A stretch of DNA of 64,000 bases from contig NC_014392.1 in the NCBI RefSeq assembly GCF_000145215.1, positions 1,310,001 to 1,374,000 of the forward strand, in the 5' to 3' direction. The notes beneath the pieces were generated by a model. It was not told where the DNA came from, did not search any database, and worked only from the letters and a program-made list of their open reading frames with translations. This document shows, piece after piece, positions 1 through 64,000 of the stretch. The position numbers and the translations under genes were made by a program. The first letter of the stretch is position 1, and every line of letters starts with the position of its first letter. The DNA comes from Caldicellulosiruptor obsidiansis OB47. GTDB taxonomy: Bacteria; Bacillota; Thermoanaerobacteria; Caldicellulosiruptorales; Caldicellulosiruptoraceae.

Positions 1-735
1 TAAGCCATCTAAAATTCCATCTCCATCTGTATCAGGATTTGATGGATCAGAATATACAATTGTTCCAAGACCTGTTCGTGCACCTGAAATTTCAACAGAA
101 TCTGGAACACCATCTTCGTCTGTATCAATTGGTTCTGTAACTATTTCAGTTATTCGCTTGAACACCTGTGGTAGTTGAGAAGCAGAAGATACAGGAAAAT
201 ACATGCCTCCTGTTTGGGTTGCTATATCTCTCAAAAGATTTTCGTCAACGCTGGTTCCTAAACCTATAGTATATATTGTTATACCATTGTTTTTTGCTTC
301 AGTTGTGAGATTATTGTCGTAATATCCTTCACCATCTGTTAAAAGTATAATTACTTTTATTCTATCCTCAGAACTATGAGAAATTAATTGCTGGTTTGCA
401 ATTCTAATGCCTTCTGCAATGTTTGTTCCGCCCCAGCTATCAATCCTGTCAATTGCATTTTTTACGGCTTGAAAATCAGTCGTTAAAGGCTGCAGTAAAT
501 AACCAAAATCATCGAAATCGACAACAGCTGCTCTATCCCCTTGTATCAAGGCATCAACAAATGATTTTGCAGCAATTTTTCTATAACCGTTTGGATCATT
601 CCAGCTCATGCTGCCAGATGAATCTAACACAAATACAAGGTCTATATAATTGACTTGTTGATTTATTTCTCTTTCGCCTTTATTTATTGGAACCTCCCAA
701 ATTGCTTTCCATGTTGGGATATAAAATAATACAAA
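1..735 (-). pseudogene. C-terminal continuation of frameshifted VWA/TSP3 surface protein (runs off window)
   Basis: This open frame has no start of its own and continues the protein encoded at 680-2137 in another frame. It encodes a von Willebrand A domain. The MIDAS motif DSSGS lies at about 612-626, a TN-containing motif at about 420-425, and LLTDGEG near 330-345. After the VWA domain come calcium-binding repeats (DTDEDGVPD near 105-125 and DTDGDGILD near 5-30). The frame stays open to base 1, so the C-terminus lies outside the window. A one-base surplus near 731-742 separates it from the N-terminal part; removing one base there restores an uninterrupted reading across the junction. VWA domains with MIDAS bind metal-dependent protein or matrix ligands. 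Whether the break is a real mutation or a sequence error cannot be decided here. Confidence 0.75.
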
Positions 736-2137
736 GTGTTGTAAAATGGTTTGTTTTTGCCCATACCACTTTGTTTACAGGATCAACACCTTGTTCGTCA
801 AGTGGAACAAAAGTCATCAAATCTTCATCAAGATAAAACATTTTTACATTTTGAAAATCTTGATTGGGGATTTTGCTTGTATCAATTGGTATAAATACTG
901 TCGCTTCTTTAAAAGGTGCATATACTTCAATATCAACTGGTGTTGAAACTATTCCGTAAATTTCAGAAAATACTTCTTCGTCTTTTAGATTGTTTATTTC
1001 AACAAAGGGTGAAATGTCCCCTTCTGCAACAATTTCTACTTTTGTTCCAGTCTGATCGTCTTTAAAGGTTTGCTTATATTCCTCAAGTCCGTCAGGTAAA
1101 CCATCAGCATCACAATCAGGATTATTAGGATCAGTTCCTAATAAGTATTCACTTTTGTCACTCAGTCCATCTTCATCCGTATCAAATTTCAAAGGAGAAC
1201 TTTTAAATGTAAATATTTCGAAATAGTCATCTAAACCATCGTTATCTGTGTCTGGCAAAAGCGGGTCAGTATTGTATTTTTGTTCATCTATATTAGTTAA
1301 CTTGTCCTCATCAGGGTCTTCTTGCCAGTCTGGTATACCATCTTTATCAGTATCAATTAATTTTCCATCAGTAAGGTTAAAAAGCTTTAATATTTCAAAA
1401 AAGTCAGAAAGATTGTCTCCGTCGGTGTCTAACTTATTTGTTTTAAGACCAAACTTTTCTTCTAAAAAATCTGGACATTTATCATTATCTTTGTCCTGAA
1501 GCTTTAAAATAGCAATATTAAGTTCATTTAACTGTTCCCATGCTTTTCGATAAAATTGAATAGCTTGTTCATTGTTCTTTTTGCCTTCAAATTCAACACC
1601 TTTATTAAACTCTTCAATTGCTTTTAAAAGTTCTTTCTTTTGTTTTTGGGTAAATATAGTTTGATTATTTTCGCAAACTATTTTTAGATTCTCTGTAACT
1701 ATCCTTGTTACTGCAATAAGATTCAGTTTAATTCCTTCTAAAGTTGAATCATAATGTTTCTTAAAGTTACTGTGCTTTTGATAAAATTCAAGTTGCCTTA
1801 CAGCCTTTTCAATGCAGTCAAAAAAGGCTGAATTAGTGATTGTGGTATCACTATCAAATTGATTTACAGCTTTTGTTAAATAAATTAATATCTTTTTGAC
1901 CTTTTCCTCAGGTGATGGTTTTAAGTCATAAAATAATTCAGGGAGAGTAGAAATTTTTTTAATTTGAATTTGTAAAAGTTCACGGGGATTTTGGATTTGA
2001 GAAGAGTTTTGAGAGGTTTGAAATACTGATGCATCTCTCGATGATAAATTATCTGATTTGACAAAGTAAGGGGAAAAAAGGTTGATAGTAAATAACAATA
2101 CAATCAATAATGAAATAAATTTCTTCAAATATCTCAT
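680..2137 (-). CDS. Secreted calcium-binding-repeat protein, N-terminal part of a frameshifted VWA protein
   Basis: The 485-residue reading begins MRYLKKFISLLIVLLF, a Sec signal peptide, followed by a mostly helical region to about residue 215. A run of thrombospondin type 3-like repeats then spans about residues 215-345, with DxDxDGxxD loops such as DTDGDNLSD, DTDKDGIPD and DTDNDGLDD, which normally bind calcium. A further non-repetitive stretch follows. The last roughly 16 residues are an artefact of frame loss: in the other frame the chain continues directly into the VWA domain at 1-735. It is probably an exported, calcium-stabilised surface protein. The start is supported by a ribosome site just upstream (GGAGGG) and a promoter at 2184-2211. 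The ligand is unknown. Confidence 0.75.
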   Translation of the reverse strand: MRYLKKFISLLIVLLFTINLFSPYFVKSDNLSSRDASVFQTSQNSSQIQNPRELLQIQIKKISTLPELFYDLKPSPEEKVKKILIYLTKAVNQFDSDTTITNSAFFDCIEKAVRQLEFYQKHSNFKKHYDSTLEGIKLNLIAVTRIVTENLKIVCENNQTIFTQKQKKELLKAIEEFNKGVEFEGKKNNEQAIQFYRKAWEQLNELNIAILKLQDKDNDKCPDFLEEKFGLKTNKLDTDGDNLSDFFEILKLFNLTDGKLIDTDKDGIPDWQEDPDEDKLTNIDEQKYNTDPLLPDTDNDGLDDYFEIFTFKSSPLKFDTDEDGLSDKSEYLLGTDPNNPDCDADGLPDGLEEYKQTFKDDQTGTKVEIVAEGDISPFVEINNLKDEEVFSEIYGIVSTPVDIEVYAPFKEATVFIPIDTSKIPNQDFQNVKMFYLDEDLMTFVPLDEQGVDPVNKVVWAKTNHFTTLCIILYPNMESNLGGSNK

Positions 2138-2183
2138 ATAAAACCCTCCTAACTCCTAAAAATTTGAATAATCTTATAAACAT

Positions 2184-2211
2184 TTTATAATAATTACAAG
2201 AATTTTGTCAA
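2184..2211 (-). promoter_or_regulatory. SigA-type promoter of the VWA/TSP3 gene
   Basis: On the minus strand TTGACA (2206-2211) is followed after 16 bases by TATAAA (2184-2189), about 45 bases upstream of the start codon. TAAAAT with an 18-base spacer is an overlapping alternative -10. Confidence 0.55.
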
Positions 2212-2245
2212 TAAATCCATGATTTTTAGGTAATTTATTAAAGAA

Positions 2246-2271
2246 GCTATCCAATTATCTTTTTGGATAGC
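2246..2271 (-). terminator. Rho-independent terminator after the YteA-like gene
   Basis: A perfect 9-bp stem (GCTATCCAA paired with TTGGATAGC) with an 8-base loop lies 9 bases past the stop at 2281. It is followed on the minus strand by a T-rich tail. Confidence 0.6.
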
Positions 2272-2280
2272 CCTTCTATT

Positions 2281-2898
2281 TTAAAAATTATCAGTAGAAA
2301 TTTTATCTATTTCTTCGACACTATCATCAATATCATTTATATTTTTGTAATAATTTCTTCCATCAAATACAATCTCATCCTGTGGACCGTTGCTTGTGGA
2401 ATGCATTTCAAGGATGCTCCACATATCTGTGCCATCATGTTCTTCTTCACCTTGACTTGGAAACTTGTCATTGAAAGGTTTGCCCAGCACCTTTTCTTCG
2501 ATTGGTCTTTGATCTGTTTTATAATTTTCTTGTTTTTCCATCTTTTTCTGACACTCTATACAAAATTCTGCATAAGGTATTGCTAAAAGCCTTTCAATAG
2601 AAATCTCCTTTTTGCAGGATATACAGTAGCCAAAGTTTCCCTCTTCGATTTTAGATAGTGCTTTTTCAATCAATTTAAGTTTCTTTTTCATGTCAGCTTT
2701 CAAGCTCATGTTCTTTTCCATTTCAAATAGGTCTGATGCAATGTCAGCTGGATGATTGTCATAGTTTGAAACCTCGTTTGAATACACTGTGCTAAAGTTC
2801 GAAATTTGATTATCTTTAGTATTTTTTAGATACCTTTCTAATTCGGATTTTTTATCTAAGAGCATTTTTTTGATCATTTCCATTTCGGCTGGCTTCAA
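2281..2898 (-). CDS. YteA-family TraR/DksA-type zinc-finger protein
   Basis: The 205-residue protein has an N-terminal helical part and a C4 zinc finger (CISC near residue 112 and CIEC near residue 133) of the DksA/TraR type. Its layout matches the Bacillus YteA family, in which the zinc finger is followed by a C-terminal tail of about 70 residues. Family members are sporulation-associated or general regulators; DksA relatives act in the RNA polymerase secondary channel, but for YteA this is not established. The start is a TTG at 2898, chosen because AGGAGA sits 7-9 bases upstream. The gene follows the DUF5665 gene on the same strand, 27 bases after that gene's corrected stop, so the two are probably cotranscribed. 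Confidence 0.8.
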   Translation of the reverse strand: MKPAEMEMIKKMLLDKKSELERYLKNTKDNQISNFSTVYSNEVSNYDNHPADIASDLFEMEKNMSLKADMKKKLKLIEKALSKIEEGNFGYCISCKKEISIERLLAIPYAEFCIECQKKMEKQENYKTDQRPIEEKVLGKPFNDKFPSQGEEEHDGTDMWSILEMHSTSNGPQDEIVFDGRNYYKNINDIDDSVEEIDKISTDNF

Positions 2899-2925
2899 TA
2901 TGAATCTCTCCTTTTAATGAAGATT

Positions 2926-3202
2926 TTAATGCATATAAAACTTTACAAACTTCAAAATCTCAGCGATATACCGACCTATTACAGGAAGGTTGTATTTTAC
3001 AATAGCATTAAGTATATACAAAAGAAGAGCACCTAAAATAGAAAAACCAAAAGCTGTTCCAAATCCTCTTGCAGTACCAGATAAGAAATTCATAAAAATT
3101 ATTTTTTTGGGTTTTTAAATATTCTATATAGTCGCTTAAATTCATTCTTTCTAGCTTTAAAATAAAATCATTTAATTTTTCTTCAAATTCATTTTTTGAC
3201 AT
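2926..3202 (-). pseudogene. DUF5665-type small membrane protein, frameshifted at an A-tract
   Basis: Read as it stands, the frame beginning MSKNEFEEKLNDF ends as a 64-residue product with an aberrant tail. Adding one A to the A5 run at 3112-3116 (minus strand) makes the frame continue into a typical DUF5665 C-terminus: a motif close to GFGTAFGFSILGA, a membrane segment and a stop at 2926-2928, about 92 residues in all. The intact family is short, with an N-terminal helix and one hydrophobic glycine-rich segment; its function is unknown. It begins beside and divergent from mtnP. A ribosome site (GGTGAG) precedes the ATG at 3202. Confidence 0.65.
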
Positions 3203-3230
3203 AATCTCACCTTCTCAATAAATTATTTTG

Positions 3231-3259
3231 TTGATTTTCGCTCATTTTATTTATATAAT
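3231..3259 (+). promoter_or_regulatory. SigA promoter of mtnP-mtnA
   Basis: TTGATT (3231-3236) and TATAAT (3254-3259) are separated by exactly 17 bases, 44 bases upstream of the mtnP ATG. No riboswitch-sized leader fits in this short gap. Confidence 0.65.
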
Positions 3260-3302
3260 TTTTTTGAAATGCGAAAGTTTTTATCATTGGAGGTAAAGAA
3301 AG

Positions 3303-4076
3303 ATGGAATACAGAGCTGATATAGGAGTATTTGGTGGTTCCGGCTTTTATTCTTTGGAAGACAATGTTGAAGAGATAGAACTTGAAACACCATATGGGAG
3401 ACCAAGTGATAAGATTTCTTTACTCGAAATTCATGGCAAAAAGGTGGCTTTTTTGCCTCGACATGGTAAAAATCATCAATATCCTCCACATTTAATTCCA
3501 TATAGAGCAAATCTCTGGGCAATGAAAATGCTCGGAGTAAAAAAAATAATTGGACCTACTGCATCTGGAAGTTTAAAGCCTGAGATAAAACCTGGAGATT
3601 TTGTTGTATGTGATCAGTTTGTTGATAGGACATGGGGAAGGAAAGATACATTCTTTGAAGGTCCTGAAGTAAGGCACATATCCGCTGCAAAACCGTACTG
3701 TGAATACTTGAGAAAGATTGCAATTGAATCTGCAAAAGAGCTTGGAATTACTGTACATGAAAAAGGAACTGTGGTTGTGATACAAGGTCCAAGGTTTTCA
3801 ACAACAGCTGAGAGTAGATGGTTTTCAAGCATGGGCTGGGATGTTATCAACATGACCCAGTATCCAGAAGTTATCCTTGCAAAAGAGCTTGGCATCTGCT
3901 ATGTGAATATATCGCTTATTACAGATTATGATGCTGGACTTGAGGGAAGAGATGATATAAAGCCTGTAACAGAGGAAGAAGTTTATAGAGTTTTTAGAGA
4001 GAATAATGACAAAGTAAAGAAGCTTATATATAGAATGATTGAAAAGATTGATGTAGATTATATTTGCGAGGAGTAA
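3303..4076 (+). CDS. mtnP: S-methyl-5'-thioadenosine phosphorylase
   Basis: This 257-residue protein of the purine nucleoside phosphorylase superfamily cleaves methylthioadenosine with phosphate to adenine and methylthioribose-1-phosphate, the first step of methionine salvage and of clearing the by-product of polyamine synthesis. Visible family marks are the N-terminal GVFGGSGFY, LPRHGKNH near residue 58, the GPTASGSL phosphate/sugar region near residue 90, the QGPRFSTTAESR loop and NMTQYPE. Length is normal. GGAGG precedes the ATG. mtnA follows 7 bases after the stop and uses the product of this enzyme. speE in the same window generates its substrate. Confidence 0.93.
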   Translation: MEYRADIGVFGGSGFYSLEDNVEEIELETPYGRPSDKISLLEIHGKKVAFLPRHGKNHQYPPHLIPYRANLWAMKMLGVKKIIGPTASGSLKPEIKPGDFVVCDQFVDRTWGRKDTFFEGPEVRHISAAKPYCEYLRKIAIESAKELGITVHEKGTVVVIQGPRFSTTAESRWFSSMGWDVINMTQYPEVILAKELGICYVNISLITDYDAGLEGRDDIKPVTEEEVYRVFRENNDKVKKLIYRMIEKIDVDYICEE

Positions 4077-4083
4077 GAAGAAA

Positions 4084-5112
4084 ATGAAACACTTTGAGTT
4101 TGAAAATGATAAGCTCATTGTGCTTGACCAGAGAAAGCTGCCATTTGAAAAAGAGTATTTTGTTTGTAGCACATATCAGGATGTATATATAGCAATAAAG
4201 GATATGATTATAAGAGGAGCACCGCTTATTGGAATTGTTGCCGCATATGGAGTTGTGTTGGGATTTAGGGAGATAATTGAAAAGAACCTGGAGTCTAATA
4301 AAATTTATGAGATTATAAAATATCTTGCAAGCTCAAGACCCACAGCTGTGAATCTTTTCTGGGCACTTGAGAGAATGAAAAAGCTTTTTGAAGATGCAAG
4401 AAATTTTTCTCAAAATCAAATTTATAGTGTGCTGCTGGATGAGGCAAGGAAAATAGAAGATGAAGACAAAAGTATCAATAAAAAGATTGGTGAGCATGGA
4501 AATACACTTATAAAAGAAGGTGCAAATATCCTTACTCACTGTAATGCAGGAGCTTTAGCAACAGGCGGGTATGGAACTGCACTTGGTGTCATCCGTGAAG
4601 CTCACTTTACCGGCAAGAATATTCATGTTTATGTAGATGAGACCAGGCCGTATCTTCAGGGGGCAAGGCTCACAGCTTTTGAGCTTTCTGAAGATGGTAT
4701 TCCCAACACAGTTATCTGTGACAACATGGCAGGTTATCTTATGAAACTTGGGAAAATTGATTGCGTTATTGTTGGTGCAGATAGAATTGCTTTAAATGGA
4801 GATACAGCAAACAAGATTGGAACTTACTCTCTTTCTGTTTTAGCAAAGCACCATGGTATTCCTTTTTACATTGCAGCACCTATTTCAACTATTGATTTTA
4901 ATATAAAATCTGGACTGAAGATTCCTATTGAAGAGAGAAGCGAAGAGGAGATAAGATTTTTCAATGGTAAAAAGATTGTTCCGGATGAATCGAAGGTTTT
5001 TAATCCTGCATTTGATGTGACACCGGCTGAAAATATCACCGCTATAATTACAGAAAAAGGTGTTGTTTTTCCACCCTTTGAGGAGAATATCTCAAAACTC
5101 AAAGAAAAGTGA
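4084..5112 (+). CDS. mtnA: Methylthioribose-1-phosphate isomerase
   Basis: This 342-residue member of the eIF2B-alpha-like family converts methylthioribose-1-phosphate to methylthioribulose-1-phosphate. Conserved stretches include RGAPLIGIVAAYG, SSRPTAVNLFWAL, the catalytic-region cysteine in LTHCNAGALATGGYGTALG, the DETRPYLQGARLT motif and GADRIALNGDTANKIGT. It forms a two-gene operon with mtnP and ends in a strong terminator. Its last 55 or so bases and the terminator are duplicated in diverged form at 7273-7382. Confidence 0.94.
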   Translation: MKHFEFENDKLIVLDQRKLPFEKEYFVCSTYQDVYIAIKDMIIRGAPLIGIVAAYGVVLGFREIIEKNLESNKIYEIIKYLASSRPTAVNLFWALERMKKLFEDARNFSQNQIYSVLLDEARKIEDEDKSINKKIGEHGNTLIKEGANILTHCNAGALATGGYGTALGVIREAHFTGKNIHVYVDETRPYLQGARLTAFELSEDGIPNTVICDNMAGYLMKLGKIDCVIVGADRIALNGDTANKIGTYSLSVLAKHHGIPFYIAAPISTIDFNIKSGLKIPIEERSEEEIRFFNGKKIVPDESKVFNPAFDVTPAENITAIITEKGVVFPPFEENISKLKEK

Positions 5113-5172
5113 GTTGTCAAAAACGGGGTATTGTAAGAATTGAATACCCCGTTCTATATTTTATTTTTTATG
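5056..5172 (+). repeat. mtnA 3' end plus terminator, copy 1 of a direct duplication
   Basis: The end of mtnA, its stop codon, the terminator and a few bases beyond are matched by 7273-7382 at roughly 85-90% identity with small indels. This is the functional copy. The duplication brackets about 2.1 kb that holds transposase remnants and a small membrane-protein gene. Confidence 0.85.
5122..5153 (+). terminator. Terminator of mtnP-mtnA
   Basis: A perfect 11-bp stem (AACGGGGTATT with AATACCCCGTT) and a 10-base loop are followed by a T-rich run. It lies 10 bases after the mtnA stop. Confidence 0.85.
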
Positions 5173-5348
5173 ATTTGCTGAAAAACTGTTACATGCTTCC
5201 TTGAGTGCTCAAGAAGGTTGGTGCAAAAAATAATGAATTTTTGAAAGGGACTTTTCTTTTGTTACTATATTTACTTTGTATGGTTATTTTTTTATTTAAT
5301 AACCTAAAACTTTCTTACAAAAAGATTTTATCTTAATCATATTTTGTT

Positions 5349-5560
5349 TTCTCGATGCCGAAAATTGATAATTGCAACTGAAAATATATCATTTTACTAA
5401 AAAGTTGAGGTAATGTACTTGTTTTTTGTCTAATCTTACAATTGTAGAGAATCTATATGTGTGGTATAATATCAATAAAGTAAACCGCTCAAGAGGTGAG
5501 TAGAAAATGTTAAGAAGCTAACAAGTAAAGTGTTGAGAAGAACTATAATTTTTTAATTTA
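5349..5560 (+). repeat. Promoter-leader repeat, copy 1
   Basis: It resembles 19309-19520 at roughly 75-80% identity by eye, strongest from ATGCCGAAAATT through the -10 to the mini-ORF. Both copies stand upstream of a + strand gene for a small exported or anchored protein. Confidence 0.7.
5436..5470 (+). promoter_or_regulatory. Promoter with TTACAATTGTA operator-like palindrome, copy 1
   Basis: TTGTAG (5442-5447) and TATAAT (5465-5470) are spaced 17 bases. The palindrome TTACAATTGTA (5436-5446) overlaps the -35. The same core appears in the blaI promoter copies, which suggests, but does not show, control by the BlaI protein at 11267-11647. A mini-ORF follows: GAGGTGAG then ATG TTA AGA AGC TAA at about 5506-5520. 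Confidence 0.5.
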
Positions 5561-5736
5561 AGAAAGACCAGCTAATTAAAGTCAAGAGTTTTTTAAAAAA
5601 TTTTTGATAACATTTTATGGTGTAAAATCCTTTTAAAAGGGTATAAGAAGATAAGCTATCCATTAGAAGTTGACATAACATATGGAGGCTAGACACATAT
5701 TATGGTTAACCAATGTTTCATTAATAAAACAATTAT

Positions 5737-6018
5737 TTATACGCAACAAACAGCAGTCTTGTTAAAACATTTTTGAATATGTTCTTCAGGAATTCTAAGT
5801 TCAAAAGGTTTTTTATCGCGCATGACAGCAAAGATGATACAAATAATTTTTCTCATGACAGCATAAAATAGAACTTTTTTGGGCTTTTGTTGGCACTTTT
5901 TCTGATAGTATTCGAAGAGTACAGGGTTACAAGGCTTAGAGTCTCTTTTGGTTCTGATATTGGCAAGAGCAATTGTAAATAAGATTCTTCGCAAGATTTT
6001 AGAGCCACGTTTAGACAT
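5737..6018 (-). pseudogene. IS110-family transposase, C-terminal fragment
   Basis: The 93-residue frame begins MSKRGSKILRR and continues through NPVLFEYYQKK, KPKKVLFYAVMRKI and KPFELRIPEEH, the typical end of the transposase_20 domain of IS110-family recombinases. The RuvC-like N-terminal half is absent, so it cannot be active. It is not a copy of the element at 17356-18642, whose C-terminus differs, so the island has received at least two IS110 lineages. Confidence 0.75.
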
Positions 6019-6126
6019 TTATTTATCCCTCACCTACCTCTTTGCTGAAATTTGTAAAAGTATATTCGTTTAAATGGAACTCTGGAAAGTAATAACTCAA
6101 TCATGCAATTATGGAGGATTAACCAA

Positions 6127-6753
6127 ATGCAAAAAATATTTCGTAATTCAATGGTAATATTTTCTTTAATTCTCATTGGATCATTGGTATTATTAAGTAT
6201 TAGTTTAAAAATCTCTCACATTAGGGCTGACACAATCTTAAATAAGCATAAGCTAGAAGACAATAGCTCCGAGAGAATTCATATTATAAAAAACAAAAAG
6301 AAATTTATAGCAGATATCATCTCAGTTTTACCCGTTGTTGAAGAAAAGAATATAAACAACTCAACTGTGGACAGCAACATAAGTAAAGTAAAAGCAAAAA
6401 GGCAAGTACATTATAAAATTATTAAAGCTGTGCTAAATGAAGCCAATCACAAAAGCATCCTTGGCCTTGCTTCAAACAAAGATATATATTCATTTGTATC
6501 TGAGAAAGTCCTAAAAATACTCTTTCCCAAACCTACACAAGATACTTATACCTGTTACTATAAGGTAGAACCTGCTGACCCCAAGCAAACCGTTATTTGG
6601 TACAAAAAAGGATATTTTTATTTTGTGTACTGCTTCACAGACTCTTACACCATAAATCCAGCTGACCCTTATGGTGATATAAAAAAAATGGTTCTCTTGG
6701 TTGAGAAAATTAAAAATAAATGGATCATAAGCGATTTTTCAAGCAATAACTGA
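6127..6753 (+). CDS. Small membrane-anchored or exported protein of unknown function
   Basis: The chosen ATG at 6127 has GGAGG 8 bases upstream; an in-frame ATG at 6103 has no ribosome site. The 208-residue product has a hydrophobic N-terminal segment (MVIFSLILIGSLVLLSI region), a basic linker, and a C-terminal domain of about 90 residues with alternating aromatic strands (CYYKVEPADP, GYFYFVYCF, KWIISDF) that looks like a small beta-rich extracellular domain. I do not recognise a family. It lies in the island between transposase fragments, downstream of the promoter at 5436-5470, though about 650 bases away with an inserted IS110 fragment between. Confidence 0.6.
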   Translation: MQKIFRNSMVIFSLILIGSLVLLSISLKISHIRADTILNKHKLEDNSSERIHIIKNKKKFIADIISVLPVVEEKNINNSTVDSNISKVKAKRQVHYKIIKAVLNEANHKSILGLASNKDIYSFVSEKVLKILFPKPTQDTYTCYYKVEPADPKQTVIWYKKGYFYFVYCFTDSYTINPADPYGDIKKMVLLVEKIKNKWIISDFSSNN

Positions 6754-6862
6754 TAAACAGTCCCTATAAAATATAATATGGACACAAATTCTATTTTTAC
6801 TATAACAGATAGTTTTTTGGGTTCTATAATAAATATTGGGGTAGTAAGATAAGAAAAAATAT

Positions 6863-6951
6863 AGCACTTATTCTGAATGCCTGCTATAATTAAGTTGTTT
6901 TCTGGATTCAAAAAAAAACACAAAAGAAAGGAGGCATCCAGAATAAGTGCT
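6863..6951 (+). promoter_or_regulatory. Inverted repeat sequestering the ISL3 transposase start
   Basis: The arms at 6863-6882 and 6932-6951 match in 19 of 20 bases. The right arm contains part of the ribosome site (AAAGGAGG, 6927-6934) and the GTG start (6947-6949). Transcripts entering from outside would fold the start into a hairpin, a common way for insertion sequences to limit transposase made from external promoters. Confidence 0.55.
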
Positions 6952-7272
6952 CAATCATAATTATATCACTGAACTTTTGAAATCAAAAGATATTATCCTC
7001 TACCAAGTAGTAGAAAACGAAGATGAAGTAGAACTCTACATAAGTCAGGTGCAAAAATCTCATGAGTGTCCTAAATGTGGTAGTATCACAAGTAAGATAC
7101 ATGATTATCGTATTCAAAGAGTAAAAGATGTACCAACTGATGGGTAAGAAAACATATTTAGTTTTAAGAAAGCGAAGATATATTTGCAAAAAATGTGGAA
7201 AAAAGTTCTTTGAACACATAAATTTTTTAGGAAAGCATCAAAGAATGACAAATAGATTAGCAGCATACATTA
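6947..7272 (+). pseudogene. ISL3-family transposase, N-terminal fragment, frameshifted and truncated
   Basis: The GTG-started frame encodes ELLKSKDIILYQV and an N-terminal zinc ribbon (CPKCG near residue 43 and CKKCGKKF further on), typical of ISL3 transposases. One surplus G near 7141-7144 breaks the frame after VPTDG; the second frame continues with KKTYLVLRKRRY and RMTNRLAAYI. At about 7272 the sequence switches to the duplicated mtnA tail, so the catalytic DDE domain is gone. Confidence 0.8.
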
Positions 7273-7382
7273 AAGGTGTTATTTTTCCACCGTTTGAGGA
7301 GAATATTTCAAAATTTAAAGAAAAGTAAGTCTTTTAACGGGGTGTTATGAGAAATTGAATACCCCGTTCATTTTTTATACAT
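7273..7382 (+). repeat. mtnA 3' end plus terminator, diverged copy 2
   Basis: It encodes GVIFPPFEENIS and FKEK where mtnA has GVVFPPFEENIS and LKEK, with the same stop position and a decayed form of the same terminator. It is fused in frame to the transposase fragment. Base differences from copy 1 at mostly third positions suggest descent from a related mtnA gene rather than a very recent duplication. Confidence 0.8.
7337..7369 (+). terminator. Diverged copy of the mtnA terminator
   Basis: AACGGGG and CCCCGTT arms are retained with a longer, less paired interior, followed by a T-run. Confidence 0.55.
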
Positions 7383-7585
7383 ATTTTTTAAACTTTTTCT
7401 GCACTATTATAAATAATAAGATACCAAAAATGGCATAAAGTAGTCTGTTTAAAACCAGAATGTTAAAACTCCAATCAATGTTCATATATAATCCTTTAGT
7501 TTGATTTTTTTTTAAACATGAAACAAACTTTAAAAAGCATCCTTGAATATATTTTAAACTTTGGTAATTAATCTAAAAGTAAGAG

Positions 7586-8218
7586 TTATTTCAATTTAAA
7601 CCCAACTACTTTACACTCATAACAGTCATAACCTATATCTTCGTATCTATTTACTATTTCTCCTTTTGCGTTATATAAGATTAAGTCTTTTAGCTTTTTA
7701 TAACCGTCTACAATAATAATATATCCTTTGTCACCTTTTACATTTTCTATTAGTTTTGTCCCATTTTCAAATTCAAATACCATTTTAGTGTAATTAGTAG
7801 GCTTTCGTGCGCCTGTTGTTGGTATCCATGTAGAGGTATTTAAGTTACAAAAATAAATGCTTTTTCCTTTATATTTAACTCGATTTACTCCAAATCCCAT
7901 ACTCATTGCTGGATACCCAGCAGATGCATACCATAACGCTTTATTGTTTTCAACCAAACATAACAAATATTGGGGTGAATTATCGGTAGTCATATAAAAT
8001 AAAAATAGATACCAATTATCATGTTTTTTATATTTAAGTACATTAAAATTCTTATTTTTAACCATATAAAAAGCATCTGACAATGCTGAAACAGCTATTT
8101 TTTGAACTTTAGTGTATTCATCTTCTTTTTTTGTAAAATCCTTTCTTGTGCACCCGCTTATATTTAGCATCATTAGTGTGAATAATAAAATATATGGAAT
8201 AACTTTTTTTATCTTCAA
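7586..8218 (-). CDS. Lipoprotein of unknown function
   Basis: The 210-residue product begins with a lipoprotein signal peptide and lipobox (LNISGC, cysteine at about residue 23). The mature part has aromatic beta-strand-like stretches (YLFLFYMTTD, KSIYFCNLN, GYIIIVDGY), and I recognise no family. It is the last gene of the blaI-blaR1-amidase operon, about 160 bases after the amidase stop, with an inverted repeat between. It is probably a surface-anchored partner or effector of that operon. The gene reads intact. Confidence 0.65.
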   Translation of the reverse strand: MKIKKVIPYILLFTLMMLNISGCTRKDFTKKEDEYTKVQKIAVSALSDAFYMVKNKNFNVLKYKKHDNWYLFLFYMTTDNSPQYLLCLVENNKALWYASAGYPAMSMGFGVNRVKYKGKSIYFCNLNTSTWIPTTGARKPTNYTKMVFEFENGTKLIENVKGDKGYIIIVDGYKKLKDLILYNAKGEIVNRYEDIGYDCYECKVVGFKLK

Positions 8219-8264
8219 TGTAATTCGCCTCCCGTTTTATAATTTTTTAATAACAACAATAAGG

Positions 8265-8333
8265 GCACACCTTCAGAAAAAACATTAAGAATATTAAGGA
8301 AATATTTATTTAATTCAATTTCTGAAGGTGTGC
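8265..8333. repeat. Perfect 15-bp inverted repeat between amidase and lipoprotein genes
   Basis: GCACACCTTCAGAAA (8265-8279) and its exact complement (8319-8333) enclose 39 AT-rich bases. No strong T-run follows on either strand, so it is not a textbook terminator; a processing site, attenuator or small mobile remnant are options. Confidence 0.5.
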
Positions 8334-8377
8334 AATCTTTGAAGATAGTGGGAAATAAGATTGTATTTGTTGTATTC

Positions 8378-9541
8378 TTATTCTATTTCTCTAAAATAAT
8401 ATGGATTGAAAAATCTTTTTGCTCCTGTATATTCTTGATAATAACGATAGATATTCGGTGTATGTTGAGCAAATTTCAAGGTAACTTTATCTACGAGAAT
8501 TACTGTATGATCAAATCTTCCGTCATTAGAAAAATCAATTTGCATTATTCCACCATTATCTAATGAATTTATACTATCTACTACAACAACGCGTGGACCA
8601 GGTGTGTCAATAGATTTATAGCTTGTCATATAACTCCAGAAAGCTTCAACATTCTCCCAATTTCGTGAGCCTCCACCAGGACCAGCATACCACCCTTTTT
8701 CATATGAACCAGGAACCATCATCACCTTATTTAATATATCATTCGTAGTATCATTTGCTCCAAATCCGTACCATAAAACTTGAGATGCAAAGTTTGTGCA
8801 ATCTCCTCCTCCAGCGGTTGCATCATAAAACTTGGTATTACGGTTATATACGTATTTCTTTGCATATTCAACAGCTCTTGATGTACTATAATAATGATTT
8901 ACTGCTGGCAAACTAAGAATACCAACATTACTTTTCAATTCAACATCACTGAAGTTTTTATATACTTTCTTCGAATCTGGAGAAAATTCCTGTTCAATCA
9001 TTTCAGCTAATTCTTTCGGTTGAAATTCTCTTATTAATTTTTCTTTTGAAATTTCATAGAAACTTAGATCTTCATAATCATGTTCTGTAATTTTCCAGCT
9101 ATTTTCCATTTTTATTAACTTAAATATATTTTCGCCACCACAAATAAAAGGTAGATACGCATTCTGTCCATCTAATTTTATTTCTAATATGACGCTTGCT
9201 TGATTACCATTTATATCAATAGCTTTGTAATTGAACTCTAATGGAAATCTTCTCTTTTCAATGTAACAATAACCTTTTTGATAAATATACTTTCTTCTTG
9301 CTGTTAAATTTTTCAGAGCTATTACTTTGTTTTGATTTTGTATTTTAGTCATATCAAGGTAAGGAATTATATCTTTATATTCCATTTGTAAATATGCATC
9401 GTACTGAGTGTTGTAAAAAGATTCAATAATGTTTTTAATACTTTCTTCTTCAGTGTTTTTATAAAAATATGAATTTGCATAAGCAATGGAATTTGGTATT
9501 ATTAGAATTAAACATAACAAAAACAATACAATTTTTCTCAT
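8378..9541 (-). CDS. Secreted Amidase_6-type protein with a BlaR1-shared N-terminal domain
   Basis: The start at 9541 has AAAGGGG 9 bases upstream; an upstream in-frame ATG lies before that site. The 387-residue product has a signal peptide (residues 1-22), a domain at about 34-165 that closely matches the C-terminal sensor of the BlaR1-like protein encoded upstream, a linker, and a C-terminal putative amidase domain (about 215-385). The amidase domain shows GGGDCTNFASQ with the likely nucleophile Cys248 and a later FDHTVILV with His345, as in the Amidase_6/CHAP-like group that cuts amide bonds in peptidoglycan or peptides. It is the third gene of the operon. The cell wall is the probable target, by inference. 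Confidence 0.8.
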   Translation of the reverse strand: MRKIVLFLLCLILIIPNSIAYANSYFYKNTEEESIKNIIESFYNTQYDAYLQMEYKDIIPYLDMTKIQNQNKVIALKNLTARRKYIYQKGYCYIEKRRFPLEFNYKAIDINGNQASVILEIKLDGQNAYLPFICGGENIFKLIKMENSWKITEHDYEDLSFYEISKEKLIREFQPKELAEMIEQEFSPDSKKVYKNFSDVELKSNVGILSLPAVNHYYSTSRAVEYAKKYVYNRNTKFYDATAGGGDCTNFASQVLWYGFGANDTTNDILNKVMMVPGSYEKGWYAGPGGGSRNWENVEAFWSYMTSYKSIDTPGPRVVVVDSINSLDNGGIMQIDFSNDGRFDHTVILVDKVTLKFAQHTPNIYRYYQEYTGAKRFFNPYYFREIE

Positions 9542-9699
9542 TTGAGATATCCCCTTTCTTTTAGTTTTCATATGGTTTTCAGATTAAATTAAATAAATAA
9601 ATTTTTTGAAACTATTATCTTCTGTTTAATCAGGAACTATTGAAAATAAGAAGTACGACATAACTTTCCGCCTCCATTTTTCTAGTATCATACAAATTA

Positions 9700-11259
9700 T
9701 TACTTAATTCCAAAATCCCTATCTATTTGCTTTTTTATTTGTTCGTAATCAGGTTCTGGTAACTTTTGGTCAGTAGAGAATTCATAGAACATTAAGGCCC
9801 ATTTATCATAGATATGCTTTGTAATTTTCCATGTCCCCTCCTGCTTTTCTAATTCAAAAATATTTTCTCCATATGAAATAAATGATGGATATGCCTCTTT
9901 TAGTTTTATCTCTAAGTCAATAACTACTTTGGCTTTGTTGCCATAAAGCTCTATGTTCTTATAATGAAGTTCATATGGAAAATGTCTCTTCTCAACATAA
10001 CAGTACCTTTTTTCGTCTGTATATTTTCTTCTAAATACTAACATTTTTAATGCAACAACCTTATTATGATTTTGTATCTTTGACATATCCAAGTACGGTG
10101 TTATATCTATGTACTCCATTTGAAGATAAGCTTTGTACTGTGTTTCATAAAATCCTTCTATAGTTGATTTGATTGCTTCTATTTCATCGCTATCAAAAAT
10201 CAAAATATCTTTTGCCAAAATTTGAACAAACGCACTTAAGAATATTGTTGTTGATACTAACACCACAACAAAAACCTTTGCACCTTTGCTCATTTTCTTT
10301 GACTCCAAACTCATAATAAACCTAAATCTCTCAACAATGCTTTCTTTTCTACCTACCAGACCAAATGCCGCGTCTGCTCCACTGCCTATACTCACCAAAA
10401 GTGTGTTATAAAGTACCTCTGCATACCTTCTTTTGCCATCCTTCTTAAGCTTTCTTATTACTTCTTCGTCACATGAATATTCGCATTCTCTATTTAGCTT
10501 TAAAACAGCAAAGTATACTAAGGGGTTAAACCAATGAAGTGCATTTATTAATTTGCTTAGCCATTTAACAAGTACATCTTTTCTCTTGAAGTGTACAAGT
10601 TCATGTCTTATGATTAATCTTAAATCTTCTCTTACTATGTCCTTTGTAGGTATTACTAAGATCGGAGTAATTATTCCGATTAGCATAGGTGTTTGTATAA
10701 TATCACTTTCTAATATTTTTATTTTTTTAGGAATTTTTCTTAGATTGTAATACCTTTCAATCATTCTCCTGCAATATTCATTTGAACATTTTCGTGAACT
10801 TCTTATCAGTATCATTTTAAACCAAATATACCTTATCAAAAACCATGCAAAAAATACTATGGCCCCTACAAGCCAGACATAAACCATAACTTTTCCTAAT
10901 GTTTCAGGATTAAAATATCGAAGATTTTTAGAAGGCAGGGCAGTTAAAGCCCCACCTTGTGCTGTATTCCCTGTTAGTTGCAAGTTCAATGAACTACTGT
11001 TACTGAGTTTTAATGTCATATAACTGCTGTTGCCTAATATAATACTCTGATTTAGTACTCTACTATCTTTCTTACTAAATTTAATCAATACATTCCATGG
11101 AATGGTAAAACAAAAAAGCCCTATCATCCAAATATAATACCTTGCCCTTGCGCTCAAATGCTCTTTAAAGATTTTGCTCAAAATAGCAAATATCAAAACA
11201 GCTATGCTACCACCTACTGTCATTACTGAAATCCATTTGAATATAACTTCTATATTCAT
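9700..11259 (-). CDS. BlaR1-like M56 membrane metalloprotease with an unusual sensor domain
   Basis: The 519-residue protein has N-terminal membrane helices (about 10-30, 42-58 and 124-150) and the M56 zinc-protease motif HELVH at 219-223 with the downstream acidic helix NRECEYSCDE (257-266). A last membrane helix lies at about 328-348, followed by an exported C-terminal domain (356-519). In classical BlaR1/MecR1 that last domain is a penicillin-binding sensor; here there is no SxxK motif, and the domain instead matches the N-terminal domain of the neighbouring amidase. By family analogy, ligand binding outside triggers the protease, which ends repression by BlaI. It starts 7 bases after blaI; the last codons of blaI (GAGGAG) act as its ribosome site. 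Confidence 0.85.
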   Translation of the reverse strand: MNIEVIFKWISVMTVGGSIAVLIFAILSKIFKEHLSARARYYIWMIGLFCFTIPWNVLIKFSKKDSRVLNQSIILGNSSYMTLKLSNSSSLNLQLTGNTAQGGALTALPSKNLRYFNPETLGKVMVYVWLVGAIVFFAWFLIRYIWFKMILIRSSRKCSNEYCRRMIERYYNLRKIPKKIKILESDIIQTPMLIGIITPILVIPTKDIVREDLRLIIRHELVHFKRKDVLVKWLSKLINALHWFNPLVYFAVLKLNRECEYSCDEEVIRKLKKDGKRRYAEVLYNTLLVSIGSGADAAFGLVGRKESIVERFRFIMSLESKKMSKGAKVFVVVLVSTTIFLSAFVQILAKDILIFDSDEIEAIKSTIEGFYETQYKAYLQMEYIDITPYLDMSKIQNHNKVVALKMLVFRRKYTDEKRYCYVEKRHFPYELHYKNIELYGNKAKVVIDLEIKLKEAYPSFISYGENIFELEKQEGTWKITKHIYDKWALMFYEFSTDQKLPEPDYEQIKKQIDRDFGIK

Positions 11260-11266
11260 CTCATCT

Positions 11267-11647
11267 CTACTCCTCTTTTCCTAATAACTTCTTAATCTCC
11301 TCAAGCTCTTCTTTTTTTAAGTTTCCACTTTCAACTAATGCTGCTATTAAATCTTTTACAGAGCCATTAAATAGCTTATTCAATACCCTTGTTGTTTCTC
11401 TCTTTGCGTATTCCTCTTTGCTAATAGAAGGACTGTAGTAGTAAAGTTTATTTTTTTTCTCTTGCTTTATTACTTTCTTTTTTACAAGCCTGTCAATCAA
11501 GGTGTATATGGTTGACTTTTCCCATTTGATGTCTTTTTCTTTTAACCTTTGCACTATCTCTGGTGCACTCAACGCTTTCCCTTCTTCCCACAAAACTTTC
11601 ATAACCTCTAACTCAGCTTCTGATGGCTTTAATAAATCTTTGTTCAT
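11267..11647 (-). CDS. blaI: BlaI/MecI/CopY-family transcriptional repressor
   Basis: This 126-residue winged-helix repressor shows KPSEAELEVMKVLWEEG at the N-terminus, the recognition region KWEKSTIYTLIDRLVKK and a C-terminal dimer segment. The start at 11647 was chosen because AAAAGGAGAG lies 9 bases upstream; a longer frame would run into the operators. It binds DNA as a dimer and is normally inactivated through the M56 protease encoded next to it. It probably represses its own operon through the palindromes at 11662-11702. Pieces of duplicate blaI genes survive at 15297-15347 and 19099-19170. The gene symbol denotes the family; resistance to beta-lactams is not implied. Confidence 0.88.
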   Translation of the reverse strand: MNKDLLKPSEAELEVMKVLWEEGKALSAPEIVQRLKEKDIKWEKSTIYTLIDRLVKKKVIKQEKKNKLYYYSPSISKEEYAKRETTRVLNKLFNGSVKDLIAALVESGNLKKEELEEIKKLLGKEE

Positions 11648-11661
11648 TTGCTTCACTCTCC

Positions 11662-11715
11662 TTTTACAATTATGATTACACATATATTTTACAATAGTAA
11701 AAACCAATTTGTAAA
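11662..11715 (-). promoter_or_regulatory. blaI promoter with paired operators (copy A)
   Basis: On the minus strand TTTACA (11710-11715) and TAAAAT (11686-11691) are 18 bases apart. The palindrome with TTTTAC and GTAAAA arms (11687-11702) covers the -10, and a second, imperfect one (TTTTACAAT and GATTACA, 11662-11680) lies between -10 and the ribosome site. Two adjacent dyads are the usual BlaI/MecI arrangement. The same module recurs at 15379-15423 and 19188-19239. Confidence 0.65.
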
Positions 11716-11892
11716 GAGGTATTTGAAAGATTTTTGCTTTCTAAATTGCTATAAAAAATGCAACACTTTTTAGATAAAGCTGGAAATTACAATCTGATTA
11801 GAATAACACCTGTGTATCTTGATTGTATTTCATATTAGTAAATGAACAAAAAGTCAAGTATAATATACATGAATTAAAAATATTTTTACAAT

Positions 11893-13667
11893 TTATGGAT
11901 TAACTTTTAAAACTCTCTTACCGTTTATAGGATTATAATAATACTGCAAAAAATTATTGGTATCTATGATGCGAAGAAGACCATTAACAAAATCTACTTT
12001 ACAATTTTTAAAAGGCAATCTAATATTAACAAAAACTGTTCCAAATGCATCAACTATAGTGATAGTATCTTCTGAGGAGTAAAAGGCTGCAAGACCTCCA
12101 CTACCTCTACTACTTATCCAATTAAGAATCTTGGAATTTTTACGCTGAATCACCACTTTTTTTAAATTTGTAACGATAAATCTTTCATCGTTATTTGCCC
12201 ATACCTGATAAAATCCATTACCTAAATCAACGATATTTTTACCCAATGCTACGGTGTTTCCATTTGCATCAAGAAGCTTCTTGCTCTTCCAATCAGTAGT
12301 ATCTGTTACAATAAACCAGCCATCTTCTGTTAATGTTGATTGTGGAACTTTAAAATAAGCATCCGTCTTGGCATTATATCCTATGTCCTGTCCATTCTTA
12401 GATGACAGCAATCCACTTTCACCAATAAAATATCGCACATTATATTTCTTTTCATCTATCTTGAACAACCTTAATACTTTTCCTGTTTTATTTATCAAAT
12501 AATAATTCTCTTTCTTTTTTACAACTGCTTTCCCTCCATGAAATGCATATGCTCTATCATAGTAAAAATTTATCATCTTCTTGCCATCAAAAGAATAATA
12601 ACCATAAAGATTTGTTTTGTCATCTTTTATTGGCAACATATAATCACCTTGAGGATAAATAAGGACAGTACTTACCGCATCTGTGTCGGAGGACAGTTTT
12701 TTCTTTTGTGGCAATAAATAAATTCCATTGTCTACAATGGCCAACTTTCCATATAATCCTACAATACGTTGGAATTTAAAATAGATTTTACCAGACTTAT
12801 CAAAAACCATATACGAATCCTTAAGATAAAGGGGACTCTGAGCAGTAGCATACCCTTGCATATTAAACCCTGAGGGTTCATGAAATTTTGGCTGTATCCT
12901 CCAATTCCCTTTTGAATCTATATAACCCCAGAGAACATCAGAATTTGCTACATTATTTACAAAAGGATATGGATAGAAAGTTTCTTCTGAAATGGGATTG
13001 CCTCTTTCACCAATAGCAGCACTGTATAATCTTAGTATTGTTATAATTGCTTCTTCACGGGTCAGTTTTCTGTTTGGCTCAATACATCCGTTGCTATCAA
13101 TATTAAAAACACCTATTCGATACAGGTAATTTACTGCCTCTCTTGCCCATGAGAAAATGTAAATACCATCTGAGAAGTCTTGAGGAAAAATTTCATCCTC
13201 ATTAGGCCATTTCATTTGCAGTTTAAAATATTGTTTTATTTGTGGCATTCTTTTGGAAATAGTAACAATAGAAAAAAGCATTTTAGCAGATTCTTGTCTT
13301 GTAACAGTAGCATTTGGATAGAACATTCCTTTTTCTTTAGCATCTACTATTCCGAGAGTTGCTAATACTCTTACTTCATGGTCATCGGTATCAGAAAAAG
13401 TTAATTGAGAACTTGACTTTGATATTTGGTTAAGGTCAAGACCAAAAGAACGTAATAGGCATCCTATCAGGTGACAAAATTCGAGCCGAGTTATGGGTTT
13501 TTGGTAGTTTCCTCTTAACTCTTCCGGAACAAGTTCTAAGGATATTGCTCTGACAACTTCGTTTTGTGTTACATTATAATTAGAATTTGTAGCTTCAGTA
13601 CAAAAGATTAAAAAACAAAAATAGCTAATATTACGGTAGTTTTTATGGTTTTAATTTTCTTCATCAT
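11893..13667 (-). pseudogene. S-layer-homology plus WG-repeat surface protein, frameshifted in its signal peptide
   Basis: An ATG at 13667 with GGAAGGGG upstream starts a signal peptide (MMKKIKTIKTTVILAI), but the frame hits TAA within the hydrophobic core. One extra T in the T6 run (13610-13615) would continue it without further breaks to 11893, giving about 590 residues. As it stands, an internal start such as the methionine at 13326 would give about 477 residues without export signal. The restored protein has SLH domains (SRxEFxxLI- and TRQESAKML-type motifs, and LTREEAIITILRL) that anchor to cell-wall polymer. WG-type repeats follow (WGYIDSKGNWRIQPKF, YGYYSFDGKKMI). It is the second gene after promoter copy B. 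Confidence 0.75.
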
Positions 13668-13707
13668 TATTGCCCCTTCCATTCTTTAATTTAAAATTTT
13701 TGAAAAG

Positions 13708-14718
13708 TCACTTTGTTTTGAACATTATTTCAACATCACCATATGAGCCCCCAGGTAATACAAACCAAAAAGAATTTCCTCCTATTAACTCAAAAGAAAA
13801 TGGGTTTGATTTTGAAGCAGTAAATGTCTGCCATATTCCGTTAATTTTCATAGTGTATTTTTGTACTATATCTACTTGCTGAGGTGTAACTGCAACATAT
13901 TTTGCATCGGCTACAGGATAATAAAAAGTATATACAATTCCGTAGTCTCCAAGATTACCGTTCTTCGGAAATGGTAATGTATATATTGGACTTTCAAATT
14001 CATCTATATTATATCTATCCACTACTTGATTGTTTTCAATTTTACCCAATGCAAAACGCACGGTATTATTCCCAATAGGTAATTCGACGTGACGTCTAAT
14101 ATGTTGGTAAAGACCTGTCTGGGACAAACTGTTATTATAAGGTTGACCAATAGCTGATTCTATTTTTTGAACATCTTCTGCAGAAATTAAATTTGTCCAA
14201 CCCGCATATTTTTCCCAATTAGTCTGATCCTTAACACAATAAACTTTTATAAATAAATTTTCGCCTGAGTTTACCTTAAAGCAGATTCGCCCATTTACAA
14301 GTGTAGTACCAGACACAAGAGCAGATAATAGATCTGTAAACCCCTGAGTGGGATTACCTGTTGTTCGAGGTGGAATAGTTAGTTGAATGTTGAAATTGCT
14401 TTGCATGAAAGCAGTAGTCATTATAGAACCACAACCACTACCTGTCCGTATGTCTTTCTTAAGAATTTTAATTGATCCGGGTGTCGTTACACTTTCATTT
14501 TTAACTCCAACACCAATATGAACTGCCTGTCCGCTATAATTCCATTCGTAAAATTCACATTCATATATTTTTCCTGCTACTAACGGAATAATTGTAAATG
14601 CACGCCCATATGCTGCAGTATCAAGCAGGTTAGCACCAATGTTTTCCATACCATTAACGTAAATAAACCCCTCTATTGAAGTGCCATCATATTCTTTAGA
14701 TTTTGTAAATATAACCAT
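13708..14718 (-). CDS. Unrecognised 336-residue protein, beta-rich
   Basis: The ATG at 14718 is preceded by AGAAAGAGGG. There is no signal peptide or membrane helix. The sequence is rich in strand-like segments with Asn/Gly/Thr turns (NGRICFKVNSGENLFIKV, GNNTVRFALGK, YGIVYTFYYPVADAKYV), as in adhesin or carbohydrate-binding beta-sandwiches; no family is recognised. It occupies the same place behind the copy-B regulator remnant that the amidase gene has behind the intact blaR1, and shares that gene's upstream sequence. With no export signal, either secretion is non-classical or an N-terminal segment was lost in the duplication. Confidence 0.6.
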   Translation of the reverse strand: MVIFTKSKEYDGTSIEGFIYVNGMENIGANLLDTAAYGRAFTIIPLVAGKIYECEFYEWNYSGQAVHIGVGVKNESVTTPGSIKILKKDIRTGSGCGSIMTTAFMQSNFNIQLTIPPRTTGNPTQGFTDLLSALVSGTTLVNGRICFKVNSGENLFIKVYCVKDQTNWEKYAGWTNLISAEDVQKIESAIGQPYNNSLSQTGLYQHIRRHVELPIGNNTVRFALGKIENNQVVDRYNIDEFESPIYTLPFPKNGNLGDYGIVYTFYYPVADAKYVAVTPQQVDIVQKYTMKINGIWQTFTASKSNPFSFELIGGNSFWFVLPGGSYGDVEIMFKTK

Positions 14719-14870
14719 CTCACAAACCCTCTTTCTTTTAGTTTCTACATAATTTTCAGATTAAATAATAAATTTTTTGAAACTATTATCTTCTGTTTAA
14801 TCAGGAACTATTGAAAATAAGAAGTACGACATAACTTTCCGCCTCCATTTTTCTAGTATCATACAAATTA

Positions 14871-15290
14871 TTACTTAATTCCAAAATCCCTATCTATTTG
14901 CTTTTTTATTTGTTCGTAATCAGGTTCTGGTAACTTTTGGTCAGTAGAAAATTCATAGAACATTAAGGTCCATTTATCATAGATATGCTTTGTTATTTTC
15001 CATGTCCCCTCCTGCTTTTCTAATTCAAAAATATTTTCTCCATATGAAATAAATGATGGATATGCCTCTTTTAGTTTTATCTCTAAGTCAATAACTACTT
15101 TGGCTTTATTGCCATAAAGCTCTATGTTCTTATAATGAAGTTCATATGGAAAATGTCTCTTCTCAACATAACAGTACCTTTTTTCGTCTGTATATTTTCT
15201 TCTAAATACTAACATTTTTAATGCAACAACCTTATTATGATTTTGTATCTTTGACATATCCAAGTACGGTGTTATATCTATATACTCCAT
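14871..15290 (-). pseudogene. Truncated BlaR1-like sensor domain (copy B)
   Basis: The 139-residue frame equals the last 139 residues of the intact BlaR1-like protein (MEYIDITPYLDM to DFGIK) with about one difference. Membrane helices and the HELVH protease motif are missing. Its ATG is an internal methionine codon of the parent gene and has no good ribosome site, so it is most likely not translated. Confidence 0.85.
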
Positions 15291-15378
15291 TTTTCTCTTG
15301 CTTTGTTGCTTCTTTTTGCAAGCCTGTCAATCAAGGTGTATATTCTTTGTTCATTTGCTTCACTCTCCTTTTACAATT

Positions 15379-15423
15379 GTGATTACATAATATATTTTAC
15401 AATAGTAAAAAGTATTTTGTAAA
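15379..15423 (-). promoter_or_regulatory. blaI-type promoter with operators (copy B)
   Basis: TTTACA (15418-15423), an 18-base spacer and TAAAAT (15394-15399) are kept exactly. The TTTTAC/GTAAAA palindrome and the proximal TTACAATTGTGATTACA dyad also remain. With blaI and blaR1 deleted, transcription would pass directly into the genes at 14718 and 13667. Confidence 0.6.
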
Positions 15424-15483
15424 GAAGGTTTTTTGAAATGATTTTTATTTCTTTTTTTATAACTTAAAAGTAAAAAAATGAGA

Positions 15484-15499
15484 CTGTCCTTTTGGACAG
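15484..15499 (-). terminator. Terminator of the 15550-16782 gene
   Basis: The stem CTGTCC/GGACAG has a four-base loop and, on the minus strand, TCTC then seven T. It lies about 50 bases past the stop. Confidence 0.6.
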
Positions 15500-15549
15500 C
15501 CCCTGTTATCTTAATCAATTGCTATTATCATTTTACAATTGTTGGTTAC

Positions 15550-16782
15550 TCACTTTAAAAATAGATACTCACTATATTTTTCGTTAGTGTTATCTTTAAA
15601 ATAACTTCTTATAAATAAATTAGTAGAAGGAGTTTTAGAATAAAGCATGATATAATTGGAATATCCTTTTTGCAGTTTCAAATATGGAATCTTGTAATAT
15701 TTTAAATCTTTTAATGAAAATATATAAGTACCATCTTTTAAGTAATTGCCATACCAAGACAAATATCCTCCTGAAACATATGGGTCTGCAAATGTAATCA
15801 TATTTGAATTTTTCATAGAATACAATTCAGGGTATACTATTATTTTCCATCTAATTGGTGCTTTTGATATATCACATAAAACTATTTGATCTTGAGAACT
15901 TATACCATTTATATGGCGAAGAGCAATAACATAATTTTTGTAAATCCTTGGTATTACAAGTTCATTATTTGGAGAGATTTTCGTTTTTTTCTTTTTTTCG
16001 ATATTATATAAGTATATTTCTCCACTTTCTATCCTCATTGTATGAGTTTCTTCAATATTTGATATACACCAAACTATATTATCACCGTAAATAGATGGAG
16101 GATATATTAATCTATTTTCTTTTTCAGGTATTTTTTCAATTATAGAATTTTTCTTTGTTTTCATATCAAATAACTTTATAACTAAATAGATAATTCCTTT
16201 TTTATCCTTTTCGTAGTTTAAGTAAACAACTTTGCCATTGTGAGCAAATATATCTCTCCACATCACACTTGCTTTGGCTTTCATATCATCATTAGTTGAA
16301 ATACTTGTTTCATTACATTTATCAATCAAGCAGATAGTATTGGTATTAATATCATATCCATATAACTTCCAATTGCAACTTAGATATGAATATCCCTTTT
16401 TTCTTTCTCCTTCTATCCAATAAAAATATCTTCCATCAAAGTTTTCAGCAATGCTCAGAAAGTTTTTTTCAGTAATTTTGTATATCAACTTTGTATAGTT
16501 TTTCTTAATGTCTTTAATAAAATATGCATCTTCATTGTTAGAAAGTCCCATAAATCTGTTTGAATCAATAGCAATAATCAAATTTTCATCTTTATTCTTT
16601 TTAAATGTTTTCAAAAGGATATTATTAAAATTTCCTTCGTTTTTAGGAAAATATTCAAAAAGATCTTTACAATATACTATTCGCAGTAATGGTTGACTAT
16701 TAATGAATTTAAGAAAAGAAAATAAAATAAAAACAGTTATTAAAATAAATATTTTTTTTGTCGTTTTTGATATATTACACAT
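15550..16782 (-). CDS. Exported protein with beta-propeller-like repeats, function unknown
   Basis: The 410-residue product has an N-terminal signal or anchor (residues 11-29). The rest is built of repeating strand segments, such as RYFYWIEGER, NGKVVYLNYEKD, GDNIVWCIS and GYLSWYGNYLKDGTYIFSL, typical of TolB-like or DUF5050-like extracellular propellers. No catalytic motif is visible. GAGAGGAG precedes the ATG. It is probably the surface cargo of promoter copy C (19210-19239), now separated from it by the IS110 element. Confidence 0.6.
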   Translation of the reverse strand: MCNISKTTKKIFILITVFILFSFLKFINSQPLLRIVYCKDLFEYFPKNEGNFNNILLKTFKKNKDENLIIAIDSNRFMGLSNNEDAYFIKDIKKNYTKLIYKITEKNFLSIAENFDGRYFYWIEGERKKGYSYLSCNWKLYGYDINTNTICLIDKCNETSISTNDDMKAKASVMWRDIFAHNGKVVYLNYEKDKKGIIYLVIKLFDMKTKKNSIIEKIPEKENRLIYPPSIYGDNIVWCISNIEETHTMRIESGEIYLYNIEKKKKTKISPNNELVIPRIYKNYVIALRHINGISSQDQIVLCDISKAPIRWKIIVYPELYSMKNSNMITFADPYVSGGYLSWYGNYLKDGTYIFSLKDLKYYKIPYLKLQKGYSNYIMLYSKTPSTNLFIRSYFKDNTNEKYSEYLFLK

Positions 16783-16959
16783 TTTTACTTCTCCTCTCTC
16801 AATGTATCTTTGATTTTCTCAAAATATCTCTCGATTTCTTTAAATTTCGCTATCGAAACAAATAATATCATTCTTGATATTGCTATTATTGCTTTATTCT
16901 ACCATGCGAAGATTAAACTCAACCTACTTTTTGTATTAATTTAGATATTTTACCATATT
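16783..16959. other. AT-rich spacer upstream of the 410-residue protein gene
   Basis: No gene is seen. It holds the presumed promoter region of the 15550-16782 gene, and the edge of the IS110 element must lie near its right side, but no unambiguous terminal repeat could be read. Confidence 0.35.
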
Positions 16960-17140
16960 ACGGCGGGTTTTTACCCACAATAACCATGGCGTTTACCCTC
17001 TCATGTCTCTCAGGGTCTTTGCTTATTTGCCCTCAATTCCTTCGTCCCATCTACCATGGCGTGGAAGTCGGTTATGCTCGTATGCAGGGTCTTCGCCCTT
17101 ATGGGGGATGTACTCCGACCACCCGCTCTCATTTTTCAAT
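16960..17140 (-). ncRNA. Candidate bridge RNA of the IS110 element
   Basis: This non-coding arm is GC-richer than its surroundings and contains two similar modules. Each has, in minus-strand order, AGGGC, then AGACCCTG, then 18-22 variable bases, then ACGCCATGGT (17053-17104 and 16983-17036). AGGG/CCCT can pair in both. Upstream is a hairpin-rich lead; downstream is a GGGT/ACCC hairpin near 16966-16977. Bridge RNAs of IS110 recombinases carry two comparable loops, for target and donor DNA, with variable guide stretches inside a conserved frame. The match is structural inference; no covariance search was possible. Confidence 0.45.
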
Positions 17141-17355
17141 CTACCTATAAAAAATCATTTAATTCCTTTTTCCTTCACTTCTTACCCTCAACACATTCTC
17201 TATGATTTGAACTCCTACCAAAAGGGGCGCTTTGCTTCTTGACATGACTTTATTCCATTCGCAAAGCTAAGAAACTTTTACCCCTTCAGATGTGAATCAC
17301 TCAAACTATTGCTCCTACTTTAAACTAAGATTTCTCAAGTTATCTTTTTATTCTT

Positions 17356-18642
17356 TTACGCTGTTCTTGCTAATGTCTCTCTCTTTATATCGCTCAACAT
17401 CTTATTACCATCATACCTTATCCCTTTTTTCAAAATCGCATAAAATATCCTTATCAACTTACAGCAAAGCGCTATCAGTGATTGCTTCTTCTTCAATGGA
17501 TTGTTCTGCCGCGTTGTGTAATACATGTGCAGCTGTTTAAATTCTTCATTCTTTGCTACTATTGTAATCATGGCCCTGAACAAACTACTTCGAAGCCGCC
17601 CTCGCCCTCTTTTGCTTATACATGTCTGCCCCTTGTACTTGCCAGAACTATTCTCAATTATATTAAGACCAGCTAATTTCTGGATCTGTCTCGCATCCTC
17701 ATACCTCCTTATATCTCCAACCTCAGAAATAAACCCAACTGCTGTTTTTACACCAACACCTTTTATTTCAAGCAGCCTATCACCATTCGGCACATCTTTC
17801 AAAAGCTCTGCCATCTCACCTTCTATCTCTTCTACCTGCTTCTTTAAAAGCTCATATTCTTCAAGCAAATATTTTATCTCTTGTCTTGCCAGCTTTCTAC
17901 CTTCTTTTTTACCTATACTCCTTTTAGCAGTCTCTACTAAATCCATCGCCCTCCTGCGACTAATCGCACGTTTATCTACTTTGTCACGCCAGTACTCTAT
18001 AATCCCTTCTACTTCCTTTTCTATTACATCACTTGGCAATGGCATCTCTTTTAGGGTCAATAGCGCTACCTTGCCTTCCCAATCAGAAAATACCTCTAAA
18101 AACTCTGGAAAATAGATATCCAGCCAGTTGATTATTTGATTTTTTAAAACGTTCAGCTGTTTTTGTAGCCTTTCATATATGTTCATCGCTACTCTCATCT
18201 CAGCATATATACCCTCGGGTATATTTGGTTCTGTGTATCTTCCATCCTTCACAAGCATCGCTATCGTCTTCGGATCCTTTATATCGCTCTTTGTTGGTGT
18301 ATTATCATCGAGTTCTTTGCTCCTTTTTACGTGAAAAGGATTCACTAAAACCACTTTTATGCCATTCTCTCTTAAGTACTGCTCAAAGCACAGCCAGTAA
18401 TGCCCTGTAGGTTCTATCCCAACTATCATGTTGTCTTTGCCATTGGCTTTCATTATCTTATTTGCCCAATCCAAAAATTTTTCCATACCTTCTTTTCTAT
18501 TCTCAAACTCTATTCTCTTGCCAAGCTCCACTCCTCTAAAATCAAATGCTCTTCCAACATGCCTTTCCTTCGCTATGTCTACTCCTACAACTAAAGTTTT
18601 TTCTGTTACTTGTAATATCTTTTCATTTTGTGTATACTTCAA
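17356..18642 (-). CDS. IS110-family transposase (RNA-guided type recombinase)
   Basis: The start is a TTG at 18642 with GGAGG 8 bases upstream; a TTG at 18684 has no ribosome site. The 428-residue protein has the RuvC-like DEDD domain: Asp22 in VVGVDIAKE, Glu77 in GIEPTGHYW, and Asp120/Asp123 in TKSDIKDPKT. A coiled-coil stretch (about 245-282) follows. The C-terminal transposase_20 domain has the GVGVKTAVGFISEVGD helix-hairpin-helix and the serine region NSSGKYKGQ (Ser332/333), the likely nucleophile. All key residues are present, so it may be active. IS110 recombinases use a bridge RNA from the element's own non-coding end. Confidence 0.9.
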   Translation of the reverse strand: MKYTQNEKILQVTEKTLVVGVDIAKERHVGRAFDFRGVELGKRIEFENRKEGMEKFLDWANKIMKANGKDNMIVGIEPTGHYWLCFEQYLRENGIKVVLVNPFHVKRSKELDDNTPTKSDIKDPKTIAMLVKDGRYTEPNIPEGIYAEMRVAMNIYERLQKQLNVLKNQIINWLDIYFPEFLEVFSDWEGKVALLTLKEMPLPSDVIEKEVEGIIEYWRDKVDKRAISRRRAMDLVETAKRSIGKKEGRKLARQEIKYLLEEYELLKKQVEEIEGEMAELLKDVPNGDRLLEIKGVGVKTAVGFISEVGDIRRYEDARQIQKLAGLNIIENSSGKYKGQTCISKRGRGRLRSSLFRAMITIVAKNEEFKQLHMYYTTRQNNPLKKKQSLIALCCKLIRIFYAILKKGIRYDGNKMLSDIKRETLARTA

Positions 18643-18646
18643 AGAG

Positions 18647-18714
18647 GGTACCTCCTTTGTTGTGTTTTGTCGTAAGTTGTACAACTTACATTCTGTATTT
18701 TACCAGGAGGTACC
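18647..18714 (-). promoter_or_regulatory. Ribosome-site-sequestering inverted repeat with central palindrome
   Basis: GGAGGTACC at the transposase ribosome site (18647-18655, minus strand) has an exact complement upstream (18706-18714). Between them lies the perfect 18-base palindrome GTAAGTTGTACAACTTAC (18672-18689). Folding would hide the ribosome site. Confidence 0.55.
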
Positions 18715-18770
18715 TTATCTTTTCAAATCTCATTTTTCGTCATTTTCACTCATTTTCGTTCATTACAGGA

Positions 18771-19098
18771 ATGCTCGTTTCTATGATTTATATGATCTAA
18801 TTTTAAATTACCAAACGATACCTCTGTCTTTGCATAATTTGACGAATTCGCTGTAATTATCAGTCAATTTACATCCGTTATTGTATTTAGATGAATCTGA
18901 ATCGAATTTTTGAGCTCAAAATAGAATATTTCAGTGTTTTTAGGATGTTCAAGAAGTATCAAAACTACAACAAAACATAACTATCACCCCTGTTTTATAC
19001 ATATATTTCAAAAACATAGTTATTTATGCTAAACATGTTTATCATTCTTATTCAATTTCTCTTCCTTATTAAAACAATTTTTATTGATAAACCTTTCT
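18771..19098. other. Gene-free stretch
   Basis: AT-rich, with no coding frame, hairpin terminator or repeat that I can support. It joins the IS110 element to the decayed blaI copy C. Confidence 0.4.
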
Positions 19099-19170
19099 TC
19101 ACTCCCATTTAATGTTTTTTAATCTCACCTCTAACTCTGCTTTTAATGGCTTTAATAAATCCTTTTTCAT
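19099..19170 (-). pseudogene. Decayed blaI remnant (copy C)
   Basis: A 23-codon frame reads MKKDLLKPLKAELEV, then RLKNIKWE and stop. It matches the first 15 codons of blaI joined by a deletion to the segment before its recognition helix. The promoter upstream is intact. Nothing of blaR1 remains nearby. Confidence 0.75.
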
Positions 19171-19187
19171 TTTTACATTACTCTCTT

Positions 19188-19239
19188 TTACAATTGTAAT
19201 TACATATATATTTTACAATAGTAAAAACTAATTTGTAAA
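19188..19239 (-). promoter_or_regulatory. blaI-type promoter with operators (copy C)
   Basis: TTTACA (19234-19239) and TAAAAT (19210-19215) with an 18-base spacer match copies A and B. The proximal dyad here is the clean TTACAATTGTAATTACA. Confidence 0.6.
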
Positions 19240-19308
19240 GAGGTTTTTGAAAAGCTTTTTGGAGATTTTTATACAAAAAAATTCAAGCCTAAACATGTCT
19301 TTCTATTC

Positions 19309-19520
19309 TTCTATGCCGAAAATTAGTTATTAGAACTTATAATATAATATTTTACCAAAAAATTGAGAGAATGTGCTTATTTTTTTGTCTGATCTTACAA
19401 TTGTATGGTTTCTACATACGTGGTATAATAATGATAAAATAAATAAACCACTCAAGAGGTGAGTCGAAAATGTTTGAAAATTAATGGGTAAAATTGTAAA
19501 TAGGGATTATATTTTTAATC
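19309..19520 (+). repeat. Promoter-leader repeat, copy 2
   Basis: This is the counterpart of 5349-5560. Shared elements in order are ATGCCGAAAATT, a T-run, the TTACAATTGTA palindrome, GTGGTATAAT, CTCAAGAGGTGAGT and a four-codon mini-ORF. Confidence 0.7.
19395..19429 (+). promoter_or_regulatory. Promoter with TTACAATTGTA operator-like palindrome, copy 2
   Basis: TTGTAT (19401-19406) and TATAAT (19424-19429) are 17 bases apart; the palindrome is at 19395-19405. A GAGGTGAG site and mini-ORF ATG TTT GAA AAT TAA follow at about 19470-19484. It drives the genes from 19652 onward. Confidence 0.5.
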
Positions 19521-19651
19521 TCAGTCGTTCACAAAAATAAAAGTTAGAGGATGATTATTAAATTATTTACAGTTTAAAATACTTGATAATGCTCATATTG
19601 AGCGTTTCTGCAAAAGGCTAAAAAACAATAATTATTTTTGGAGGGTTATGC

Positions 19652-20185
19652 ATGAAAAAAATGTTTTGTTTGGTAATTTACCTTTGGATATGTATACTTT
19701 CGAATGCATTTATTTTTGCAGCTTCGCAAACACAAGAAGATATCCAAAGCCTCTCTCAGTCAACAGTAGATATCGATGAGAAAAATCAACTCTTCGGAGT
19801 TAATCCTCCAAGCTCTTCAAATCAAACTGTGAACTTAGACCGAGAAAGTTATAACGGTACTGTAGTATGGGCATCAGGGATATTATATAGTGACAAGTGG
19901 GTTAAAACAAGTGGCAATACTATTAAAATTGATGCTTGCTTTGGAATGTATTTAAATAAGTCAGATGCTATCAATAGGACAAATCCTTTAAGCAATGCTT
20001 ACGCATCTATTCCAGTATACTTATTGGATAGTTCAGGGAAGAAAACATCCCCTCAATATATTATTACTAATAAAGGTTGGCAAACTATTTCTTTTTCTGT
20101 AACTCCAAATAAAGATTATTATATTGAGTTTAATTTTAATACTGGTTATTATGCGTCAGGAGACTTTATAGTATACAAGCCTTGA
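19652..20185 (+). CDS. Secreted beta-sandwich-like protein, function unknown
   Basis: The 177-residue product has a signal peptide (residues 1-24, ending FIFAASQ). The mature part has strand segments with aromatic and Asn/Gly turns (NGTVVWASGILYSD, ASIPVYLLDSSGKK, DYYIEFNFNTGYY) that suggest a single beta-sandwich. I recognise no family. GGAGGG precedes the ATG. It is followed by a VanZ-like gene and a broken secreted-protein gene, all downstream of the promoter at 19395. Confidence 0.65.
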   Translation: MKKMFCLVIYLWICILSNAFIFAASQTQEDIQSLSQSTVDIDEKNQLFGVNPPSSSNQTVNLDRESYNGTVVWASGILYSDKWVKTSGNTIKIDACFGMYLNKSDAINRTNPLSNAYASIPVYLLDSSGKKTSPQYIITNKGWQTISFSVTPNKDYYIEFNFNTGYYASGDFIVYKP

Positions 20186-20254
20186 TTTATTATAAAAGTT
20201 ATGAAAATATAGAAGACTTAAATTTCAATCTTTTATACTGAAGGAATACAGGTA

Positions 20255-20773
20255 ATGCTTCAAAAGTATAAGCAAAGAGCTGTAAAGATTATTTTCGATG
20301 GATATATATTTGTAGTTATGATAATTACACAATTTCCAATCAAATTGCCATTTAAAATAGACATTACTAAAGTACAGTATAACTTAGTTCCATTTTATTT
20401 TTTAATAAAGAGAATTGAAGCATTAAGAGAAGCATCAAGAGCAGGGTATAATATAAAAGAATACTTACTACCTACTTTTGAAATAATATTTGAAACTTTT
20501 GGGTATAATATTATTTTATTTTTACCATTCGGCTTTTTGCTACCAATAATAAGGAAAGATTGCTCATTAAAAAAAGTAACATATTATAGTTTTTCATTTT
20601 CTTTATGCATAGAAGTATTGCAGTTAATTAGTATGATAGTGACAAACAATTCTGGCAGATGTTTTGACATAGACGACATTATAGCGAATACAATAGGCGG
20701 AATTATGGGATTTTACTTTTGTATTATTAGTAAAAGATTATTGATGCTTATATTCAAGGGAGTTGATTTGTAA
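20255..20773 (+). CDS. VanZ-family membrane protein
   Basis: The 172-residue integral membrane protein has the VanZ-family marks NIILFLPFGFLLP in the middle and FDIDDIIANTIGGIMGF near the end, with about four membrane helices. VanZ itself raises teicoplanin resistance by an unclear route, and relatives occur widely in Firmicutes without glycopeptide clusters, probably acting at the envelope. The ribosome site is modest (AAGGAA). Its stop overlaps the ATG of the next, broken gene (TAATG). Confidence 0.8.
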   Translation: MLQKYKQRAVKIIFDGYIFVVMIITQFPIKLPFKIDITKVQYNLVPFYFLIKRIEALREASRAGYNIKEYLLPTFEIIFETFGYNIILFLPFGFLLPIIRKDCSLKKVTYYSFSFSLCIEVLQLISMIVTNNSGRCFDIDDIIANTIGGIMGFYFCIISKRLLMLIFKGVDL

Positions 20774-21046
20774 TGCAAATTAGAAAAATCAATAATTGTA
20801 AAATTCTGTAAATAACAGTATTAATTTCACTTCTGGTGTTATTTCCTATTCTGTACAACTTGAATATTGTTGCTGCTGAAAATACATCTAATAAACAACA
20901 AAAGTAGTATAATAAATTTAAAAACGGAAATTATTCCATCTCAAAATGAGGAAAAGATAAGAAAAAATTATTTTTCAAATGGTGGCTTTGAAGAAATTTA
21001 TATCGACAAAAATACTAAAACCAAAAATGATTCGTATTTAATATAA
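20773..21046 (+). pseudogene. Broken gene for a small secreted protein
   Basis: From the ATG at 20773, overlapping the VanZ stop, the frame meets TAA at codon 13. It then reads a good signal peptide (VLISLLVLFPILYNLNIVAAEN) and stops again near 20908. A shifted frame continues (NLKTEIIPSQNEEK and GGFEEIYIDKNTK) to 21046. At least one stop mutation and one frameshift have killed it. Confidence 0.55.
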
Positions 21047-21083
21047 TGTATAACGATGCAGAAATTAGAATTAACACATAAAA

Positions 21084-21148
21084 AAGCTCCCTTTTCTTGG
21101 CATTTATTTTTATAATTCGTGAGCTATATAGCCAAGACAGGGGAGCTT
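21084..21148 (-). terminator. Terminator of aroB, possibly bidirectional
   Basis: The outer stem AAGCTCCC/GGGGAGCTT and inner stem CTTGGC/GCCAAG are followed by six T on the minus strand. It marks the right-hand limit of the island. Confidence 0.75.
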
Positions 21149-21176
21149 CTTCTTGACTTTGTCAGACTGAGGCATT

Positions 21177-22262
21177 TTAAGATAAAACAATTTTTTCGAA
21201 CTTATCAAGTGCCTCATATAAAATATCTTCATTAATTTCGTAACCTAACACATAATCACATACATCCTTCAATAAAACAACTCTTATAGAAGAACTTATA
21301 TTTTTCTTATCATACTTCATAATTGAGATAATTTGGCTCTTCTCAAATCTTTGAGGAAGTTTTACACTATTCTTCTCCAAAATTCTTATTAAAAAATCTA
21401 AGTTTGACAAATCAAAATTAAATAGAATGTTTGAAAGTATCATCTCAGCAACCATTCCCAAAATAACGAATATACCATGAGAAAAATAGTAATTGTAATA
21501 CGTCTCTAGTGCATGACCTACTGTGTGACCAAAATTCAGAACTTCTCTCAAAAATGATTCTTTTTCATCCTTTTCAACAATTTTGACTTTACAGTTAATA
21601 GATTTCTTTATCAACTGCATAGAAAGTATTTTATCTTGAAAAATCTCAAAAACATCATTTTCAAATCTCTTTTTCATATCCAATATACTTTTGTCCAAGG
21701 TAAAACCATATTTTATTATTTCACCAAAACCAGATAAAACTTCGCTTTTTGGAAGTGTTCCTAAAAACTGAGGGCAAATTATTATCATCTCAGGTTGATA
21801 AAATGTTCCAATCTGGTTCTTATAGGATTTATAATTAATTCCAGTCTTACCACCAATACTACTATCAACCATTGAAAGAAGAGTTGTTGGAATGTGAATG
21901 AGCCTTACACCACGTTTATATGTAGATGCTATAAACCCTACTACATCCCCAACAACCCCGCCACCGATTGCAATAAACAAAGCTCTTCTATCCACATTTC
22001 TATCCAAAAGATAATCAATGGCTTTCAGGTAAGACTCTATTGACTTTGATTCCTCACCTTTATCAAAAAGATAAAGGTAAGAGTGCTGCAGGCTATCAAT
22101 AAAATCTTTATAAATCCTGTAGACCAACCTATCAGTAAATATTACAAGATTTGAGCAGTTAAAAGATAAAATATATTCTCTAATTTTTTCTATTCTCTCA
22201 ACAAAAACAATTGGAATATTTTTTTCATCCCTCTTTAAATTTAAGTAAATCCTATCTTCCAT
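21177..22262 (-). CDS. aroB: 3-dehydroquinate synthase
   Basis: This enzyme makes the first ring of the shikimate pathway from DAHP with NAD and a divalent metal. The 361-residue protein shows IGGGVVGDVVGFIASTYKRG, IPTTLLSMVDSSIGGKTGIN, GEIIKYG and the metal-ligand motif NFGHTVGHALE. The ATG at 22262 is preferred over one 9 bases upstream that overlaps the ribosome site. It is transcribed separately from ileS, as a terminator lies between. AroH chorismate mutase, further along the pathway, is encoded at 46789-47169. Confidence 0.93.
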   Translation of the reverse strand: MEDRIYLNLKRDEKNIPIVFVERIEKIREYILSFNCSNLVIFTDRLVYRIYKDFIDSLQHSYLYLFDKGEESKSIESYLKAIDYLLDRNVDRRALFIAIGGGVVGDVVGFIASTYKRGVRLIHIPTTLLSMVDSSIGGKTGINYKSYKNQIGTFYQPEMIIICPQFLGTLPKSEVLSGFGEIIKYGFTLDKSILDMKKRFENDVFEIFQDKILSMQLIKKSINCKVKIVEKDEKESFLREVLNFGHTVGHALETYYNYYFSHGIFVILGMVAEMILSNILFNFDLSNLDFLIRILEKNSVKLPQRFEKSQIISIMKYDKKNISSSIRVVLLKDVCDYVLGYEINEDILYEALDKFEKIVLS

Positions 22263-22294
22263 CCTACCCATCCTTTTTGTAAATTTTATAAAAT

Positions 22295-22339
22295 AAAAGA
22301 CAAGCCGGCACTTGTTATAATACCGGCTTTGTCTTTTTT
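22295..22339 (-). terminator. Terminator of ileS
   Basis: The long stem AAGACAAAGCCGG with its complement CCGGCTTGTCTT is followed by a T-run on the minus strand, directly after the ileS stop. Confidence 0.8.
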
Positions 22340-22342
22340 ATG

Positions 22343-25105
22343 TTATTTACCTTTTAAAACCTCATAGCATCTCGGACATACATTTAAACTTTCTTCATTC
22401 TTTCCAACCATTGTATCGAATTTCCAACATCGTTCACACTTTGAACCATCAGCCTTGTAAACTTCTACTTTCATTTGGTCGCTGTCGCCTTCTTCAACCT
22501 CAAGTTGGGAAACAATTAGCACTTCCTGAATGATGTCTTTGTTTTCTTCTATAAACCTCTTATTAATGCCTTTTGCAAAAATCTTTACTTTGCTGTCCAG
22601 TGAACTTCCAATAAGCTTTTCATTTCTTGCAATCTCAAGCTGTTTTGCAACAATGTCTTTTATTTCAATTATCTTATCCCACTTTTCTCTCAAGGTTTCA
22701 TCTTTCAATATACCTTCGTTAACCTTTGGCCAGCTTGTTAAAAATACTGATTCAACGTTTTCTTCTTTGTAAGCAATATTCTGCCAAATTTCCTCTGCTG
22801 TGAAAGACAAAATTGGTGCAATTAGTTTTGTGAGCGCAACAAGTATTTCATACATGACAGTCTGTGCAGCTCTTCTGTCAAGACTTTCACTTTTTGACGC
22901 ATAAAGCCTATCTTTGTTTATATCAAGATACAGATTGCTCATATCAATTACACAGAAGTTATGAACAAGATGATATACCTGATTATAATCATATTCTTCA
23001 TATGCTTTTGTCACCTTTTCAATCAATGTATACAGCCTTTGTAGTGCCCACTTATCAATCTCTTTCAAGTTTTCATATCCTACCTTGTCTGTCTTTGGGT
23101 TAAAGTCATAAAGATTACCAAGCAAGAATCTTGCTGTGTTTCTTATCTTTCTATAAATTTCTGTTAGCTGTTTTATAATATCCTTTGAAATTCTCATATC
23201 AGTTGTGTAGTCAGCTGAAACACACCACAGTCTTAATATATCTGCTCCAAACTCATCAATAATGTCAAATGGTGATATTACATTTCCCTCTGATTTTGAC
23301 ATTTTTTTGCCTTCGCCATCAACAACAAAACCATGTGTGAGTACAATCTTATAAGGTGCTCTTCCTTTTGTTGCAACAGCTGTCAAAAGCGATGACTGGA
23401 ACCATCCTCTATATTGGTCGTTCCCTTCTAAGTACATATCACATGGCCACTCTAAATCTTCTCTGCTTTCTAAAACATAAGCATGAGAAGAGCCTGAGTC
23501 AAACCACACATCCATGATGTCGGTTTCTTTTTCGAACTCGCTACAGCCACAAACAGGACACTTTGCACCTTCTGGCAAAAGTTCTTTGACATCCTTAGAA
23601 AACCAAGCATCAGAACCTTCTTTTTCAAATATTTTTGCTATGTGTTCAATTGTTTCATCTGTAATTAGCTCTTTTCTGCAATCTTTGCAATAGAAGATTG
23701 GAATTGGCACACCCCAAATTCTCTGTCTTGAGATACACCAGTCTTGCCTGTCTGCAATCATATTGTAAATTCTATCTCTTCCCCACTCTGGTACCCACTT
23801 AACGCTGTCTACAGCTTTTAAAGCCTCTTCTCTGAAACCTTTTACTGAAGCAAACCATTGCTCAGTTGCTCTGAATATAACAGGATTTTTACATCTCCAG
23901 CAATGCGGGTATTGGTGAGTTATCTTTTCGACACCAAGAAGATTACCTGAGTTTTCTAATTCCTTTGCAATCTCTTTGTTTGAATCTTCATAAAAGAGAC
24001 CTGCAAACTTGCCAGCCTCTTTAGTCAAATATCCTTTATTATCAACTGGAACAATTACAGGTATATTATACTTTTGGCAAACCTCAAAGTCCTCTTCACC
24101 ATGTCCTGGTGCTGTGTGAACACAACCTGTTCCTGCTTCTAAAGTTACATGCTCGCCTAAAATTACTAAAGAAGTTCTGTCTAAAAACGGATGTTTGCAT
24201 TTTACATATTCTAAATCTTTGCCTTTAAACCTTGCAATCTCATGGTACTGCTCAATTTTATTTGTCTTCATTACTCTTTCTACAAGCTCAGATGCCACAA
24301 CTAATATTTCATTTCCAATATCAATCAAACTATAATCAAAATCAGCATTTAAGGCAATTGCAAGGTTACCCGGAAGAGTCCATGTTGTGGTTGTCCAAAT
24401 TACAATGTATACCTTTTTATCTCCTATGGGCAAATTTGAAAACAACCCTTTGTCATCGATCACTTCAAACTTAACATAAATAGAGTATGTCCTATCCTCT
24501 TGATACTCAATCTCTGCTTCCGCCAGTGCAGTTTCGCAAGACGGACACCAGTAAACAGGTTTTAGACCTTTATAGATATAACCTTTTTTAGCCATTTCTC
24601 CAAATACACGAACCTGTCTTGCCTCAAACTTTGGGTCTAAAGTCATGTAAGGATTTTCCCATTCACCAAACACGCCAAGTCTTTTGAACTGTTGTCTTTG
24701 GATGTCAATATAGCTGAGGGCAAACTCTTTACACTTTTTCCTAAACTCTACTGGGTTGACTTCATGCCTGTTTACTCCAAGCTTTTTGATAACCTGCTGC
24801 TCGATCGGAAGACCGTGTGTGTCCCAGCCAGGAATATAAGGTGTGTAATAGCCCTGCAACGATTTGTATTTATTTACTATGTCTTTTAAAACTTTGTTTA
24901 GGGCATGTCCTAAATGAATGTCGCCGTTTGCGTAAGGTGGTCCGTCATGAAGGATAAACTTTTTATTGTTTTTATTTTTTTCAAGCATTTTTTTAAAGAT
25001 GTCATTTTCGTACCAAAACTTTAAAAATTGAGGTTCTCTTTGCGCCAAGTTTGCTCTCATTGGAAAATCGGTTTTTGGCAAGTTCAATGTTTGACTCCAG
25101 TCCAT
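22343..25105 (-). CDS. ileS: Isoleucyl-tRNA synthetase
   Basis: This class I synthetase charges tRNA-Ile. It has the HIGH-type motif HLGHALN near residue 58, KMSKSEGN near residue 590, the editing domain between, and C-terminal zinc cysteines (CERCW and CPRCY). The start at 25105 gives the family's usual N-terminus MDWSQTLNLPKTDFPMRA, 920 residues, with an AGGGGG site 12 bases away; a start at 25141 would overlap divIVA. It closes the ylm-divIVA operon. No T-box leader was seen, as expected for a gene inside an operon. Confidence 0.95.
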   Translation of the reverse strand: MDWSQTLNLPKTDFPMRANLAQREPQFLKFWYENDIFKKMLEKNKNNKKFILHDGPPYANGDIHLGHALNKVLKDIVNKYKSLQGYYTPYIPGWDTHGLPIEQQVIKKLGVNRHEVNPVEFRKKCKEFALSYIDIQRQQFKRLGVFGEWENPYMTLDPKFEARQVRVFGEMAKKGYIYKGLKPVYWCPSCETALAEAEIEYQEDRTYSIYVKFEVIDDKGLFSNLPIGDKKVYIVIWTTTTWTLPGNLAIALNADFDYSLIDIGNEILVVASELVERVMKTNKIEQYHEIARFKGKDLEYVKCKHPFLDRTSLVILGEHVTLEAGTGCVHTAPGHGEEDFEVCQKYNIPVIVPVDNKGYLTKEAGKFAGLFYEDSNKEIAKELENSGNLLGVEKITHQYPHCWRCKNPVIFRATEQWFASVKGFREEALKAVDSVKWVPEWGRDRIYNMIADRQDWCISRQRIWGVPIPIFYCKDCRKELITDETIEHIAKIFEKEGSDAWFSKDVKELLPEGAKCPVCGCSEFEKETDIMDVWFDSGSSHAYVLESREDLEWPCDMYLEGNDQYRGWFQSSLLTAVATKGRAPYKIVLTHGFVVDGEGKKMSKSEGNVISPFDIIDEFGADILRLWCVSADYTTDMRISKDIIKQLTEIYRKIRNTARFLLGNLYDFNPKTDKVGYENLKEIDKWALQRLYTLIEKVTKAYEEYDYNQVYHLVHNFCVIDMSNLYLDINKDRLYASKSESLDRRAAQTVMYEILVALTKLIAPILSFTAEEIWQNIAYKEENVESVFLTSWPKVNEGILKDETLREKWDKIIEIKDIVAKQLEIARNEKLIGSSLDSKVKIFAKGINKRFIEENKDIIQEVLIVSQLEVEEGDSDQMKVEVYKADGSKCERCWKFDTMVGKNEESLNVCPRCYEVLKGK

Positions 25106-25133
25106 CTTATGTTTCATCCCCCTGCTAAAAATG

Positions 25134-25595
25134 TTAGTCATTTTGTAGTTCTTTATCTACCATTTCAAGTGCACTAAGTTCAGTTTGTAGTAAATTCCTG
25201 AACTTGTTTAGAAAAAGTTGATACCTCTTTTTAAGCTCACCATACTCATATGTTATTTGCAAAACTTTACTATTTGCTTCTTCTATCATCTTTGAAGCCT
25301 TCATCTCAGCTTCTTTGATTATTGTCTCAGCTTTTTGATACGCTACCTTTTTGATTTCTTCAGCAGTGGATTGTGCAACAATTAGGGTATTTTGCAAAGT
25401 CTCTTCAATTGTCTTGTAGTTTTGAATATTCTCGTTTAAAAGAGCAATCTTGTCTTTCAATTCAAGGTTTTCTTTATACAGAGCCTCATAATCTTTTAAA
25501 ACCTGGTCCAAAAACTCTTCTACCTCTTCAACACTATATCCACCTATATACACCCTTTTAAAGGTCTTAGATTCAATATCTTGAGGGGTTAACAT
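25134..25595 (-). CDS. divIVA: Cell-division/polarity protein DivIVA
   Basis: The N-terminal lipid-binding segment MLTPQDIESKTF and GGYSVEEVEEFLDQV is followed by long coiled coils (about 35-70 and 80-140). DivIVA binds negatively curved membrane at division sites and poles and scaffolds partners. GGAGG precedes the ATG at 25595. Its place between ylmH and ileS is the standard Gram-positive order. Confidence 0.92.
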   Translation of the reverse strand: MLTPQDIESKTFKRVYIGGYSVEEVEEFLDQVLKDYEALYKENLELKDKIALLNENIQNYKTIEETLQNTLIVAQSTAEEIKKVAYQKAETIIKEAEMKASKMIEEANSKVLQITYEYGELKKRYQLFLNKFRNLLQTELSALEMVDKELQND

Positions 25596-25619
25596 CAATA
25601 TTTTACCTCCGCATAAAAA

Positions 25620-26387
25620 TTATGAAAATCTCAAAACTTCTATCCTAATTCTTCCCTTTTTAGTTTGGGTCAATACCTTATCTATTTTCAATCGTCCATA
25701 ATGACGAACAGAGATTAAATCTCCTTCTTTTATAGGATATGAAGGTTTATCAATGTATATCCAGTTTACTGCCACTTTCATCTGTCTGATTAAATCTGCT
25801 GCTTCTTCTCTTGAAATTCCAAAACCGTGGCTTATCACACTGTCAACTCTGAGCGATGCTAAAGTATAAGTAATCCTCTTGCCTTCATTGCTGAAAAAAT
25901 ATTTTATATCAACTTCATTGTCTCTGACAATGCTACATTTTACCTTTTCCTTGCCGATTTTGTCTATATTGGTTACAATATATGTTGCCACTTCATCTTT
26001 TACAAACACAAGTGCACTGTTTTCTTTGACAAGGATATCGCCTATCTTATCTCTTTTAATTCCATTACCAATAAAGCTACCAAGAACTTGCCTGTGAAAA
26101 AGTTTATCTTTGGCTTCAATCAAAATGGTTTCTATAGGGTACGTTAGATTTTCTGCATATTCCTCAAAATCCCTACTAAAAAGAGCCAATATATTTCTTT
26201 CGCTGCCTTCGTATCCACCCCAAATTTTGTATAAAATTTGATTCTCTTTTTTCAGAAGAAAATCAACAGCATACTTTATTGCAAATGGTGAAAGAAAGTC
26301 AGAATATTCAATACCAAACCTTGTTTTCTCTATCAAGTTTTTAATTTTTAATATTTCATGTTTGTTTTCTTCAGGGATATAGTACAT
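25620..26387 (-). CDS. ylmH: YlmH-type S4-domain RNA-binding protein
   Basis: The 255-residue protein has an N-terminal ylmH-specific region and a C-terminal S4 domain (about 175-245: LRVDSVISHGFGISREEAADLIRQ, VNW and GDLISVRHYGR). Family members bind the ribosome or tRNA in stalled large-subunit rescue and lie in the division cluster. Neighbours are ylmG and divIVA. Confidence 0.88.
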   Translation of the reverse strand: MYYIPEENKHEILKIKNLIEKTRFGIEYSDFLSPFAIKYAVDFLLKKENQILYKIWGGYEGSERNILALFSRDFEEYAENLTYPIETILIEAKDKLFHRQVLGSFIGNGIKRDKIGDILVKENSALVFVKDEVATYIVTNIDKIGKEKVKCSIVRDNEVDIKYFFSNEGKRITYTLASLRVDSVISHGFGISREEAADLIRQMKVAVNWIYIDKPSYPIKEGDLISVRHYGRLKIDKVLTQTKKGRIRIEVLRFS

Positions 26388-26405
26388 TACCTGCTACCCC
26401 ATTTT

Positions 26406-26681
26406 TTATATTAAGATTATAAGAAGTATTCTCAGTAGCCATCTAAAAACTTCTAAAAGAATTATAGCAATCATAGGTGAAAAGTCAATAAAACCTATCC
26501 GAATGTATCGCGAAGCTACCCTCCTCACAGGGTCAAGAATAGGATTCACAATAGTACCCAATATTCTTCTGTATTTATTGTATGGGTCGACTATTACCCA
26601 CGACAAAATTGCATCAACTATTATACAAAATTCAACAAACGAAATTGCCTTGTCTGCAAGTCCAAATAAAAATCTTATCAT
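26406..26681 (-). CDS. ylmG: YggT/YlmG membrane protein
   Basis: The 91-residue protein has two hydrophobic helices (residues 10-30 and 65-90) around the family motif AILSWVIVDPYNKYRRILGTIVNP, close to the usual YGGT length. It is linked with division and with osmotic or Z-ring phenotypes, with no known enzymatic role. Confidence 0.88.
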   Translation of the reverse strand: MIRFLFGLADKAISFVEFCIIVDAILSWVIVDPYNKYRRILGTIVNPILDPVRRVASRYIRIGFIDFSPMIAIILLEVFRWLLRILLIILI

Positions 26682-26708
26682 AAAACTCCCCCAAAAATTT
26701 TGTCTTGA

Positions 26709-27146
26709 TTACTTCAACCAAGCAAATACACCTTTTGACCTGAACTCTTCTTTGAGCTGTTCGTCAACTTCAAGGTCAATACTTCTTGGAACAACCACAA
26801 ATATCTTTTTGCTAATCTTATGAATCTTGGCATCCAGAACATAAACAGCCCCGCTCACAAAATCAATTATTCTCTGAATGTGCTCCTCTGCTACTTGTTC
26901 CAAATTGAAAACAACTATCTTGTTTTCTCTGAGAGCATCGCAAACTTTAACAACCTCATCAAAGAGTTTGAGATTATACACTGTAACTTCTGTTTGGTTT
27001 GCTTTTCCAATTGTCACTACCTTTGGAGTTTCATGCTTTGGTTTGGCGTTTTCCTCTTTTGTTTTTGAAACCTCCTGAGACCTATCTTCCTCTTCAATCT
27101 CAATGCCAATAAGGTTTAAAAACTTTCTTTGTAGGTTATCAAACAT
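26709..27146 (-). CDS. sepF: Cell division protein SepF
   Basis: The ATG at 27146 (AAGGAGGG upstream) gives 145 residues starting MFDNLQRKFLNLIG, the membrane-binding amphipathic helix, followed by an acidic/lysine linker. The SepF core begins at about residue 55 (NLKLFDEVVKVCDALRENKIVVFNLEQV and FVSGAVYVLDAKIHKI). SepF binds FtsZ and bends the septal membrane. Frames extending to 27188 lack a ribosome site. Confidence 0.92.
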   Translation of the reverse strand: MFDNLQRKFLNLIGIEIEEEDRSQEVSKTKEENAKPKHETPKVVTIGKANQTEVTVYNLKLFDEVVKVCDALRENKIVVFNLEQVAEEHIQRIIDFVSGAVYVLDAKIHKISKKIFVVVPRSIDLEVDEQLKEEFRSKGVFAWLK

Positions 27147-27165
27147 GACCAAAAAACCCTCCTTA

Positions 27166-27867
27166 TTATTTTTTTGGTCTCTCACCAAAGATTTTTGTTC
27201 CTATCCTCACCAAGGTGGCACCTTCTTCTATTGCTACCTCAAAGTCATTGCTCATACCCATAGATAGGACTTCAATTTTAACACTATTATAATTTAATTT
27301 CTTATATTTTTCAAAGATTTCTTTCATCCTTCTAAAGTACCACCTCAATTTCTTGTCATCATCTTCAATTGGAGGTATGGTCATAAAACCCTTAAGAATG
27401 ACATGGGAACAATTACTGATCTTTTCAATCAAATCATCTACTTTCTCTATACTAACTCCACCCTTTGACTCTTCACCACCTATGTTTATTTCTATCAGCA
27501 CGTTACATGCTTTTCCTGCCTTTGCACATCTTTTTTCAAGTTCATCAATTTGCTGAGGACTGTCAATTGAATGAATAAGACTTACTTTATCAAAAATGTA
27601 TTTGATCTTGTTGGTCTGAAGTCTTCCAATAAAATGCCACTCAAGATATGGAAGATATTGAAACTTTGGTAAAAATTCTTGTACCCTGTTCTCACCAAAA
27701 ATCTTTAAACCAAACTGATTTGCAAGCTTTATAGTCTCAACATCTACCCCTTTTGTCGCACCAAGTAAACTGATCTCACTGGGATTTCTACCACTTCTGA
27801 TGCAGGCCTTTTCTATTCTGTTGATTACATCTTCAATATTTTTTTTGAGCATCTCTTTTTCAACCAT
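27166..27867 (-). CDS. ylmE: PLP homeostasis protein, YggS/YlmE family
   Basis: This single-domain fold-type III PLP-binding protein has the PLP lysine in LLGATKGVDVE (about residue 40), FGENRVQEF, WHFIGRLQTNK, and a C-terminal MGMSNDFEVAIEEGATLVRIGTKIFG. It keeps free pyridoxal phosphate in balance and has no strong catalytic activity. The start at 27867 follows GGTGA; an ATG 15 bases upstream is the alternative. Confidence 0.9.
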   Translation of the reverse strand: MVEKEMLKKNIEDVINRIEKACIRSGRNPSEISLLGATKGVDVETIKLANQFGLKIFGENRVQEFLPKFQYLPYLEWHFIGRLQTNKIKYIFDKVSLIHSIDSPQQIDELEKRCAKAGKACNVLIEINIGGEESKGGVSIEKVDDLIEKISNCSHVILKGFMTIPPIEDDDKKLRWYFRRMKEIFEKYKKLNYNSVKIEVLSMGMSNDFEVAIEEGATLVRIGTKIFGERPKK

Positions 27868-27884
27868 AATATCATCACCCATTT

Positions 27885-29030
27885 TTATTCAAATATGACC
27901 CTTCCAAAATGTCCTCCCGCACCAAATTTAATAGTGTAATCTTGATTTATAAACTTTGTAAGTTTTTGTATTATATTTTTATCAATATTGTAATTCTTAA
28001 AAGTACCATCATTTAGAGATCTAATGAAGTTTATTTCATTTTTGAATATCTCAATTATTTTTTTGATTGTCTTTTGTCCAAATCCCTGTACAAGTTCAAA
28101 AGGGAATGTGTAAAAATAAGGCGGTTTTTCCACAGGATTTTCTATCTTGCAAAGCCATGAAATTCTATCCTCAACACCAATTACAATGTCATTGCTTTTG
28201 CAAAATGGACATAATATTGAATCTTGGCTTTTCAAATTAAATGAACTATTACATTTATTGCAATACGATTTATGATATTTTCCAAGTCTTGGGTTTATAC
28301 CATAGTTTGCAACTACTCTGTTTTCTTTTATACTTTTTATGATATCCTTTGCAGAAAGATTTTCAACCTCAATTTCATTAAACTCTCTTGCAATATTTTT
28401 CAAAGAATGAGCGTCTGAGTTAGAAAGCAGGCTCCTTTTTTGCACATCGCAAAGTGCATTTACCATGTAAGAATCAGCAGAAAGACCAAGTTCTATTGCA
28501 AAAACCTCTGTATTTTTGAAAACCTCTTCAATTCTTTGCGCCGCTGAATAAAAACCTTTATAAGGAGTAAAAGCATGTGCAGGCACAGCTAAAAGTCTAA
28601 AAGATGATACAATCTTTTCAAAATCGCAAATCTCCCCTCTGAAAACCGGGCAGCTAAAATCAATTTGATTAAAGTAGGTCTTAATTATTTTTCTGAAGTC
28701 TTTTAACTTTTCATAATCTTCGAAAAAGAGAAGACAGTGAAAATCATTTGAGAAAAACCTCAATTCTATCTCGGCTGCAGGTATTATCAAAAGCCCCTCA
28801 GAATATAAACTACCATCTTTCAATACAAACTTTCCTTTATCTAACAACTCTTCAGTTTCTTCAATTACATCCTCGCACAAAAAGTCAACAATACCAATCA
28901 CATCAAGGCCTTTCTCATCTTTTGCTGTTTTTACAATATTCTCAAGTGTAAGGGTTTTTGAAGAAGGTACCTTTATGTACCTTCCATTAGAAAATCCAAT
29001 GTGCACGTGCAAATCGGCATATACCCTCAT
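27885..29030 (-). CDS. Endonuclease Q-type PHP-domain protein
   Basis: The 381-residue protein begins with a PHP metallo-hydrolase domain (YADLHVHIGFSNGRYIKV, PAAEIELRF, SNSDAHSLKN). Near residue 255 it has a four-cysteine zinc site (CNKC and CPFC), then a C-terminal helix-hairpin-helix-like VQGFGQKTIKKIIEIFK. This order is that of the endonuclease Q group, which nicks DNA 5' of deaminated bases such as uracil and hypoxanthine. It overlaps nudF by 4 bases and precedes ylmE. A thermophilic host would benefit from deamination repair (inference). Confidence 0.78.
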   Translation of the reverse strand: MRVYADLHVHIGFSNGRYIKVPSSKTLTLENIVKTAKDEKGLDVIGIVDFLCEDVIEETEELLDKGKFVLKDGSLYSEGLLIIPAAEIELRFFSNDFHCLLFFEDYEKLKDFRKIIKTYFNQIDFSCPVFRGEICDFEKIVSSFRLLAVPAHAFTPYKGFYSAAQRIEEVFKNTEVFAIELGLSADSYMVNALCDVQKRSLLSNSDAHSLKNIAREFNEIEVENLSAKDIIKSIKENRVVANYGINPRLGKYHKSYCNKCNSSFNLKSQDSILCPFCKSNDIVIGVEDRISWLCKIENPVEKPPYFYTFPFELVQGFGQKTIKKIIEIFKNEINFIRSLNDGTFKNYNIDKNIIQKLTKFINQDYTIKFGAGGHFGRVIFE

Positions 29031-29578
29031 TTTATCAGTTCTTGCTCCTGCAAATACATATTTGCAAGAAAAAGTCCTATTATTGTCTTTGCATCCCTAA
29101 TCTCACCTTTTTTGACCATCGAAATGGCATCAACCATCTTAATTTTTAGTACTTCAACAAACTCGTCAGCATCTGTATGAGCTTTTCCTTTAAAAAGACC
29201 CGTTGCAAGGTATATATGTATCACTTCGTTTGAAAATCCTGGCGTTGTATAAATCTCGGTAAGTTTTATTAGTTCTCTTGCTTTATAACCTGTTTCTTCT
29301 TCAAGCTCTCTTTTAGCGCATTCAAGTGGATTTTCATCTTTGTCAAGTTTGCCTGCAGGAAGTTCAATTATTACCTTTTCAATTGGTTTTCGAAACTGTT
29401 TTACAAAGATGACGTTGTTCTCATCATCGACAGGAACAACCACAGCTGCACCCGAGTGAAGTACAATAGCACGCTGAGAAATATTGCCGTTTGGAAGTAA
29501 AACCTTGTCTATTTTTAATGATATAAATGAGCCATCATATATTAATGTGGACTCTACAGTCTTTTCATAAAAATCCAT
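29027..29578 (-). CDS. nudF: Nudix hydrolase, ADP-ribose pyrophosphatase type
   Basis: The 183-residue protein has a full Nudix box (GKLDKDENPLECAKRELEEETGY, about residues 75-97) and the downstream TPGFSNEVIHIYLA typical of ADP-ribose pyrophosphatases, which yield AMP and ribose-5-phosphate. It overlaps the endonuclease Q gene by 4 bases. Confidence 0.88.
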   Translation of the reverse strand: MDFYEKTVESTLIYDGSFISLKIDKVLLPNGNISQRAIVLHSGAAVVVPVDDENNVIFVKQFRKPIEKVIIELPAGKLDKDENPLECAKRELEEETGYKARELIKLTEIYTTPGFSNEVIHIYLATGLFKGKAHTDADEFVEVLKIKMVDAISMVKKGEIRDAKTIIGLFLANMYLQEQELIK

Positions 29579-29587
29579 CTTTAATCT

Positions 29588-30616
29588 TCATCTCCTTTTT
29601 AGTTTTGTTAAGACATATTCTGCTGTAGCGAAAAGTTCCAAAAAGTATTCACTATCTTGCTCATAACTTCTTCCCATTGTGCTCATAATTGACTTGTATT
29701 TCTCTACTATCATTTTATCTATTTTATTCACCACGGCCACAATGTGCTTTGCGCGGTAATTGTTTAATGTCTTATAGATTTTCGCGAAAAAGATTTTATC
29801 TTCAAAATCAAAAACTGGAATTTCTACAGAACAATTCACATAATTTAATATTGTAAGAGAATGATGACTTATGAACCTATGCCGCTGTCTTTTTTCATTT
29901 TTCGATACCCTCACTGGAAAGACTACTCTGCCACCAAATCTGACTACATCCTCAATAACGTGGACAGCCTTGTAACTACTGAACCCAAATTTTGTTCCTG
30001 TTCCCACAATTCCAGGCAGGGGAGAAATTATAGCAACATCACATCCTAAACTTTGAGAAAAAGTGAGAGAATCTATTTCATTTATACATTCAAATTCACC
30101 ATTGAATGCTTCCTGACATGTTATTATGTAGTCTACAAATTTGTTTTCTTTTAAAAACTCTAAGTTGTGCGAAAGCTTTGCATTTAACATTCCCCAGTCA
30201 TTTAATATAACAGAAATCTTTATTCCTTTTACTTTTTCTTTAAGGTAAATACATAGAGGCAAAAGCATGCTGTGAAGCTCACACACAATAACAATTATAT
30301 CATTAAAATTTGGAACTTTATCAAAAATGTCAGGATTTTTTTCTTCTTCTGTCAACACAGAAAATTGCAGTGGTGTGTATCTGAGCTTCATTATATGACC
30401 TTTTGACAGGTTTTTAAAAGCATCAAAAGGTAAAATATAATCATATCCACCCGTTCCAAGCTGAAGCACTCTTGCTGTTGTATTCACTAAAACCTCTTGT
30501 CCCTCTTCTACTTCGTGATTTATATCCAAAAAGTTTACAGCAATAGACACATTGCCGTCGTGATATTTTACTTCAACATACTGGCAAAATCCTGTAGTAT
30601 TTATCTTTCTTGTCAC
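29588..30616 (-). CDS. DUF3866 family protein
   Basis: The 342-residue protein has the typical DUF3866 beginning (VNTTARVLQLGTGGYDYILPF) and a later GCDVAIISPLPGIVGTGTKFGFSSYKA stretch suggestive of a nucleotide- or ligand-binding fold. Its function is unknown. It occurs between rnhA and nudF in Firmicute and actinobacterial-like clusters. Length is usual. Confidence 0.82.
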   Translation of the reverse strand: MTRKINTTGFCQYVEVKYHDGNVSIAVNFLDINHEVEEGQEVLVNTTARVLQLGTGGYDYILPFDAFKNLSKGHIMKLRYTPLQFSVLTEEEKNPDIFDKVPNFNDIIVIVCELHSMLLPLCIYLKEKVKGIKISVILNDWGMLNAKLSHNLEFLKENKFVDYIITCQEAFNGEFECINEIDSLTFSQSLGCDVAIISPLPGIVGTGTKFGFSSYKAVHVIEDVVRFGGRVVFPVRVSKNEKRQRHRFISHHSLTILNYVNCSVEIPVFDFEDKIFFAKIYKTLNNYRAKHIVAVVNKIDKMIVEKYKSIMSTMGRSYEQDSEYFLELFATAEYVLTKLKRR

Positions 30617-30645
30617 AATCCCTTTTTTATTTCAAACACTTTATC

Positions 30646-31083
30646 TTATTGCTCCCCTTTTATCATACTTCTTGCAATCTGGTCGCAAAGATTATTAAGT
30701 TCATTGTCACTATGACCCTTTACTTTCTCAAAAGTAACCTTATGAATTTTGAGAAGATTTATAAGCTCATTCCACAAATCAATGTTTTTGACCTCTTCCT
30801 TTTCAGATGTCTTCCATCCATTTTTCTGCCATTTTTCTATCCAATTTTGATTGACAGCATTTACAATATAAGCAGAGTCTGAATAGATTACTACTTTGCA
30901 TGGTTCTTTCAATGCTTTTAGAGCTTCCACAACCGCTTTGAGCTCCATTCTGTTATTGGTTGTGTGCCTTTCAAAGCCTTTTAACACCTTCTTGATTCCT
31001 TTGTATATGAGTATAGCACACCATCCGCCTGGTCCAGGATTTCCGCTGCAAGCACCGTCAGTGTAAATTGTCACTTCTTTCAT
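30646..31083 (-). CDS. rnhA: Ribonuclease HI
   Basis: It degrades RNA in RNA-DNA hybrids. The 145-residue protein carries the four catalytic acids: Asp in YTDGACSGNPGPGG, Glu in NNRMELKAV, Asp in YSDSAYIV and the last Asp in NNLCDQIA. The basic handle region WIEKWQKNGWKTSEK is present, as in E. coli RNase HI. Confidence 0.94.
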   Translation of the reverse strand: MKEVTIYTDGACSGNPGPGGWCAILIYKGIKKVLKGFERHTTNNRMELKAVVEALKALKEPCKVVIYSDSAYIVNAVNQNWIEKWQKNGWKTSEKEEVKNIDLWNELINLLKIHKVTFEKVKGHSDNELNNLCDQIARSMIKGEQ

Positions 31084-31095
31084 TACTTTTTACAC

Positions 31096-31878
31096 CTACA
31101 ATATATTTTTAGCTCTTTCATATGCCTTGAGTATCCCATCTATTATTGCTCCTTTTACCGCTCTTCTTTCAAACTCCACAAGCCCTTCAATTGTTGTACC
31201 CCCAGGAGATGTTACCATATCCTTTATCTGCTGTGTAGTTAACATATTATTTTTCATGTTAACAACAGTACCTTCAAATAATGCCAAGATCAGGTTTAGA
31301 CTTTCTTGTCTTGAAAATCCAAGTTTAACTGCTGCATCGGCATAGCTTTCAATAAAGTGTGCAACAAATGCTGGGCCACTCCCAAATAAAGCTGTTATTG
31401 CATCAATATATTTTTCATTAGTAACTATAACTTCACCCATACTTTTAAAAAGTTTAAGTATTTTTTCTTTCTCTTCAGCAGTTACTTCTTCAGAAAAACA
31501 TATACCCATAACGCCTTTCTGTACGCTTATATTGATATTCGGCATTACTCGCACTATCTTTTTGTCCCCTACAACCTCTTTAATTTTTGAAATCGAAATC
31601 CCCGCTGCAATAGAAACTATTATCTTTTCAGAGATACCATCTTTTATTTTCTCAAGCACATCAAAGATGTCTTTTGGTTTTACAGCGATTATAATTATGT
31701 TGCTATTATTTACAATCTCCATTTCACTATCGACTTTGGTGGCACCATAAACTCGGGAAAACCTGTGAGCCTTGTCAAGGTCTATGTCATAGCAAAAAAG
31801 CTGAGGCTCAAGAGATTGTTTTATTGAATGTGCAATTGAACTTGCCATATTTCCACAGCCAATTATTCCTATCTTCAT
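31096..31878 (-). CDS. proC: Pyrroline-5-carboxylate reductase
   Basis: It catalyses the last step of proline synthesis, with NAD(P)H. The 260-residue protein has an N-terminal Rossmann motif GIIGCGNMASSIAHS and a C-terminal dimer domain with ALFGSGPAFVAHFIES and DMVTSPGGTTIEGL. Its start overlaps the end of the upstream transporter gene by 4 bases. Confidence 0.94.
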   Translation of the reverse strand: MKIGIIGCGNMASSIAHSIKQSLEPQLFCYDIDLDKAHRFSRVYGATKVDSEMEIVNNSNIIIIAVKPKDIFDVLEKIKDGISEKIIVSIAAGISISKIKEVVGDKKIVRVMPNINISVQKGVMGICFSEEVTAEEKEKILKLFKSMGEVIVTNEKYIDAITALFGSGPAFVAHFIESYADAAVKLGFSRQESLNLILALFEGTVVNMKNNMLTTQQIKDMVTSPGGTTIEGLVEFERRAVKGAIIDGILKAYERAKNIL

Positions 31879-33419
31879 TTTCTTTTCACCTCAAAAATAA
31901 AATCTTTTATTGTTGAAACCTTCAATATACCGAATATAAAGGCACACATAAAATACGCACATATACTGCAAATTATCATAACAATACCTTCGATAAAAAC
32001 AGAGGTTTTGAAAACGCAAAGGACGATCTTCCCTACAATAACCATTATAACACTTGAAAGGACAATATAAAACATCTTCCATGTATTAAAATGGGCAAAA
32101 CCAAAAGATTTTAACTTATCTAAGTTTATCACAAAGACCACAAAGTAGCATATGATATTAGCCAAGATAAGACCCGATATGTTCAGGTTGTATACCACGA
32201 TAAACACGAACATGCACAGAATCTTTATGATCACGCCTAAAAGGATACTTTTTACAGGTACCATAAAATGTCCAATTGCTTGCAACACCGACGTTGTAAA
32301 TTGAACAAGAGAGATCAAGATAGTAAGAAAAGCAGAGATTTTAAGCACATCATCTCCTGCAATAGCATTGAAAAATACAAGTTTGAATATCGTATCTGAA
32401 AAAAAGTAAAATGCCACACAAGAAGGCAGCGTCACAAGAATAATGTACTCAAAAGCTGCAGAGACAAGCTCTCTTCTTTCTTTCTGCTGTTTCGCAGCCA
32501 CAACATACGAAACTATACTTACAGCCATCGACACACTGAATGTGAGTGGAACATGTATAAGAGTCATTGCCTTGCCAGAAAATATTCCAAACAGTTGTGA
32601 GATTATTCTATCATGATACCCTCTCATATGCATGAAATATGGAAAAAGCAAAGAGTCAACAATTGATATTACTGACATCAAAAGGGAGGACAGCGAAAAA
32701 TAAATGGTAAGCAAAAGAATGTTTTTACATGTCAAAAATATATCATGGTATAACTGTGTATTTTCTGCACTCTTTTCCATATCATTTATAGTCTCGTCTT
32801 TACGTAAAGCTACATCAAGGTAGATTAAAGAAAACAAAGCACCTACACTGCTCCCTGCGAGTGCTCCCGCAATCGAAAAGTGAATTCCTTTTTTTAAAAA
32901 CAAAATACAAAACAAAAGTCCAAAACAAACTCGTCCCATCGACTCTATTATCTGGGAGATTGATGTAATGTACATCTTTTTAACACCGTTAAAATACCCT
33001 CTGTATGATGCTTGCACAGAGACAAGAAAAAGTGCAGGAGCTAAAGACAAGTATGGAATATAGGCCTCTTTGGGCCACTTGAAAATTTCTATAATCTTTT
33101 TAGATAAAAGCACATATGCAAGCAAAAATATAAAAGAAATAGCTGTTATAACAATCAAACTTGTGTAAAATGTGAGTTTACAAGCCCTGTAATCTTTTTC
33201 TGCATGAAAATGAGAAATCTGTTTTGAAACTGCGAATGAAAAACCAGTCATTGTGAACGTCAACACAGTAGTATAAATGGGATAAGGCAGTTGATACAAC
33301 CCTATCCCATAATCACCAACAATATTTATTAGAGGGAGCTTTAAAAACACACCCACAAATTTTGCAAACAGTGACCCCACTGTCAAGATAACTGCTGAAT
33401 ACACTAATCCCTTTTTCAT
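31875..33419 (-). CDS. spoVB: Polysaccharide/lipid II flippase-like membrane protein, SpoVB group
   Basis: The 514-residue MATE/MOP-superfamily protein has about 13-14 membrane helices and begins with KGLVYSAVILTVGSLFAKFVGVFLKLPL, the hallmark N-terminus of SpoVB and related flippases. SpoVB moves lipid-linked wall precursors for the spore cortex; vegetative paralogues are similar, so the exact role is open. Confidence 0.82.
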   Translation of the reverse strand: MKKGLVYSAVILTVGSLFAKFVGVFLKLPLINIVGDYGIGLYQLPYPIYTTVLTFTMTGFSFAVSKQISHFHAEKDYRACKLTFYTSLIVITAISFIFLLAYVLLSKKIIEIFKWPKEAYIPYLSLAPALFLVSVQASYRGYFNGVKKMYITSISQIIESMGRVCFGLLFCILFLKKGIHFSIAGALAGSSVGALFSLIYLDVALRKDETINDMEKSAENTQLYHDIFLTCKNILLLTIYFSLSSLLMSVISIVDSLLFPYFMHMRGYHDRIISQLFGIFSGKAMTLIHVPLTFSVSMAVSIVSYVVAAKQQKERRELVSAAFEYIILVTLPSCVAFYFFSDTIFKLVFFNAIAGDDVLKISAFLTILISLVQFTTSVLQAIGHFMVPVKSILLGVIIKILCMFVFIVVYNLNISGLILANIICYFVVFVINLDKLKSFGFAHFNTWKMFYIVLSSVIMVIVGKIVLCVFKTSVFIEGIVMIICSICAYFMCAFIFGILKVSTIKDFIFEVKRK

Positions 33420-33493
33420 GAAATTAAGCTTTCACACCAAATTGTTGTTCCATATTAAAAGTGTATGTAAAAGGCCCTCTTTTAAATTCTCAT

Positions 33494-34297
33494 TCATTTT
33501 GTTTGGGAAGACTTCTTTATCTTTAGCCTTAGCTTGTCACTTATCATAGCTATAAACTTGGCGTTAGTCGGCTTTCCTTTATCCTGTGATGTGGAATATC
33601 CAAAATACTTGTAAAGCGTGTCTGCCTTACCCCTTGTTGATGAAATCTCTATCGCATGTCTTATTGCTCTTTCTACCCTTGTTGGTGTTGTGTTGTACTT
33701 TTCTGCAATTAGAGGATATAACACCTTTGTGATACCATTTAAGAGGTCAGCATCCATTGTTGCTGCAACAATCGCATCTCTCAAAAACTGATAACCTCTT
33801 ACGTGTGCAGGAATTCCGACCTCTTTGAGAATTTCTGTAACCTCAGCTTCCAGGTCCACTTCGCTTACAGGTTTTTTCTCAGCAGATTTTGAGAAATTTG
33901 CGTCGACAGCCTCCGACTTTGAAGATAAGTTTGATAAAAGCTGCCTTACCCTTTCTATCATAATATTCAAATCAAAAGGTTTAACAAAGTAGTACAAAGC
34001 TCCCATGTTAATTGCTTTTTGTGATATATTCTCTTGACCAACTGCAGAGATAACAATTATGTTTGGATGTTTTTCCACGTTTGAAAGATTTTCTATTACA
34101 CCAATTCCATCAAGGTATGGCATTATGATATCCAGCATCAGAAGATCTGGTTTCTTTTCCTCAACTACTTTTAAAGTTTCTATACCATCATACGAATTGC
34201 CAACCACCAAGAAATCTGGCTGAGAATTAAAAACTTCTGTTAAAAGCATGTTGAACTGTCTATTATCATCAGCAATTACTACCTTTAATTTTTCCAT
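33494..34297 (-). CDS. spo0A: Sporulation master regulator Spo0A
   Basis: The 267-residue protein has an N-terminal receiver domain (acidic pocket ADDNRQ, phosphorylated Asp in LLMLDIIMPYLDGIG at about residue 56, switch Lys in YFVKPF). The C-terminal Spo0A DNA-binding domain (about 150-260) shows IPAHVRGYQFLRDAI and TPTRVERAIRHAIE. It normally responds to the phosphorelay. spoIVB lies directly upstream, the classic pair. A TGTTGAA sequence upstream (near 34340) resembles a weak 0A box. Confidence 0.94.
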   Translation of the reverse strand: MEKLKVVIADDNRQFNMLLTEVFNSQPDFLVVGNSYDGIETLKVVEEKKPDLLMLDIIMPYLDGIGVIENLSNVEKHPNIIVISAVGQENISQKAINMGALYYFVKPFDLNIMIERVRQLLSNLSSKSEAVDANFSKSAEKKPVSEVDLEAEVTEILKEVGIPAHVRGYQFLRDAIVAATMDADLLNGITKVLYPLIAEKYNTTPTRVERAIRHAIEISSTRGKADTLYKYFGYSTSQDKGKPTNAKFIAMISDKLRLKIKKSSQTK

Positions 34298-34379
34298 ATA
34301 TCTCCCTCTTTTTGATGTGTTATATACATAAAAAATTCAACAGCTAACCGAAATTTCCTTTTAGTATTTTTTCATAAAT

Positions 34380-35672
34380 TTATTTAATAAGGTTTGTGAT
34401 ATTTAGCATATTATCTATAAAAACGCCATATCCTTTTTCTGGTTCTTTCAAAAACACATGAGTAACAGCACCCACAAGTTTGTTATCCTGTATAATTGGA
34501 GAACCACTCATTCCCTGAACAATCCCAGATGTGAGCTGAAGAAGTCTCTTGTCAGTAATCTTTATAACAAATGCTTTTGTCGAATTTCTGTAAAGAGGCA
34601 AGATCCTTTCTATTTTTATTTTAAACTTTTCCACATTACCAGAGATCCCGCTCAAGATATATGCACTACCTACGTGAATATCCTGAACCCTTGCAATCTC
34701 CATATCCTGAAGACCATTCCAAAAATTATTCTGAGCAACTTTCCCATAAATTCCATACGGAGAATTAATAATCACATCTCCGACCACACAGTGTTCATTA
34801 ATTCTGCCTATAACTTCACCAATCTCATTTTTATCATTTTTCCTTATATCAACTATTTCCGCTGCGTAAATTTGACCTTCTTTAACATCCAGAAGAATCC
34901 CGGTATCTATGTCTGATATGCCGTGACCAAGAGCGCCAAATACCTTTCTTTTGGTATCTATAAATGTAACTGTTCCAATGCCGCTTGTACCGTCTCTGAC
35001 CCACAGCCCTATTTTGTACACACCTTCACTGCTAAGAACTGGTTTTATATTGAGTTGTTTGTAAAGTTGCCCTCTTTTAATTACAAAAACCAACGACTTG
35101 CCACCTGATGAGTTTATAATTTCAAAAAGCTGTCTGCAGTCTTTTACCTTTTGTCCATCTACATATACAATCTTATCACCTATTTGAATGCCTGCTTCTT
35201 TCGCAGGAACTTGGGAACTCGATTTACTACTGTTTACGTAAGAATACCCGATAACAAGTATTCCATCTGTCATAACCTTAATCCCTACAAATTTTCCAGA
35301 AACGTAAACGTTGTTTGACTCAAGAATGGAGATTTTTACTCTTTTAAGTGGTATTGAGCCAATTTTTAGCTCACATAAAACTGAAGAAACCTTTTTTGAA
35401 ATATAAATCTTGTTTGTTCTATAAAAAAAATTTATTTGCGTGCTACTTTGAATACTTGAAGGATTTAGATTTACATTAATAAAAACAGGAGTTTTAATAG
35501 AGATAGCCTTATCTGAGCTGTAGCAAGTCAAACAATCTGGGGTAATGTAAAGGTAAATGACAAAAAAGATAGTAAGCAAGATGTAAAAAAGAAAAAGTCC
35601 ACCTACCAGCTTTTTCACTTGTTTAGCACCTATCAATTTGAAATTTCTATAAGTTATCTTCTCCACCACCAT
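34380..35672 (-). CDS. spoIVB: SpoIVB serine peptidase
   Basis: The 430-residue protein has an N-terminal membrane anchor (about 22-42), a PDZ domain (about 125-210: VPAKEAGIQIGDKIVYVDGQKV) and the S55 peptidase domain with ALGHGISDIDTG and the serine motif QGMSGSPIIQDNKLVGAVTHVF. In sporulation it signals from the forespore to activate pro-sigma-K processing. It sits between recN and spo0A as in Bacillus and Clostridia. Confidence 0.94.
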   Translation of the reverse strand: MVVEKITYRNFKLIGAKQVKKLVGGLFLFYILLTIFFVIYLYITPDCLTCYSSDKAISIKTPVFINVNLNPSSIQSSTQINFFYRTNKIYISKKVSSVLCELKIGSIPLKRVKISILESNNVYVSGKFVGIKVMTDGILVIGYSYVNSSKSSSQVPAKEAGIQIGDKIVYVDGQKVKDCRQLFEIINSSGGKSLVFVIKRGQLYKQLNIKPVLSSEGVYKIGLWVRDGTSGIGTVTFIDTKRKVFGALGHGISDIDTGILLDVKEGQIYAAEIVDIRKNDKNEIGEVIGRINEHCVVGDVIINSPYGIYGKVAQNNFWNGLQDMEIARVQDIHVGSAYILSGISGNVEKFKIKIERILPLYRNSTKAFVIKITDKRLLQLTSGIVQGMSGSPIIQDNKLVGAVTHVFLKEPEKGYGVFIDNMLNITNLIK

Positions 35673-35692
35673 CTTAAAATATTCTTGAATAA

Positions 35693-37348
35693 TCAGGAAA
35701 ACTGGGACTTTAGCTGTTTTGCATGGAGAAGAGAACTTTCTGTAACATTTTCTCCTGAGAACATTCTGGCAATCTCCATAAGCGATTCATTTCCCTCAAG
35801 TCTTTTTATATTGGAAATGGTTAAGTTTTCTTTAACCTCTTTATATACATAATAATGAATATCTGCGGCAGCAGCAACCTGTGGCAGATGTGTAATACAA
35901 ATAATTTGGTGTTTCTTAGAAAGCTCCTTTAAAAGTTTTGCAAGCTTGTTGGCGACAACTCCACTCAGCCCGCTGTCTATCTCATCAAAGATGATCAGCT
36001 CCACGTCATCTTTCTCTGCCATGATGGATTTTATTGCAAGCATTATTCTCGAAAGTTCCCCGCCTGAAGCAATGGCAGAAAGAAGCTTTGGCTGCTGACC
36101 AACGTTTGTTGCTATCAAAAATTCAACTTCGTCAATTCCCTCTTCATAAAGCTCTCTTTCAAGAAACTTAATATAAAACTTTACATTTTTCATTTCAAGC
36201 TGTGAAAGAATTTCTAATACCTTTTGTTCAAACTCATTAGTCTTTTTCCGCCTGATCTCTGACATTTTCTTAGAAATTTCTTCAAGTCTTGTTTTGGTTT
36301 TGCTCAAATACTCTTTTAGTTCAAGAGCTTGTTCATTACTACTTTTGATTTTTTCTCTTTCTTCTAACAAATTATTTCTGTACTCCAGTATCTTTTCAAT
36401 TGTGCTTCCATATTTTTTCTTTAACCTGTTTATTTTATCAAGCCTATCCACTATCAGTTCTATTTCCTCTTTATTCACTTCGTAATTCTGGCTTTTTTTG
36501 GAAATAGAAAATACGATATCTTCGATTTCATAATACACGTTGTTCAATCTTTCAGATATTGTCTCAAATTCCTTGTCAAATCTTGAATTTTCGTTAGCAA
36601 GTCTGATACACATCTCAAGAGAATCTATGATTGTGTTGTTAATAGTATCGAGAATCTTTTCACTGTTGTGCTTAAGTTTCCAACTGTTTTGGATAATCTC
36701 TTTTCTTTTTTCAAGCTCTGTATCCTCACCTATTTGGGGTTTTACACTTTCAATTTCATTTATTTGATAATTTAGTAAATCAAGTTGTCTTTCCCGCTCT
36801 TCTTCTTTTGTTATTATCTGTTCATAAAGCCTTTTTTTCTCTTGATAATCATGGTATAAATCCTTATACTCAGCTTTTAACTCTTCAAGTTCTTTCCCAC
36901 AGAACCTATCTATGTACAAAAGTTGAATCCTTTTATCGTTTAGAAGATGAGTCTCATTCTGTCCATGAATTTCAAAGATGTGCTTAGTTATTTCTCTTAA
37001 AGTTGAGAGCAATACAAACTGATTGTTAACCCTGCAGATGTTTTTGCCACTGCTGTACACTTCACGGCTAACAATCAAAAAATTGTCTTCAAGAGAAATT
37101 CCCATTTGAATCAGCGCATCAAGAGTACTCTTTTTTTCAATTTCAAAAATTGCAGACACGCAGGCCTTTGAACATCCTGTTCTTATAACATCTTTTTTAA
37201 ATTTTGTACCCAAAAGCAAGGATAATGAATCAATGATAATAGACTTGCCGGCACCAGTTTCACCTGTCAGTATAGTCAGACCTTTGTCAAATTCAATGTC
37301 AAGTCTATCAATTATAGCAATGTTTTCAATTAATAATCTTTTTAACAT
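35693..37348 (-). CDS. recN: DNA repair ATPase RecN
   Basis: This 551-residue SMC-like protein acts in double-strand-break repair. Its Walker A is GETGAGKSIIIDSL near residue 28, it has long coiled coils (about 155-370), and its C-terminal ABC signature SGGELSRIMLAIK and Walker B LIIFDEIDSGLSG are complete. It is followed by spoIVB and preceded by argR, a conserved order. Confidence 0.94.
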   Translation of the reverse strand: MLKRLLIENIAIIDRLDIEFDKGLTILTGETGAGKSIIIDSLSLLLGTKFKKDVIRTGCSKACVSAIFEIEKKSTLDALIQMGISLEDNFLIVSREVYSSGKNICRVNNQFVLLSTLREITKHIFEIHGQNETHLLNDKRIQLLYIDRFCGKELEELKAEYKDLYHDYQEKKRLYEQIITKEEERERQLDLLNYQINEIESVKPQIGEDTELEKRKEIIQNSWKLKHNSEKILDTINNTIIDSLEMCIRLANENSRFDKEFETISERLNNVYYEIEDIVFSISKKSQNYEVNKEEIELIVDRLDKINRLKKKYGSTIEKILEYRNNLLEEREKIKSSNEQALELKEYLSKTKTRLEEISKKMSEIRRKKTNEFEQKVLEILSQLEMKNVKFYIKFLERELYEEGIDEVEFLIATNVGQQPKLLSAIASGGELSRIMLAIKSIMAEKDDVELIIFDEIDSGLSGVVANKLAKLLKELSKKHQIICITHLPQVAAAADIHYYVYKEVKENLTISNIKRLEGNESLMEIARMFSGENVTESSLLHAKQLKSQFS

Positions 37349-37353
37349 GATAT

Positions 37354-37812
37354 CTACTCACCTTGGCTTATGATAGCTTTTATCCTCTCAACTATCTTGT
37401 CAGCTGCTGCACTGCCTTTAGTTGCTATAAAAATGGTATCATCACCTGCAATTGTACCCACAACTTCGGGCCAGCTCAGAGAATCAATGGCAGCAGCAGC
37501 ACCCTGTGCAGCACCTGTAATTGTCTTTATAATAACCAGGTTATCAGCAGTGTCGTATTTGATTATCGACTCAGAAAAGACCTTGATAAGTTTTTCGGTA
37601 ATATTTGCTTCTGGACCTGATAAAACTGCATATTTGTATTTCCCTGTTTCAGTCAAAACCTTGGTAAGTCTTAGCTCTTTGATGTCTCTTGAGACTGTAG
37701 CCTGTGTCACATCGTAGCCAAGTGCCTTGAGTCTTTCTACAAGCTCTTCCTGTGTTTCTATATCTTCATTTTGAATTATTTCTAAAATCTTTTGTTGTCT
37801 TTCAGACTTCAT
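37354..37812 (-). CDS. argR: Arginine repressor ArgR
   Basis: The 152-residue protein has a winged-helix N-terminus with QATVSRDIKELRL and a C-terminal arginine-binding hexamer domain with TAAGAAQ-like GAAQGAAAAID and AGDDTIFI. It controls arginine synthesis and breakdown genes. It lies 6 bases ahead of recN. Confidence 0.94.
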   Translation of the reverse strand: MKSERQQKILEIIQNEDIETQEELVERLKALGYDVTQATVSRDIKELRLTKVLTETGKYKYAVLSGPEANITEKLIKVFSESIIKYDTADNLVIIKTITGAAQGAAAAIDSLSWPEVVGTIAGDDTIFIATKGSAAADKIVERIKAIISQGE

Positions 37813-37840
37813 AGCAAAATTTCACCTCTATCTTTTACTG

Positions 37841-38626
37841 TTACTCTTTTATTTTTTCTCTAAGAATCTCATAAAAATTTCTTTGTTTAAGCCTTATAAG
37901 TTTTAACTTGTGTTGAGAAATTTTACATTCAATAAATTCTTCTGGCGCAAGCTCATCCACCAATCTACCATCTACTACTACCTGAACATTTTCAGAAGAT
38001 GAATTTTCCACTTTTATTGTTCTTGTACTGCCAAGTATAAGACTTCTTGAACTCAAAGAATGAGGACAAATAGGGGTGACTAAAATCACCCCCAGCTGTG
38101 GCTCAACTATAGGTCCGCCTGCCGAAAGTGAATATGCAGTCGACCCAGTAGCTGTTGCTACTATGATACCATCACTTCTATACTCCTGAGCAAACACACC
38201 ATCAATATAAAGACACAGATCCACTATATTAAAAGTATTTCTCACAACACACACATCATTCAGTGCAAAGAAAACCTTCTCCTTTACACCAGCTTCAACA
38301 ATGTGCCTCTCTTCAATGAAATACTCTTTTTTTAACAGCTTAAAAATTACTTTTTCAATATCCTCTTCTACCTCTTCGGTAAGATACCCCAGCCTTCCAC
38401 AGTTAATGGCAAGGACTGGTGTGGCTTCTATAGAAGCCTTTTCAACCACATTCAGAAGTGTGCCATCTCCTCCTATTGTTATAAGGAGGTCAAAATTTTT
38501 AGCTTTTTTGTTCTCTTCATTTATCAGTAACCAATTAACTCTGTTGTGGTTAAAAATAGATACAATATTTTCTAAGATTTCGCTGCTGTGTTCTTTCTGA
38601 AAATTCACAAAAATTCCAACTATCAT
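37841..38626 (-). CDS. nadK: NAD kinase
   Basis: It phosphorylates NAD to NADP. The 261-residue protein shows the GGDGTLL motif near residue 55, NDVCVVRN and the glycine-rich GSTAYSLSAGGPIV. The ATG at 38626 gives the family start MIVGIFVN; an in-frame TTG at 38632 has better spacing from GGAG and may be used instead. It precedes argR and recN, as in Bacillus. Confidence 0.92.
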   Translation of the reverse strand: MIVGIFVNFQKEHSSEILENIVSIFNHNRVNWLLINEENKKAKNFDLLITIGGDGTLLNVVEKASIEATPVLAINCGRLGYLTEEVEEDIEKVIFKLLKKEYFIEERHIVEAGVKEKVFFALNDVCVVRNTFNIVDLCLYIDGVFAQEYRSDGIIVATATGSTAYSLSAGGPIVEPQLGVILVTPICPHSLSSRSLILGSTRTIKVENSSSENVQVVVDGRLVDELAPEEFIECKISQHKLKLIRLKQRNFYEILREKIKE

Positions 38627-38671
38627 TTGCAAAACCATACTCCTTTATCATGGCCAAAGCAAATTGTTTAT

Positions 38672-39016
38672 TTAGCCAGCTGGCCAGGAAAATTTTCTGC
38701 CGCCAAGTAAGTGAAAGTGCAAATGGTCAATAGTTTGACCCCCGTCAGCTCCACAGTTTACCACAATTCTGTATCCTTTCTCGTCAATTCCAAACTTTTT
38801 TGCCAATTCTTTTGCTACAAGAAATACATGACCTATGAGTTCTTTGTGTTGCTGCTGGACAGCGTTTAAATTTTCTATATGTGGCTTTGGAACTACAAGG
38901 ATGTGCACAGGTGCAGTAGGGTTTATGTCTTTAAAAGCACAAACAAGTTCGTCTTCATACACAATCTCAGACTGAATTTCCTTATTTAAGATTTTGCAAA
39001 AGATACATTCTATCAT
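38672..39016 (-). CDS. hinT: HIT-family nucleotide hydrolase (HinT type)
   Basis: The 114-residue protein begins CIFCKILNKEI with zinc cysteines and ends with the histidine triad HLHFHLLGGR. Family members cleave adenosine phosphoramidates and aminoacyl-AMP, which fits its place 2 bases after alaS. Confidence 0.92.
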   Translation of the reverse strand: MIECIFCKILNKEIQSEIVYEDELVCAFKDINPTAPVHILVVPKPHIENLNAVQQQHKELIGHVFLVAKELAKKFGIDEKGYRIVVNCGADGGQTIDHLHFHLLGGRKFSWPAG

Positions 39017-39018
39017 TT

Positions 39019-41664
39019 TTAAGCACTCCCCTTTAATATATCTTTCAAAATATTCTCAGCTGTCTGCACTGCTATGTCTATCTTCAGTATATCATTTCCA
39101 CCGCCTTGGGCAAATTCAGGTCTTCCACCGCCTTTTCCACCAAGTACTGCACATATTTCTTTTACTACTTTTCCACAATCAACTCCCTTTTTAACTGCTT
39201 CTTTTGAACATGACATGAGTACAGTGACCTTGTTACCCTGCTCTAAGATATTGAGCACAATTGCTTTTGAATCTCTTTCTTTAATCTTGTCAGTAAAAAG
39301 TTTTACATAGTCCATATCGTCTGTCTCTTTTCTATTTACAATCAGCTTGAACTCGCCATAATTAACTGCTTTGTCAATAAGTGATGAAATTTCACTTTCG
39401 ATAACTAAAAGCTTATACTTCTCTACCTCGTTTTCAAGATCCTTTATTCTATTTTCAAGCTGTTCTATTTTAGCTAATATTTCAGAATCAGTGCTGGCTT
39501 TCACTTTACTTCTTAACTGTTTTAACGTCTGCTGGGAATTTAGAATAAACTCATATACCTTGTTTCCAGTAATTGCTTCAATTCTTCTAACACCTGCAGC
39601 TACACTCGACTCAGATATTATCTTGAACATTCCTATCTGGCCTGTGTTATCAACATGTGTTCCACCACATAACTCCATACTAAAATCGCCTATTTTTATA
39701 ACTCTTACCACATTGGAATACTTTTCGTCAAACAGAGCAGTAGCACCCATTCTCAAGGCGCTGTCCAAATCTGTTACAATTTTTTCAACTGGTATAGCCT
39801 GTTGAATAACATTATTGACCATCTTTTCAATTTCAATTATTTGTTCCTCGGACAATGGTTCATAATGAGCAAAGTCAAATCTAAGCCTATCAGCACTAAC
39901 CTGCGAACCACTTTGTTGTGCATGCTGCCCTAATATTTTTCTGAGTGCACTGTGTAAAAGATGTGTTGCTGTATGATTCTTCATTGTTGCAAATCTCAAA
40001 CCTTCATCAACCTTGGCAATCACACTTGACAAAACAGAGATCTCACCTTTTAAAACCTTTACCTTATGAAGAATTGTTCCTTTCGGTCCTTTCTTGACAT
40101 CTAAAACCTCCGCTAAAACTCCTTCGCCTTCTAAAATACCCTTATCTGCAACTTGTCCACCACTTTCTGCATAAAAAGGAGTTTTATCTAAGATAACAAA
40201 GCACACATCTTCCTCTTTGGCGTATGCTACCTCTTCATCCTCCATAAAAATCTTTAGTATCTTTGACTCTTGTTTTAATGTTTCATATCCAACAAAGACT
40301 GTTTCAATATCCTCCTCAATGACAATGTTTATATCCTTCCAGCCAGCATTTTCAAGCTCTTTTTGAGCTGCGCGAGCTCTTTCCTTTTGCTGCTGCATAA
40401 GTTCATCAAATCTCTCTTGGTCAACAATAATTCCCTTTTCTGCAGCTATCTCCTTTGTCAGGTCAAGAGGAAATCCATAAGTGTCGTACATCTTAAATGC
40501 AATCTCACCATTTAGAATGGTTTCCTTGTTCTTTTTAAGCTTTTCAATCTCATTTTCAAGTATCTCAAGACCAACATCAATTGTCTGATTGAACCTGCTC
40601 TCCTCGTTATAGAGCACCTTCTTTATATACTCAGCCTTTTGAACAAGTTCTGGATATGGATTTTTGTAAGACTCTATAACTGTGTCTACAATAAGGTGCA
40701 AGAACGCTTCTTTTTTACCAAGCATCCTACCATGTCGTGAAGCACGCCTTATAAGCCTTCTCAAAACATATCCTCTTCCTTCATTCGAAGGCAAAATACC
40801 ATCACCAATCATGAACACTATGCCACGAATATGGTCTGTGATAACACGTACCGACACATCTTTTTCAGCATTTTTTCCGTACTCATAGTTTGTAACTTCA
40901 CATACTTTGTTACGAATAGCTTTTACTATGTCAATGTCAAAAAGAGAGTCAACCTCTTGCATAATTGCTGCAATTCTCTCAAGACCCATACCTGTGTCAA
41001 TGTTTGGATTTTTCAACCTGTGGTATACACCATTCTCATCCTTATCAAACTGAGTAAAAACTAAATTCCAAAACTCAACAAATCTGTCACAGTCACATCC
41101 AATGCCGCAAGTGGGCTTGCCACAACCCTTATCTTCGCCTCTATCAAAGTATATCTCAGAACACGGTCCACATGGTCCTGTTCCTATTTCCCAGAAGTTA
41201 TCTTCTTTCCCCATTCTCTTGATTCGCTGCGGCTCTAAGCCTACCTCTTTGTGCCAAATTTCAAACGCTTCGTCGTCTTCCTCATATATTGTAACCCATA
41301 ACCTCTCTCTTGGAAGTTTCAAAACTTCTGTGACGAACTCCCATGCCCAGATAATAGCTTCTCTCTTGAAATAATCACCAAACGAAAAATTGCCCAGCAT
41401 TTCAAAGAAAGTAGCATGTCTTGCTGTTTTACCCACTCTGTCAATATCCGGCGTTCTTATGCACTTCTGACATGTAGTAATCCTTCGGCGAGGAGGTTCT
41501 TCAATCCCCAAAAAATACGGTTTTAGTGGTGCCATACCAGCGTTTATCAAAAGAAGGCTCTTATCATTTTTAGGAATAAGCGAAAAACTTGGCAGTCTCA
41601 AATGACCTTTTGATTCAAAAAATTGGAGAAATTTTTCTCTTATTTCATCAGTAGACATGTACAT
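39019..41664 (-). CDS. alaS: Alanyl-tRNA synthetase
   Basis: This class II synthetase has 881 residues: catalytic core with RRITTCQKCIRTPDIDRVGKTARH, an editing domain with NHTATHLLHSAL and ELCGGTHVDN metal ligands, and a C-terminal DHHA1 domain ending near GKGGGRPEFAQGGG. The start at 41664 has AAAGG 11 bases upstream. Its own promoter lies at 41733-41761. Confidence 0.95.
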   Translation of the reverse strand: MYMSTDEIREKFLQFFESKGHLRLPSFSLIPKNDKSLLLINAGMAPLKPYFLGIEEPPRRRITTCQKCIRTPDIDRVGKTARHATFFEMLGNFSFGDYFKREAIIWAWEFVTEVLKLPRERLWVTIYEEDDEAFEIWHKEVGLEPQRIKRMGKEDNFWEIGTGPCGPCSEIYFDRGEDKGCGKPTCGIGCDCDRFVEFWNLVFTQFDKDENGVYHRLKNPNIDTGMGLERIAAIMQEVDSLFDIDIVKAIRNKVCEVTNYEYGKNAEKDVSVRVITDHIRGIVFMIGDGILPSNEGRGYVLRRLIRRASRHGRMLGKKEAFLHLIVDTVIESYKNPYPELVQKAEYIKKVLYNEESRFNQTIDVGLEILENEIEKLKKNKETILNGEIAFKMYDTYGFPLDLTKEIAAEKGIIVDQERFDELMQQQKERARAAQKELENAGWKDINIVIEEDIETVFVGYETLKQESKILKIFMEDEEVAYAKEEDVCFVILDKTPFYAESGGQVADKGILEGEGVLAEVLDVKKGPKGTILHKVKVLKGEISVLSSVIAKVDEGLRFATMKNHTATHLLHSALRKILGQHAQQSGSQVSADRLRFDFAHYEPLSEEQIIEIEKMVNNVIQQAIPVEKIVTDLDSALRMGATALFDEKYSNVVRVIKIGDFSMELCGGTHVDNTGQIGMFKIISESSVAAGVRRIEAITGNKVYEFILNSQQTLKQLRSKVKASTDSEILAKIEQLENRIKDLENEVEKYKLLVIESEISSLIDKAVNYGEFKLIVNRKETDDMDYVKLFTDKIKERDSKAIVLNILEQGNKVTVLMSCSKEAVKKGVDCGKVVKEICAVLGGKGGGRPEFAQGGGNDILKIDIAVQTAENILKDILKGSA

Positions 41665-41732
41665 CTTTCAATCAGCCTTTCTTTATGGTATTTTTTAAAA
41701 AATGGTTTTTATATTTTTTCAATACAATCAAA

Positions 41733-41761
41733 ATTTTATTAAAGCCAAAATGCAAAGTCAA
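41733..41761 (-). promoter_or_regulatory. Promoter of alaS
   Basis: TTGACT (41756-41761) and TAAAAT (41733-41738), minus strand, lie 17 bases apart. No T-box-sized leader fits between it and the gene. Confidence 0.6.
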
Positions 41762-41767
41762 CAATAT

Positions 41768-42823
41768 TCACTCAATCTCTTCAGGTTTTATCCTTTTCAT
41801 AATGTTAATAAATATAATTTTTATCACTGCAGCAATGGGAATAGCAAAGAACATGGCTACAAATCCAAATATTTTGTTTGCTAAGATGATAACTATAATA
41901 ATTGTAAGAGGATGAAGTCCGACTTTTGAGCCAATAACTCGTGGGGATATGATAAAACTATCCACCTGCTGAAGTAAAACTAAAAAAACTATCACCAATA
42001 TAGCCTTTATGTAGGAATCAGACAGCGCTATTATCACCCCTGGAATACTGCTAAATATTGGTCCAAAATAGGGAATCAAATTGCCAATACCGGTTATCAC
42101 ACCCAAAAGAGCTGCGTATCTTACAGAAAGTAGTGAGAACCCAAAAAAGCTCAACAGTCCAACTATAACAGCATCAAGAAGCTGTCCTCGAATATACTGA
42201 TGAAGAACCCTATTTATATCAGCAAATATATAAAGTCCTTCCTTTCTATATTTCTCGGGTAATAACCATTTTATCCACATAACTAATCTCTTCCAATCTC
42301 TCAGGATGTAAAAAGATATAATAGGAATAAGAAGATAATACAAAATGTTAGAGGAAATACTCTTTACAATGTTCAAAAATATAGACAAAGTTTGTTTAGA
42401 AACTGCCTCTATATTGATGGAATTAGCATTTAGTATTTCTTTGATATCAATATTTAATTTGTTTAAAAGCTTGGAATCAATCTCGTAAAACCACTTTTGA
42501 ATAAGTGCTATATATTCAGGAACGTTTTGAATAAGCTGCTTAGTTTCGCTAACAAATAAAGGAATAAAATATACAAAGACCATAACGGTGATACCAAAGA
42601 TTATTGCAAACGAAATCAGGATTGAAATATCTCTTGACCGAATCTTTGTTTCTAAAAAATCTACGCAAGGTTTTAAGAGATATGAAAAAAATAGTGCAAT
42701 CAAAAACGGAATCAGAATCGGCCAAAATGCCTTCATATTCGCAAAAAAATAAATAACGATTGCAATTAGAGCTATGAACAATATATCTGTAAAATATCTT
42801 TTTACCAATTTTATTATGTGCAC
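41768..42823 (-). CDS. AI-2E family transporter (UPF0118)
   Basis: The 351-residue membrane protein has about seven to eight helices and the family pattern LLPEKYRKEGLYIFADINRVLHQYIRGQLLDAVIVG, ALLGVITGIGNLIPYFGPIFSSIPGVIIAL and SKVGLHPLTIIIVII. Relatives export small solutes or sodium; the AI-2 role is not general. It often precedes alaS in Firmicutes. Confidence 0.86.
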   Translation of the reverse strand: MHIIKLVKRYFTDILFIALIAIVIYFFANMKAFWPILIPFLIALFFSYLLKPCVDFLETKIRSRDISILISFAIIFGITVMVFVYFIPLFVSETKQLIQNVPEYIALIQKWFYEIDSKLLNKLNIDIKEILNANSINIEAVSKQTLSIFLNIVKSISSNILYYLLIPIISFYILRDWKRLVMWIKWLLPEKYRKEGLYIFADINRVLHQYIRGQLLDAVIVGLLSFFGFSLLSVRYAALLGVITGIGNLIPYFGPIFSSIPGVIIALSDSYIKAILVIVFLVLLQQVDSFIISPRVIGSKVGLHPLTIIIVIILANKIFGFVAMFFAIPIAAVIKIIFINIMKRIKPEEIE

Positions 42824-42865
42824 TTTTTAACACCTCAAATAGAATTATTCTTATCCCTTAAAATA

Positions 42866-42895
42866 TTAAAAAAGTAGGGAAGAAAACCTTCCCTA
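42866..42895 (-). terminator. Terminator overlapping the end of the 53-residue ORF
   Basis: The perfect 8-bp stem CTTCCCTA/TAGGGAAG has a five-base loop and, on the minus strand, six T. It separates the PRC gene group from the AI-2E gene. Confidence 0.75.
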
Positions 42896-43054
42896 TCGCA
42901 AAAGCTTATTTAGCATAGCCATCAGCTTTTTAGCAATCATTCTCTTTAAAAGCTTATTTTTCATATTCTTTGGAGATGACTGAGACAGCATGGCAGATAT
43001 AATCCCGCCTACTATGCTTCCTATCAATACGTGTTTTGCAGAAATTCTTTTCAA
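42893..43054 (-). CDS. Small protein of 53 residues
   Basis: The TTG start at 43054 has GAGGTG 7 bases upstream. The product has one hydrophobic segment (HVLIGSIVGGIISAML) followed by a strongly basic tail (KNKLLKRMIAKKLM). This is like small YtxH-type or other membrane-peripheral proteins, but no family is recognised. It lies 11 bases after the PRC-barrel gene and ends inside the terminator, a compact arrangement that supports it as real. Confidence 0.6.
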   Translation of the reverse strand: MKRISAKHVLIGSIVGGIISAMLSQSSPKNMKNKLLKRMIAKKLMAMLNKLLR

Positions 43055-43065
43055 AGTATGACACC

Positions 43066-43512
43066 TCAGCTTAATATTTTATTTTCTTTTAATATTATTT
43101 CCTCAGGGCTCAATATTATTTTTTTATTTTTTATATAGCTCCAAATACTCTCTGAAACCTGATATTCTGTTATTTTAAAGTTGTCAGAATCAAATACTAT
43201 GTCAATTACAATCCCAATTAAAAACCCATTTTCATCTATCACTTCTTTCAAAAAAATTTCTTGTGCTCTTAAAAATGGCAAGCTGTCAATGGAAGTATGG
43301 ATGCTGCGGACAATCATCAGTTGACTGTTTATAGACTCAATGTCCTCTGTCGGCACATATGCGCACGATGATACTTTAAATGAGTTTTTGACTCGTACCT
43401 TAAACCCAATCACCTTGTCATCTCTGAGTAACATGTCTTCTACTTTTCCTGTTATCTTATTATCTAAATTAAGGACGGGTTTGTTTTTCAAGATAGAAAA
43501 TGAAATCTTCAT
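43066..43512 (-). CDS. PRC-barrel domain protein
   Basis: The 148-residue protein contains two PRC-barrel-like halves (KPVLNLDNKITGKVEDMLL and LKEVIDENGFLIGIVIDIVFD). PRC barrels adapt to partners in RNA processing, photosynthesis and sporulation proteins (YlmC/YmxH-like). It is in line with ispH-rpsA. Confidence 0.75.
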   Translation of the reverse strand: MKISFSILKNKPVLNLDNKITGKVEDMLLRDDKVIGFKVRVKNSFKVSSCAYVPTEDIESINSQLMIVRSIHTSIDSLPFLRAQEIFLKEVIDENGFLIGIVIDIVFDSDNFKITEYQVSESIWSYIKNKKIILSPEEIILKENKILS

Positions 43513-43532
43513 AGGCTCTTAAAACATTAAAT

Positions 43533-45524
43533 TTATTGTTCTAACTTTATATTCTTCACAAAATCAGCAAGTGTTATCACAAAGTCTTCGTTATGCTCAG
43601 TATCTATGTTTTCTTCTTCGTGCAAATCTTTTAAAGACAACGCAACCCTTCGCTTTTCTTCATCAATCTCTATAACCTTTGCTTTCAAGCTATCTCCAAC
43701 TTTATATACGTTATGTGGTCTTTGGTTGTATCCAAGTGGAATATTTGAAATGTGAACAAAACCATCAACATCATGTTCTGTGATCCACACAACAAGTCCA
43801 AAAGATAACACCTTTGTGACTTCACAGTCAACAAGCATCCCTAAATACAAGTTTTTAATCCTTTTTGCCCACTCATCGTCTTGAGTCTTTTTTATGCTAA
43901 GATAAATCTGTTTTTTATTCTTGTCTATATCAAGAATCTTCACCTTGACTTTTTCGCCAATCTCAAACAATTTTTTAAGGTCTGCACCTTTTTTCAAATA
44001 TCCAACTTCACTTGCAGGTACAAAACCACACAGGTTCTCAAAATTTACCACAATGCCTTTTTGTTTTATCTCAACAACAATGCCCTCATATTCTCTGGAA
44101 AAATCTAAAGACTCAATCTGTTTAATAAATCTCTCTTCTTCTTTTTGTTTTAGCAAAGATTTCCGACTACCAAAAGCTATCTTTTTTTCTTTGTTGACAT
44201 CTGTAATTTCTATTTCAAATATCTTTCCTATATCCGAAGTTTGAACGTCTTCACCCCACTGAGAAATTGGCACATACACATTTGTCCCTCTAAAGTCACA
44301 AACAACACTTTTTTCTTTAATTGACTTTACAACCACTCTTACAGGTTCTTTATTTTCATACCTCGAAAGCAGCTCTTCAAACCCGTGAAGTACATCTGCC
44401 CGATACTTTGATAAAACCACATTTCCTTCTTCATCTGACTCTTTTATCACAACCGCTTCAATTGTCTCACCTATCTTAAACAGGTCCTTCAAATTTACAT
44501 TTCCATTTTTAATTACCTCGTCTTTGTAAATTATACCCTCTGCCTTGTAACCAATATCAACAAGTACATAATCTTCCTCAACTTTTATTATCCTGCCTTT
44601 TACAACTTCACCTCTTTGCACTGTCAAAAAACTTCTATCAATAAGTCTCTCAAAATCTTTCAGATTCATCTCATTAAACTTTTCTTCCAGATGTTTTACC
44701 ACCTCTTCAATCTGCTCAGGAGAAGTGGAAGCTCCTGCTGTTACCCCGATACTCTTTGCACTGCTATCTAATTTTATTGAATCTAAATCTTCAACTTTTT
44801 CAATAAAAAATGTGGGTTTTATCTCCTTCAGAAGCTGATACAATTTGTTGGTATTAGAACTTTTCTTATCACCGACCACCAACATTATGTCTACATGCTG
44901 TGCAAGTTCTGCTGCTTCCTTTTGCCTGTTTATTGTTGCTTTGCATATGGTATCAAATACTTTATAATTGGTATGAGACTCTAAAAAATCTTTTATACTG
45001 GTCCACTTCTTGCTGTCAAACGTGGTCTGACAGACAATTGCAGCTTTGCCTTCAATTTGATTAATCGCTTCTTTTACTTTTTCAATACCATCTACAACAA
45101 AACATTTTCTATTATTGCTAACATGGCCTACAATTCCCTTTACTTCAGGATGGTTCATATCTCCAACAACAATTATATCATACCCGTTTTCTGAATGCTC
45201 CATTACAATCTCATGAATCTTTTTAACATACGGACATGTAAAGTCATAAACTTTATCTGCCCTTTTTTCAATTTCAACATACTCTTCCTTTGAAACACCA
45301 TGCGAACGTATAAAAATAATATCTTCTTTACAGATTTTTTCAATATCCTCTACAACTTCTACACCTAACTCTTTTAATTTATCTATAACATAGCTATTAT
45401 GTATTAACATTCCATACACCTTTATAGATTTTCCCTTATTTGCTTTTGCCCATGCCAAAACGCCTTCTACTGCCCTTTGAACACCAAAACAAAATCCAGC
45501 ACTTTGCGCAACTTTAATAATCAT
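43533..45524 (-). CDS. ispH: Fusion of HMB-PP reductase IspH and ribosomal protein S1
   Basis: Residues 1-280 are IspH (LytB), which makes IPP and DMAPP from HMB-PP with a 4Fe-4S cluster held by three cysteines: SAGFCFGVQRAV, FTCPYVKKI and FDTICKATINRQ. Residues about 300-640 hold four S1 RNA-binding domains (for example GEVVKGRIIKVEEDYVLVDIGYKAEGI and LYLGMLVDCEVTKVLSFGLVVWI). Such fusions are known in Clostridia. The single continuous 663-codon frame shows it is a true fusion here. plsC lies upstream, and cmk before it: the same neighbours rpsA has in Firmicutes. Confidence 0.93.
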   Translation of the reverse strand: MIIKVAQSAGFCFGVQRAVEGVLAWAKANKGKSIKVYGMLIHNSYVIDKLKELGVEVVEDIEKICKEDIIFIRSHGVSKEEYVEIEKRADKVYDFTCPYVKKIHEIVMEHSENGYDIIVVGDMNHPEVKGIVGHVSNNRKCFVVDGIEKVKEAINQIEGKAAIVCQTTFDSKKWTSIKDFLESHTNYKVFDTICKATINRQKEAAELAQHVDIMLVVGDKKSSNTNKLYQLLKEIKPTFFIEKVEDLDSIKLDSSAKSIGVTAGASTSPEQIEEVVKHLEEKFNEMNLKDFERLIDRSFLTVQRGEVVKGRIIKVEEDYVLVDIGYKAEGIIYKDEVIKNGNVNLKDLFKIGETIEAVVIKESDEEGNVVLSKYRADVLHGFEELLSRYENKEPVRVVVKSIKEKSVVCDFRGTNVYVPISQWGEDVQTSDIGKIFEIEITDVNKEKKIAFGSRKSLLKQKEEERFIKQIESLDFSREYEGIVVEIKQKGIVVNFENLCGFVPASEVGYLKKGADLKKLFEIGEKVKVKILDIDKNKKQIYLSIKKTQDDEWAKRIKNLYLGMLVDCEVTKVLSFGLVVWITEHDVDGFVHISNIPLGYNQRPHNVYKVGDSLKAKVIEIDEEKRRVALSLKDLHEEENIDTEHNEDFVITLADFVKNIKLEQ

Positions 45525-45546
45525 TCTTTTTACTTCCCCTCTTCCT

Positions 45547-46122
45547 TTATTTTAGGATAAGTTCTTTAATTTCATTCATAATTTTATCTACAATCTCTCG
45601 ATTATCCATGCTACTGTCTTTTAGTTCCATTGGCTTTCCAATTTTCACCCTTATCTTGCCAAATGGAACTATTCTTCCAGAAATACCAACTGGTAAGACC
45701 TTTGCACCTGTTGCTTTTATTATGGTTGCAACTCCTTTTTCACCTTTTAAAATGATTTCTTTTGTCCTGTTTCTTTTTCCTTCCGGGAAAATACCCAAAA
45801 TATTGCCAGATCTTATAACCTCTATAGCTTTTTTTATTGCACCAATATCGCTTTTGCCACGCTTGACAGGAAAAGCTCCAAAAGCTTTGATGATTGGTGC
45901 AAGCCACCATATTCTAAAAAGTTCACTTTTGGCCATGAAATACACTCGTTTGTCAAATATTAGTATAAGCAAAACTGGGTCAAGATAACTTCTATGATTT
46001 GCACAGATAATAAAAGGACCTTCAGGTATATTTTCTTTTCCTTCAACTCTTATAAAAAAAACACATTTCAAAATGATAAAAGCAATTTTTCTAATAAGAT
46101 TGAGAAAAAAATTATACCTCAT
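45547..46122 (-). CDS. plsC: 1-acyl-sn-glycerol-3-phosphate acyltransferase
   Basis: The 191-residue protein forms phosphatidic acid at the membrane. Acyltransferase motifs are NHRSYLDP (HxxxxD, about residue 37) and FPEGKRNR (about residue 113), with an N-terminal hydrophobic helix. Its start overlaps cmk by 11 bases. Confidence 0.92.
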   Translation of the reverse strand: MRYNFFLNLIRKIAFIILKCVFFIRVEGKENIPEGPFIICANHRSYLDPVLLILIFDKRVYFMAKSELFRIWWLAPIIKAFGAFPVKRGKSDIGAIKKAIEVIRSGNILGIFPEGKRNRTKEIILKGEKGVATIIKATGAKVLPVGISGRIVPFGKIRVKIGKPMELKDSSMDNREIVDKIMNEIKELILK

Positions 46123-46792
46123 CTTTTATCACCTTGTTAATAAGCTCCAAAATTTTTTGCAAAACCTCTTCAATTGAAAGAGAAGTTGAATCTATGACAA
46201 TGGCATCCTCAGCTATCCTCAAAGGTGCAAACTCTCTTGTCATATCATTTTGATCCCTTTTTTTTATCTCATCTAAAAGTTGATAGTAATCTACGTCATA
46301 GCCTTTTTGCTTTAGTTCCAAAAATCTTCTCTTTGCTCTTTCCTCTGCCGTAGCCGTCAAAAAAATTTTTAGTTCAGCATTGGGTAAAACATGTGTTCCG
46401 ATATCTCTACCGTCCATTATAACGCCTTTTTGTTTTGCCAGATCTTGCTGCATCTTTACAAGTCTTTCTCGTACTTCCCTGATCTTTGACACGTCAGATG
46501 CATACATCGAAACTTCTGGTTGGCGAATTTCTTCTGTAACGTCTTCACCATCTAAAAAGACAAGCTGTTTACCATCAACAAGTTTTATTTTTATATCAGT
46601 TGAGTTTAAAATCTCAACAATTTTTCTACTGTCATGCGGGGAGATGTTATTCTTAAGTACTTTGAGCCCAACAGCTCTGTACATTGCTCCTGTATCGATA
46701 TGAATATACCCAAGCTGGCTTGCCAAAAGCTTTGAAATTGTACTTTTCCCTGCCCCTGCAGGACCATCAATTGCAATGTTAATTTTCTTCAT
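46112..46792 (-). CDS. cmk: Cytidylate kinase
   Basis: It phosphorylates CMP/dCMP. The P-loop is GPAGAGKSTISKLLA, with DTGAMYRAVGL, DGRDIGTHVLPNAELKIFLTA and RRFLELKQKG; 226 residues is the usual size. Its start overlaps the end of aroH by 4 bases. Confidence 0.95.
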   Translation of the reverse strand: MKKINIAIDGPAGAGKSTISKLLASQLGYIHIDTGAMYRAVGLKVLKNNISPHDSRKIVEILNSTDIKIKLVDGKQLVFLDGEDVTEEIRQPEVSMYASDVSKIREVRERLVKMQQDLAKQKGVIMDGRDIGTHVLPNAELKIFLTATAEERAKRRFLELKQKGYDVDYYQLLDEIKKRDQNDMTREFAPLRIAEDAIVIDSTSLSIEEVLQKILELINKVIKDEV

Positions 46793-47169
46793 AAATCTTC
46801 ACCTTTCTCGTCAGTCAAGTCTTCTCTGAGTTTCTTTGCATCTCTCAAATATACGTGTTTGGGAATAAAATTACTATCTCTTTGAATAAGCATAAGAAGC
46901 CTTATACATTTTGTAAGCGCTCCCTCAATATCAAGCTCTTGAGCACATATAAGAGGAATGTCCACAAACCCCATGAGTCTTGCTGCATACGCTGGAAAAG
47001 CCGATTTTAAGTCTTTGGTCATTGTAAATAAAATAAAAACAATCTCCTCTTTTTTAAGATTGTTTCTGAGCATAATTTCATTCAAAAGCTCCTGAGTACA
47101 GCTGACAATCTCATCTCTAGAATCTTTCTCAACAGTTGTAGCACCTCTTATTGCAAAAACCAAGGTCAT
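46789..47169 (-). CDS. aroH: Chorismate mutase, AroH type
   Basis: This 126-residue trimeric-type mutase converts chorismate to prephenate. Marks are FAIRGATTVEKDSRDEI with the active-site Arg, FTMTKDLKSAFPA and the C-terminal KHVYLRDAKKLREDL. It is not fused to another aromatic enzyme. It is coupled to cmk. Confidence 0.93.
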   Translation of the reverse strand: MTLVFAIRGATTVEKDSRDEIVSCTQELLNEIMLRNNLKKEEIVFILFTMTKDLKSAFPAYAARLMGFVDIPLICAQELDIEGALTKCIRLLMLIQRDSNFIPKHVYLRDAKKLREDLTDEKGEDL

Positions 47170-47205
47170 TCCCCCTACTAATCATTCATCTTTTGCCAAA
47201 AACTT

Positions 47206-47628
47206 TCATATAACCCTGTGACCAAGTCCTATTGCTACCTCATTTAAATGTAAAAGACCTATCCCAAAAAATATGGCAACCGCAACATGCTCCTCAAACC
47301 TTGCAATGCCAATCTTTCCTCCTACGTTTAGCCCAATTGCTTTTTGCATGATTTGAGATATCGCTTCCCTTGTTGCTCCGGCAACAGCACCTTCCTCTTG
47401 ATGTACCTCGTTTATAACACCTTCTCTTTTGGCAGCAACAACTGCTCTTTCAACAATTTTCATAACAGAGGTTATAAACTCCCCTCCAAAATCCACAGCT
47501 GCGCATTTAATTCCGATTTTAGTAAAATCTTCTTGAATCTTTTTTTCTTCTTGTCTGTTTTGGCTTAAAGCCATCAAAATAGCTGCTCTCGAAACGTCCT
47601 TGCTTCCAAATTCCTTCTTATCCACCAT
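47206..47628 (-). CDS. HutP family protein
   Basis: The 140-residue protein resembles HutP, the histidine- and Mg-dependent RNA-binding antiterminator of Bacillus hut genes (EEGAVAGATREAISQIMQKAIGLNVGGKIGIARFEEH, GIGLLHLNEVAIGLGHR). No hut catabolic genes are nearby; it is embedded with aroH and a phosphatase, so its target is unknown. Clostridial orphans of this type are common. Confidence 0.82.
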   Translation of the reverse strand: MVDKKEFGSKDVSRAAILMALSQNRQEEKKIQEDFTKIGIKCAAVDFGGEFITSVMKIVERAVVAAKREGVINEVHQEEGAVAGATREAISQIMQKAIGLNVGGKIGIARFEEHVAVAIFFGIGLLHLNEVAIGLGHRVI

Positions 47629-47645
47629 TTCATAGACCTCACTTT

Positions 47646-48275
47646 TTAAATTATCGGACGAACTTGTTCTGCTGTCAGATGAGACATGTCATTCAAAAGG
47701 CTGAGCATTGTCCTTTCTCCTTTTATATCAACAATGCTCAAACTTGCATTCCCAATCCAGCACTTTTTATAAAAATCAAGGGGAAGGTTCAAAAGATAGA
47801 TAATCGAAAGTTTTACTATACCACCATGCGTGACAATCACAATATTACTAAAATTTTTTTGCAAAATATCATCAAAAAAACTTTTAACTCTTTTCATAAC
47901 AGCACACAAGTTGCCTTCACCCGGAAAAATAGCCTTATCGGGATTGTTTTTCCACATTAAATAGACATGAGAGTATTTTCTTTCAAGCTCTTCAAAGCTC
48001 AATCCTTCCCACTCGCCAAAATTTATCTCATTAAGTTTTTCAGAGGTTTCAAATAAAGTGTCTGGATGATAAGATTTTATATAATTTGCAGTAGTATAAG
48101 CCCTTTTTAATGTGCTTGAAAATATTATATCAATCTTTTTGTTTTTAAGCCTCTCAGCAATCTTTTTTGCCTGTTCAATACCAGTTGAATTTAGTTCTGT
48201 ATCGATTGAACCCTGAACAAGGTTTAATCTATTCCAGTCAGTTTCACCATGTCTTACTAAATAAATTCTTTTCAA
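47646..48275 (-). CDS. Histidine phosphatase family protein (phosphoglycerate-mutase-like)
   Basis: The 209-residue protein has the LVRHGETDWN catalytic histidine motif, an Arg in STLKRAYTTA, the acid-base region EINFGEWEGLSFEEL, and the second histidine in VTHGGIVKL. Substrates of this group range from phosphoglycerate to cobalamin precursors; none can be chosen here. It follows the RpiR regulator. Confidence 0.85.
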   Translation of the reverse strand: MKRIYLVRHGETDWNRLNLVQGSIDTELNSTGIEQAKKIAERLKNKKIDIIFSSTLKRAYTTANYIKSYHPDTLFETSEKLNEINFGEWEGLSFEELERKYSHVYLMWKNNPDKAIFPGEGNLCAVMKRVKSFFDDILQKNFSNIVIVTHGGIVKLSIIYLLNLPLDFYKKCWIGNASLSIVDIKGERTMLSLLNDMSHLTAEQVRPII

Positions 48276-48281
48276 ACTGCA

Positions 48282-49145
48282 TCACCTATTTTCCTTTTCA
48301 TAGACCTGAAATTCATCCCAAATTTCTTCAAGTTTTTCAAGTGTTTTTGCAACCTCTTCTTTTTTCCTAAGACCTGTCGCAACAATTAATGCGTTTATTA
48401 CACTCAGTGGTGCCACAAGCGAATCAGCAAATGATACCATATCGCTTCTGCAAATAAGAACATAATCACTGAATTTACACAGAGGTGATATTTTGCTATC
48501 TGTAAGCGAAACTATCTTAGCACCCTGTTTTTTTGCATACTGCAAAACCTTTAAAGTGCGCTTTGAATATCTCGGAAAACTGATGCCGATAATTAAATCG
48601 TCGCTTGTGATTCTGAAAACCTGTTCAAAGATATCACTAATACCACTTGTTGTGATGACCTTGACATTATCTAAAATCATGTTCAAATAAAAACCCAAAA
48701 AATCAGCAAGTGCTGCTGAACTTCTAATTCCAATGATGTATATCCTTTTTGCATTTACTATCTCATCTACAACCTGGTTAAAAATGTTTTCATCTATCTG
48801 CTCTAAGGTCTGCTTTATTTTGTCCATGTCAGAAAGGAGGACACTTCTTAAAACCTCTTTTTCGTTTATCCTACTTGCAGAAAGTTCTACTCTTTGCACA
48901 GATGTAAGCTTTGTTTTCATAAGCTCCTGCAAAGCTCTCTGAAACTCAGGATAACCTTCAAAACCAAGTCTTTCTGCAAATCTTACAACTGTTGACTCAC
49001 TTACACCAACTGAATTGCCAAGTGCGAGTGCTGTCATATAAGCTGCTTTTTCCCCATGTTCTAAGATAAACTGGGCAATTTTTTTTTGCCCTTTACTAAA
49101 CTCTGGCATAAGTTCAATTATCCTGGCTTCTAAATCGTGGGTCAT
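48282..49145 (-). CDS. MurR/RpiR-family transcriptional regulator
   Basis: The 287-residue protein has an N-terminal HTH_6 domain (about 1-75, GVSESTVVRFAERLGFEGYPEFQRAL) and a C-terminal SIS sugar-phosphate domain (about 125-260, IRSSAALADFLGFYLNMILDNV and ISFPRYSKRTLKVLQYAKKQG). It likely senses a phosphosugar. Its own promoter region, shared with the small upstream gene, is near 49340-49390. Confidence 0.9.
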   Translation of the reverse strand: MTHDLEARIIELMPEFSKGQKKIAQFILEHGEKAAYMTALALGNSVGVSESTVVRFAERLGFEGYPEFQRALQELMKTKLTSVQRVELSASRINEKEVLRSVLLSDMDKIKQTLEQIDENIFNQVVDEIVNAKRIYIIGIRSSAALADFLGFYLNMILDNVKVITTSGISDIFEQVFRITSDDLIIGISFPRYSKRTLKVLQYAKKQGAKIVSLTDSKISPLCKFSDYVLICRSDMVSFADSLVAPLSVINALIVATGLRKKEEVAKTLEKLEEIWDEFQVYEKENR

Positions 49146-49158
49146 CTTGCATTTCTCC

Positions 49159-49323
49159 TTATGTTTGGTAGATACTTATAACAATCTTATTGTGGCTTCT
49201 TGAAAGCCCTACAATAATATTTTTGTCTTTTAAACTTTTGTTAAGAAAATCTATTATCTTATAGATTGGAACATTTTCTTCGAATTCCATCGAAGAGATA
49301 AGTTCAAGCTTTTCATTTTCCAT
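49159..49323 (-). CDS. YpmA-like (DUF4264) small protein
   Basis: The 54-residue protein starts MENEKLELISS and contains YKIIDFLNKSLKDKNIIVGLSR and IVISIYQT, a clear match in pattern to Bacillus YpmA/DUF4264. Its function is unknown. It ends 13 bases before the rpiR-type gene. A TATAAT at about 49364-49371 (minus strand) is a likely -10. An in-frame ATG 15 bases upstream overlaps the ribosome site and is less likely. Confidence 0.75.
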   Translation of the reverse strand: MENEKLELISSMEFEENVPIYKIIDFLNKSLKDKNIIVGLSRSHNKIVISIYQT

Positions 49324-49409
49324 TTTAAAATTCCACATCCTGTTTTCTTATTTTATTCTTTATTAATTATATCACAATACTTACGTTCTTATAAGAGTAT
49401 CTTTAAAAG

Positions 49410-49444
49410 AAAAAAGGAAGAACACAATTTTATATGTCCTTCCC
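49410..49444 (-). terminator. Terminator of the carboxyltransferase gene cluster
   Basis: GGAAG-ACA and TGT-CTTCC arms are followed on the minus strand by TTTTTTCTTTT, starting right after the stop of the 5S-type gene. Confidence 0.7.
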
Positions 49445-49447
49445 CTC

Positions 49448-50839
49448 TCATACAGGATACACTTTGTTGTTCTGAACAAGATCAATGTCAACTTTGTAAT
49501 TTTTTGCAAACCTTAATCTGAAAAAATTTTCTGCAAGTTGAGGGAATAAACAGTAAGTTACTACATCAGTATCATTTTCAATATACTCCTTGATTTTTTC
49601 CTTTGCATTTTCAAGCTCTGGTAAAATCAAATCTGCAGGTCTGCAGGTTATCTCTTTTTCATCTTTCAAAATTTTTCTTTTCACTTCTTCATTCACAGGA
49701 GCTGGAGGTTTTCCGTACTCACCTTTAAAATACGCTTTTGTCTCCTTTGTGACAAGCTTGTATCTCTCTCCTGCTACAACATTCAAAACAGCTTGCGTTC
49801 CCACAATTTGACTTGTAGGAGTTACAAGTGGTGGATATCCAAAATCTTTTCGAACCTCAGGGACCTCTTTCAAAACCTCATCTAACTTGTCTTCTTGCCC
49901 CTGTTCCTTTAGCTGGGAAATGAGGTTTGATAACATCCCTCCAGGTATTTGATAATGAAGAGCGTTTATATCAACACTTAATACTTTCGGGTCAAGCAAC
50001 CCTTTTTTGATATACTCTTCTCTTAGTACTTTAAAATATTCACTTGCCCTGTTTATCATTTCTAAATCAAGTTTTGGAGCGTATTCTGTATTTTCAAGTG
50101 CATACACAATTGTTTCAGTTGGCGGCTGGGAAGTGCCCAGTGCAAGCGGAGATAGAGCTGTGTCAATACCATCCACACCTGCTTCGATAGCTTTCAAATA
50201 TGTCATTGACCCAAATCCTGTGGTGTAGTGTGTATGAAGATGAATAGGAAGTTTTATCTGTTCTTTTAACGCTTTTATAAGTTTGTAAGCGTCGAATGGT
50301 GAGAGAAGCCCAGCCATGTCTTTTATACAAATTGAGTCTGCCCCAAGTTCTTCTATTTGTTTTGCTAAATTTACATAGTTTTCAATAGTATGATAAGGAG
50401 AGATAGTGTACGATATGGCAACCTGGGCATGTCCTTCTTCTTTTTTTGTTGCTTTTAGAGCTATTTCAATATTCCGAATGTCATTGAGTGCATCAAATAT
50501 TCTTATAATATCAATACCATAGTATATAGCCTTTTTTACAAACTCTTCAACAACATCATCAGCGTAGTGCCTGTAACCAACAAGATTTTGTCCTCTAAGA
50601 AGCATCTGGAGCTTTGTCTTTTTAAAAGCAGTTCTCAGCTTTTTTAATCTTTCCCATGGATCTTCATTGAAAAACCTCAGACACGCATCGAATGTAGCCC
50701 CGCCCCAGCACTCAACTGAATAGTAGCCAACTTGGTCAAGCACAGGAGCAATTTCAAGCATCTGTTCTGTTGTCATGCGCGTCGCAATGAGTGATTGGTG
50801 AGCATCTCTTAGTATTGTCTCTGTTATTCTAACTCCCAT
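49448..50839 (-). CDS. Pyruvate/oxaloacetate carboxyltransferase (5S / PycB / OadA type)
   Basis: The 463-residue protein has a DRE-TIM-barrel carboxyltransferase domain, with ILRDAHQSLIATRM at the start, the carbamylated-lysine region DSICIKDMAGLLSP, LHTHYTTGFGSM and DGIDTALSPLALGTSQPP, and a conserved C-terminal domain. It moves CO2 between oxaloacetate/pyruvate and biotin. It has no attached biotin domain; the carrier is the next upstream gene. With the 12S-type subunit in the same operon and no membrane pump subunit, a soluble transcarboxylase is the simplest reading (inference). Confidence 0.88.
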   Translation of the reverse strand: MGVRITETILRDAHQSLIATRMTTEQMLEIAPVLDQVGYYSVECWGGATFDACLRFFNEDPWERLKKLRTAFKKTKLQMLLRGQNLVGYRHYADDVVEEFVKKAIYYGIDIIRIFDALNDIRNIEIALKATKKEEGHAQVAISYTISPYHTIENYVNLAKQIEELGADSICIKDMAGLLSPFDAYKLIKALKEQIKLPIHLHTHYTTGFGSMTYLKAIEAGVDGIDTALSPLALGTSQPPTETIVYALENTEYAPKLDLEMINRASEYFKVLREEYIKKGLLDPKVLSVDINALHYQIPGGMLSNLISQLKEQGQEDKLDEVLKEVPEVRKDFGYPPLVTPTSQIVGTQAVLNVVAGERYKLVTKETKAYFKGEYGKPPAPVNEEVKRKILKDEKEITCRPADLILPELENAKEKIKEYIENDTDVVTYCLFPQLAENFFRLRFAKNYKVDIDLVQNNKVYPV

Positions 50840-50865
50840 TATTTTTTAAACCTCCAACAAATTTT

Positions 50866-51249
50866 CTATTCTATTTCGAACAGCAAATCTCCTTTTGCCA
50901 CTTTCTGTCCTTCCCTTACATGTATTTTTTTGATCTTTCCCTTGCCAGGGGCAACTACTTCATTTTCCATTTTCATAGCTTCAAGAATTAAAACAGGTTC
51001 ATTTGCATCAACAACATCGCCTTCACTTTTTAGTACTCTCACAATAGTGCCTGGAAGCTGAGCAATAACCGAGTTTTTATCAGAAGAAGGTACAGGATTT
51101 CGCTTTGTTTTATCTTCATACTTTTCCTGCCTCGGCTCAAAATGACCAATTTTGGGCCTTGGTACGACAGAAGTTTTATTTTCAACCCCTATCTCTTCCA
51201 CTTCTACAACAAATTCTTGGCTATTAATCTTTACCTTGAATTTTCTCAT
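50866..51249 (-). CDS. Biotin carboxyl carrier protein
   Basis: The ATG at 51249 (GGAGG 11 bases upstream) gives 127 residues. An N-terminal strand region and a charged Pro-rich linker precede a biotinyl domain (about 58-127) with the biotin-lysine motif EAMKMENEV and the typical LPGTIVRVLKSEGDVV. It carries CO2 between the two catalytic subunits encoded on both sides. Confidence 0.9.
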   Translation of the reverse strand: MRKFKVKINSQEFVVEVEEIGVENKTSVVPRPKIGHFEPRQEKYEDKTKRNPVPSSDKNSVIAQLPGTIVRVLKSEGDVVDANEPVLILEAMKMENEVVAPGKGKIKKIHVREGQKVAKGDLLFEIE

Positions 51250-51257
51250 CGCAAACT

Positions 51258-51449
51258 TTACCTCCATCTGTAAAACATCTGTGACTGATTGAGTATCATT
51301 TCTCTTGCACCTTTGACCCACTTGTTTTGCTGTTTAGTTATGTTGGTGATTTTATATTGACCTTCACCCATCACAATGTGCAAACATGCACAAATACAAG
51401 CAAGCTCTTCTTTAGTAATGGTTGAAATAGTGCTGACCAGAGCATACAT
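51258..51449 (-). CDS. Small protein of the carboxylase cluster, unknown
   Basis: The ATG at 51449 with GGAGAG 9 bases upstream gives 63 residues, MYALVSTISTITKEELACICACLHIVMG onward, ending FYRWR. There is a Cys-Ile-Cys-Ala-Cys cluster near residue 20 and no convincing membrane helix of the OadG kind. It lies 8 bases before the biotin carrier gene, between it and the 12S-type gene, so it may be an assembly or regulatory subunit. Confidence 0.65.
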   Translation of the reverse strand: MYALVSTISTITKEELACICACLHIVMGEGQYKITNITKQQNKWVKGAREMILNQSQMFYRWR

Positions 51450-51484
51450 TTTAAAACACTCTCCTTTTTTCACAAAAATACATT

Positions 51485-53029
51485 TTACAATGGAATATTG
51501 CCATGCTTTTTGGGGGGCCTTTGCTCTCTTTTTGTAATGGAAATTTTAAGCGCCTCGATGACCTTGTTGCGGGTAAGCTGCGGCTCAATTACATCGTCAA
51601 CATACCCACGGGCAGCTGCAATGTATGGATTTGCAAACTTTCGAGTATACTCTTCTATCCTTCTTTTTCTTTCCTCTTCGGGATTTTGAGCACTTTGTAT
51701 CTCTTTTCTAAATATAATATTTGCTGCACCGTCTGGTCCCATAACAGCTATCTCGGCAGTTGGCCATGCAAACACAAAATCTGCACCAATGTGTTTACTG
51801 CTCATTGCGATGTAAGCACCACCATATGCTTTTCTCAAAATTACATTTATTTTTGGAACTGTTGCCTCTGAGTAAGCATACAAAACCTTAGCTCCATGAC
51901 GAATTATTCCATTGTGCTCTTGGTTAACGCCTGGCAAAAATCCAGGCACATCAGTAAATGTTATTATAGGAATATTGAAAGCATCACAAAATCTTACAAA
52001 TCGCGCTATCTTGTCAGATGAATCATAATCAAGTACTCCTGCATTGACTTTTGGTTGATTTGCCACAATCCCTACACTGAAACCTCCTATTCTTCCAAAT
52101 CCTATTACAGCATTTTGAGCAAAGTATGGTTGAACTTCCAAAAATTCTTCGTTATCTACTATTTTATATATAATTTCTTTGACATCATAAGCTTTGTTTG
52201 GCTCTGATGGAATTATGCCTTCAAGCTCGGGAACAAGTCTTTTTTCTGAATCAGATGACATTATAAACGGCGGATCTTCCATGTTATTTGAAGGTATAAA
52301 TGTCAATAAATACTTTATCATGTCAAGCAGGTGATACTCATCCTCTGCAATAAAATGAGCAACTCCACTTTTGGAGCTGTGGGTAAAAGCGCCACCAAGC
52401 TCTTCAAATGATATCTCCTCTCCAGTGACAGCTTTTATAACCTGAGGTCCTGTAACAAACATTTGGCTGGTTTTGTCCACCATAAAAATAAAATCCATAA
52501 TAGCAGGAGAGTATACAGCTCCACCTGCACAAGGTCCCATGATAGCTGCAATTTGCGGAATTACACCTGATGCCATGGTATTTCTATAGAAGATTTCACC
52601 ATACCCTGCTAATGCATCAACACCTTCTTGAATTCTTGCACCACCAGAATCATTTATACCTATCACCGGGCAACCATATTTTAGCGCTAAGTCCAAAACT
52701 TTGCAAATTTTCTTTGCATGCATCTCTCCAAGTGAACCGCCTATGGAAGTAAAATCCTGGGCATAAACAAATACTTTTCTGCCGTTGATTGTTCCATAAC
52801 CTGTTACAACACCATCACAGGGGACAAATGTATCTTTCATATCAAATTCTTGACATCTGTGTTCAACAAACATGTCTATTTCATTAAAGCTTCCAGGGTC
52901 AAGTAAATATTCTATCCTCTCTCTGCACGTAAGTTTTTTGCTATCATGCTGTTTTTTTACTTTATCTTCTCCACCAAGTTGTAATATTTTTTCTCTCTTT
53001 TGCTTGAGTTCTTTGAGCTTATCTGTCAT
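51485..53029 (-). CDS. mmdA: Acyl-CoA carboxyltransferase (12S / MmdA / PccB type)
   Basis: This 514-residue crotonase-fold carboxyltransferase moves CO2 between biotin and an acyl-CoA. It contains LTCRERIEYLLDPGSF, SIGGSLGEMHAKK, the oxyanion region DSGGARIQEGVDAL with IMGPCAGGAVYSPA, and FTDVPGFLPGVNQEHNGIIRHGAK with GGAYIAMSSK. The natural acyl-CoA (propionyl, methylmalonyl or acetyl) cannot be fixed from sequence alone. It is first in the operon, behind the palindrome at 53064-53084. Confidence 0.87.
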   Translation of the reverse strand: MTDKLKELKQKREKILQLGGEDKVKKQHDSKKLTCRERIEYLLDPGSFNEIDMFVEHRCQEFDMKDTFVPCDGVVTGYGTINGRKVFVYAQDFTSIGGSLGEMHAKKICKVLDLALKYGCPVIGINDSGGARIQEGVDALAGYGEIFYRNTMASGVIPQIAAIMGPCAGGAVYSPAIMDFIFMVDKTSQMFVTGPQVIKAVTGEEISFEELGGAFTHSSKSGVAHFIAEDEYHLLDMIKYLLTFIPSNNMEDPPFIMSSDSEKRLVPELEGIIPSEPNKAYDVKEIIYKIVDNEEFLEVQPYFAQNAVIGFGRIGGFSVGIVANQPKVNAGVLDYDSSDKIARFVRFCDAFNIPIITFTDVPGFLPGVNQEHNGIIRHGAKVLYAYSEATVPKINVILRKAYGGAYIAMSSKHIGADFVFAWPTAEIAVMGPDGAANIIFRKEIQSAQNPEEERKRRIEEYTRKFANPYIAAARGYVDDVIEPQLTRNKVIEALKISITKREQRPPKKHGNIPL

Positions 53030-53063
53030 TAAAAATCCTCCTTAAAGGCGATTTATCAGGTAG

Positions 53064-53084
53064 TATTAATATCTGGTATTAATA
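53064..53084 (-). promoter_or_regulatory. Palindromic operator-like site upstream of mmdA
   Basis: Perfect 8-base arms (TATTAATA on both sides) are separated by TCTGG. The architecture, AT-rich TTAxTA/TAxTAA arms with a five-base centre, is close to that of FapR boxes, which control lipid-synthesis genes in response to malonyl-CoA. It lies 35 bases from the mmdA ATG. The FapR link is tentative. Confidence 0.4.
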
Positions 53085-53152
53085 TATTATGCTAATTTCT
53101 ATTTTATAACATCCAAGTATTTTTAGCAAGAAAAAATTGAAAAAACAAAACA

Positions 53153-53198
53153 AGGGTGTGGACTTTTAAGGTACTCTTTTGTAAGTACTCCACACCCT
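53153..53198 (-). terminator. Terminator of the speE-speB operon
   Basis: The 10-bp stem AGGGTGTGGA/TCCACACCCT with an inner paired region is followed on the minus strand by TTGTTTTGTTTTTT. Confidence 0.75.
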
Positions 53199-53228
53199 GC
53201 TATTTTAAAAAAACCTATTAGAATTTTT

Positions 53229-54086
53229 TTACTTCATCATCAATATTAGCTCTCTTACTATTTTTGCAGCAAGTAATGCTGTTCTGTCAGAAATATCGTA
53301 ATATGGTGCAACCTCAACTATATCTGCTCCTATTATGTCAAGATCTTTTAATTTAAGTAAAATGTCAAAAAAGTCCGAAGATAGAATTCCACCTGGTTCA
53401 GGTGTTCCTGTACCAGGGGCAAAAGCTGGATCAAAAACATCTATATCTATCGAAAGATATACCTTCTTGCTTTTTAGATTTTTTATTACATCATCAATTT
53501 TACCCCATTTGTTAACAAAATAAAGATTGCTATTCTTTTTCGCAAATTCAATTTCTTCTTTAGACCCAGACCTTATACCGAAGTGGTATATACTCTTAAA
53601 ACCTATTACCTCACCCACTCTTCTCATGACAGTGGCATGAGAAAACTTTTCACCAAGATACTCCTCTCTCATATCAGCATGAGCATCAAAGTGAAGTACA
53701 TAAAACTCCCCATCATTTGAGTTTGCCGCCGCTTTTATTAGAGGAAAGCTGATCAGATGTTCACCGCCTAAGAAAATAGGGACTTTTTTATCTTCAAACA
53801 GCTTACAAGCAAATTGGTATATTGTTTCAATACTTCTTTCGATGTTTCCAAAAGGAAGTTCCAGATCACCCATATCACAAAAAGTCTTGTCATACAGGCT
53901 TTTGTCCTGATAGATAGAATACTCTTCCAGCTCTATTGACACTTCTCTTATTTTTGCAGGAGCAAAACGCGAGCCAGGTTTAAAGCTTACTGTGAAATCC
54001 ATAGGAATTCCTGCTAAAACTATGAGGCTATCTTCATACTTCTCTGAAGCACATAGGAAAAAAGGTTTGTAGAGATTAAAGCTCAT
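53229..54086 (-). CDS. speB: Agmatinase (ureohydrolase family)
   Basis: It hydrolyses agmatine to putrescine and urea. The 285-residue protein has the dimanganese ligand motifs GGEHLIS, FDAHADMRE and SIDIDVFDPAFAPGTGTPEPGG. It is paired with spermidine synthase, 18 bases upstream, which uses putrescine as acceptor. Confidence 0.92.
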   Translation of the reverse strand: MSFNLYKPFFLCASEKYEDSLIVLAGIPMDFTVSFKPGSRFAPAKIREVSIELEEYSIYQDKSLYDKTFCDMGDLELPFGNIERSIETIYQFACKLFEDKKVPIFLGGEHLISFPLIKAAANSNDGEFYVLHFDAHADMREEYLGEKFSHATVMRRVGEVIGFKSIYHFGIRSGSKEEIEFAKKNSNLYFVNKWGKIDDVIKNLKSKKVYLSIDIDVFDPAFAPGTGTPEPGGILSSDFFDILLKLKDLDIIGADIVEVAPYYDISDRTALLAAKIVRELILMMK

Positions 54087-54103
54087 TTATTTTAACTCCT
54101 TTT

Positions 54104-54940
54104 TTACTTTATAATTTCCTGGACAAAAGTTGGCAGTGCAAATAGAGCTTTGTGCAACTCTGGATTGTAATATTTTGTATCAATCCTTTTTATCCTTGAA
54201 ATATCTACCTCAAGTGGGTCATACCTTTTAGAACCAAGAGTAAAACTCCAAAGCCCGCTTGGATATGTTGGAATAAATCCAAGATAGAGCCTTGTTATTG
54301 GGAAAATAGACTTCACTGTATGAAACACATTCTTTATCAAGTCCTTGTCATAAAAAGGCGACTCGGTCTGTGCAACAAAAAGTCCATCCTCTTTCAAGCA
54401 TTCAAATACTGCCTTATAAAAACTATCTTGAAAAAGCCCCACTGCTGGTCCAATAGGGTCTGTTGAATCCACAATAATAACATCAAACATGTTTTTGTTT
54501 TCGGATACAAATTTTATTCCGTCGGTTATAATGACCTCTGCTCTTTCATCATCAAGTGCATAGCTTATCTCAGGAAGGTATTTCTTGCTTGCTTCCACAA
54601 CTTCTCTATCAATCTCGATTAAATATGCCTTTTCAACCTCGTCATGTTTAAGAATTTCTCTAATAACTCCTCCGTCTCCCCCACCTATGACAGCAACCTT
54701 TTTGGGATTTGGATGAGTGAATAAAGGAACATGAGAAATTAACTCATGGTAACAAAACTCATCAGCAATAGTTGTTTGAACAGCACCGTCCAGTACAAGC
54801 ATCCTACCAAACTGTTTGGTTTCAAGTATTGCCAAGTCTTGATATTGAGTCTTTGCCGTGTAAATGGTCTTTGTTATCTTGCATGTAAATCCCAAGTCAG
54901 GAGTCTGTTGCTCAGTAAACCAAAGTTCCATCTCAGCCAA
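54104..54940 (-). CDS. speE: Spermidine synthase
   Basis: It transfers aminopropyl from decarboxylated SAM to putrescine and releases methylthioadenosine, which mtnP/mtnA in this window recycle. The 278-residue protein has [20 protein letters not shown], the SAM motif [18 protein letters not shown], and [18 protein letters not shown] at 54940 with GGAGG 10 bases upstream, or the ATG 9 bases later, can be the start. Confidence 0.93.
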
Positions 54941-55016
54941 TTTCTATTTACCTCCTTGCCGAAAACTTTAAACAACAGTGAATATATTACAATATCCGAT
55001 AAATAAATTCAAGTTG

Positions 55017-55817
55017 TTAATTTTTTCGTCCCAACATGTCTATAAAATTTAAAAACTTATTTCTTTCAATAACCTTTGAAAATGAGAGGCGTTCAGATAA
55101 AACATTCAGTACAAAAACCACTATAAACACAGCCCATATCAAAAACAAATTGTAACTTGCAGAATAGCTATTTGTCAAAATGAGAAAGAACAGATACCCT
55201 ATTACGTTGGAACCGGCATCTCCAAGCATATAAAATTCTCTCAAATCACCTATAAAAAACGGAATGGTTAAAGTTAAAAGACCAACTGCTACCCTGTCGA
55301 TATGCACAAAAAAGCTGAGCACAGCAACGGATATCCATAGCACCTTTATGCATCTGCCAGGTCGAAGGTCAAACAGGTTAAAGAGATTAACACACAACGA
55401 ACCGAAAATAGCATAAAACACTGATTCGACTACTTTTTTTTGCAAAATCACGCTTGACACAAAAATCACAACTGGCATTGACACCATTTTTAACAGTCCA
55501 GTTGAAAATTCGCCATTTTTTAAAAATCTTGTAATATGACCTTTAAAACCTTTACTTTTATTGTCACCAAAGATGTCGTCCAATAAACCTACAACGGATA
55601 TACAACAAATTGAAAGACTAAGAATTAACCATTTAATATCTGCAGTGCTAAAAAAAATCTGCAACAAATATATTGTCCAGCTCAATGATAAAACAATTCC
55701 CATACAACATGGAATTTTCTTGCCTATAAAATTTTTCTTCAACAAAACATTGTACTTTTTTAGATAAAAAGTAAAAATTATCAGGGTTACTATTTCAATT
55801 CCCAAAGAGATAAGCAA
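55017..55817 (-). CDS. MraY/WecA-like membrane glycosyl-phosphate transferase, atypical
   Basis: The 266-residue multi-helix protein keeps several marks of polyprenyl-phosphate hexose-1-phosphate transferases: VVGLLDDIFGD (Asp pair), NLFNLFDLRPGR, and MLGDAGSNVIGYL. It is shorter than MraY (about 320), and the usual NxxNxxDGxDGL motif is changed to FDLRPG, so activity may be altered. It clusters with a GT2 gene and with steA-steB. Confidence 0.72.
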   Translation of the reverse strand: MLISLGIEIVTLIIFTFYLKKYNVLLKKNFIGKKIPCCMGIVLSLSWTIYLLQIFFSTADIKWLILSLSICCISVVGLLDDIFGDNKSKGFKGHITRFLKNGEFSTGLLKMVSMPVVIFVSSVILQKKVVESVFYAIFGSLCVNLFNLFDLRPGRCIKVLWISVAVLSFFVHIDRVAVGLLTLTIPFFIGDLREFYMLGDAGSNVIGYLFFLILTNSYSASYNLFLIWAVFIVVFVLNVLSERLSFSKVIERNKFLNFIDMLGRKN

Positions 55818-55835
55818 AAATTTAGTCAGATTTTT

Positions 55836-56504
55836 TCACACCCTCCATTTTGTAATAAAAACCAAGAATATATCTTTCATTTGTCGTGTTTTATGTAATA
55901 TATCTCTCAAATTCTTTCCTTTTTCGTCATGCGAAAAATCAAACTCCATTTCTTTTATTTCACAGCCCATATTAATAAAATCAATTAACATTGAAATATC
56001 TACTCCATATCTATCAGGAATGTATTTAATATCTTTTAAAACAGAGAACGGAATTATCCTCTGACCACTTAGACAGTGTTCAACTTCTTTTTTTGTATAA
56101 ATTTTTACTACAAATTTGGCAAACTTTTTTACAATTCCAAACCCCTTTTTTTTAACATTTATAGGATAACCAATTACTACTTGTCTATCATTTAGAATAA
56201 AAACTTTTTCACAAAATGCTTGCAACTCTTCTTTTTTTACCTTTAAGTCACCATCCAGAAGTATTATCCTGTCAAATGACCTTTCTTTGAGATATTCAAA
56301 TGCTGTTTTTAAAGCCGCACCTTTTCCTTTGTTTTTACTATGAGTCAGCACAATGCACTTATCATAATAAGAGAAAATCTTTTTTTTAGAACCATCATCA
56401 ACAACAAGTATATTTTTTATAAACTCTATATAAGACAAATCTTGTAATAACTTTTCAAAAGATTGCGGAGGATTATACACAGGAATTACTACAACAACAT
56501 TCAA
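55836..56504 (-). CDS. GT2-family glycosyltransferase
   Basis: The 222-residue GT-A fold enzyme has VVIPVYNPPQSFEKLL, ILVVDDGS and the metal-binding ILLDGDLKV, similar to dolichyl- or polyprenyl-phosphate sugar transferases, without a C-terminal membrane anchor. SKNKGKGAALKTAFEYL is the typical acceptor-side motif. It is coupled to the MraY-like gene by 18 bases. Confidence 0.83.
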   Translation of the reverse strand: MNVVVVIPVYNPPQSFEKLLQDLSYIEFIKNILVVDDGSKKKIFSYYDKCIVLTHSKNKGKGAALKTAFEYLKERSFDRIILLDGDLKVKKEELQAFCEKVFILNDRQVVIGYPINVKKKGFGIVKKFAKFVVKIYTKKEVEHCLSGQRIIPFSVLKDIKYIPDRYGVDISMLIDFINMGCEIKEMEFDFSHDEKGKNLRDILHKTRQMKDIFLVFITKWRV

Positions 56505-56547
56505 TTGTATTTCTTCCCCTCATAAGAAGTTTGCAAAAACAAACTCT

Positions 56548-57492
56548 TTATGGCATAACATTTGTAGATTGTATATTTTGATATTGCTCAAGCAAACTTT
56601 CTCTTCTCTTTTTCAATGAATTTTCAGAAACCTCAACGCTTGTAAAGGTATTCGGCATCAAAAGGTTTGCCTCTTTTTTAGTCCCATAATTGCCATTTCC
56701 GCCTCTTATAAGCTCCATAAGCGAAACTTTTCCAGTCAGTTCATCAACGTTATCAACTGTATCCAAGCCCATGCTTTTGTACTTTTCACAATAGTTTAAT
56801 TCACTGTACGATTGCTCAACTCCAACAATATTGAGATCGTTTATATTTTTCAACTTTTCAATAAATCTTCTATCAACTGCGTTAAAAGTATCATTCTGAA
56901 GAGTATTCCCGCCTGCTATCAAAATTGTATCAGCAATTTCTCCTGATAGTCTATTTATTTCTATATATCTTTTTTCTGTAAGTTTTGTTATAAAGTCATC
57001 TTTCATATCAAATACCGCATACAACATTAGAGTATTTATCGCATCTTCTGGAAGTTTGTATTCTGGAAAATCGCTTGTCTTATTATTCAAAACATCCACA
57101 AACGTCCGTTTTATCTTAACAATTCTTGCTAACTTTATTTGGTTCTTTCTCAAAAAATCTATTAGGTCGTTGTATGAATAATCTGTTGAGGTTACAATGA
57201 GACTTACAACTGCATTACTTTTGCACGTTTTAAGGTATGCATTTACAAGAGTGTCATTTATTTTTCCCAGTTGATTGATCTGTGATTTGTACTCATCAAT
57301 TTCTTTTACAAGCCTGTCATTCTCTTTTTTTAACTCAACTAAGTTCTTATCTATAAGGCTTAGCTGTTGTTGAAACTGTTTTTGAACAAATTTTTCGCTA
57401 TTTAACGAAAATCCAATAAGTATTCCAACCCCAAGAGCAACAAAGATGGAAGCAATCGTAATAACGAAATACTTTATACTCACTCCATTCAT
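56548..57492 (-). CDS. SteB/MctB-type (DUF3186, copper transporter family) protein
   Basis: The 314-residue protein has an N-terminal membrane helix (about 7-28), a periplasm-side coiled coil (about 35-75) and an extracytoplasmic alpha/beta domain. This is the layout of Corynebacterium SteB and of MctB. SteB forms a cytokinetic-ring pair with SteA and activates a wall hydrolase; copper transport is an older label. It starts 7 bases before the steA stop in transcription order. Confidence 0.78.
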   Translation of the reverse strand: MNGVSIKYFVITIASIFVALGVGILIGFSLNSEKFVQKQFQQQLSLIDKNLVELKKENDRLVKEIDEYKSQINQLGKINDTLVNAYLKTCKSNAVVSLIVTSTDYSYNDLIDFLRKNQIKLARIVKIKRTFVDVLNNKTSDFPEYKLPEDAINTLMLYAVFDMKDDFITKLTEKRYIEINRLSGEIADTILIAGGNTLQNDTFNAVDRRFIEKLKNINDLNIVGVEQSYSELNYCEKYKSMGLDTVDNVDELTGKVSLMELIRGGNGNYGTKKEANLLMPNTFTSVEVSENSLKKRRESLLEQYQNIQSTNVMP

Positions 57493-57498
57493 TCTTTC

Positions 57499-58614
57499 CT
57501 ACCTCAAAATTACTCTCAGTTTTAATTGAATCAAATAGAAAAAGTATTGAAAAGGCGGAGTTACCATAAGGATTGCAAGTATAGGAATAAGCGCAGAAAA
57601 TAACAAAACGCCGATATACTTAAAACTTACCTTTTCAGTATAAAGCTTGGACACACCTCTTGCATCTACAAGCTTTGGACCTATTTTTAACCTGACGAGA
57701 AAAGTGCTCGACATTCCTTTCCGACCTTTCTCTAAAAAATCAAGCATACTGCTGTGAGAACCAACCGAAACTATAAGCTCTGCTCCCTTTTCATAAGCAA
57801 GAAGCAAGGCAACATCTTCACTCGTACCAGGACATGCTACTATTTTTGCTGTGAGCCCCAAAGCCTCTACTTTTTTAAGTCCTGGTGCATATCCGTTTGG
57901 ATACGAATGAACAATTATCTCATCACATTTGTAAAGACTTTCTTCCGACACACTGTCCATATCCCCGATTATAATGTTTGGTCTTATCTTTTCCTCAAGC
58001 AATGCGTCAGCAGCACCATCAACTGCAATCACTACCGGTTTTACCTCGGTTATATAACCTTTAATTGCTTTTATATCCTTTTTAAAACTGCTTCCTCTTG
58101 TAACAACAAGTACATGTCTTCCAGCTATTTTAGTTGAAATGTCAGGCATTTCAAATTGCCCTAAGATAAATCCTTTTTCTTTTTTTGCATACTCTAATGT
58201 ATTTTCAATAAAGTCTTCTAAAAGATTTTCCATTTCTTTAAAACTCTTTTGATAAAAAGATTCAAACTCGTGTTTGGAAAGATATTTCGCATCGCACAAG
58301 TATTCATCATTCAAAAATATCTTGTCGTTTTTAATTTCTATAATGTCTCCTTCTTTTATTCGATTAAAGACTTCTTCTCCCAAATCGTCAATCATAATCA
58401 CATCGTGTGAAAGAAGAATCTTCGCACCAACTGCTGGAAACTTCCCGGTAAAAGATTTAGCACAGTTGATTACAACCCTCACTTTTTTCTCCAAAAGAGA
58501 ATATGCAGCTACCTCATCAATATCCTCGTGCAATATAACAGGTATCTCACCTGGTCTTAGTCTTCTTACCAAGTTTTTGGTTCTTCTATCAACTCTAACC
58601 TTCCCTTTTATCAT
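57499..58614 (-). CDS. SteA-like protein (thiamin pyrophosphokinase-like fold)
   Basis: The 371-residue protein has an N-terminal barrel-like part, a middle domain with VVIAVDGAADALLEEKIRPNIIIGDMDSVSE resembling thiamin pyrophosphokinase, and a C-terminal membrane helix (about 335-355) before a short basic tail. This matches SteA, which anchors at the division ring with SteB. The ATG at 58614 overlaps the mgsA stop (TGATG), pointing to translational coupling. Confidence 0.8.
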   Translation of the reverse strand: MIKGKVRVDRRTKNLVRRLRPGEIPVILHEDIDEVAAYSLLEKKVRVVINCAKSFTGKFPAVGAKILLSHDVIMIDDLGEEVFNRIKEGDIIEIKNDKIFLNDEYLCDAKYLSKHEFESFYQKSFKEMENLLEDFIENTLEYAKKEKGFILGQFEMPDISTKIAGRHVLVVTRGSSFKKDIKAIKGYITEVKPVVIAVDGAADALLEEKIRPNIIIGDMDSVSEESLYKCDEIIVHSYPNGYAPGLKKVEALGLTAKIVACPGTSEDVALLLAYEKGAELIVSVGSHSSMLDFLEKGRKGMSSTFLVRLKIGPKLVDARGVSKLYTEKVSFKYIGVLLFSALIPILAILMVTPPFQYFFYLIQLKLRVILR

Positions 58615-59039
58615 CACTTATCACTCTTGTTTTTTTGCAATTTTGGATTTACAATTTCGCGCCATGATAAATCTCCTCTGTCAAGAGCTTTTATCAAGAG
58701 TTCTGCTGTCGCAATGTTTGTTGCAAGAGGAATATTATGGACATCACAAAGACGCAAAAGTGCATTTACATCTGGCTCATGTGGCTGGGCTGTAAGAGGG
58801 TCTCTCAAAAATATCACCATGTCGATCTGATTGTATGCAATCAAAGAACCTATTTGCTGATCCCCACCAAGTGGACCCGGAAGAAATCTATGAACTTCAA
58901 GTCCTGTTGCTTCCTGAATTAACCTTCCAGTGGTTCCTGTTGCATACAGCGTGTGTTTTGATAGGATAAACTTATAGGCTATTGCAAATTGAACCATAAG
59001 TTCTTTTTTCTTGTCATGGGCAATAAGTGCTATATTCAT
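58614..59039 (-). CDS. mgsA: Methylglyoxal synthase
   Basis: It turns dihydroxyacetone phosphate into methylglyoxal, a bypass of lower glycolysis under phosphate shortage. The 141-residue protein begins [12 protein letters not shown] and shows [16 protein letters not shown], the active-site [10 protein letters not shown], and [38 protein letters not shown] is the ribosome site for the ATG at 59039. Confidence 0.93.
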
Positions 59040-59049
59040 TCTCTTCACC

Positions 59050-60159
59050 TCAAAACATAGTTTTTATATTTTCCCTATAAATGCTTTGCACAATTCCAAG
59101 CGATGCCATGGAAGTAAGCATAGAACTTCCACCATAGCTTACAAACGGCAAAGGGATTCCAGTCACTGGCATTATCCCAAGAGTCATTGCAATATTGACA
59201 AACATCTGAAAACCAAACATTCCTGCAACTCCAGAAACAATGTAAGAACCAAGCTTATCTTTGCAGGTGGAAGCTATCTTTATAAGACTCAGTATAAGCA
59301 GCGCATATACTATTATTATAATTATACAGCCGACAAACCCAAGTTCTTCACCTGCTACACCAAATATAAAGTCAGATTCCTTTACAGGAAGATAGTCAAG
59401 CCTGTTGATTGTTCCCATAAATAAACCTTTTCCAAATACTCTTCCTGACCCTATAGCTATCTGAGAATATATTACCTGCCATCCTTTTCCCATCGGGTCA
59501 AGCTGAGGATTTAAAAATATTCTTATTCTATCTTTTTGATATTCATGAAGAACAAATTCCCATGCAATAGGAATAAACACCAAAAGAGCACCAATTGCAG
59601 CATAGAAATATCTCAAGTCCAGCCCTGCAACAAATAAAATTGTAGCAATTATAGCAACAAAGACAGAAGCTGTTCCCAAGTCAGGTTGTTTTAAAACAAG
59701 AACTATAGGAATTGCAGTGAAAATTAATACTTTAGCCAATGTTTTGAATTTATTAATATTTTCCTGCATTGTAACAACTTTTGCAAAAAATACTACCATT
59801 AGCAATTTAGAAATCTCAGACGGTTGAAACGAAAATGGTCCAATTTTTATCCATCTCTGACCGCCAAGTACATTTATGCCTTTTAAGTCTACATATAAAA
59901 GCAGAATAACCATTGTCATATAAATAATAACATAAAAGTTTGCAAACATTCTATAGTCAATTAATGAAAAAATGAGATACAAGCTGAGTCCTAAACAAAA
60001 CCAAATGACTTGTGAAATGACCAGTTTATATTTTCCTGTCTCCAGAACATTAGTCGCACTTGCAATTAGAATAAATCCAGTAAGACAAAGAATTATCATT
60101 AAAATGGTTATGACAACATTGAACCTTTTTTTTATTGTTTGCTTGTTTTGGACCATCAT
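59050..60159 (-). CDS. rodA: Rod-shape SEDS glycosyltransferase RodA
   Basis: The 369-residue SEDS protein has about ten helices and polymerises lipid II in cell elongation with PBP2. Marks are [43 protein letters not shown] and [13 protein letters not shown]. It lies in the same transcription unit as mrdA (61968) and the min genes. Confidence 0.93.
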
Positions 60160-60160
60160 T

Positions 60161-60463
60161 TTAATCGTCAGCCTCGTTGTTTAAAATCTCAGTTTTCTTT
60201 ACAGATTTTATAGGAATATTGGCAATAAGTGCAGGAACAAATTCACCTTTCTGCTCAGACGGTGTTCTGGTTATTTGAATTTCCAAGAGCTTGTCGTCAA
60301 TCACTATGTATTTTTGTATAGCTTTTAAAACTTCATTCTTTATAAGCTCTAAAAGTTCTGGAGACACGTTTGCCCTGTCGTGAATAATAACAAGTTTCAA
60401 CCTTTCCTTTGCAATATCCTTTGAAGATTGTTTGTTAAAGAACTTGTTAAAGAATTCAAACAT
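60161..60463 (-). CDS. minE: Cell division topological factor MinE
   Basis: The 100-residue protein has an N-terminal amphipathic and anti-MinCD region (FEFFNKFFNKQSSKDIAKERLKLVIIHDRANVSPE) and a C-terminal dimer strand region. It stimulates the MinD ATPase to give Min oscillation. Its presence beside DivIVA in the same genome region (25134) means both Min-placement systems may coexist. Confidence 0.93.
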   Translation of the reverse strand: MFEFFNKFFNKQSSKDIAKERLKLVIIHDRANVSPELLELIKNEVLKAIQKYIVIDDKLLEIQITRTPSEQKGEFVPALIANIPIKSVKKTEILNNEADD

Positions 60464-60474
60464 TCTTATTCCTC

Positions 60475-61275
60475 CTAAGAATTATTTAACCCCAAAAACC
60501 TTTTAAGCCTACCCAAAAATCCTAAATTTTCTTCCTCGCTCACAATAGGGATATTCTCCCCCAAGATTCTTCTTGCTATGTTCCTGTACTCTTGTCCTGC
60601 TCTTGATTTTTCGTCCATTACAACAGGTTCTCCTTTGTTAGTAGAGATTATAATCTTTTCATCATCAGGTATTATGCCAAGAAGTTCTATCGAAAGAATT
60701 TCGAGAATATCGTCAATATCCATCATATCTCCTCGTTTGACCATATCAAATCTTATCCTGTTTATAATGAGCTTAGGATTGTGCAGCTCATAAGCTTCTA
60801 AAAGACCAATAATCCTGTCGGCATCACGTACAGCAGAGACTTCAGGTGTTGTTACCACAATTGCCTTCTGTGCACCTGCAATTGCATTTTTGAACCCTTG
60901 TTCAATTCCTGCCGGACAGTCAATTAAGACAAAATCAAAATCATCTTTCAATTGCTCGCACAAAGCTTTCATTTGTTCAGGTGAAACAGCAGTTTTGTCC
61001 TTTGACTGAGCAGCAGGAAGTAAGTAAAGTCCATCAAACCTTTTATCCTTAATTAAAGCCTGTTTTGGTTTGCATCTTCCTTCTACAACATCTACAATGT
61101 CAAACACAATTCTGTTCTCAAGTCCCATAACAACATCCAAATTTCTAAGACCTATATCAGCATCAATCAAAAGTACTCTTTTCCCTAAAATGCTCAAATA
61201 TGTCCCTACATTTGCAGTGGTTGTTGTTTTCCCCACTCCACCCTTACCAGATGTAATAACATAAACCTCTCCCAT
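60475..61275 (-). CDS. minD: Septum site-determining ATPase MinD
   Basis: The 266-residue protein has the deviant Walker A GKGGVGKTTTTAN and DADIGLRNLDVVMGLE, with DFVLIDCPAGIEQGF, and a C-terminal amphipathic membrane-targeting helix (FLGRLKRFLGLNNS). It recruits MinC to the membrane. Confidence 0.95.
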   Translation of the reverse strand: MGEVYVITSGKGGVGKTTTTANVGTYLSILGKRVLLIDADIGLRNLDVVMGLENRIVFDIVDVVEGRCKPKQALIKDKRFDGLYLLPAAQSKDKTAVSPEQMKALCEQLKDDFDFVLIDCPAGIEQGFKNAIAGAQKAIVVTTPEVSAVRDADRIIGLLEAYELHNPKLIINRIRFDMVKRGDMMDIDDILEILSIELLGIIPDDEKIIISTNKGEPVVMDEKSRAGQEYRNIARRILGENIPIVSEEENLGFLGRLKRFLGLNNS

Positions 61276-61303
61276 CTTCTAAAACTCTCCTTTTTTGATT
61301 ATT

Positions 61304-61951
61304 TTAAAATTGTGTAACAGGCTTAACAACTATTGTTTCATTTTCTATATAAGCTATCTCAGCAACCCCTTTTTCATGCTTATTATCTTCATCAGGCGCC
61401 CTCGCAATTATATTGGCGATCCTGATCTGAACAGGGTCCATCTCAAGTGCAAAAACTACCGCATTTTTATTACCAGAAATGCCTGCATGTGCAATTCCTC
61501 TGAGCGCTCCCAGGACAATTATGTTATTTTTAGATATCACCTCAGCTCCTGGATTTACATCACCTATAATTATTAAGTCAGACTCGGATGTTATAACCTG
61601 TCCAGACCGAAGTGTTCCTTTATGTATCTTTGCATTAAGCTGCTCTTCTTTTATATCTTCGGAACTTTCTCCTACAGTTGAGAGAAGATTATGAAAACTA
61701 ATCTCGTCCCATGGGAATATTATATCATGCACCCCTCCAAATGTTTTCATTATCTCTATTAGCTTTTGTAACTCATAACTATTAAGTCTTCTTCCTATAA
61801 ACTGGATGGGAATTTCATATCCTGAAAAAAAATTTTTGCCGTTTATAACTTTTTGTTTAAAATGATCACAGATTATCTCAAAATCACAACTACTGTCCAA
61901 AATCACAGCTATTCCTTTCCCAAACCCCTTTAAAACAACAGGTTCGTTCAA
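61304..61951 (-). CDS. minC: Septum inhibitor MinC
   Basis: The TTG at 61951 with GGAGG 7 bases upstream gives 215 residues, LNEPVVLKGFGKGIAV onward. The N-terminal FtsZ-inhibiting domain is followed at about residue 105 by the beta-helical C-terminal MinD-binding domain (GTLRSGQVITSESDLIIIGDVNPGAEVIS, NIIVLGALRGIAHAG). A frame from 62014 would overlap mrdA without a ribosome site. Confidence 0.92.
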   Translation of the reverse strand: MNEPVVLKGFGKGIAVILDSSCDFEIICDHFKQKVINGKNFFSGYEIPIQFIGRRLNSYELQKLIEIMKTFGGVHDIIFPWDEISFHNLLSTVGESSEDIKEEQLNAKIHKGTLRSGQVITSESDLIIIGDVNPGAEVISKNNIIVLGALRGIAHAGISGNKNAVVFALEMDPVQIRIANIIARAPDEDNKHEKGVAEIAYIENETIVVKPVTQF

Positions 61952-61967
61952 AATAAATCCTCCCCCT

Positions 61968-64000
61968 TTATGGCAGCTTTTTCTCTTCTTGCTGAGGTAA
62001 ATTAAAATAAGCATCTATTATATCCCTTGCAACATATGCAGCATATGAACCATGCCCACCATTTTCTAAAACAATAGCAAAGGCAATCTGGGGGTTATCA
62101 TAAGGTGCAAAACCAACAAACCATGCATGAGCAGCTGATGAGTTTGAATACTGCGAAGTTCCCGTTTTTCCTGCTACAGTAAACGGCAAATCTTTAAACG
62201 CTTGTCTTGCCGTTCCTCCTTCTTCACTTGTAACGCTCTTCATCCCTTCAAAAACTGCCTTTTTTGTTGATTCATACATCTTTACCTTGCTGAGTACTTT
62301 TGGCACAGACTTATAGATGACTTTTCCATTGGAATCCACAATCCTGTCTATGAGGTTCACTTGATATCTTGTCCCACCATTTGCAACAGTTGCAATAAAA
62401 CTTGCCATCTGGATAGGTGTAAATGCATTTATAGACTGACCAATAGCTGCTAAAATCGTATCACCTGGATACCAAGGTTGGTTAAAAATCTTCTTTTTGT
62501 TCTCTTCATTGGCAAGAATTCCATTTGATTCTCCATCAAGTTGAATACCTGTCTTCCCACCTAATCCAAATAATTGCGCATATTTAACTATTCTTTCTAT
62601 TCCAAGTCTTCTACCAGTCTCATAGAAAAATACATTACACGAAACCTTAAGAGCGTCTTCCACATTAACCCAACCGTGTGTTGTATGATATCTATTCCAT
62701 ATCCAGCAAGCAGGAGTAAACCCTGACTTTGCGTAATACATATATCTACCTGTATCCAATATTTTTTCGTCTGGCTTGATGACACCTTCCTGAAGACCTG
62801 CAATTGCTGTGAGTATTTTAAAAGTTGAACCAGGAGGATAAACCCCGGCAATTGCCCTGTTAAACATTGGTCTTGTGGGGTCATTAATCAACTTATTCCA
62901 TTCACTGGTAGTGATACCTTTTATGAATATGTTAGGATTGTATGAAGGATAACTTGTGAGAGCAAGAACATTGCCTGTTTTTACATCAATTACCACCGCA
63001 GCACCGCTGTTTGCTTTTTGAAATCTCTCACCATAATCACCATTTCTTATATTCTCTAAAACTTTTTTGAGCGATTCATAAGCAACTTTCTGAAGCTTAG
63101 AATCTATGGTCAGATAAACATTTGCTCCCTTTGTTGGTTGTTTTTCTATCTTGACATCATTTATCCTTCCAAATTTGTCAACTTCAATGAGCTGAAGTCC
63201 ATCTTTACCACGCAAATAATCTTCGCATCTTTTTTCTATTCCATCAACACCAATTAAACTATCCTGAGAATATCCTTTGTCTTTAAACTTTTCGTATTGT
63301 TCTTGAGTTATTTTACCTATCCTTCCTACCACGAACGCGTTGTATATTGCATCCTTGTAAACTCTTACTGCCTTTGCTTCTATGTTTACAGACGAAAAAT
63401 CTCTGCGCCTTTCTTCAATCTCAGCAATAGTCTTCATGGAAATGTCAATTGCAATTGTAACAGGTTGATACATTTGATAATAGTTATAAAATAGCATATC
63501 TTCAATAGCCATTACTTGAAGAGTAGTTTGCAGGTCAAGATTTTCTGGAATATAAAATTTCTTTCTCAAAAATTCAAAAGCTTGCTGCGCAGAAAAATTC
63601 AAAGGAATTTCTCTGTCTTTTTTCCATTGGATTTCTACTTTCTTTGCAAGTTTCTTGTCTTTAATACCAAAGTTAAATCTGATTGGATTTATGTCAATTT
63701 TAAATTGATTTATAATTTTGTCTCCATTTTTATTTAGAATATTCACAATTTCTATTATCTTTTTTGTAAAGTCTCTTTTTTGATTTTCAGTTCGAAGTTG
63801 CTGAGTTTTCATAATCTGGAGAACATAGGCAGGCCTGTTGTCAGCAAGTGGTCTACCATTTTTATCATAGATAATACCCCTTGGTGCCTCCAAGTTTGCT
63901 TTTTGCATTAATTTCTTTTCTGAAAGCTCATAATAATAGTCTCCCTTTACAATCTGCAAATAGCTCAAGCGCACAATAAGAATTAACACAAGGGATATAA
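61968..64000 (-). CDS. mrdA: Penicillin-binding protein 2 (elongation transpeptidase), N-terminus outside window
   Basis: The frame is open to the last base of the window; the visible start is inside the membrane helix, so only a short N-terminus is missing. The dimerisation domain begins EAPRGIIYDKNGRPLADN. The transpeptidase domain carries the active-site serine in PPGSTFKILTA, SCN in KVSCNVFFYETG and KTG in VAGKTGTSQ, followed by HAWFVGFAPYDNPQIAFA. It crosslinks peptidoglycan in the elongasome with RodA, encoded four genes on. Confidence 0.93.
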   Translation of the reverse strand, partial: ISLVLILIVRLSYLQIVKGDYYYELSEKKLMQKANLEAPRGIIYDKNGRPLADNRPAYVLQIMKTQQLRTENQKRDFTKKIIEIVNILNKNGDKIINQFKIDINPIRFNFGIKDKKLAKKVEIQWKKDREIPLNFSAQQAFEFLRKKFYIPENLDLQTTLQVMAIEDMLFYNYYQMYQPVTIAIDISMKTIAEIEERRRDFSSVNIEAKAVRVYKDAIYNAFVVGRIGKITQEQYEKFKDKGYSQDSLIGVDGIEKRCEDYLRGKDGLQLIEVDKFGRINDVKIEKQPTKGANVYLTIDSKLQKVAYESLKKVLENIRNGDYGERFQKANSGAAVVIDVKTGNVLALTSYPSYNPNIFIKGITTSEWNKLINDPTRPMFNRAIAGVYPPGSTFKILTAIAGLQEGVIKPDEKILDTGRYMYYAKSGFTPACWIWNRYHTTHGWVNVEDALKVSCNVFFYETGRRLGIERIVKYAQLFGLGGKTGIQLDGESNGILANEENKKKIFNQPWYPGDTILAAIGQSINAFTPIQMASFIATVANGGTRYQVNLIDRIVDSNGKVIYKSVPKVLSKVKMYESTKKAVFEGMKSVTSEEGGTARQAFKDLPFTVAGKTGTSQYSNSSAAHAWFVGFAPYDNPQIAFAIVLENGGHGSYAAYVARDIIDAYFNLPQQEEKKLP

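Follow-up and report, generated by a model that had tools for sequence, protein, structure and literature searches.

We describe two copies of one leader, here called A and B, within a 64-kb window (positions 1310001–1374000 of a 2.53-Mb single-contig genome), each combining a promoter palindrome, a strong ribosome site and a mini-ORF of four codons. Comparison with relatives indicates that translation initiation is conserved in this leader at the sequence level; the exact length of the mini-ORF is only suggestive. We put at roughly even chances the interpretation that the promoter is repressed by a BlaI-family protein and serves cell-wall genes, and that the leader acts as a ribosome-loading or mRNA-protecting minigene.

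Copy A spans 5315–5522 and copy B 19271–19486, both on the forward strand (nhmmer with a model of ten copies; blastn of each copy to the other). They are 77% identical over 203 bp (E = 2e-36), and a blastn search of the whole genome returns exactly these two. The shared palindrome promoter, ribosome site and ATG plus three codons plus TAA, as claimed in the original prediction for 5349–5560 and 19309–19520, can all be read directly from the sequence; the homologous block begins upstream of both intervals, and the likeness fades soon after the mini-ORF stop, before either interval ends. The putative BlaI-type operator (dyad 1, TTACAATTGTA; 5436–5446 in copy A and 19395–19405 in copy B, neither assigned to a strand; direct reading and pattern search) lies over the −35, its right half (TTGTAG or TTGTAT) forming a weak −35 located 17 nt before TATAAT (5465–5470 and 19424–19429, forward strand). 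A TGG precedes the TATAAT, which makes it an extended −10. The leader promoter was not listed by a sigma-70 scanner because its −35 matches at only three of six positions. In copy A, a degenerate second dyad (TATATGTGTG) was placed at 5454–5463 from its position, again without a strand; it reads TACATGTGTG in relatives and TACATATGTA in related promoters. The ribosome site GAGGTGAG (5493–5500 and 19456–19463, forward strand, read directly and, for copy A, also conserved) lies ~16 nt from the predicted 5' end of the transcript and is followed by mini-ORF A at 5507–5521 (ATG TTA AGA AGC TAA; MLRS) and mini-ORF B at 19470–19484 (ATG TTT GAA AAT TAA; MFEN), both direct readings on the forward strand.

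Between the two leaders, on the reverse strand, lie a gene for a BlaI-family repressor (11267–11707; Penicillinase_R, E = 1.4e-32), a blaR1-like M56 peptidase gene (9700–11259; Peptidase_M56, E = 2.2e-55) and, after blaR1, a gene for an Amidase_6 protein (8378–9571; Pfam, E = 1e-24). The repressor matches the S. aureus BlaI and MecI proteins of known structure with E values of 1.6e-16 and 6.7e-15, respectively. Pfam assigns the M56 sensor no further domain, and in particular no penicillin-binding domain. Its C-terminal 162 residues (355–516) share 51% identity with the N-terminal part of the neighbouring Amidase_6 protein. An extracellular domain appears to be common to sensor and effector. 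Given this resemblance and the lack of any further Pfam domain, the inducer of the sensor is probably not a beta-lactam as such. The cluster also carries traces of duplication. A 300-nt repeat (9596–9895 and 14767–15066, 99% identical) places a copy of the blaR1-like 3' end beside a partial second copy, and two more blaI promoters, at 15344–15443 and 19127–19260, retain only the first blaI codons and are relics of cluster duplication. A second mtnA 3' end with a hairpin terminator occurs at 7272–7370, 2.2 kb after the real one, and a transposase-like ORF of 442 aa, IS110-like by eye, occupies 17356–18684.

Behind leader A, a dispersed repeat and an IS110-type transposase remnant (5563–6018, reverse strand; repeat matches to query 264–301 and comparison with the relative G008; Transposase_20 match with E = 0.007, below the Pfam cut-off) stand where G008 has the gene after leader A. 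Judged from this comparison, copy A's own amidase gene is lost to the insertion-sequence remnant. The 216-aa gene that follows (c6; 6103–6753, forward strand) stands second in the leader-A unit of G008. At 5563–5600 begins a dispersed repeat that recurs at several sites in the genus and is probably an insertion-sequence end. Leader B is followed on the forward strand by a gene for a 177-aa protein (19652–20185) with its own ribosome site, GGAGGG, and an N-terminus that looks like a signal peptide by eye, and next by a gene for a VanZ-like protein (20255–20773; Pfam VanZ, E = 1.9e-25). Directly before the 177-aa gene, 19573–19650 belongs to a short dispersed element that matches many places in the genus genomes. 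The remnant of a blaI 5' end and promoter (19127–19260, reverse strand; repeat families D2 and D15), divergent to leader B, is promoter copy C, which we took to be the third member of a 75-nt family (11661/15369/19185) and which contains TTACAATTGTAA. With copy C read in this way, the palindrome core does equal its proximal dyad, as predicted.

In the 2.53-Mb genome, a pattern search for TTACAATTGTA gives six matches at five places, compared with one match for the reversed control pattern. Three of the five places fall within the blaI–blaR1 cluster (window positions 5436, 19188 and 19395), and the remaining two, elsewhere in the genome, are inside coding sequence. When up to one mismatch is allowed, the 64-kb window holds 20 matches vs 4.2 expected, many of them being the two strands of one palindrome. 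By these counts, the palindrome is not a chance feature. The dyad is also present in the blaI promoter, exact in the relic copy at 19188 and near-exact at 11665–11700 (intact blaI) and 15371–15408. All ten leader copies from the genus (see below) carry a TACA-NN-TGTA dyad overlapping the promoter elements, one of them with an A-to-G change between the half-sites; the distance from the centre of dyad 1 to TATAAT is 23 nt throughout, and dyad 1 shows 0–1 changes in 11 columns. The TACA/TGTA motif is that of staphylococcal BlaI/MecI (PMC4549145). Since BlaI proteins of C. thermocellum bind a different motif (PMC8457756), the assignment here rests on the staphylococcal type.

The features that mark a promoter as BlaI/MecI-controlled, linked blaI and blaR1 genes and a dyad in the blaI promoter itself, are thus recognizable in the predicted genes and sites. 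The seven genomes that carry the leader all fall among the 11 of 12 genus genomes with a blaI homologue, and leader-B copies are divergent and adjacent to blaI in G004, G005 and G010. We infer BlaI control of the leader promoter on three grounds, namely its dyads, the genes linked to it and the resemblance of the repressor to S. aureus BlaI/MecI; the description of the palindrome as BlaI-like gains support from TACA-AT-TGTA, the linked blaI (Penicillinase_R) and the occurrence in the blaI promoter. Related dyads precede the −10 of the 216-aa gene promoters in G002, G003, G005 and G007 (the second dyad of G002 is a perfect CTACATATGTAG). These promoters have no mini-ORF, so the mini-ORF is not needed for membership of the regulon.

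DNA similarity searches of 61 genomes (49 of them outside the genus) with leaders A and B and a separate, independent pattern search within the 12 genomes of the genus (10 matches; reversed control 0) agree on 10 leader copies in 7 of the 12: two in the window's genome (G000 A and B), two each in G010 (A and B) and G009 (a and b), and one each in G001, G004, G005 and G008. The similarity search gave no match to the leader proper in the 49 other genomes, and no match was obtained in viral contigs with a stricter pattern. Several hits were set aside: those to only ~250–301 of the leader A query or 304–401 of the leader B query are dispersed repeats; short matches to query 119–155 in G002, G003 and G004 and one in G042 look coding or unrelated once fetched; and two matches from a pattern scan of genome contigs, in unrelated genes, were judged to be chance. 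The copies fall into two or three groups and hence represent few independent lineages. A promoter-only relative in G001 (L113:13550–13617, reverse strand; a weak model match) has other sequence in place of the ribosome site and mini-ORF and an open frame of ~190 codons behind it; a likeness to this promoter at 25828 in the window's own genome was rejected, being inside a coding frame.

The mini-ORF has exactly four codons in nine of the ten copies and seven in G001. Its peptides are MLRS (G000A), MLGS (G008, G010A), MFEN (G000B, G004, G010B, G009b) and MLGN (G005, G009a). In the neighbourhoods fetched, some of which miss one end, blaI and the M56 gene lie between mtnA and aroB–ileS (all three named by eye); type A leaders are located between mtnA and the 216-aa gene, and type B leaders are divergent to blaI. 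In intact copies, a secreted-protein gene with its own ribosome site lies 57–170 nt behind the mini-ORF, and the leader is kept while this gene differs among relatives. It encodes a 421-aa Amidase_6 protein in G008 (72 nt after the mini-ORF ATG and followed by the 216-aa gene), a protein of 564 aa whose NlpC/P60 match is sub-threshold (E = 0.0012) in G005, a 344-aa shorter version of the latter in G009a, and a protein of 177 or 169 aa, with VanZ next, in G000B, G004 and G010B, again each with its own ribosome site. The downstream gene is broken or lost in four of the ten copies: in G010A it is reduced to 18 codons and then an Amidase_6 fragment, in G000A it is replaced by insertion-sequence remnants, in G009b it is fused or deleted, and in G001 it is lost. 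Three of these four keep the four codons.

To compare rates along the leader, we counted parsimony changes per column on a tree built from the upstream leader of the ten copies. The upstream region shows 0.67 changes per column, dyad 1 shows 0.09, and the −10 TATAAT is unchanged in all ten copies (0). The value rises to 1.05 between TATAAT and the ribosome site, falls to 0.14 in CTCAAGAGGTGAGT and to 0 in AAAATG, and rises again to 1.33 in codons 2–4, 1.33 in the stop codon and 2.0 in the three bases after it. Without G001, the codons and the stop show 0.78 and 0.33 changes per column, respectively, with TAA-to-TAG as the sole stop change. Outside the promoter, conservation in the leader is hence highest at the ribosome site and start codon, and codons 2–4 change as fast as background. 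Over the 18 columns of ribosome site and AAAATG there is one change where permutation gives 13.4 on average, and no permutation out of 20,000 reached so low a count; the permutation mean is 11.9 (P = 0.0001) without G001 and 9.2 (P = 5e-5) without G001 and G009b, these P values holding for the block as chosen, uncorrected for that choice.

The statement that length is conserved and sequence is not stands as a description, and as proof of selection it was dropped. In a neutral simulation with the ATG given, the four-codon frame was kept in all nine copies in 7%, 13% and 25% of runs at 1.0, 0.7 and 0.5 of the upstream rate, respectively (simulated P 0.07–0.25, not significant). Retention of the stop in nine copies is therefore compatible with neutrality, as expected if the ribosome site and ATG are left over from an ancestral gene truncated in a single event that preceded duplication of the leader, persisting by descent without function. 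We consider such a relic start unlikely, though it deserves serious weight. The wrecked downstream genes of several copies fit it as well, as does the overlap of the mini-ORF stop, in two of the ten copies (G004 and G010B), with an ATG that opens a 20-codon hydrophobic frame (TAATG; L061 and L062), a frame that is shifted in the window's copy B. It does not, however, account for a ribosome site and AAAATG conserved far beyond the flanking leader columns, and the separate ribosome site before each of three unrelated types of downstream gene speaks against it, as does the lack of a long ORF from the mini-ORF ATG, for which we looked in all ten copies; a long ORF there would have contradicted the original prediction. 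The latter result also weakens the suggestion that a shared ancestor gene was truncated twice: as all ten copies share one ATG and nine of ten the stop position, a single ancestral origin before duplication suffices.

The conserved initiation site points back to the minigene interpretation. Here, a very short ORF lies in the leader of a main gene that has its own start and strong ribosome site, and its initiation site is conserved while its peptide is not, as expected of a minigene. Two precedents come from PMC8708949: a leader minigene of six codons, equipped with a strong ribosome site, that protects espADB mRNA, and another of two codons that increases expression of txe. A third comes from PMC3997798, where RNase J1 is stopped on hbs mRNA by initiating ribosomes. 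In the present case, the linked BlaI-family repressor and M56 sensor-protease would control a small regulon, with both leaders among its promoters. BlaI dimers at the dyad over the −35 would block RNA polymerase, and under cell-wall stress the BlaR1-like protease would inactivate BlaI and release the promoter. Ribosomes starting on the mini-ORF could then shield the AU-rich 5' end from nucleases of the RNase J/Y type, and initiation there might keep ribosomes loaded and raise expression of whichever gene is attached, the peptide itself presumably having no role. Such a product-independent leader could be duplicated and placed before various cell-wall genes. Copy B of this genome is attached to the 177-aa and VanZ-like genes. 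The predicted leader or ribosome-parking function thus finds indirect support in the conserved ribosome site and start and in the separate ribosome sites of the relatives' genes.

The strong upstream start could also act in the opposite direction, capturing ribosomes and lowering expression of the downstream gene when the promoter leaks. Depending on how far away it lies, a downstream gene can be inhibited by a minigene (PMC8708949), and distances here are 57–170 nt; the main genes nevertheless have independent strong ribosome sites at distances allowing separate initiation, and we regard a translational brake as improbable. Slightly more doubtful still is attenuation, in which translation or stalling on the mini-ORF would switch a terminator or a ribosome-site hairpin, as in erm, cat and ABC-F leaders. 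A strong ribosome site on a short ORF upstream of cell-wall genes would suit this mechanism. Yet terminator scans found no terminator-like site in the leader, fold z-scores of five leaders range from −0.66 to 0.67 against shuffles, and none of the seven loci searched has an Rfam match, which disfavours attenuation and leaves ribosome loading or protection as the remaining simple account. Moreover, the codons are not conserved, so there are no conserved stalling codons, and group B lacks the hairpin of 5–6 bp that covers the mini-ORF in group A. An active tetrapeptide, for which nothing speaks beyond its presence, can practically be dismissed given four different sequences in nine copies, seven residues in the tenth and codon columns that evolve at the background rate.

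Several known systems resemble parts of this arrangement. Like the bla/mec divergons of S. aureus and B. licheniformis, it has a BlaI-family repressor and M56 sensor-protease, a divergent target gene and TACA/TGTA dyads in both promoters. Unlike them, it has a mini-ORF leader, a sensor with only an M56 domain by Pfam and no penicillin-binding domain, and Amidase_6, NlpC/P60-like and VanZ-like targets in place of a beta-lactamase or PBP. With the LEE4 (six codons), LEE1 (two codons; enterohaemorrhagic E. coli) and axe–txe minigenes it shares a very short ORF that has a good ribosome site and is placed in an AU-rich leader, ahead of a gene that starts independently; it differs in belonging to what is probably a Gram-positive-type thermophile, in its BlaI-type promoter, in an effect that is so far predicted and in the reuse of the leader before several different genes. 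STAB-SD elements and initiating-ribosome roadblocks (cry leaders, hbs) likewise have a strong ribosome site near the 5' end and an irrelevant product, whereas the present leader retains a properly spaced start codon and, after four codons, a stop, and stabilisation is putative. The C. thermocellum BlaI_0696 and BlaI_1845 regulons, as far as the available part of their description goes, are also small, autoregulated BlaI–BlaR1 regulons with putative cell-wall targets, but their motif consists of GTCTAT/GACTAT repeats rather than TACA/TGTA, and a mini-ORF, present here, is not mentioned in that part. No description of the present leader was recognised from titles and the beginnings of abstracts in a literature made up largely of journals outside subscription.

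Taken singly, the parts are familiar, namely a divergon of BlaI type and a leader minigene; that they stay together as the downstream genes change makes a modest case. Tentatively, and with somewhat less than even confidence, we suggest that it represents a reusable cassette within one genus, in which a BlaI-type promoter and an initiate-and-stop leader, selected for initiation and not for its product, have been copied beside different cell-wall genes. If this is correct, the leader would display natural selection acting on translation initiation and nothing else, in a form that is compact and repeatable. Because it occurs naturally with different codons, downstream genes and distances, the old question of whether a start–stop leader helps or hinders its message could then be tested by swapping these variants. 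It would also reveal a BlaI regulon aimed at the cell wall whose sensor has no recognised penicillin-binding domain.

Follow-up and report, generated by a model that had tools for sequence, protein, structure and literature searches.

A BlaR1-type receptor whose sensor resembles the accessory domain of the Amidase_6 protein encoded beside it

To our knowledge, BlaR1 has been studied almost only as a beta-lactam sensor, and most M56/BlaI pairs carry ectodomains of other kinds. Once a ligand has bound outside the cell, BlaR1 cleaves BlaI directly, and the BlaR1 sensor is a relative of class D beta-lactamases (PMC9834060); a peptidoglycan dipeptide is another signal to which BlaI can respond (PMC3305447). 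Relatedness of a sensor to the enzyme it controls is likewise known for RsgI6, whose GH10 module is 57% identical to Xyn10D (PMC4711584). An M23-M56 architecture also appears in the literature, though M56 has no proven part in cleaving peptidoglycan (PMC9662197). No activity has been determined for the Amidase_6 members of Bacillus subtilis, which include the uncharacterised YjcM, and YhbB and YjcM are listed as candidate wall hydrolases (PMC10653849). Analysis of 64,000 nucleotides of Caldicellulosiruptor obsidiansis OB47 (hereafter the window) points, with fair but not high confidence, to a BlaR1-type operon whose sensor is a captured Amidase_6 accessory domain, and which senses what that domain binds in the amidase and induces the amidase operon. 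The ligand and the regulation we infer from domain identity, operon anatomy, conservation, selection, operator dyads and the native home of the domain, all of them read from sequence. Recurrence of sensor-enzyme relatedness across M56 receptors was not encountered in the open-access literature searched, the BlaR1 and RsgI6 cases being already known.

The features of the locus are collected in Table 1. The receptor matches the Pfam family Peptidase_M56 at 188 bits and has HELVH at residues 219-223 and four main hydrophobic segments (residues 10-28, 43-61, 124-142 and 329-347). No second protein of the 2.53-Mb genome passes the M56 cut-off, and HELVH is retained in every full-length receptor checked in the genus. 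A BlaI repressor, an M56 protease with HExxH and a BlaI-like operator are all that links this arrangement to a conventional beta-lactam sensor operon, however, and such an operon is extremely improbable here: a motif search found neither SxxK nor K[ST]G in the M56 tail, Pfam returned no Transpeptidase match in the receptor, with the BlaR1 equivalog model NF000326 the receptor scores 138 bits, short of the 400-bit cut-off, and no beta-lactamase or PBP was recognised among the cluster genes. The missing motifs and the low equivalog score led to the rejection of beta-lactam sensing. The earlier note on this DNA had described a BlaR1-like M56 protease lacking an SxxK sensor, and that description stands; its further claim, that the circuit is distinct from beta-lactam sensing, holds for the ligand and fails for the building principle, since the classical BlaR1 sensor is also beta-lactamase-related.

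Table 1. Features of the operon and of its decayed copies, in window coordinates.
Feature	Position	Strand	Basis
Putative lipoprotein, ISGC lipobox, 210 aa, last gene of the conserved cluster	7586..8218	-	Lipobox; genus-restricted
Secreted Amidase_6 protein, 397 aa	8378..9571	-	PF12671, 87.9 bits, cut-off 23.2
Amidase_6 catalytic domain, residues 228-378	8438..8890	-	Pfam
DOM, enzyme copy, NTF2-like (predicted), amidase residues 37-197	8981..9463	-	BLASTP; model; dN/dS 0.167 (28 pairs, genus)
M56 (BlaR1-type) membrane metalloprotease, 519 aa, 7 nt after blaI	9700..11259	-	PF05569, E 2.2e-55
DOM, receptor copy, exported, NTF2-like (predicted), M56 residues 355-519	9703..10197	-	BLASTP; model; dN/dS 0.149 (55 pairs, genus)
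BlaI-family repressor, 126 aa from conserved ATG	11267..11647	-	PF03965, E 1.4e-32; Penicillinase_R, 113 bits
Predicted BlaI operator O2, genus consensus TTACAATTGTAA, window copy TCATAATTGTAA	11664..11675	-	Phylogenetic footprint
Predicted BlaI operator O1 TTTTACTATTGTAAAA, dyad TTAC-N4-GTAA	11687..11702	-	Phylogenetic footprint
-35 element TTTACA of the blaI promoter	11710..11715	-	Invariant in 13 aligned genus upstream regions; promoter scan 10/12
Orphan DOM fragment, 99% identical to receptor copy	14871..15290	-	Remnant of second blaI-M56 copy
Second exact operator core, before broken blaI start and DOM fragment	15391..15409	-	Genome search
Third exact operator core, before another broken blaI start	19207..19225	-	Genome search

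The central observation is that the exported part of the receptor and the N-terminal part of the neighbouring amidase are the same domain, here called DOM, as had been proposed from the sequence alone. BLASTP aligns M56 residues 355-516 with amidase residues 37-196, with 83 of 162 positions identical (51%, E 3e-49), and the count of 30 identities in 39 first given for one stretch (FYETQYKAYLQMEYIDITPYLDMSKIQNHNKVVALKMLV in one copy, FYNTQYDAYLQMEYKDIIPYLDMTKIQNQNKVIALKNLT in the other) is exact; only the limits then set for the amidase domain, about 34-165, have to be revised, its end reaching about 196. Pfam recognises the M56 and Amidase_6 parts of the two proteins and nothing on DOM. Assignment to a named family was rejected, as nothing lies above cut-off in Pfam or NCBIfam, a PDB sequence search with DOM gave no match, and the profile matches to SnoaL_4 and Lumazine_bd_2 are weak. 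Both copies are under purifying selection (dN/dS about 0.15). In a tree they form separate clades that stay apart at about 50% identity, and recent gene conversion between them is therefore rejected. At positions invariant within the clades, the two share 79% and then 71% of residues across the first two segments; two later stretches reach 41% and 30%. Since the identity lies mostly in the first half of DOM, the copies could have come to differ in ligand specificity, which counts against the reading of a shared target.

Structure prediction for the two copies, a comparison that the earlier note had proposed, gives the same order of secondary structure in each: AlphaFold models (mean pLDDT 76 and 70) have a long helix, a further helix, four strands in two hairpins and C-terminal helices. 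The Foldseek neighbours are NTF2-like, the best being 3blz (E 2.9e-3, probability 1.00, for the model of pLDDT 76), and the NTF2 domain of RsgI9, from the S1C-NTF2 structure, is also among the PDB neighbours; both copies are thus predicted to share an NTF2-like fold. For the full amidase model, the top structural match is chain A of the B. subtilis YjcM-YjcN entry (E 6.8e-9), itself an integrative complex model. In hhalign, 122 columns of DOM align with the N-terminal domain that ordinary Amidase_6 proteins carry (score 35.9, E 2.6e-5), where the best of 30 shuffles scores 17.1. It is a rare domain, present in 11 of 399 genomes of the phylum, and the proteins that carry it beyond the genus are Amidase_6 or standalone ones (Desulfosporosinus, Thermoanaerobacter, Carboxydothermus). 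Because these occurrences are mainly with Amidase_6, the alternative first raised, a generic domain with no linkage to M56 or amidase proteins, does not hold. DOM is thus a divergent form of the Amidase_6 accessory domain and belongs originally at the N-terminus of wall hydrolases of that family. Outside the genus, the M56-DOM fusion was found only in a Thermoanaerobacter MAG, as a remnant that shares 73% identity with M56 residues 318-519 and precedes an amidase fragment. Given this home and the confinement of the fusion, the M56 copy is taken to be the derived one, captured by the receptor.

The blaI gene lies upstream of the M56 gene, beyond the region covered by the earlier note; its start was set by conservation of the upstream region, the ORF list beginning at a TTG at 11707. 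A footprint over 13 upstream regions, compared across the genus, yields the two operators: O1 overlaps a -10 box, TAAAAT, at 11686-11691, and the O2 dyad sits just before the ribosome site, so that two predicted BlaI-type dyads lie over the operon promoter. The amidase has a hydrophobic signal segment at residues 14-32, a candidate catalytic Cys258 in DCTNF and DHT at 354; the 2.53-Mb genome encodes no other complete Amidase_6 protein, and the Cys is kept in every intact amidase of the genus. At rest, BlaI would occupy the two TTAC-N4-GTAA dyads and keep the operon shut. When the receptor ectodomain meets a wall component, or a wall-bound partner, that is also bound by the accessory domain of the amidase, the HELVH protease would be switched on and BlaI cut, amidase and lipoprotein would be made, and the supply of enzyme would then track the supply of its target. 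No operator dyad was found in the 128-nt gap between the M56 and amidase genes; co-transcription is therefore an assumption of this mechanism, and a point against it.

Several observations concern the surroundings of these genes. Conservation of the M56-amidase gap (9572-9699) within the genus is striking. Inside it is a mini-ORF, GGAGGCG...ATG, of some 10 codons, which is not in the same frame in all species; a second copy comes after the orphan DOM fragment. Just upstream of blaI, positions 11893-13326 encode a WG-repeat protein with an S-layer homology domain, a 590-aa form of which lies between the two blaI-M56 copies of genome G004. The end of an mtnA-like gene (FPPFEENISKLKEK) recurs at the end of an ISL3-type transposase fragment (4084-5112 and 7128-7328), which suggests a rearrangement, and a small + strand gene between these repeats (6103-6753) is conserved.

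Among 12 genomes sampled from the genus, 10 encode an M56-DOM receptor. The pairing of receptor and amidase that had been postulated is conserved: 8 of the 10 have an intact DOM-amidase, and no genome of the genus has one without a DOM receptor. The cluster BlaI, M56-DOM, DOM-Amidase_6 and lipoprotein is kept in G000, G001, G002, G004, G005, G007, G008 and G010, and G004 retains two intact M56-DOM copies, only one of which comes with an amidase. G011 has no M56. In G003 the amidase is missing, and in G009 it is a stump without DOM in which the Cys has become Tyr; both receptors are intact, so the receptor can persist without a working amidase, and this too counts against the favoured reading. 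The constant companion of the fused receptor is not the amidase but the lipoprotein, found in all 10 genomes. In G004, a second DOM/Amidase_6/lipoprotein set follows genes for an ECF sigma factor and for a DUF4367 membrane protein (L258 41-4296); its DOM was recognised at E about 2e-9 in a small search, its lipoprotein is 41% identical, and its amidase is split between reading frames. The same cargo is thus paired with two unrelated transmembrane regulators, as expected of regulated cargo.

These patterns bear on the main rival to a shared wall target, namely that DOM is a protein-protein module, its copies in receptor and amidase attaching either to one shared protein, such as the lipoprotein, or to one another. 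Titration of the receptor by the secreted enzyme or by its partner would then give homeostatic feedback on enzyme level. NTF2-like domains often dimerise. The lipoprotein accompanies the DOM receptor even in the two genomes without a working amidase, its paralog in G004 adjoins a DOM-Amidase_6 locus away from BlaI and M56, and the top structural neighbour of the amidase is a model of YjcM in complex with YjcN; yet a search for relatives of the lipoprotein found none outside the genus, where DOM-Amidase_6 proteins do occur, and no solved structural relative was found. On this balance the rival is considered unlikely, and recognition of a common wall target is preferred.

The window also records an unstable history. 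The fragment at 14871-15290, a third, partial DOM copy absent from the earlier note, has its own promoter/operator and a broken blaI start just upstream, and the exact operator core occurs three times in the genome, always in the neighbourhood of the operon. A multi-target regulon was rejected as the meaning of these cores, the two upstream ones being remnants of decayed blaI. The window is therefore interpreted as holding one intact and two decayed blaI-M56 copies, a tandem array in decay, whose instability is counted against the favoured reading. In genome G006, the M56 ortholog has a 75% identical core, followed by the first DOM residues and then by a 310-residue propeller (L134 6783-8816) whose counterpart is residues 37-344 of a protein of 574 aa; in other members of the genus, the gene for this protein adjoins the same operon. 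The C-terminus of that protein has NlpC/P60-like motifs (DCSGFVSRCW, GHVRLFY) and a weak Pfam match, so that in G006, as with DOM, what was captured would be an accessory domain, here from a secreted protein that is putatively a wall hydrolase. An IS110 element separates blaI from the M56 gene at this locus, and the amidase has been lost; because of the element, the receptor may be a decay product, and G006 was set aside as proof of adaptive sensor swapping.

Such instability raises the alternative that the receptor DOM is a recombination by-product of the array, which folds or anchors the protein and senses nothing related to the amidase. The decayed copies, the G006 junction within DOM beside an IS110 element, and the two G004 receptors, only one of them with an amidase, speak for it, but a by-product is hard to reconcile with a receptor DOM that has a dN/dS of 0.149 over 55 pairs and residues invariant across species, with a receptor conserved in 10 of 12 genomes, or with other M56 receptors that independently match neighbouring genes, and this alternative is regarded as improbable. 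Recombination nonetheless has a place in the captured-sensor reading: exchange within an array of tandem blaI-M56 copies next to the enzyme gene probably created the fusion, and other M56 receptors seem to have come about independently in the same way.

The wider survey took in 123 M56 ectodomains, each 100 aa or longer, from loci of the same phylum, a match being to a non-M56 product of the same locus with E<1e-3 over at least 50 aa. Seven of the 123 match a neighbour in their own locus, against 0.94 expected from other loci (Poisson about 6e-5); six matches remain without the window (about 4e-4), and four when the classical pair and the second NAGPA locus are also removed (about 0.015). Chance sharing of a common domain by neighbours was rejected by shuffled pairing of ectodomains and loci. 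Two of the matching receptors, related to each other, are M56-NAGPA proteins encoded 10-11 nt away from the gene of a NAGPA phosphodiester glycosidase (identity 56-62%), and they form with it a candidate receptor/enzyme pair for a wall glycopolymer; the order is BlaI, M56::NAGPA and then the separate NAGPA gene (L149 6006-8829, L190 5233-8070). At L184, a classical BlaR1 with a Transpeptidase-fold sensor adjoins a gene for a class-D-like beta-lactamase of the same fold (38%), and three more matches (65%, 39% and 25%) involve unnamed domains. A Pfam census of 117 ectodomains found DUF4825 to be the commonest domain (20) and wall-hydrolase domains in 9, comprising M23 in five, Amidase_3 in three and SpoIIP in one; all five M23 ectodomains (L141, L219, L229, L232, L234) have an intact HxGxD...HxH, and the proteins that carry them may be receptors or enzymes.

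Together these matches suggest that M56 receptors have repeatedly been built from enzymes encoded beside them, and no report of M56 ectodomains copied from neighbours was found in the open-access literature. It is possible, and proposed here tentatively, that M56/BlaI receptors as a class copy a domain of the secreted enzyme they control, that the binding site is common by descent, and that a swap of ectodomain retargets the circuit. The BlaR1/beta-lactamase, phosphodiester glycosidase and Amidase_6 operons would be instances, and the G006 propeller a swap. If an ectodomain is a copy of a domain of the regulated enzyme, the neighbouring enzyme tells what the receptor senses; dozens of unexplained receptors would become testable wall sensors, and the origin of the penicillin sensor would be explicable. 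The present locus offers a compact test case, with natural variants in which the domain is present, the domain is swapped or the amidase is lost.

Several described systems come close to this operon. With BlaR1/MecR1-BlaI/MecI it shares the blaI-M56 pair, the HExxH membrane protease, the C-terminal extracellular sensor, the dyads over the promoter and a sensor homologous to an enzyme, in their case class D beta-lactamases (PMC9834060); it differs in an ectodomain that is a predicted NTF2-like accessory domain without SxxK, and in an effector that is a putative wall amidase with a lipoprotein. The SigI-RsgI biomass sensors of Clostridium thermocellum are alike in that the extracellular module of the regulator is of the same kind as in the controlled enzymes. 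There, however, the sigma factor system relies on an anti-sigma factor freed by intramembrane proteolysis, and the substrate is plant polysaccharide, whereas here M56 is expected to cleave BlaI, with the cell's own wall as the probable target. In the same organism, BlaI_0696 and BlaI_1845 stand with BlaR1-annotated genes in small self-regulated operons with paired inverted-repeat operators, for which the parts of the source consulted report no common sensor/effector domain and assume a beta-lactam as the sensed compound (PMC8457756). The uncharacterised YhbB and YjcM of B. subtilis have the same layout of N-domain and catalytic domain as the amidase, without a link to M56. Finally, M56 proteins with M23, Amidase_3 or SpoIIP ectodomains also carry a domain of a peptidoglycan-hydrolase family, but in these the receptor holds the catalytic domain itself, whereas in the operon described here the accessory domain alone appears to have been captured.
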